IMG/VR virus record: IMGVR_UViG_3300030389_001821
Span: 1 to 22,545 of that record
Length of the DNA: 22,545 nucleotides
Reading direction: 5' to 3' (one strand)
Source of the DNA: a virus
The notes beneath the pieces are model-generated. The model did not search any database, was not told where the DNA came from, and saw only the letters and a program-made list of their open reading frames with translations. The position numbers and the translations under genes are program-made. Position 1 is the first letter of the stretch. The number at the start of each line of letters is the position of its first letter. Shown here one piece after another: positions 1 to 22,545 of the stretch.

Positions 1-89
1 CCGCTTGCGTCAAAAGCACCAGCAGAATCATCAATAGAAACTACCGTTCCAGCGTATGCTTTATAAATTGCTTCGTGGTCTAATGCCAT
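1..89 (-). CDS. XkdW-like protein, N-terminus only
   Basis: The last gene runs off the low-coordinate edge, so only the first 29 complete codons are seen, from ATG at 89. The visible sequence begins MALDHEAIYKAYAGTVVSID and continues with an acidic, Ala-rich stretch (DDSAGAFDASG). A D-AIYK-x-Y...V...I-D...AFD pattern is typical of short XkdW-type proteins that follow tail-fibre genes in related phages. The family call is tentative on so little sequence. The 34 bases between it and the preceding fibre gene show no promoter-like element. Confidence 0.45.
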   Translation of the reverse strand, partial: MALDHEAIYKAYAGTVVSIDDSAGAFDAS

Positions 90-123
90 AATTAGTTTTT
101 AATTAGATTATACATGGAAGTAA

Positions 124-645
124 TCATGCTGACACCTCCATTACAGTTATTGTTGAAGCAGTCCTAGCGTGTGCAGCCGAGTCTGTGTCACCATGCGCTC
201 GGTTTACATGAACTGAACCTGATGAATTACCATTACTCACTTGAATTTTGTATGTAATTGCTGAAGTTGTATTTGGTGAATCAAGAAAATTAACTGTAGT
301 TGTTCTAGGTGTTTCATGATCACCAATAGCATAAATAGCTCCAAAGCATCTAGGTCTACTACCCGCAGCGTCACCTTGACAGATTTCAGTAGAATTTCTT
401 AATAATTTAAAATTTTCTCTAGCATTTGAGTTTCCCTGACCTGTCACATATGCAATTATAAAAATTTTACTAGAAGTAGAAGTAGGTGTAATGGATACAC
501 TTAAGCCAGTAACATCTGTAAAAGAATGGCTAGTTGTGCTAAATGTATCAGTTTTAGTTGTTGATTTTATTTGAACTATTCCACCGCCACCGCCTGTAGG
601 GACTCCCGCAACTGGTATTATGCTGTTGACTTTTAATGTACTCAT
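124..645 (-). CDS. Fibre-type beta-sandwich protein, likely receptor-binding
   Basis: A 173-residue protein. It begins MSTLKVNSIIPVAGVPTGGGGG, an N-terminal adaptor with a glycine hinge, followed by one beta-sandwich head (SVSITPTSTSSKIFIIAYVTG, KLLRNSTEICQGD, TTTVNFLDSPNTTSAITYKIQVSNGN). This is the same layout as many short fibre or tip-knob proteins in marine phage genomes, in which the KVNSI start is frequent. The head contains two cysteines and no enzyme motif. I call it a receptor-binding candidate on layout and position. Confidence 0.7.
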   Translation of the reverse strand: MSTLKVNSIIPVAGVPTGGGGGIVQIKSTTKTDTFSTTSHSFTDVTGLSVSITPTSTSSKIFIIAYVTGQGNSNARENFKLLRNSTEICQGDAAGSRPRCFGAIYAIGDHETPRTTTVNFLDSPNTTSAITYKIQVSNGNSSGSVHVNRAHGDTDSAAHARTASTITVMEVSA

Positions 646-678
646 AACTTTATAACCTTAAATTAATTATATACACTT

Positions 679-1473
679 TTATACTACAGTCCATGTCTCA
701 CCTGCACCAACTGTAACTGTTACTCCGCTTTGAATTTCTACTGGACCAAAAGTTCCAGCATTTTTATTATTTGTTATTTGATAACTACCAGTAATGATTT
801 TATCGTTTTCCCAAAAAATTTCGTTTGTTCCATTACCATTTGCACCGCCACCAGCAACACCCCAGCTTAAAGTTCCTGAGCCATCAGATATAAGTGCATA
901 TCCACTAACAGGTGCATCTGTAGCTGGTAAAGTGAGAGTGACATTGTTTGATACAGTTGCAGGGGCTTGCAAAGCTATAAAATTTGAACTGTCAGAATCA
1001 GCAAATCTTAAATCTGATTGAGATTGTAATGTCAAACCATTTTGATCGAAAAATGCTTTTTCCGTGCCAGCAAATGTCAGTCCTATTTGATTTGATGCCT
1101 TTTTAAATAATCCTGTTGTGCTATCTCCAAAATGCAAAGATGGGGCAGAGGCAGATCCAGCAGAGGCAGCTAATACACCAGTAAGTGTCCCTCCTGATAA
1201 AGATAAAAAACCAAAGTTAGTTTGACTTACATCGCCTAGTGTTATGAAGGCTGAATTTGCTGCATTTCTAATTTTCAGTAAATTTGTATCACTATCAATA
1301 TGTAATTGATAAGCTGCTAAATTTGCCGCCCCAGATGGGTCGCCCGCTGCACTGTTAACTGTTCTTAAGGATTCTAATATATCTTTTAATGCTGTTCGGA
1401 CTGCTAAACCAGTGCCATTATCAGGTGAAAAATTACTTGAAGATTCTTTGCCAGTTGAATTAACTCTTGTCAT
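679..1473 (-). CDS. Tail fibre-like protein
   Basis: A 264-residue protein after the J-like gene. The N-terminal 35 residues are polar, then a helix VRTALKDILESLRTVNSA, and repeated short beta phrases (LSLSGGTLTGVL, APSLHFGDSTTGLFKKASNQIGLT, VTLTLPATDAPVSGYALISDGSGTLSWG) that are typical of trimeric fibre shafts. The C-terminal part has NEIFWENDKIITGSYQITNNKNAG and ends in ...GAGETWTVV, a closing motif common in marine phage fibres. It probably attaches to the tip and contributes to receptor binding. The gap to the next fibre gene is 33 bases. Confidence 0.75.
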   Translation of the reverse strand: MTRVNSTGKESSSNFSPDNGTGLAVRTALKDILESLRTVNSAAGDPSGAANLAAYQLHIDSDTNLLKIRNAANSAFITLGDVSQTNFGFLSLSGGTLTGVLAASAGSASAPSLHFGDSTTGLFKKASNQIGLTFAGTEKAFFDQNGLTLQSQSDLRFADSDSSNFIALQAPATVSNNVTLTLPATDAPVSGYALISDGSGTLSWGVAGGGANGNGTNEIFWENDKIITGSYQITNNKNAGTFGPVEIQSGVTVTVGAGETWTVV

Positions 1474-1476
1474 TAG

Positions 1477-4400
1477 TTATGCACCTTTTCCATATCCTAA
1501 CGCTTGAAACGTAAATTTCACATCTATGACTGTATTTGATGAGTTCTTGAAAACTATTGTAAATCCAGCACCACTAATAGAACTAAGAAGAAAAAATGCA
1601 CCACTTGGCAAATCCTCTGGAGCTATAGAAATAGATGGAAGAAAAGCTGTAGTTGAACCACCGATTGCACTTGTGCCTGTAAAAAATGGTTTGCCAAAAA
1701 CAACTGATAAACCGCTGGCACTTGTCCCAGACTGTAAAGGTGTGCTGATAATATTTCCTCCTGACTGATATTTGTTTTCTGTTCTAGATGGCAAGAAAGC
1801 ATCAAAACCTAATTCAGTTAATTTTATATTTTCATTCGCATTTAAAGAAATTAAATTTGACGTAAATTTAAAAGACCTTCCGACAAATGAACCGTTTGTT
1901 AAGTTCTGTAATGATGTAAAAGAACTATTATCTGTTGATGTTTGCACCTGTAATTTACTTTTTAATCTTTCACTACCAGCACCATCAAAATTTAATCTTG
2001 CGTCTAAATCTGGTATTGAATCAAACAAGTCTGAAACATTAAAACCTTCAATTTTAATATGTCTTGCTAGTCTTAAATTTGTAAATACAGAACCTAAATC
2101 AAAAACTGAAGCAAATTCATAAGTCCCTGTAAGATTGTTTGCTGGATTTGTAAGTTGTAATGCATTTGAAACTACACTTACATTTGTTTTGGTTCCGCTA
2201 AATGCAGTTTGTTCTCTTTGGCTTTTGATTAAAAGCTCGTCTTGTATTTCTGGCAACGATAATTCAACTTTTGCCTCTGTAGTCGATAAACGTCCACCCA
2301 AATCCCGAAATTTTAGACTGTAAGTTCCTGTCAATGCTGGTAATATTGCTTCATTTGTAGCTCCATTTATATTTTCATTTAAGTCTGTAGAGTTAAGAAA
2401 TGTAGCCTGTGCTAAAGAATTAGGAGTGTGCCTTATAACACAATTCCCACCAAATTCAACGTCAAGAGAAGTAGTTTTTGTCCATGATAATTTTACTTGT
2501 GCATTATTTATTGGTTCAATTTCAAAATTTGTCGGATTTTCTGGAACAGCAGTTAAACCAACAGTATTAACTGTTTTTTCTGTCGGTCTTGCACTTCTCT
2601 CTCCATTACTATTTAAAGTATAGATTTGTATATTATAAGAACCTGACTCTGAGGGTAAAATTTCATGCTCTGATTGTTGGGTTGTTACAACTACTGGATT
2701 TTCATTGTCTTTTCTGTAGATTAATTGATAACCAGATGCACCCTCAACACTTTGCCAATCAATAAATAATTTTGGCACTGGTCTATTATTATTCAAAACA
2801 ATTTTTTCTTCAATAGCTTTTGACCCATCTGCACCGTCAATAATTTGTGGTGATGGCAAAAGACTTGTAAGTAAATTTATATTTTTTACTGGTAGTTGTT
2901 GACCATCCTCTACAGCTTCATACTTTCCAGCATTATGAATTACAGCAACGATTGAAAAAGTTTTTTTATCATTTTCTTTAACATTTAAAACTCTGTAAGA
3001 CAAAACAGACAATGAGGCCGATTCTAAAATATAAGGACTATTAAGAACTGGGGCTGAAGAAAAATTAGAGGATACATTTACTATGTTTCCACCGCTATAA
3101 GATCCAATGGTTTTTCTCTCTACTGTGCCATCTGATAGCATGCAACTTATAGTTGGAGAATCACTTATATCTGGTAAATTAGTTTGTGTTACATCATCAA
3201 GTGTTACCTGACTAACACTAGATGCTTTTACCAAACCCCCTCTCCTTGTAGCAGCTTTTACTCGATCAGAAATACCTATAATATCGCCTATTCTCAAGAC
3301 AGAACCAGCAGCAATATTTGTTTCAAAAGCAACTGTTTCTGTTTGTGTTTGCTGTGTATTTAAAAACCATTTACCAACTCTTTGAGCTTGCCCTCTAGAA
3401 GTAATACCAAAAGTAGTTATTGTTTTTGTCTGTGTACCAAATTTTGCTTGAGCAGAACTATCTTTTACAGTTACATAATCTATTTCTTGAGTTTCTAAGT
3501 CAAAATAAGAAACATTTATGACATTAAATCTTGTTTTTGCAGATGAGCCAGAATATATAAAATCTCCATTTACAACATTAGCGTTGTTGAAAACATAATT
3601 AAATGTGATTGCACTTGGATCATTTATGTCTTGAGGGGCATCTTGAGCAATTTTTATTACACCTTCTTCATAGAAAGGTGTTGCTCTCATTACTGAACAA
3701 ATATCTTTTATTACAGCCATAGCATCCCGTCTACTTTGAATATTGACGTTGATAGAAAATCTTGGTTCTTGACCTCCATTGCCATCATCAACTAATTCAC
3801 TGCAATATTTACTTACCCCAAAGAAAGTAAATGGATCAAGTTCTGTCTCTGGTATTGCGCAACCACTAATTGTGTCTGTCAAAAGATCATATAAAACCCA
3901 AGCAGGGTCAGAACACCATTCTTTATCTGTTTTAAAACTACCGTTGAAAGTACCAGAATAAGTTAAGCGACCATTGGAATAGTCGACTGTTGAATTATGA
4001 GGAATTTTTATAAGTTTACCTCTGACTCTAAACACTCTTTTAGGTGCAGAAGTAAATAGTTCAGATGAAAACCGCAAAGAAGAATATGCAATATTAGGGT
4101 AATTATTTTTTTCATTAATAATTTGTCTTACTTCAGCAAGTCTTAATGTGTTAAAAGTATTTTCATCTCCTGTGTCATTTTCTCTTTCTATTGACACAAC
4201 AACAGGAAAAAAAGACCCTGAAGCTCCAGCAGTATTTCTATTAAATCCAGTTAATTTTTGTAAGTCGATACCAAAATCTCTATTGTAAGGATTGAAACTC
4301 TTTCCGCTTATAGTTTCTTGAATTACATTCTGGGCGTTTCCATTATTTGGATTCACTTTTATCAAAACTTGCACTGAAGTAGATTCTCTATTTCCATTTT

Positions 4401-4884
4401 CGGTATTTACTTTAAAAAATTGGTCAAATTTTGCTTTTATTTGAACAAAATCAACCTCTGTATTTGTTATCGTTGCTGATCTTGGAGTGGCACTACCACC
4501 AACAGGGAAAGTACATTCTTGATTTTTGTCACCAGTAATAACTTCACTAATTTGCTGTGCAGCGGCATTTAAAACAGCATTATTAGCTGTACCGTCTTGA
4601 AATTCAAAAGTAATTTTGTCTTTTTGATAATTAAATTCTGAGTCATTAGGATTTGTATTACTGGCATCACCCTGTAAAACAGCAGTTTTATTTAAAAATA
4701 AATCTTTGAGAAATGCATTTTTAAAAGCTGTGCTTGTCTTATCTGTAATTCTTGCCTTACTAGCTGTTGCAGACCCTTCTATTTGTCCTTCTGCTAAAGC
4801 GTCAACAACAGTACCAAAATCAATAGATTTTAAAAGATTATCAGGGAAAAGAGCATCAATAATCTGTCTTACAGGAAAAACCAT
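1477..4884 (-). CDS. Tail tip attachment protein, lambda J-like
   Basis: A 1135-residue protein, the largest in the window, with the J-type tip hub in the N-terminal two thirds: IDFGTVVDALAEGQIEG (about 21-37) and WVLYDLLTD...GCAIP (about 327-345), then SRRDAMAVIKDICSVMRA. Fibronectin-III-like strands with LFIDWQSVEGASGYQLIYRK (about 715-735) and QVKLSWTKT follow, two domains in tandem. The C-terminus is beta rich and ends FQALGYGKGA, an ending I know from marine phage J proteins. The C-terminal portion is the likely receptor contact. No Shine-Dalgarno sequence precedes the ATG at 4884. Length is close to that of lambda J (1132). Confidence 0.92.
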   Translation of the reverse strand: MVFPVRQIIDALFPDNLLKSIDFGTVVDALAEGQIEGSATASKARITDKTSTAFKNAFLKDLFLNKTAVLQGDASNTNPNDSEFNYQKDKITFEFQDGTANNAVLNAAAQQISEVITGDKNQECTFPVGGSATPRSATITNTEVDFVQIKAKFDQFFKVNTENGNRESTSVQVLIKVNPNNGNAQNVIQETISGKSFNPYNRDFGIDLQKLTGFNRNTAGASGSFFPVVVSIERENDTGDENTFNTLRLAEVRQIINEKNNYPNIAYSSLRFSSELFTSAPKRVFRVRGKLIKIPHNSTVDYSNGRLTYSGTFNGSFKTDKEWCSDPAWVLYDLLTDTISGCAIPETELDPFTFFGVSKYCSELVDDGNGGQEPRFSINVNIQSRRDAMAVIKDICSVMRATPFYEEGVIKIAQDAPQDINDPSAITFNYVFNNANVVNGDFIYSGSSAKTRFNVINVSYFDLETQEIDYVTVKDSSAQAKFGTQTKTITTFGITSRGQAQRVGKWFLNTQQTQTETVAFETNIAAGSVLRIGDIIGISDRVKAATRRGGLVKASSVSQVTLDDVTQTNLPDISDSPTISCMLSDGTVERKTIGSYSGGNIVNVSSNFSSAPVLNSPYILESASLSVLSYRVLNVKENDKKTFSIVAVIHNAGKYEAVEDGQQLPVKNINLLTSLLPSPQIIDGADGSKAIEEKIVLNNNRPVPKLFIDWQSVEGASGYQLIYRKDNENPVVVTTQQSEHEILPSESGSYNIQIYTLNSNGERSARPTEKTVNTVGLTAVPENPTNFEIEPINNAQVKLSWTKTTSLDVEFGGNCVIRHTPNSLAQATFLNSTDLNENINGATNEAILPALTGTYSLKFRDLGGRLSTTEAKVELSLPEIQDELLIKSQREQTAFSGTKTNVSVVSNALQLTNPANNLTGTYEFASVFDLGSVFTNLRLARHIKIEGFNVSDLFDSIPDLDARLNFDGAGSERLKSKLQVQTSTDNSSFTSLQNLTNGSFVGRSFKFTSNLISLNANENIKLTELGFDAFLPSRTENKYQSGGNIISTPLQSGTSASGLSVVFGKPFFTGTSAIGGSTTAFLPSISIAPEDLPSGAFFLLSSISGAGFTIVFKNSSNTVIDVKFTFQALGYGKGA

Positions 4885-4888
4885 TTTT

Positions 4889-5440
4889 TTATTTGTTTAC
4901 GACTTGAAAAGTATCAATGGAAGAGCTTACAACTGTACTTCCAATCAAAGTCTCTCCATATACTATGTTAATTGGTACGCCTTGTTTTGAATTATTCAAA
5001 AGGCCAGTAAAAACAAAACTAGGGTCTTGGGGATCCTCTTGTCTTGTTACATTATTCGTTTTTTGAGGGTCAGGTGTAAGCATATCCTGAACCCCCTGAA
5101 TCATTAAGTTGACACCGTATCTTTGAATCCATGGACCAACAACAGGTATAAAACCACCTACTATAGTTAGTCCAAATCCTAATACACTTTTCCAAAATCC
5201 CTCACCATGAATAACAGGAATAATCTTTATATCACTATCAGTTTGTAGGTCTAACATATCTCCCCATATCCTTAATTCACCCGCCATAACACAATATTCT
5301 TGGTCTTTTATATGTTCATTAACACCCTCAAAATTATTTATCAAAAAGCTGAACGCTTCTCTAGGACTGTTAGCTTTGATTTCAAAAGTAGATTGACCTA
5401 CTAATTTCCTTAGTCTTCCATAAACAGTTAATTTAATCAT
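4889..5440 (-). CDS. Tail assembly protein, lambda I-like (ubiquitin-like fold)
   Basis: A 183-residue protein. The first 80 residues (IKLTVYGRLRKLVG...FEIKANSPREAFSFLINNF...ELRIWGD...DIKIIPVIHG) are a beta-grasp, ubiquitin-like domain of the lambda tail I type. They are followed by a hydrophobic, glycine-rich stretch (about 82-121, VLGFGLTIVGGFIPVVGP) that could insert in a membrane or pack in the tip, and a 60-residue polar tail with PDPQKTNNVTRQEDPQDPSFVFTG. It overlaps the K-like gene by 8 bases and ends 4 bases before the J-like gene. In lambda, I is needed for tip assembly and is not a major virion component. Confidence 0.85.
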   Translation of the reverse strand: MIKLTVYGRLRKLVGQSTFEIKANSPREAFSFLINNFEGVNEHIKDQEYCVMAGELRIWGDMLDLQTDSDIKIIPVIHGEGFWKSVLGFGLTIVGGFIPVVGPWIQRYGVNLMIQGVQDMLTPDPQKTNNVTRQEDPQDPSFVFTGLLNNSKQGVPINIVYGETLIGSTVVSSSIDTFQVVNK

Positions 5441-5780
5441 TTATCTCAGTTGGATATAAAACAATAATAGACTTAGTTTCTGGTTCAACGATATAAAAAG
5501 GTAAATCTTGATTTTTACAGCATATTTTATCTGCATCGCTAAAAGCTAACTCACAATCTGGATGACTATGTACGATTCCGAGAACTTCTCCTTTATCTTC
5601 TCCAGCAGCATAGTCTAAAGGATCTATAACAAAAGCTTTTTCTTTGTACATTTGACAGATGTTTTTACATTTCCAATAGGTTTCAATACCATCTAAATCA
5701 ATTATCAAGCCACAAGATTCCTCTGGATAACACTCTTTAGCGTGTTCAAAAGCCTCTGTTGACCAAGTGTAATCTTCCAT
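5433..5780 (-). CDS. Tail-tip JAB/MPN metallopeptidase, lambda K-like N-terminal domain only
   Basis: A 115-residue protein with a complete JAMM zinc signature: upstream Glu in PEESCGLI (E21), then HSH (H71, H73), S81 and D84 in HSHPDCELAFSDAD. In lambda-type K proteins this domain is followed by an NlpC/P60 peptidoglycan hydrolase domain. That second domain is absent here and I saw no NlpC/P60-like sequence nearby. The protein precedes the ubiquitin-like I protein with an 8-base overlap, so the two may act together, the JAB domain acting on or near the beta-grasp fold. The zinc site looks intact, so activity is plausible. Confidence 0.88.
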   Translation of the reverse strand: MEDYTWSTEAFEHAKECYPEESCGLIIDLDGIETYWKCKNICQMYKEKAFVIDPLDYAAGEDKGEVLGIVHSHPDCELAFSDADKICCKNQDLPFYIVEPETKSIIVLYPTEIND

Positions 5781-6403
5781 TATACAAATGTACCTACTGC
5801 AGGGAATAAGTCTCTTGTAACAACCCTTTGAGGTATATTTCTATTCTGCAGATCATGCGCAGCTGTTAGCTCAAATTCTACTATTTGTCTATTTTCAATA
5901 GCTTTTCTATCTATCACAAAAATTTCATCTCGCATTCTGTCATTACTAGGTGTACCAAAAGGGTTGGAACCTGAAGCGAAATTTGCATTATCTAAAGCAG
6001 AAGCTAATGGCATTTTTCTTGTAACTTTTGCACTAACTAAATCATTATGAGGTGTTATCAAATTTACTGTATTTAAAAAATCACTCATAGTTATAACAAG
6101 TCCTGTAGATGGATTTTGCACTATACCACCAACATTAGAAAAAGTTAATACAGGTCTGCTTATTACACCTCTAGAATTTTTCTCAAATCCAGAGACTTTT
6201 ACTGCGACTCTTTGATAAGCGTTCGTTTGATATATAACTTCACCGAAATTATTAAGATTCGCACCAGCATGAAATCTGTAGACAGTAGGCAAGTTTTGAG
6301 GATTGCCAGTTGCTATATGAGTACCTACCGTTAGCTCAAGTTCAAATAATTCGATGATAGAACTAGGATTTATTTTATTTAACTCTGTATATGGAATTGC
6401 CAT
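5780..6403 (-). CDS. Minor tail protein, lambda L-like, without cysteines
   Basis: A 207-residue protein that starts with IPYTELNKINPSSIIELFELEL (the N-terminal strand typical of lambda L), continues with VYRFHAGANLNNFGEVIYQTNAYQRVAVKV and ends with QRVVTRDLFPAVGTFV. In lambda L the C-terminal domain binds a [4Fe-4S] cluster through four cysteines. Here there is no cysteine anywhere in the protein, and the protein stops directly after the V-T-R-D segment where that domain would begin. It lies exactly between M-like and K-like genes. Loss of the cluster domain, or supply of that function by another tip protein, is inferred. Confidence 0.85.
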   Translation of the reverse strand: MAIPYTELNKINPSSIIELFELELTVGTHIATGNPQNLPTVYRFHAGANLNNFGEVIYQTNAYQRVAVKVSGFEKNSRGVISRPVLTFSNVGGIVQNPSTGLVITMSDFLNTVNLITPHNDLVSAKVTRKMPLASALDNANFASGSNPFGTPSNDRMRDEIFVIDRKAIENRQIVEFELTAAHDLQNRNIPQRVVTRDLFPAVGTFV

Positions 6404-6744
6404 TATGCTTCAAAGACCTCTCTGAAAGTACAAGAAAGTGAAACTCTATCTACATAAGGAATAGTTCTAGGAAAATTCTCGCAAACAAATTTTCTTGATG
6501 ATGATTCACTAGGTAAAGTGTAATCAAAAGATTCACCATCATCTATTCTTGCGTTAAGAAAAGTTATTGCAGTATTAGCATCAGTTTGTGAAAGTTCAAA
6601 TACTAAATTGACAGTTAAAGGGTTTCTGTTTAAACCCTCAGTCAATCGTTGTTCAAAATTATCGCCAAAAGTTACCACAGTTTGTGATGGTTGGGGAGTA
6701 ATCCTTGTATTGTATGTTGGGTTTGCAATGGGAAAAGTAGCCAT
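6403..6744 (-). CDS. Minor tail protein, lambda M-like
   Basis: A 113-residue protein that starts the tail-tip cassette. It contains NTRITPQPSQTVVTFGDNFEQRLTEGLNRNP (about 12-42), and later DGESFDYTLPSE and a C-terminal VSLSCTFREVFEA. The FGD-x-F-x-QR-x-x-x-G-x-N pattern and the ending ...L-x-C-x-F-x-EVFE are typical of phage minor tail protein M/distal tail relatives. It links the tape measure's distal end to the tip. TAATG overlaps at both ends show a translationally coupled cassette. Confidence 0.82.
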   Translation of the reverse strand: MATFPIANPTYNTRITPQPSQTVVTFGDNFEQRLTEGLNRNPLTVNLVFELSQTDANTAITFLNARIDDGESFDYTLPSESSSRKFVCENFPRTIPYVDRVSLSCTFREVFEA

Positions 6745-9059
6745 TAACTTAATAGACCTCCCGCTCTTTTTTGTGTAATTATCTCAGACTGTATTGCTGC
6801 AGCTAATTGCTCTCCAAATTGGTTAGCTTCTTTGTTATTACCTTGAACACTAGAACCTGAAGCATCGACATTTACAGTGATGTTATTTACAACTGATTGC
6901 CCTCCACCTATTTCGTTGTTAGGTGTGATAAACCCTCTGCTGGTTCCCATTGTCAGCAATTCGGGTCCCTTTTCACCTACAAGAAAAGTTTTACCAGCAG
7001 CTACTTTACCTCCTCCAGCTTTCTTGCCTCCAAACATATTGCCGAGAAAATTTCCTATTTTGCCGCCAATCCCTGACACTGCTTGTTGAATAGCGACTTC
7101 AATTAATTTTCTTTTGAGTTGATCTAAAACACTAATCGCAGCATCAGCTAATGATTTTGTACCTTCAACTGCTGCAGTTAAATTATCTACAATACTCTTT
7201 TCGATATCCTCTCCAATTTTTTTAAATTTTTCTTTTAGGGTTTCTGTTTTCTCTGTTGCTTCGTCTGTTTTAGTTTTTGTTTCATCTATCCCTTTATTTA
7301 TTCTTCCTTGGGTTTCAACTATTTTGTTTTTTGCATCTAATTGTTTGTTGTTCTCATCAGTTATAGTCGTTTCTACTTCAGCAAAATCTAATATTCCCTG
7401 TTTTAATTTATCTAGATTTTCTTGCGCACCTTTTAAAAAGTTTTTACCAAATTCTTTAACTCCTGCAGTATCTAAATTTATTTTTAATTCAGGTAACTCT
7501 AAACCTCCTAACAATTTTCTTAAAGGTTCTGGTATTGAATCAATTATTTTCTGTACAAATTCTCTAAATTTTGTAGCTAATCCTTGTAGTAATTCATTGA
7601 TTTTAGTTCTTACAAATCTATTAAAATCTACTAATAGTTTTATTATTTTACCTATAACTCCCCCTATAACTTTACCTACAAATATTATCTGGTCAGAAGA
7701 ATCTTTTACTGCTTGCTTAACAGCTATCCACCCTTGTTCAAGCTCAAAAACAACACTTAATCCATCTATACCTATTGCTTGGGCTATGGCAGAGCCTATC
7801 TCGTTTATCGCAGCAAACAATGCTCTGAAAGGTGCAGCAGCTAACTGTGCAGCCGAGCCAAGAGCCTCTACTGTTACAGCAGCTATTTTTAAACTTTCTC
7901 TTATTAAGATTCCAAACTCTGAACCCTCTGTAGATAAATTCGTAAATGCAGTGCCTAGTCTTGTCAGCTGTCCTTGAATTGTATTTGATGCTGTAAATGC
8001 AGCTTTAGCAGCAGTGCCTTGAGCATTAGCTTGATTTTCTAAATTTTTATTGAAAGATACAAGTTGGTCATTTAATAAAGGTAATATTGCAGTTCTAGCT
8101 TCGACTGACCCAAAGAACTGTGCCAGAGTTTCTTCACTGGCTCCACCTTTTGCTATAAGCTCCTCTAAAACTCCTCCCAAGCCTTTTGTACTCAAGGCTG
8201 TGGCGTTAAAGTCTATTCCTAACTTCTCAGCGGCTTTTGCGGCCTCGCTTGTGGGTTTTTGTATAGAAGCAATAACCTGTCGTAGTCCAGCAAAAGTTGA
8301 CTCAACTGGTACACCTGTGGCGGTAACAGTAGAGATTGCCGCGTTTAATTCTTCTATACCTACACCAGCACCAGCAGCAATAGGTGCAAGACGTCCTATT
8401 TGTTGTGCGTATTGATCTACTACAATTTTACCGTCATTTTGTGTTTGTATAAAACCATCAACTAATTTTGCTGCTTTATCTGATTCCAAACCATAAGCAT
8501 TAAGTACAGATGTCGTTGCGTCTGCCACAGTAGCTAGTTCAGAAAATCCACCAGTAGCACCTAATTGAGAAGCTTTTAAAACATCTGAAAGTTCTGCTAC
8601 CTCACCAAAACCAGCTGAAGCTACATCATAAGACGCTGATAATAAGTCTAATGCAGATACTTGTCCGCTTAATTCATTTGACAGAGATGCAAGTTTTGGT
8701 TTTAAAGTATCAACATCTACTCCTAAAGTTTTAACTTTCGCGCTGGCAAAGTCTTGAGCAGACAAATCTGTGAATACTTTACCTAAAGCAGCTATTAAAG
8801 TAATACCAGCAGTAATAGGTGCTAAAGCTGTAGCTAATGCTAAACCAGCACTCTTAAAACTAATAGCAGCACCTTTTGCTGCAACACCACTGCCAAAAAA
8901 ACCTTTAGAAAGTATTGGTAAAGTTTTATTTGCGTCTTTTAATTTACTGTTTGTACCATTAACTGTTTGGTTAAATTTTTGTGCTTGCGTATTAACATTT
9001 TTTAGCGCGGTAATCGCTTGGGTAGCTCCAACTCTTAATTCTACGTTTGAAACTGCCAC
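6744..9059 (-). CDS. Tape measure protein
   Basis: A 771-residue protein, the longest after the J-like gene, placed after the chaperones. It has hydrophobic segments (about 57-96 and 450-475), a TP901-like core (LASLSNELSGQVSALDLLSASYDVASAGFGE and the long Ala/Gly helices that follow), a Lys/Glu-rich coiled coil (about 570-640), and a C-terminal FLVGEKGPELLTMG...GFITPNNEIGGG segment frequent in tape measures. No peptidase or transglycosylase motif is seen. Using the general rule of about 0.15 nm per residue, the tail should be about 115 nm long. The start is GTG at 9059. AGGAG lies about 13 bases upstream, a rather long spacing. The stop overlaps the M-like ATG as TAATG. Confidence 0.9.
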   Translation of the reverse strand: MAVSNVELRVGATQAITALKNVNTQAQKFNQTVNGTNSKLKDANKTLPILSKGFFGSGVAAKGAAISFKSAGLALATALAPITAGITLIAALGKVFTDLSAQDFASAKVKTLGVDVDTLKPKLASLSNELSGQVSALDLLSASYDVASAGFGEVAELSDVLKASQLGATGGFSELATVADATTSVLNAYGLESDKAAKLVDGFIQTQNDGKIVVDQYAQQIGRLAPIAAGAGVGIEELNAAISTVTATGVPVESTFAGLRQVIASIQKPTSEAAKAAEKLGIDFNATALSTKGLGGVLEELIAKGGASEETLAQFFGSVEARTAILPLLNDQLVSFNKNLENQANAQGTAAKAAFTASNTIQGQLTRLGTAFTNLSTEGSEFGILIRESLKIAAVTVEALGSAAQLAAAPFRALFAAINEIGSAIAQAIGIDGLSVVFELEQGWIAVKQAVKDSSDQIIFVGKVIGGVIGKIIKLLVDFNRFVRTKINELLQGLATKFREFVQKIIDSIPEPLRKLLGGLELPELKINLDTAGVKEFGKNFLKGAQENLDKLKQGILDFAEVETTITDENNKQLDAKNKIVETQGRINKGIDETKTKTDEATEKTETLKEKFKKIGEDIEKSIVDNLTAAVEGTKSLADAAISVLDQLKRKLIEVAIQQAVSGIGGKIGNFLGNMFGGKKAGGGKVAAGKTFLVGEKGPELLTMGTSRGFITPNNEIGGGQSVVNNITVNVDASGSSVQGNNKEANQFGEQLAAAIQSEIITQKRAGGLLS

Positions 9060-9077
9060 GATTAAACAATAACTCCT

Positions 9078-9269
9078 TTAACTATACTTTGATTTTCTTT
9101 TGATAGCATCTGCCTGCCTCTTTTCTCTATCATACTTTAGCTCATAATAACCAGCAAAAAATATAAATTCTTCGTCAGTTAATTGTGTTCTTAACTCACT
9201 AACGGTCTTGCCCAATTCTGTTGCTAGGAAAAACTCAAAGTTCAGCCAGTTATCCCCCCTTAAGATTCC
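9078..9269 (-). CDS. Tail assembly chaperone, T-like extension in the -1 frame
   Basis: An ORF with no ATG, in the -1 frame relative to the G-like gene, open from 9302 to the TAA at 9078-9080. The protein content NWLNFEFFLATELGKTVSEL, LTDEEFIFFAGYY and the basic end DAIKRKSKYS resembles gpT/DUF4035-like extensions (ELGKT-x-x-EL...EF). If slipping occurs on the AAG codon at 9269-9271 the fusion would be 178 residues. Slipping must happen between 9302 and 9262. A start on CTG or TTG behind AAGGGGGG would be an alternative. Position before the tape measure and the frame relation favour frameshifting. The 5' boundary given is the codon after AAG and is approximate. Confidence 0.7.
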   Translation of the reverse strand, partial: GILRGDNWLNFEFFLATELGKTVSELRTQLTDEEFIFFAGYYELKYDREKRQADAIKRKSKYS

Positions 9270-9613
9270 TTTGCGTTTTCTATTGTTGCATCTGGATTTA
9301 CATTAAATAAAAATAGCTCTATCTCATTTAAAACTGTTTCTGGTAAATCATTTTGTAAACTAGCAAAGTCAGAAGGATGAAAAGCTTTAGTCCCATCTTC
9401 TTTTTGTGCTAATTGACAAAGCATATGTGTTGAAACAGTGATAGGGTCATCAGTTCCAGCCCTTTTGGTAGCTCTAGACCTGTCTGCCCTTGTTATGGCT
9501 GGAAAATATAAACTGGTAATAATATTACCTTCGCTATCTTTGACGTCAAATTTTCTTCTTTTACTTAGATCGAAAGCTTCTCTAAGTACTTCTAAGGTTC
9601 GTTTTTCTGACAT
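9260..9613 (-). CDS. Tail assembly chaperone, G-like N-terminal product
   Basis: A 117-residue protein between tail tube and tape measure, the position of lambda G. The N-terminal region RTLEVLREAFDLSKRRKFDV with a following strand and YFPAITRADRSRATKRAG matches the general layout of siphovirus tail chaperones. The C-terminus is helical (LPETVLNEIELFLFNVNPDA). It coats the tape measure before tube polymerisation. The TAA stop at 9260-9262 is followed at once by a six-G run and a second ORF in the -1 frame (next entry), so a longer GT-type product is likely. Confidence 0.8.
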   Translation of the reverse strand: MSEKRTLEVLREAFDLSKRRKFDVKDSEGNIITSLYFPAITRADRSRATKRAGTDDPITVSTHMLCQLAQKEDGTKAFHPSDFASLQNDLPETVLNEIELFLFNVNPDATIENAKES

Positions 9614-9616
9614 AAA

Positions 9617-10036
9617 TTAGATAGCAGATGTAATAGTGCCTGTTGGCTTGAATGTAATACTAATTGTATTTGGGTCTCCTAATGAGGAACTTTGCTCAAA
9701 GCTGGTGATAATACCGTTGAAACTGATTTTTTTTGTACCACTAGAACTATCAGGAAAAAGTTCAAAAGCTGCTGCGCCTGCATCTCCAGTAGTTAACGCA
9801 CCATCAATAAATGTGGCTGTTTCTCCTGTTGCTGCATCATCATATAAAAGTTCTGCAGTACCTTCTCCCTCAATTAATCCACCTACAAATTTTTTGAAAG
9901 TGTCACCTTGCGCTGTAATTTCCTGAGTGTCTTTAGTAATTGACATTGACCAGCTAATTGTACCTAATACTGGATTAACTGAAGAGCCAGCATCGTCAAA
10001 TTTGACTTGGCCTACATCACCTTTTACTTTCGCCAT
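9617..10036 (-). CDS. Major tail (tube) protein
   Basis: A 139-residue protein between the terminator and the chaperone, the expected place for the tube subunit. Sequence elements: GDVGQVKFDDAG, then GTISWSMSITKDTQEITAQGDTFKKFVGGLIEGEGTAELLYDD (about 24-66) and a C-terminal FNGIITSFEQSSSLGDPNTISITFKPTG. The alternation of a strand with W-x-M, then an E-x-T-A-QG-D turn and G-x-G-x-x-x-L-x-Y-D strand, is the signature I associate with a tail-tube family. The subunit polymerises into hexameric rings around the tape measure. No Shine-Dalgarno sequence is visible before the ATG. Confidence 0.85.
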   Translation of the reverse strand: MAKVKGDVGQVKFDDAGSSVNPVLGTISWSMSITKDTQEITAQGDTFKKFVGGLIEGEGTAELLYDDAATGETATFIDGALTTGDAGAAAFELFPDSSSGTKKISFNGIITSFEQSSSLGDPNTISITFKPTGTITSAI

Positions 10037-10064
10037 AACAATTTATAGAAGATTTATAAATATA

Positions 10065-10208
10065 TTAACCTTTTTCAGCTTTTTTTACATCTTTTTTCTT
10101 GGCTTGTTGTTTTTCCAAGTATCTTTTACATTGATTATCCCAATATTGTGGTTCTCTTCTGCCTTTGACAGCTTCTATAGCATCTAACATTTCAGTTGTA
10201 ATTTCCAT
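10065..10208 (-). CDS. 47-residue charged protein between tail terminator and tube
   Basis: ATG at 10208 lies 2 bases after the terminator stop; TAA at 10065-10067. The protein begins MEITTEMLDAIEAVKG, has a RREPQYWDNQCKRYLEKQQ segment and ends in a Lys-rich tail (AKKKDVKKAEKG). It is predicted helical throughout. I do not recognise it. Its tight placement in the neck-tail operon and its codon-compatible frame are the reasons for calling it. It could be a small tail chaperone or accessory protein. Confidence 0.65.
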   Translation of the reverse strand: MEITTEMLDAIEAVKGRREPQYWDNQCKRYLEKQQAKKKDVKKAEKG

Positions 10209-10210
10209 AA

Positions 10211-10633
10211 TTAAAGGTCTTCAAATATTTCAAATGTAACTCTTATTTGTGTTTGGAATTTACCTTCAATACTTGATTGTAATATTTCTGGTCCCACAGG
10301 TGAGTCAAAAATTACATTAGAAACTGTAACTCTATTGTATAAGTCTCTTATCCGTTTGCAAATAGTAAAGTTCTCTCCAGACCCGACGCCTTGTTTTGTA
10401 AATACATTAATTAAAACTAAGCCAGCTAAAAAATTTGTTGAGCTAGTTGCACCACCTTGAGTTAAAGCATTGCTACTTGCGAAACTTATTGTGCATTGAA
10501 TAAAGGTATCTACATTTTCAGCATCAAAAGGAACATTTGTAAAAACGATTGGAATTGGTCTACCAGTTCTAAATTCATCACTCAATCTTGTTTCTATTGT
10601 TGATCTAACTGTATTTAAATTTTCTGCTGACAT
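10211..10633 (-). CDS. Tail terminator protein (DUF4128 / lambda U type)
   Basis: A 140-residue protein. The N-terminal helix LNTVRSTIETRLSDEF, the sequence PIVFTNVPFDAE, and ring-forming beta strands (TFIQCTISFASS, GLVLINVFTKQGVGSG), a helix ENFTICKRIRDLYNR and the end FQTQIRVTFEIFEDL follow the DUF4128/gpU-type terminator layout. The terminator stops tail-tube polymerisation and presents the tail to the head. Position directly before the tail tube supports this. TAATG overlap with the upstream gene, and a 2-base gap to the 47-residue gene downstream. Confidence 0.78.
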   Translation of the reverse strand: MSAENLNTVRSTIETRLSDEFRTGRPIPIVFTNVPFDAENVDTFIQCTISFASSNALTQGGATSSTNFLAGLVLINVFTKQGVGSGENFTICKRIRDLYNRVTVSNVIFDSPVGPEILQSSIEGKFQTQIRVTFEIFEDL

Positions 10634-11010
10634 TAGATTTTCCTTTTGATTTTTTCATATTCTTGAATAACCCATTTCTGTAAATCTTTTCCTATCAGTT
10701 CTGGAAAACCAGCTACAGTATTCTGTCTTGTTCTGTATTTGCCTCCCCAAGATGGAGGTAAATTTTCACCAAAGCATACAGGTTCTGCATATGGCAAATT
10801 GTTTATTATAGTGCCAGTTGTTTTACCAAATTTTGTTTGCCATGCATTTCTAAGTTCGCCTCCTCCTTTGGGTTCTCCTTTATAAACGACTCTAACTGGC
10901 GTAGCTTTTTTAACTCTTGCTGTCCATTCTGCAGTAGTAGCTTGGACTAATAAAACTACTGCATCCTCCATTACGTCGGGTATTTGAGTAATAGATATTT
11001 TTCTAACCAT
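10633..11010 (-). CDS. Tail completion / HK97 gp10-like neck protein
   Basis: A 125-residue protein. The N-terminal helix is followed by TPVRVVYKGEPKGGGELRNAWQTKF (about 40-64), where basic and Gly residues precede an R-x-x-W helix, then a strand and NLPYAEPVCFG (about 70-80), a typical feature of HK97 gp10-type tail-completion proteins. The C-terminal basic helix (IQEYEKIKRKI) closes the protein. It joins the head-closure and tail-terminator proteins in the neck. The stop and next start overlap as TAATG. Confidence 0.75.
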   Translation of the reverse strand: MVRKISITQIPDVMEDAVVLLVQATTAEWTARVKKATPVRVVYKGEPKGGGELRNAWQTKFGKTTGTIINNLPYAEPVCFGENLPPSWGGKYRTRQNTVAGFPELIGKDLQKWVIQEYEKIKRKI

Positions 11011-11011
11011 C

Positions 11012-11365
11012 TTATCTTAAAAAAATGTCAAAGGAAATAGCAGTATTATCTTGCTCATTAGTATTGATTTGTATGACTTTATATTCAGTCCCGCTAACAA
11101 CAACTCTGTCAAACGTAGTTGGTGTAAAAGTTATATCACCAGCAGATATTGTTAATCTTTTATCTTGTGTAGAAACTAAGTCAGTAACCTCTGATCTCGT
11201 TACATTGCTTACTACTCCCTTAATAGTAAAATCTGATTTTACCTCACTTATACTGCCACTTGTAGAATTGTATATCCCTGTAGTGACCCTTCTATAAGTA
11301 ATAGTTCCACCAACAGCCCGCATAGCTGCACTAATTCCTTTAATAGCTCCTTTTGCAATGCTCAT
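11012..11365 (-). CDS. Head-closure / head-tail joining protein
   Basis: A 117-residue protein with a short N-terminal helix (IKGISAAMRAVGG), then strands typical of a small beta-barrel: TITYRRVTTGIYN, FTIKGVVSN, KRLTISAGDITFTPTTFDRVVVSGTEYKVIQINTNEQDN and a final ISFDIFLR. The D-x-V-x-V-x-G-x-x-Y-x-V-x-x-I pattern is usual for head-closure (SPP1 gp16 or HK97-type stopper) proteins, which plug the connector after packaging. Order (connector, stopper, tail completion, terminator) supports it. It ends one base before the next gene. Confidence 0.72.
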   Translation of the reverse strand: MSIAKGAIKGISAAMRAVGGTITYRRVTTGIYNSTSGSISEVKSDFTIKGVVSNVTRSEVTDLVSTQDKRLTISAGDITFTPTTFDRVVVSGTEYKVIQINTNEQDNTAISFDIFLR

Positions 11366-11586
11366 AATCTATAAGCTATGACAGTGCCGCTAGATAATGT
11401 TACTCCAGTTATTACACCGCATATTTCACCTGTTGCATCGAGGTTTAGTGCTGTTAAATCACCATCGATATTTTCTGCAACTATTGTTGCAATTACAGTA
11501 TCATTCAGGGCTACGATCTTACCGAACCTACCTGTAACCGCGTTTGTGTCATTTATTATTGTTGCTGCTGGGTATTCGTATGCCAT
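11362..11586 (-). CDS. Small beta-rich virion protein, unknown
   Basis: A 74-residue protein, nearly all short beta strands (FGKIVALNDTVIATIVAENI, ATGEICGVITGVTLSSGTVIAYRL). The ending TGVTLSSGTVIAY, a strand-turn-strand closing with AYR, recurs in small structural proteins of marine phages and suggests a surface or decoration element. It sits between the connector and head-closure genes and is coupled to the latter by an ATGA overlap. No family name can be given with confidence. Confidence 0.6.
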   Translation of the reverse strand: MAYEYPAATIINDTNAVTGRFGKIVALNDTVIATIVAENIDGDLTALNLDATGEICGVITGVTLSSGTVIAYRL

Positions 11587-11589
11587 TTG

Positions 11590-12150
11590 TTAAGACCTCT
11601 TGATTGGTAAGTTTGCTGTCCCGCCCATTCTAATGCCATTTAAGTAATGATCCACTATTGGTGGGATGCGATCAATACCAACCCTGCCATAGAAGTTGGG
11701 AGTTAAACTTATATTACCAATATTTAATGTCTGGAAATCTTCTAATCCACTTAAACCTAAACCATCTTTATTATTGTTCAAATATACAGCTAAATGTATT
11801 TGTGCATGTTTTACTCTATCAGGTATTTCTGTATCAGTGTAATAATCATCAACAATGCGATAGGGAAAACTTAGTGAATATAAATGGTTGTATTGATCTG
11901 GAACCCTGACCCCGCTTCTTGGCCATTGTAATGCCTGAGTTTTATCAACCCTAGAACCTAAAAAATTTTCGCGGTCTATTCTTTGAGTACTTGTAAATAA
12001 TGCTCTGTTTTTTTGATCTTCAGTGCTACTACCCCAAGCCACTACGTCATCTGACTCAGTTAGCCCATCTATAAAGGCTTGCGCTTGAGTCAAAGTTACA
12101 TAGCTATTTGCTGATGCGCTACCTACTGTCGCTACTATTGAGATTGCCAT
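11590..12150 (-). CDS. Head-tail connector (annotated in databases as DnaT-like)
   Basis: A 186-residue protein. The N-terminal SANSYVTLTQAQAFIDGL, a helical region with QKNRALFTSTQRID, ALQWPRSGV and a later IPDRVKHAQIHLAVYLNN are features of a phage family often labelled putative DnaT-like ssDNA-binding. By gene position this family fits the adaptor that joins portal to neck (HK97 gp6-like). The repeated R-ALF-x-ST-x-x-I and QWPR motifs are characteristic. The replication-related name should not be taken as function here. The adaptor call rests on its place directly after the capsid genes. Confidence 0.75.
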   Translation of the reverse strand: MAISIVATVGSASANSYVTLTQAQAFIDGLTESDDVVAWGSSTEDQKNRALFTSTQRIDRENFLGSRVDKTQALQWPRSGVRVPDQYNHLYSLSFPYRIVDDYYTDTEIPDRVKHAQIHLAVYLNNNKDGLGLSGLEDFQTLNIGNISLTPNFYGRVGIDRIPPIVDHYLNGIRMGGTANLPIKRS

Positions 12151-12253
12151 TTTTCTTTATTTTTGGCTTTGTTTTTTTTACAGGAGTAACAGAGGCCGCT
12201 TTTTGTTTAGCAGCCTCACGTTCTCTTAATCGCCTAAATGTTGCGATTCCCAT
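12119..12253 (-). CDS. 44-residue basic protein, function unknown
   Basis: A short gene from ATG at 12253 (directly after the preceding TAA) to TAG at 12119-12121, overlapping the next gene by 32 bases. The protein has an Arg-rich N-terminal helix (MGIATFRRLREREAAKQ), a Lys/Pro stretch (VKKTKPKIKKN) and a polar end. The MG-x-A-x-FRR-RE-EA start resembles the short lysine/arginine proteins that often lie between capsid and connector genes in related phages. I cannot assign a function. Confidence 0.6.
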   Translation of the reverse strand: MGIATFRRLREREAAKQKAASVTPVKKTKPKIKKNGNLNSSDSR

Positions 12254-12631
12254 TTATTTTCTAAATGCACTAACAGCAGTAGAACTTGTTACTCTCAATA
12301 GGAAAGTACCAGAACTTGCCGCTGCAACGTCAGCATCACCAACAATAGTGACACCAGTACCAGCAGTTAGAGTGAACTTGTGAGTTGAAGTTGCCTTATT
12401 GACAATAGTTAGCTCAAAAGTTTGCCCAACTCCACCTTGAGTACCTAAAGCAGAAATAATAGCTGCTGCGGTAGGTGTTGTAACTGCTCTGTTTCCTGTT
12501 GGAGTACCATCAACAATGCCTTCAATTATTTCGGCAGTTGTTAATGTATGCGCTCCGTTTTCAGTCTTGATAACTTTAGTTTTAGTTAGTTGACCAAATG
12601 GGGGGTTTTGTAACTCAAAAAGAGTAGCCAT
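12254..12631 (-). CDS. Probable head decoration protein
   Basis: A 125-residue protein 12 bases downstream of the capsid gene, the usual place for a decoration or cement protein. GAGG lies about 8-10 bases before the ATG, one of the better Shine-Dalgarno matches here, consistent with high expression. The sequence is almost all beta and Gly/Thr/Ala rich: an AHTLTTAEIIEGIV segment, GNRAVTTPTAAAIISAL, then strands QTFELTIVN, HKFTLTAGTGVTIVG and SGTFLLRVTSS. The C-terminal half resembles beta-sandwich virion proteins common in marine phages. The assignment is by position and composition; a fibre-like domain is the alternative. Its TAA directly abuts the next ATG. Confidence 0.6.
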   Translation of the reverse strand: MATLFELQNPPFGQLTKTKVIKTENGAHTLTTAEIIEGIVDGTPTGNRAVTTPTAAAIISALGTQGGVGQTFELTIVNKATSTHKFTLTAGTGVTIVGDADVAAASSGTFLLRVTSSTAVSAFRK

Positions 12632-12643
12632 AATTAGTTACCT

Positions 12644-13681
12644 CTAGTCGTTGTTAGAAACTACAGTAGCGCGAACGATACCGATATTCTTTGTTTCGTA
12701 GACTTTCGACCAAGAGCCTACAGTTTCAAGAACTGATCTTGTGGGGTTTACAGTTGAGACTGCATATTTCAAACCAACTGGATGGTAGATGTAATGCAAA
12801 TCAATCGCCATTGCTTCTTCTAAAGCAAGTATATCTCTGTCAGTTTGTGTTCTAACTGGTGCTTGCTCCCCTGTTACCACTGATCCCGCAGCAAACATGA
12901 AAACGCTATACTCTGTTGAAGAGCCAGTTCCAGTTGTAGGTATATCATCAGAAACGATTACATTTAAACCCATGAATGAGCCAAAGTTTGGATTCTGGAA
13001 AGCACCTTGAAAAGTACCACCTGACGCTGTAGCACCACCACCATTAATGTCTGTTGCTGCAACGAAATCAACTGCATTTCTTTCCATCAAATCGTAGTAA
13101 CACTTGCTGTGCATTGCGATTGATGTAAGCTTTGAACCTTGATCTCCAAGTAAAGACTGCGCTTTTGCAACGTGTCTAGGACTTAAAGTAGTTGGTGAAT
13201 CACCAGATTCTGAATCAATAGTTAAACCAAATAACGCGGAATTACTGTCATTATTATTTAAAGAACCAAATGCACCTGTTAAACAAGAATATAAGTCCTT
13301 TTGTTTTTGGTTATTGATGTATGCTGCAGTTTTTTGAGCAATAGCCGCCATTGGGTCAGTAGAACTACCAATAGCTAAACTTGCTAAATCTCTAGAACTG
13401 AAAGCCTTACCTCTATGCAATACAGCAGCGATTTGCTGGTCTGCTGTAATTTTTGATGGTGTCAAAGATGAAGAATCAGTTAATACTTCAAAATCACCAC
13501 TTAAATTTGCTTTGTAGAAAGGTATGCGAACAAAGTCACCACCTCTTTCTGCGGATAGATTTAATTCTGCTAGAGGTTGCACCACACCACTTTGAAGGAA
13601 ACTATCTGTTTGAGTCGTAGCTTCTATCAAGTAGGGGGTAAACACCTCTGGAATAATTAAATCACTACGAACTGTAGCCAT
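12644..13681 (-). CDS. Major capsid protein (Gp13-like, HK97-fold type)
   Basis: A 345-residue protein downstream of the scaffold and upstream of the connector genes. The N-terminus (ATVRSDLIIPEVFTPYLIEAT) with the following QSGVV and the F-V-R-I-P-F-Y segment fits the Gp13-like major capsid family, which has the HK97 fold. A helix-rich middle contains RHVAKAQSLLGDQGSKLTSIAMHSK and the C-terminal part has the typical HPVGLKYAV beta segment. Length is normal for the family and there is no long cleavable delta domain at the N-terminus. The ATG lacks a Shine-Dalgarno sequence and sits behind the structured leader. Confidence 0.92.
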   Translation of the reverse strand: MATVRSDLIIPEVFTPYLIEATTQTDSFLQSGVVQPLAELNLSAERGGDFVRIPFYKANLSGDFEVLTDSSSLTPSKITADQQIAAVLHRGKAFSSRDLASLAIGSSTDPMAAIAQKTAAYINNQKQKDLYSCLTGAFGSLNNNDSNSALFGLTIDSESGDSPTTLSPRHVAKAQSLLGDQGSKLTSIAMHSKCYYDLMERNAVDFVAATDINGGGATASGGTFQGAFQNPNFGSFMGLNVIVSDDIPTTGTGSSTEYSVFMFAAGSVVTGEQAPVRTQTDRDILALEEAMAIDLHYIYHPVGLKYAVSTVNPTRSVLETVGSWSKVYETKNIGIVRATVVSNND

Positions 13682-13747
13682 GTAATTAGTTAGATATGTT
13701 TAATTGCGGGTGCAAACCCTAACTAGCGCACACTAGATAAACCTATA
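13682..13747 (-). promoter_or_regulatory. Structured leader between scaffold and major capsid genes
   Basis: One of the larger non-coding gaps in the window, 66 bases just 5' of the capsid ATG. It contains a perfect 7-base inverted repeat (TAGTTAG at 13687-13693 on the plus strand, CTAACTA at 13719-13725), with a 4-bp GGGT/ACCC hairpin (13708-13719) nested against it. An adjacent imperfect palindrome CTAGCGCACACTAG lies at 13723-13736. The structures overlap, so they could be alternatives. There is no U-run typical of a terminator and no convincing -10/-35 pair. No Shine-Dalgarno sequence precedes the capsid ATG. Possible roles are mRNA stabilisation or processing, or translational control. 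Confidence 0.35.
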
Positions 13748-14425
13748 TTAACCGCTAACAGCATTTTTGAGCATATTATATTTATTTATATCTGTTTTAT
13801 ACAATCTGCTTTGTTCTGTAAGGTTAAATGATTCTTTAGCAAACGGATTCTTTTCACCAGCAGCGGTAACAAATTCTGTTTGTACTTTTGTGGTTGTTGC
13901 TCCTCCTCCTTGAGGTCTTGGATTCTTTTGTACCCACTGTGGCATATTTGAGACCGCCCATTCTTTTACACTTGTCCTGTTATACCCATCAACAACAACA
14001 ACTGTCCCATCTGCCTCTCTAGATAATTGATCTTTGCTTATTCGTGATAAAACATATTGAGGGTCGTGAACAACGTCAGCAAGGGCAGTTACAGCTGGTG
14101 CTTCAATTTCAAGCTGCCTCTGTCTTGCTTCCAATTCTGCAATCTTTTTATTTTTTGCCTCTTCAGCCTCTCGGTATTGTTGTGCTTGTTTGGCTATTGC
14201 TTCTTCATATCTACCTTTAGCTTCAAGCTCTTCTTGCTCTTTTTGCTGTTTAAAAGCAATCAAAGCATTTACGTCAACATCGGGTGGTACAGCCTTTGCT
14301 TTTTCTTGTGCTTTGGCATATTGCTCCATTAATGCTTTGTTATTTGCTTCTAACTTTCTAACGCTTTCTTTAAGTGCTTCAACTTCTTGTGGTGAAGGAT
14401 TCGGCTTGATTGGTTCGTCAGTCAT
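13748..14425 (-). CDS. Capsid scaffolding protein
   Basis: A Glu/Lys/Gln-rich protein directly upstream of the major capsid gene. I choose ATG at 14425 (MTDEPIKPNPSP, 225 residues). The longer version would begin at TTG 14440 and adds five residues. Roughly residues 15-110 are a long heptad-like coiled coil (repeated EALKE, KLEAN, QKEQEELEAKGRYEEAIAK), followed by a domain with VHDPQYVLSRIS and a Gly/Thr linker to a C-terminal helix (SRLYKTDINKYNMLKNA) that could bind the coat protein. Scaffolds guide procapsid assembly and then exit or are degraded. The order of scaffold then coat supports the call. Confidence 0.85.
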   Translation of the reverse strand: MTDEPIKPNPSPQEVEALKESVRKLEANNKALMEQYAKAQEKAKAVPPDVDVNALIAFKQQKEQEELEAKGRYEEAIAKQAQQYREAEEAKNKKIAELEARQRQLEIEAPAVTALADVVHDPQYVLSRISKDQLSREADGTVVVVDGYNRTSVKEWAVSNMPQWVQKNPRPQGGGATTTKVQTEFVTAAGEKNPFAKESFNLTEQSRLYKTDINKYNMLKNAVSG

Positions 14426-14454
14426 AAATAATTTTAACAATATTTAACATAATA

Positions 14455-14733
14455 CTAACTCCACTTAACCTTGTCAGCCCAGTAAGCCGCAGACGTTTTA
14501 CCTTTAGCAATATTTTTAGCGTGTCTAGCTTTAAAACTTCTTCTCTTGGCTTTGTCAGAATCTGATTCACCTTTTCTTGGTGGTTTTGTTTTAGCTCCTT
14601 GCAAACCAAATCTTATAAGCCTAGTTTTACCACCATCATTTATGACAACCGCGTGTGATTTACCACTCTTATGGTTAGGAGTTCTAATAGGTTTATTAAC
14701 ACCTTTAAATGTATGCCCTCCTTTTTTTATCAT
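14455..14733 (-). CDS. Conserved phage protein with KARHAKNIAKGK...AAYWADKVKW motif
   Basis: A 92-residue basic protein. The N-terminal half contains GKSHAVVINDGGKTRLIRFGLQG (about 24-46), and the C-terminal half contains SFKARHAKNIAKGKTSAAYWADKVKW (about 66-91). That C-terminal motif (F-KARHA-KNI-KGK-SAAYWA-KVKW) occurs in many small structural or hypothetical proteins of tailed phages and ends this protein as it does elsewhere. The fold looks like a short beta segment followed by helices. It closes the small basic gene run immediately before the scaffold. The function is unknown; a head-internal, DNA- or portal-associated role is inference from position. Confidence 0.75.
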   Translation of the reverse strand: MIKKGGHTFKGVNKPIRTPNHKSGKSHAVVINDGGKTRLIRFGLQGAKTKPPRKGESDSDKAKRRSFKARHAKNIAKGKTSAAYWADKVKWS

Positions 14734-14885
14734 TTACCCTTCTTTCTCATTGCTAATCTATGCGCCTCTGTAAATGACATTCCTTCTCTCATTTTACGCT
14801 TCATAAAATCCATATGCGCTTTAGTGTGGCCATGTGTCCTTTGATGTTTAGCCAATGTATTTTTTTGTCTAGTTGTTAGTTTCAT
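14730..14885 (-). CDS. 51-residue His/Lys/Arg-rich protein
   Basis: A short gene from ATG at 14885 to TGA at 14730-14732, with ATGA overlaps at both ends. The protein begins MKLTTRQKNTLAKHQ, has a His-rich stretch (THGHTKAH) and ends with GMSFTEAHRLAMRKKGK. By count it contains 9 Lys, 6 Arg and 5 His. A KLT-x-RQK...H...G-x-SF-x-EAH-x-x-AM-RK pattern recurs, to my recollection, in small proteins of marine phages and resembles the repeat-like motif of the 43-residue gene above (MREGKSLKQAQAIAL versus MREGMSFTEAHRLAM). The two may be distant paralogues. Confidence 0.75.
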   Translation of the reverse strand: MKLTTRQKNTLAKHQRTHGHTKAHMDFMKRKMREGMSFTEAHRLAMRKKGK

Positions 14886-15157
14886 TTTTTCTTTTTCCTC
14901 ATTAAATCTGCGTCAGCTTTTCTAGCTCCACCTTTACCAGAGATAAAACTATTCACTCGACCCATAGCCCAAGCGTTCATAGGTACATTTCTTGAACCAC
15001 TAGAAAGATAAGCACCCTGCCCTCTCCTATATACAGCCTTCAGCTGTGTTAAAGAGAATCTTGAATTTTTGGCTTTGGCTGTGAGCGTCTTCACAGTAGT
15101 AGCACTTAATGGTTTAGCGGGAGGTGCTTTTTTTCCGCTTTTTTTTCTTGGTGCCAT
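14882..15157 (-). CDS. DUF5824-like basic protein
   Basis: A 91-residue protein, ATG at 15157, with AGGA about 9 bases upstream as a likely Shine-Dalgarno sequence inside the preceding gene. A basic N-terminus (APRKKSGKKAPP) is followed by a core with LKAVYRRGQGAYLSSGS and NAWAMGRVNSFISGKGG (about 39-76), then an acidic-basic end (ADADLMRKKKK). The pattern VYRRG-x-GAY...AWAM-x-RVNSF is the hallmark I know from DUF5824 proteins of marine phages and large algal viruses. The biochemical role is unknown. The stop is coupled to the next ATG by ATGA. Confidence 0.8.
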   Translation of the reverse strand: MAPRKKSGKKAPPAKPLSATTVKTLTAKAKNSRFSLTQLKAVYRRGQGAYLSSGSRNVPMNAWAMGRVNSFISGKGGARKADADLMRKKKK

Positions 15158-15338
15158 CTTGTTTAGTCCTTGATTTTGATACAGCTTGAATGTCTATAAA
15201 TTCTCCTCTCTTGTAGGCAGCTGCAGTACGTTTAATCTCTGCTGCTTTTGCGCCTTTGTTTTTTGCGCCAGCAAGATATTTTTTAGCAACTCCAGTTTTT
15301 TTATCTTTTGCTACTTTTCTAAATTTACGTTTTTTCAC
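15114..15338 (-). CDS. Lys/Arg-rich 74-residue protein, DUF5872-like
   Basis: The start is GTG at 15338, inside the TGA of the upstream microprotein. By count 29 of 74 residues are Lys or Arg, with an N-terminal KKRKFRKVAKDKKTG and a C-terminal KKKKRKKSTSR flanking a helical core (AAEIKRTAAAYKRGEFID). The core pattern GVAKKYLAGAKN...AEIKRTAAAYK resembles DUF5872-type small proteins seen in phages and large algal viruses. This is a family impression without any search. It overlaps the next gene by 44 bases, an unusually long overlap for this window. A DNA-condensing or scaffold-binding head component is plausible from composition and position. Confidence 0.75.
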   Translation of the reverse strand: MKKRKFRKVAKDKKTGVAKKYLAGAKNKGAKAAEIKRTAAAYKRGEFIDIQAVSKSRTKQDGTKKKKRKKSTSR

Positions 15339-15394
15339 TTCTTTTTAACTTTTTTTATTTTAGTTTTTTTAGCTTTTTTTGGAGTTCCGTACAT
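15335..15394 (-). CDS. 19-residue poly-lysine microprotein (MYGTPKK...)
   Basis: A reading frame of 19 codons from ATG at 15394 to TGA at 15335-15337. Ten residues are lysine, with a MYGTPKK start. Its stop overlaps the GTG of the following gene as GTGA, the same coupling pattern as the neighbouring small genes. That overlap, together with the similar composition, is the reason for listing such a short ORF. Comparable MYG-x-PKK-type microproteins sit near head genes of related phages as far as I recall. It could instead be a leader whose translation delivers ribosomes to the next gene. Confidence 0.5.
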   Translation of the reverse strand: MYGTPKKAKKTKIKKVKKK

Positions 15395-15419
15395 AAAGAT
15401 ATCTGTGGCTGTTTTTATA

Positions 15420-15551
15420 TTACTTCCTTTTACGTTTTTTAGCACTTGATAATGCGATTGCTTGAGCCTGCTTAAGACTCTTTCCCTCTCTCATTAGCTT
15501 ACGAATATTAGCTGAGATAATTTTTTGTGATTTACCTTTTTTTAATGGCAT
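15420..15551 (-). CDS. 43-residue Lys-rich protein, DUF6496-like
   Basis: A very short gene, ATG at 15551 to TAA at 15420-15422, 2 bases after the preceding stop. The protein begins MPLKKGKSQKIISANI, continues with LMREGKSLKQAQAIALSSA, and ends in a basic KKRKRK tail. This pattern (MPLKKG-S-x-K-x-I-S-x-N-I ... G-x-x-x-K-Q-A-x-A-I-A-L) is one I associate with small DUF6496-type proteins recurring in phages and environmental bacteria. By count, 15 of 43 residues are Lys or Arg. The function is unknown. Nucleic-acid binding is suggested by composition only. Confidence 0.75.
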   Translation of the reverse strand: MPLKKGKSQKIISANIRKLMREGKSLKQAQAIALSSAKKRKRK

Positions 15552-15553
15552 AA

Positions 15554-15745
15554 TTATCCAAAGTATTTGTTTAACAAGTCAAAGTCCTCATCTTCTAACG
15601 CTAAAACATATAAACCCTCTACTAATTGCTCAAACTCTTTTTTAGTTTGACCTGTAGAGTTTTGAATTAAATTATATATTTGTTTTGGTACTCTTCTGTT
15701 TTTTGGGAACTTGTTAATTAGTTCTGCGGCTTCAAATGGCATCAT
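15554..15745 (-). CDS. Small acidic-tailed helical protein, function unknown
   Basis: A 63-residue protein read from ATG at 15745, which overlaps the TGA of the MuF gene (ATGA) and so suggests coupled translation. An earlier in-frame ATG at 15784 would give 76 residues and overlap the MuF gene by 43 bases. Neither start has a clear Shine-Dalgarno sequence. The visible content is a helical Pro-Phe-Glu-Ala-Ala-Glu start, a basic centre (KNRRVPKQIYNLI) and an acidic C-terminus (ALEDEDFDLLNKYFG). I do not recognise a family. It is the least basic member of the small-gene run between the MuF and scaffold genes. Confidence 0.65.
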   Translation of the reverse strand: MMPFEAAELINKFPKNRRVPKQIYNLIQNSTGQTKKEFEQLVEGLYVLALEDEDFDLLNKYFG

Positions 15746-18012
15746 AAATTTTTCAGTGATTGGTCTAAAGTTGCATCTACCCATTTATACAAGCGTGGAG
15801 CCTTCTCTTGCAACCCTTCAGGATTAAAAATATATTGAGTAAAAGCTTCTGCAAATTGCTCTAAATGATTAGTTCGACTATAACCAGTTACATAAGTCAT
15901 TCCTTTGTCTTTAAAATATTGCCTACCTAAATTTAATGCACCAGATTGATAATGTACTTGGTGTCCCATTTCGTGAACTAATGTATCTAACCAATCAAAA
16001 GCAGAATCCATAGGTGTGCCATTATTCCAAACTTCACTAATTCCAGCGTCTTGACCTTGTCTCCATCGTTCATATTTATTACCTTTAAATTTAGAAAATT
16101 TGAAATTATTATCTAAAGTTTCTTTTGATATTTTTTTCATTTTTTTGGCAGTCGTAATAGTTACTTTTTTTGCACTTGTAGGTAATTGCGTATGAATCAT
16201 TCCATTACTAAAATTGGTATAACCGCTAGTGCTGCCAGTTGCAGTACCGAAATAACTATTAAAGACTTTACGCTGGAAACTACTTTGAGGTAATTGATTA
16301 TTTTTAAGTCTTTCAATACTGTCGTCTATCAAATCTTTTCTTGAATTTATTCTCCGTTGTCCATAGCCATTCCAAATTTGTTGCCAATCTTTAGTATTTT
16401 GGGGTAAATCGTTCTTATCTAATTTATTAATGTAATCAAATCGTTTAATAACAGTTTTATGTGATTCTTCAAAGGCTTTAAGATTCCTACCTGTCAAATA
16501 TCTCTTTTGTAAATCTATATATGCTTGAGTCTTTTCATTACTCATATTGTATTGATGTACAATTTTACCTTTCTTCATAAACTCTCTCATTCTCTTAACA
16601 TTTCTTTCAGTTAGACCTCCTACTTTCTCTAAACTGTCCAAACTATCCTCTGTAAACTCTTGAATATTGTTAATTTTGTTTTGTGCTAACCACTTTTCAA
16701 CACCTTCTGTTGCCATAGTAGGTGATGTCTTAATCTTTGGTGCTTTAGTAACAGGTGCGGTTACTTGTTTAACTGCACTAGGCTTGCCATATAATTTTTG
16801 AAGCTTTTCTAAAGGTACTTCAGTTCCATCATTTCTGACCATTTTTCTTATGGCAGCTTGTCCAGACCCCTCTGCTTTTGCTATTTTTTTGAATACTCTA
16901 ACTTTTTTTTCACTTCCTAAAGTTTTAATCTGTAATTTTTTGTCCTGATTTAAAAGCCAATCACCGTATTGTGTTCCTTGTGGTACTCTTCCTGTACCCT
17001 CACCAGTAGGCCTAGTTACAGCTTTATTTATTGGTGGCGGCTTTAAATCTTCAAAGCCTTTACGTTTACCTAAACCTTCATAATCTACAACAGGTACAGT
17101 AGTAGAGCGACAGTTGAAATGTTGTGGTGGCGTGGGTCCACGATTATATTTAAATTTCCGACCATCTAATCTTTTACAAATATTGCTAGTTCTGCTATCT
17201 AATGTCGCTACATATTCATATCGCGGTGCAACTTTACTATTTGCAGCATATACAGCTTGTGAAGCCTGATTCTGTACCTGATTAACAGAGGTTCTTACAA
17301 TAGTTTTGATTTGATGTGCTGCTAATTTTGTCTGCCCTGCAGCCTTTGTAGTATCTTCAAAATTTAATCTACCAGCTAATCTTTTTGCTATCTGCTTAGA
17401 TGATTCACCGCTAAAAACTCCAGCAGTAATAGTTCTTGCTAATAATGCTTGGTTTCTAGTAGCAATACCCCTAAAAGCTTTTTGTACTGTTTGTCCATTA
17501 GGAAGTGTCATCATCGCACCTTGTCTAGCGGTTAGCTCAAATTTACCTGAACCAAACTTAATAAAATCATCCTCAGTAAATTGTTTACTTGTAAAAATAT
17601 TTATTTTAGTTGGATCAGTTTTTACATAGGAGGAAGCATATCTTTGGCTTACTGCAACTGAATTTATTGGAATATCACCAGATTTAACTGCCTTCTGTAA
17701 TTCTCTTTCTATAAAGCCTGTTTGAATTTTCGCTAAACCTTCCATTTCTTTTATCATTACTTTGGTCGTTTCTTTAGACCATTTATCCATACTTGCCTTT
17801 GATTGAGCAATAATTGCTCTTAATCTTTTTTTTGTTTGTGGTGCAACGATAACATTCGCTGGTGCAGCTTGTTGCTTTATATCTAATTTTACAAGTTGTT
17901 CTGCAGCATTATAAATAACTAATACATAATTTTCTACAAACCTATTAGCTACAGCGTTACTATATCTATTTAAATCAATAGTCTCTCTAAAAAATACCTC
18001 TGGAATACTCAT
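15742..18012 (-). CDS. MuF-type minor head protein fused to a zinc metallopeptidase domain
   Basis: A 756-residue fusion. The N-terminal 310 residues form the MuF/SPP1 gp7-like head morphogenesis domain, ending in the typical Cys/His segment (DSRTSNICKRLDGRKF at 272-287, then PPQHFNCRSTTVPV at 296-309). This domain normally binds the portal on the inside of the head. After a Pro/Lys-rich linker and helical segments (about 320-580), the C-terminus has a metallopeptidase signature HEMGH (680-684), with a second motif LEQFAEAF (717-724) whose E718 is the expected third zinc ligand, as in gluzincins of the anthrax lethal factor type. MuF proteins are known to carry variable C-terminal enzymatic or toxin domains. 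No separate capsid protease is visible in this window, so the peptidase may process head proteins or be injected into the host. The stop TGA overlaps the ATG of the next gene. Confidence 0.88.
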   Translation of the reverse strand: MSIPEVFFRETIDLNRYSNAVANRFVENYVLVIYNAAEQLVKLDIKQQAAPANVIVAPQTKKRLRAIIAQSKASMDKWSKETTKVMIKEMEGLAKIQTGFIERELQKAVKSGDIPINSVAVSQRYASSYVKTDPTKINIFTSKQFTEDDFIKFGSGKFELTARQGAMMTLPNGQTVQKAFRGIATRNQALLARTITAGVFSGESSKQIAKRLAGRLNFEDTTKAAGQTKLAAHQIKTIVRTSVNQVQNQASQAVYAANSKVAPRYEYVATLDSRTSNICKRLDGRKFKYNRGPTPPQHFNCRSTTVPVVDYEGLGKRKGFEDLKPPPINKAVTRPTGEGTGRVPQGTQYGDWLLNQDKKLQIKTLGSEKKVRVFKKIAKAEGSGQAAIRKMVRNDGTEVPLEKLQKLYGKPSAVKQVTAPVTKAPKIKTSPTMATEGVEKWLAQNKINNIQEFTEDSLDSLEKVGGLTERNVKRMREFMKKGKIVHQYNMSNEKTQAYIDLQKRYLTGRNLKAFEESHKTVIKRFDYINKLDKNDLPQNTKDWQQIWNGYGQRRINSRKDLIDDSIERLKNNQLPQSSFQRKVFNSYFGTATGSTSGYTNFSNGMIHTQLPTSAKKVTITTAKKMKKISKETLDNNFKFSKFKGNKYERWRQGQDAGISEVWNNGTPMDSAFDWLDTLVHEMGHQVHYQSGALNLGRQYFKDKGMTYVTGYSRTNHLEQFAEAFTQYIFNPEGLQEKAPRLYKWVDATLDQSLKNL

Positions 18013-18015
18013 TTA

Positions 18016-19437
18016 TCATTCTTCATCTGGCTCCTCTTCTTCAATATCTTCAGGCTCTTCAGGAGGTTCAGATTCTGTAAGCCCACCATTTTGTGTGGTT
18101 TCTATTTCTTCTTCAACGTCAAAATCATCTCCTAATATTTCACCAGCAGTTAATTGGTTTAATAATGTTTCTTGACTAATCGTACCAGCAGTAAATAATT
18201 GTAAGTAAGCTTGTATCTCTTGTGGTTCTAATCTTGCTGTTACAAAATCTCTATTAACAAAACTACTACCAGCATTTGAATCATTTAAATATTCACTGTG
18301 AAATTTAAGACAATTATCAACTAAGTCTTGCATCTGCTGGGCTACGACCATCATAGTGCTGTCATTCTGTGATCTATCTATTCTCTTAGCCTCTGCTGTT
18401 TCTCCAACTAATTTTTGTCCAAGTACAGCAGCCAAAGATAAAGTGTTTATTTGTTTTTCAATGTCTTCTAATCTTTTAAATTGTGCATTATAACTATCTG
18501 CTGCGGGTGAAACATACTCCATTCTCGAATCTGGTGGTAAAGATAATGCCTCATTGGGTCCAGTAGTTATTTCATCACTATTAGGAAAACCATATACAAC
18601 TAAGTTGGGTACAGCACTAATATGCAAAATATTATCTAAATCTGATTGTATTTGATAATGCTTAAGATTTAACTCTGCAATATCATATAAGGGGCTTCGG
18701 CTTTCAAAATATCCAACCCTATTAGAATAAGCAACAGCAAAGGGTATCTTGTCTTTAAGACTCATTTCACCTTCATCAAATATTTCAAATTTACCTTTCT
18801 TATCATTTTTTCTATGTATTTCAAAACGACCACGTTCTAACACTCTAATCTGAGTAATATTTTTTTCACCGTATAAACCATCAGGCTCAATAACATTTTC
18901 TAATAATCTTACTTGTGTTAACTCCCTAGTTCCATCTACTATCTCAGTCCTCCAACCTAATATATCGCTAGGTTTATAAGTCACCCAATATGGTCTAGCT
19001 TTACTTCCTGCTTTAGGAGCATCTACTAAAACACCTACATGACCAAATGAGATTACAGTTCTAGCAGTCTGGTATAGCCAAATATTTAAATCATTACCCT
19101 CTAAGTCTACATCGAATAATTGCTCTCTCACTAAATCTGATGTGTCATCTAATCGAATTGGCTTTCTTACAAGCATACCAGCCAGCATTTTTTCTATTCT
19201 TTGCATAAAAGGTACAACAGTACTTCTATTCAGTCTCGCGTCATAACTTTCTGTACTTTCTCTAGGCTCAGGAAACAAATATTTACGATGTTTACTTTTT
19301 ATTTTGTATGAACCTTCCTTTAAATCTTCTATTAAAGGCCAAAAAACAGCCATACGTTGAAATGCCGCATTTGGAGAAGCTACTGTATTTGGTTTTATAG
19401 CTAATTGTTGATCGTAAATATTTAGTGAGCTATACAC
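18016..19437 (-). CDS. Portal protein (DUF4055-type)
   Basis: A 473-residue protein placed between the large terminase and the MuF protein, where the portal belongs. The N-terminal region has the phrase pattern of the DUF4055 portal family, with W-P-L-I-x-D near residue 32 and F-L/M-x-R-I-E-K-M-L-A-G-M around 76-90. The portal forms the dodecameric ring at one capsid vertex through which DNA enters and leaves. The last 30 or so residues are extremely acidic (long runs of E, D and P), an unusual tail that may contact the basic proteins encoded downstream or the packaged DNA. The start is GTG at 19437 with GAGG about 7-8 bases upstream. The gap to the next gene is 3 bases. Confidence 0.88.
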   Translation of the reverse strand: MYSSLNIYDQQLAIKPNTVASPNAAFQRMAVFWPLIEDLKEGSYKIKSKHRKYLFPEPRESTESYDARLNRSTVVPFMQRIEKMLAGMLVRKPIRLDDTSDLVREQLFDVDLEGNDLNIWLYQTARTVISFGHVGVLVDAPKAGSKARPYWVTYKPSDILGWRTEIVDGTRELTQVRLLENVIEPDGLYGEKNITQIRVLERGRFEIHRKNDKKGKFEIFDEGEMSLKDKIPFAVAYSNRVGYFESRSPLYDIAELNLKHYQIQSDLDNILHISAVPNLVVYGFPNSDEITTGPNEALSLPPDSRMEYVSPAADSYNAQFKRLEDIEKQINTLSLAAVLGQKLVGETAEAKRIDRSQNDSTMMVVAQQMQDLVDNCLKFHSEYLNDSNAGSSFVNRDFVTARLEPQEIQAYLQLFTAGTISQETLLNQLTAGEILGDDFDVEEEIETTQNGGLTESEPPEEPEDIEEEEPDEE

Positions 19438-19463
19438 AGTTTTGCCTCAATAATACCATGTTC

Positions 19464-20807
19464 TTAATATATTCTAATTCCTGTAGGTCTGCCCGCCCGC
19501 GCAAACAAAGGATTAAACTCTCGCCAAATAATATAGCCTAGTGCGTCTGCCATGTGGTCATATCCTGAGTCTTTATCTGGTTCACCTTTTTCATTGTAAC
19601 TTTGTAGTTCCATAGATTCAATTAACTTTCTGCAACTGGCATGGATAAGTAGACGTACTTGCCCTTTTCCGTTACATAAAAGAGCCTGTACGGAAGAAAC
19701 CCTGTCTCTGATTGGCGGGTTACTGCGTGGCGACTGATTGCTGAACCCATACGTTTCCAAAATGGCAATATCAGTTTGGCTGCTGTTTGTGCTTCTATTC
19801 CCACCGCTGGCATCTGGATAAACATATATTTTATTGTAAGGATATCTGGCCTTAATTTCTTTCGCAAGAGCGTCTGTATCATGTGCTGACACAATCTCAT
19901 CAATAATAACCAATTTTTCTTCTAATTTGACTCCTACTACTGCGCTCATATTTCCAATATTGAAATCAACACCAATTCTTAAAGGCTCCATTTTATAATC
20001 TGGCAACTCACTTATCACATTATCTTTTCTTATAAATCTGTCATATACTTGCCCAGTTGTGAGGTTGGTAAACTCACCGTTAAGGTAAGCCTGCAACATA
20101 CTGGAATCGTAGTTTGCTTGCATTCTTTCAATAAAATCTTCTGGCAAATGTGGGTTGTCTTGCGTTCTCATTCTTATTAGTTTGCGGTCAGTTCTTTCTT
20201 GCGCTGCTTCAGACCCAAATGTATTCCACATCCATCTAAAGCCCTCTGGAGTGCTTGCTGCGCAGAACTGCCTGACATTACCAGCCCTTAACCTTCCTAA
20301 AATCTTCGGAAATGCTCTATCGCACACAGATGGTGAAACTGTGTCTATTTCATCTGCTAATACAAAAGCTAGATTTAAACCAATTATGCGTGACCAGTTC
20401 TCAAAACTTCTGCATAATATTTTTGTATCCCCATCTGGTAAATGTAAAATGTATTCAGGTAATGGACTAGCTCTGTATGAATAAGGTATTTCATAATGTT
20501 CTAAAAATTGCTCAAAGTCATTTTGCCAGATGTCACGAATCAATGAACCTGTCGGCTCCATTACAGCACCAGTAAATCCAACATTAAGAGCAGCTAATTT
20601 AACACAGACTGCACATAATGCTCTAGTCTTGCCTGCACCATAACCAGCAGATAAACCTAATATTTCAGTATTACTGTTATCAAAAAACTCTCTTTGTGGC
20701 TTGTGAAGATCATTTCTAATATTTGCTAATAACTGTTTTATATTTAGTGAAACTCCACTGCTGCCTGCAATATCTAGGACTGAACCTTCTCTAGTTAATA
20801 TGCTCAT
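19464..20807 (-). CDS. terL: Terminase large subunit
   Basis: The 447-residue ATP-driven packaging motor and headful or site nuclease. The N-terminal ATPase has Walker A GYGAGKT (55-61), Walker B FVLADEID (148-155, with D152/E153) and a coupling-motif-like AASTPEG (183-189). The C-terminal RNase H-like nuclease has candidate metal-binding acids at D281 (IGVDFNIG), D332 (YPDASG) and D417/D421 (GYDHMADALGYIIW). Length and domain order are normal for the family. It starts within the stop of the small subunit and ends 26 bases before the portal. A 93-residue same-strand frame inside it (19622-19903) is a shadow. Confidence 0.96.
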   Translation of the reverse strand: MSILTREGSVLDIAGSSGVSLNIKQLLANIRNDLHKPQREFFDNSNTEILGLSAGYGAGKTRALCAVCVKLAALNVGFTGAVMEPTGSLIRDIWQNDFEQFLEHYEIPYSYRASPLPEYILHLPDGDTKILCRSFENWSRIIGLNLAFVLADEIDTVSPSVCDRAFPKILGRLRAGNVRQFCAASTPEGFRWMWNTFGSEAAQERTDRKLIRMRTQDNPHLPEDFIERMQANYDSSMLQAYLNGEFTNLTTGQVYDRFIRKDNVISELPDYKMEPLRIGVDFNIGNMSAVVGVKLEEKLVIIDEIVSAHDTDALAKEIKARYPYNKIYVYPDASGGNRSTNSSQTDIAILETYGFSNQSPRSNPPIRDRVSSVQALLCNGKGQVRLLIHASCRKLIESMELQSYNEKGEPDKDSGYDHMADALGYIIWREFNPLFARAGRPTGIRIY

Positions 20808-21127
20808 GTTGTTATTTGTGCAATTTTTGCCATAGAGTTAATACAGCCAAGGGCTACGCTTAATTGATTACTGTTTCTTGCTTCTTTTTGTAAGGTAGAA
20901 AGCTGGCTCAAAATGTCCGCGGTAAACTGTCTTCTATCAATATCAAAATCTTTCTTTAGAACGATACGAGCGTCTTGTATATATTGTTCTGTTTGTCTAA
21001 GTTTGAGACCCCACTCAGCCGCGGTATATTTTATTATTTCTGATCTTGTTACTCCGCGTGAAAGTAAAGCAGCTATCCTGTAAGTTCTGTATTCTTTTTC
21101 TGATTGAGTAGCTTTTTTTCTGGTCAC
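20804..21127 (-). CDS. terS: Terminase small subunit-like HTH protein
   Basis: A 107-residue, charged, helical protein directly upstream of the large terminase, with which it shares an ATGA overlap. Residues about 28-62 (ending RQTEQYIQDARIVL) read as a helix-turn-helix in which the second helix recognises DNA. The remainder is predicted helical and may form the oligomerisation region. Small terminases bind the packaging site on concatemeric DNA and regulate the large subunit. The start is GTG at 21127, sharing one base with the preceding TAG. The assignment rests on the HTH, the size and the position, since small terminases are poorly conserved. A plain HTH regulator is the alternative. Confidence 0.75.
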   Translation of the reverse strand: MTRKKATQSEKEYRTYRIAALLSRGVTRSEIIKYTAAEWGLKLRQTEQYIQDARIVLKKDFDIDRRQFTADILSQLSTLQKEARNSNQLSVALGCINSMAKIAQITT

Positions 21128-21912
21128 TATTTTTGTAGTTTATGGAATGAATCTAGCGCATACCAAACGTGAGAGTTTCTATAACCTCCTTGATATGTAG
21201 GAATAATAGGTGTAACTCCATGTCTATTTCTCCAAGCTGGATATACCAATAAAGAGTTATCAGTTTGGTCGAATGTGGCATTATAGTCTGGAACATGCAA
21301 GTTACCGCCCTTACTGTTCCTCCTTTTGGTAATTATCATATTTATAGCACCTTTTACATTAGCGTGGTCTTGATGAACTGGTGCAGATATATTGCAATTC
21401 GAGATCGTAGAACTAAAATTTTTAGCGAAACGCCAGTTATCAGGTATTCTTTGTTCAACTTTCATAGTGTGAGAATCAGCAACGGTAGGAATATATTTTT
21501 TTACTAATTCAAAAGATTTTATACCAGCTGCAAACATAGCTTTAACAAAAGTATTAGCACTTTTTACAGAATGAACTGATGATCTACTAGCATATGGCCT
21601 TCTCATATGTGGTTTAGGTGGGCAAGAACCGCAAATAGTTGAATATTGCAATACTTCAGCTTTTTTATTATGTAGGCCGCTTGATCTTTTCATTTCAGAC
21701 TTAGGTACACGTTTAGTTTGTATTTCTTTGTCAGCTATATTCACAAGGTTCTGTAAGTCATCTGGCAAAGTTTTTATAAACAAACCCACAGGAGTACCAT
21801 CTGGGTCTATTAAAATGCAATCGTCAAAAATATTAGGCTCAAAACCGCCTACACTATCACCGATTTTTAAAGATGACGTAGCTGGCTTCAGAATTAGTTC
21901 AGGTAAATTCAT
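21127..21912 (-). CDS. Putative Fe(II)/2-oxoglutarate dioxygenase, TET/JBP-like
   Basis: A 261-residue protein, probably an Fe(II)/2OG-dependent hydroxylase. The C-terminal half carries an H-x-D pair (H180, D182), then a GG turn and strand (GGNLHVPDYN, 202-211), the distal H231 in RHGVTPI, and R245 in a R-x-S-x-V-x-Y strand. This is the usual arrangement of two His and one Asp for iron plus an Arg for the 2OG carboxylate. The GG-x-L-x-(V/L)-P-(E/D)-Y strand and the HG-x-TPI motif are what I associate with the TET/JBP nucleobase oxygenases, some of which are phage-encoded. An N-terminal segment (about 30-50, DPDGTPVGLFIK) and a basic segment around 99-110 (PPKPHMRRPYASR) also recall JBP-type proteins. 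The start abuts the methyltransferase stop, and its TAG overlaps the terminase GTG by one base. The oxygenase fold is inferred from motif spacing; action on DNA bases is a hypothesis. Confidence 0.65.
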   Translation of the reverse strand: MNLPELILKPATSSLKIGDSVGGFEPNIFDDCILIDPDGTPVGLFIKTLPDDLQNLVNIADKEIQTKRVPKSEMKRSSGLHNKKAEVLQYSTICGSCPPKPHMRRPYASRSSVHSVKSANTFVKAMFAAGIKSFELVKKYIPTVADSHTMKVEQRIPDNWRFAKNFSSTISNCNISAPVHQDHANVKGAINMIITKRRNSKGGNLHVPDYNATFDQTDNSLLVYPAWRNRHGVTPIIPTYQGGYRNSHVWYALDSFHKLQK

Positions 21913-22545
21913 TTATGTTCTATCCCTTTTGAAACAAAAAACCATAGTATTAGGTGGAAACCAGTTTTTGCCCCACATAAATTGATCTTTCTCTTCGTAA
22001 CGTATCGCAAGATAGTCTGCCGAAACTCTATATTTTAATTTTTGTTTATCAATAACTTTCCAAATTTTTGGCAAACTTGGGTCTATATCAAAACTCCACT
22101 CATATACAAGTTTGTTAAAGTCACTTTTTGTATTTGTAAGTATTGGAATCTCTGCACCCTCTATATCCATTTTGCAATTATCAGCTAATACAGCTTGTTC
22201 ATCGAAATTTAGACAAGATACTTTGATTGCTTTATTACTTTTCTTTTTCATTATTGTATTTCTCCAAACATTACCATCTTTTGCTATCGACAATATTGTT
22301 GTTTTTCTATCATCATGTACTAATGCAGCTTGTTTAATCTTGATAGCATTTTGAAACCCATTTAATTTAGCGTTTTTTTCAATTAGCTCACAGTTGAAAG
22401 GGTCAGGCTCATAAGTTATCACAGATGCACCTTTAGATGCAGCTAATAAAGAAAAAGCACCAACATTACCACCACAATCAAGCCAAGTTTCATTATTTAG
22501 AACCTCCATACCTTTTTTTAGGTACGACTGATTCGATAAGACCTC
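21913..22545 (-). CDS. FkbM-family SAM-dependent methyltransferase, N-terminus outside the window
   Basis: Class I SAM-dependent methyltransferase of the FkbM family, which typically O-methylates hydroxyl groups on small molecules or glycans. The reading frame is open to the window edge, so the N-terminus is missing. The Met at 22509 is probably internal, because the upstream codons continue in frame (..SYLKKG-MEVL), matching the usual approach to motif I. Numbering from that Met, the SAM-binding glycine loop DCGGNVGAF is at 11-19, the acidic end of strand 2 (YEPD) at 33-36, and the family signature KMDIEGAE at 113-120. The C-terminus (WFPPNTMVFCFKR) looks complete. Its TAA stop directly abuts the ATG of the dioxygenase-like gene, so the two are probably co-translated. 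The substrate is unknown: sugar, peptide or a hydroxylated base are all possible. The family call is firm and the substrate is not. Confidence 0.85.
   Translation of the reverse strand, partial: EVLSNQSYLKKGMEVLNNETWLDCGGNVGAFSLLAASKGASVITYEPDPFNCELIEKNAKLNGFQNAIKIKQAALVHDDRKTTILSIAKDGNVWRNTIMKKKSNKAIKVSCLNFDEQAVLADNCKMDIEGAEIPILTNTKSDFNKLVYEWSFDIDPSLPKIWKVIDKQKLKYRVSADYLAIRYEEKDQFMWGKNWFPPNTMVFCFKRDRT

Follow-up and report, generated by a model that had tools for sequence, protein, structure and literature searches.

The window, by which we mean the whole 22,545-nucleotide stretch analyzed here (a 22.5-kb virus record with head and tail genes of a Prochlorococcus-type siphophage), encodes a predicted DNA base oxygenase of the TET/JBP family (hereafter TET) beside an FkbM-family methyltransferase, and in related phages the latter is repeatedly exchanged with a TET-associated glycosyltransferase (TAGT). 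The analysis establishes the family, fold and active-site conservation of the TET, the cassette in which it lies and the exchange of FkbM with TAGT; as the best explanation of the whole we consider it moderately probable that the TET hydroxylates thymine and the FkbM enzyme caps the product with a methyl group, both acting on the phage's own DNA. The sequence-only reading of this DNA had identified the TET but missed its link to the neighboring methyltransferase, from which most is to be learned. Phage TET/JBP enzymes and a pathway combining a cytosine-C5 methyltransferase, a TET and a glycosyltransferase are already known (PMC12730594), as is the TAGT (PMC13390438, PMC13216743). No pairing of TET and FkbM in phages was found in the literature searched; an earlier mention, for example in Burke 2021 or Iyer 2013, is possible.

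The TET gene runs from an ATG to a TAG stop on the minus strand and codes for 261 amino acids; the bounds first proposed for it are exact (Table 1), and the motifs named with them (H180-Q-D182, H231, R245, GGNLHVPDY and HGVTPI) are all present. In an alignment of 231 distinct, full-length relatives, D182, H231, R245, N172, P208, T234 and Y251 are retained in every sequence and H180 in 230 of them, and judging by this conservation the motif set is more than a chance occurrence. The nearest named TETs, from the Prochlorococcus phages MED4-117, MED4-184 and P-HS2, are 92% identical over the full length. The window protein matches phrog_6059 at 9e-94 and the Pfam Tet_JBP profile at E=4.4e-5 (23.2 bits, short of the gathering score of 34.9); the gathering score is passed by the homologue L173 (36.6 bits) and by gp18 of the Pelagibacter isolate phage HTVC112P, its equivalent in the cassette (103 bits, E=1.1e-29). 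An AlphaFold model built on 26 sequences (pLDDT 79, pTM 0.83) is predicted to place the HxD at the end of a strand, H231 inside another strand and R245 at the opening of a third. When this model was searched against the PDB with Foldseek, the first 25 places were all taken by the TET family (CcTET, CMD1, human TET2, NgTET1), with E-values from 2e-11 to 1e-7 and TM scores of about 0.6, and FTO and AlkBH3 came after them. Thus, the comparison with TET/JBP, AlkB and other 2-oxoglutarate enzymes that had been suggested ranks the TET family first, a generic 2-oxoglutarate, AlkB or FTO enzyme was rejected on this ranking, and the reading as a TET/JBP-type nucleobase oxygenase draws support from profile, conservation and fold. 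With human TET2, NgTET1, CcTET, CMD1 and kinetoplastid JBP the protein shares the double-stranded beta-helix, the HxD...H metal site and the distal arginine, whereas it is a small phage form with just 12–14% identity to the solved members.

Two other identities were considered and dismissed. The TET carries the RefSeq/PHROG name queuine tRNA-ribosyltransferase, and no TGT domain was found in it with Pfam up to E=10; matches of the TET profile to TAL effectors are helical, fall at profile positions 112–156 outside the catalytic core and include no single stretch that is significant. Misnaming is also seen in database relatives (L175, L176, L177 and L082 at 12347-14471), in which the TET is called 'queuine tRNA-ribosyltransferase' or 'putative SNF2 DNA repair protein'.

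Table 1. Features of the TET locus in the window
Feature	Coordinates	Strand	Basis
FkbM-family SAM-dependent methyltransferase, about 25 aa cut off by the window end	21913..22545	-	Methyltransf_21
TET/JBP-family 2-oxoglutarate/Fe(II) DNA base oxygenase (predicted)	21127..21912	-	Tet_JBP, phrog_6059, AlphaFold, PDB fold matches
Predicted Fe(II)-binding H180-Q-D182	21367..21375	-	H in 230/231, D in 231/231 relatives
Predicted distal Fe(II)-binding H231	21220..21222	-	231/231 relatives
R245, predicted 2-oxoglutarate-binding arginine	21178..21180	-	231/231 relatives; role by analogy with the TET/JBP family
Putative small terminase subunit (TerS), 107 aa	20804..21127	-	Position before TerL; phrog_34910, no Pfam match
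Large terminase subunit (TerL)	19464..20807	-	Terminase_6N and 6C

On the coding strand, the genes follow in the order FkbM methyltransferase, TET, putative TerS and TerL. Neighbors meet at junctions of -4 to 0 bases: the 107-aa gene starts with a GTG that shares one base with the TET stop, and it shares four with the large terminase gene. The TET was correctly placed directly upstream of this gene, which is named TerS from its position and size only, phrog_34910 being a family of unknown function. A proposed role in marking DNA during packaging has the position beside the terminase as its sole basis, and in some relatives, such as Nonlabens phage P12024L and Arthrobacter phage Lilmac1015, the cassette lies away from the terminase. 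In MED4-117 and P-HS2, the gene upstream of FkbM encodes a ParB-like protein with ParB_N as its sole Pfam match. This ParB-like partner of the TET is labeled 'DNA methylase' in databases; CPWG_00024, so named, was considered as a source of 5-methylcytosine (5mC) and set aside as a ParB-like protein. Elsewhere in the window (15742-18012, minus strand) lies a gene for a 756-aa Mu-F-like head morphogenesis protein with a C-terminal zincin-like metallopeptidase domain, which has an HEMGHQVH motif and a weak Pfam ATLF-domain match below the cut-off (E=1.2e-4); its equivalent is a single ORF in P-HS2 and two overlapping ORFs in MED4-117.

The window FkbM protein matches Pfam Methyltransf_21 at 4.4e-12 (46.9 bits, cut-off 22.7) and has the conserved motif KxDIEGxE, and a model of its orthologue from L003 (pLDDT 90.5) shows a class I SAM fold. 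To survey the cassette, we scanned IMG/VR with the TET as the query and then, independently, with FkbM as the query; most of the relatives so recovered are fragments, and both the choice of query and the content of IMG/VR weight the sequence sets. With the TET query, FkbM adjoins the TET in 53 of the 65 distinct TETs of the nearest set and TAGT in six; with the FkbM query, all 65 new loci show ParB-FkbM-TET, with TET identities down to 48% and unrelated terminases. HTVC112P and its relatives have the trio reordered as ParB-TET-FkbM, and the HTVC112P enzyme is the best FkbM match that named phages give beyond the cyanophages (8e-16, covering 95% of the length). In some close relatives (L032/L033 and L049-L052), ParB abuts a TET that has no FkbM or TAGT next to it; hydroxymethyluracil is possibly the end product in these, or the tailoring gene lies elsewhere. 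ParB and TET also occur together on contigs of bacterial metagenome-assembled genomes from a beta-proteobacterium, Flavobacteriaceae and Oscillatoria (L221, L222, L223), probably as prophage or co-binned phage, and in L222 the slot is filled by a TAGT-like gene with terminase-like genes after it.

Phage cassettes combining TET and TAGT (PF20691) share with the above the order ParB-X-TET, in which slot X interchanges between TAGT and FkbM and is occupied in the window by FkbM. A TAGT scoring above the Pfam cut-off lies between ParB and TET in L057, L063, L078 and L081. Sorted by profile, 237 distinct TET cassettes comprise about 124 that carry FkbM, about 72 that carry TAGT and a single one, L207, that carries both; these totals are skewed by the FkbM-query scan, and some of the cassettes scored as having neither may hide a divergent TAGT. 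At least 13 changes between FkbM and TAGT are needed on a tree of 89 TETs, and its supported sister pairs of opposite state include L043/L057, L279/L281 and L307/L308. Such repeated exchange at one slot is what enzymes with a common product group as their target would be expected to show; hence, the most likely role of FkbM is to cap the hydroxymethyl group that the TET produces, and we hold with good confidence that it acts on the TET product.

What it adds there is less constrained, and we give about even weight to an O-methyl ether. The top PDB matches of the FkbM model, of modest TM score, are mostly nucleic-acid enzymes, headed by TYW2. Since TYW2 is an aminocarboxypropyl transferase, the FkbM-like enzyme could instead transfer another SAM-derived group, such as aminocarboxypropyl, to 5-hydroxymethyluracil. 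FkbM enzymes in general also methylate sugars and small molecules, and the joint presence of FkbM and TAGT in one cassette (L207 1056-3360) means that there FkbM may methylate a sugar attached by another enzyme. The Pfam FkbM domain and the KxDIEGxE motif, however, fit an O-methyltransferase, and no TAGT was detected with PF20691 in the window, MED4-117, P-HS2 or the other FkbM genomes tested; accordingly, we judge another SAM-derived group or a sugar target to be unlikely. Further tailoring genes adjoin the TET in other pelagiphage-like cassettes, with another putative SAM methyltransferase and a TAGT in L218 (1-1799) and a putative nucleotidyltransferase/cupin protein and a TAGT in L209 (3980-6427); together with L207, these suggest more complex caps.

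The exchangeable partners also bear on whether the target is DNA at all. Enzymes of both the 2-oxoglutarate oxygenase and FkbM classes generally have substrates such as proteins, glycans, RNA or free metabolites, and the TET and FkbM genes adjoin virion genes, so that the pair might modify a virion protein, a host glycan, RNA or a free metabolite. We rate this as highly improbable, because the fold search ranks the TET family higher than FTO and AlkB and because the exchangeable partners belong to DNA-modifying families. The cassette partners TAGT, amino acid:DNA transferase (ADDT) and P-loop kinase back the DNA role originally suggested, and DNA is very probably the substrate of the TET.

A TET needs a 5-methylpyrimidine, and thymine meets this need with no separate methyltransferase. 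No cytosine-C5 methyltransferase was matched in the window, MED4-117 or P-HS2, nor in HTVC112P, Nonlabens P12024L, Cr30, S-CBWM1 or the actinophages tested; more broadly, it is absent from 36 of 38 records and from all 19 further records, and the two exceptions, L086 (G017) and L087 (G016), carry it away from the TET cassette. Searches of 15 records, MED4-117, P-HS2 and HTVC112P among them, also gave no thymidylate-synthase homologue and neither an N6/N4 nor a D12 methyltransferase. The lack of these genes in most relatives makes thymine likelier than 5mC. Related actinophage TETs, in turn, adjoin genes for ADDT and Ploopntkinase3, and the ADDT and P-loop kinase families are linked to thymidine hypermodification. 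These actinophage cassettes (for example, those of Mycobacterium phage Prince, Rhodococcus phage Tonitrus and Gordonia phage LittleMunchkin, where the TET is named 'gp2' or thymidine hydroxylase) encode a homologous TET of 25–35% identity and, like the cyanophage ones, have a ParB-like gene adjoining the TET and a terminase downstream. In contrast to them, the cyanophage clade has the FkbM methyltransferase in place of ADDT and P-loop kinase: neither ADDT (PF18724) nor Ploopntkinase3 (PF18751) was detected in the window, MED4-117, P-HS2 or their relatives, with Tonitrus and Prince positive as controls.

The alternative is that the TET hydroxylates 5mC supplied by the host or by an unseen methyltransferase and that FkbM caps hydroxymethylcytosine. 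The best PDB fold matches of the TET model do act on 5mC, the relatives G016 and G017 do carry a C5 methyltransferase, and phage TETs acting on 5mC have been reported (Burke et al. 2021, as cited in PMC12730594). In the pathway attributed to that study, a C5 methyltransferase, a TET and a glycosyltransferase act together, and TET oxidation precedes a tailoring enzyme, as we propose here; the window, unlike that pathway, encodes no C5 methyltransferase. Host-made 5mC is a possible substrate, but the hosts are spread over several phyla and the C5 methyltransferase is missing from nearly all the phages; the earlier hint at 5mC is therefore not upheld, and this alternative appears to us improbable. 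Thymine, rather than 5mC, is probably the substrate of the TET.

With thymine as the substrate, the TET would use 2-oxoglutarate and Fe(II) to hydroxylate its 5-methyl group, giving 5-hydroxymethyluracil at some positions. The FkbM enzyme, standing where TAGT stands in sister phages, would then use SAM to methyl-cap the hydroxyl, yielding 5-(methoxymethyl)uracil, while the ParB-like protein probably binds DNA or directs the complex to it. By analogy, the modified base would likely protect the phage DNA from host nucleases. That TET and FkbM make 5-(methoxymethyl)uracil in widespread Prochlorococcus and Pelagibacter phages, with a sugar cap as the alternative in the same slot, is a proposal we advance tentatively, as a realistic possibility short of probable. 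5-(Methoxymethyl)uracil is not known to have been reported in nature, and the literature searched contained neither a base analysis nor an enzyme assay for these phages.

The pathway amounts to a chemical prediction for the DNA of the cultured ocean phages MED4-117, P-HS2 and HTVC112P, and the analysis corrects the misleading database names attached to its components (queuine tRNA-ribosyltransferase, SNF2 DNA repair protein and DNA methylase). If true, TET-made hydroxymethyl groups would be capped by methylation as well as by glycosylation or amino acid transfer, and phages would provide a new enzyme pair with which to write a small, stable mark on DNA. Together, the TET/FkbM pair and the swapping of the slot beside it point to a capped DNA base in common ocean viruses that has so far escaped notice.
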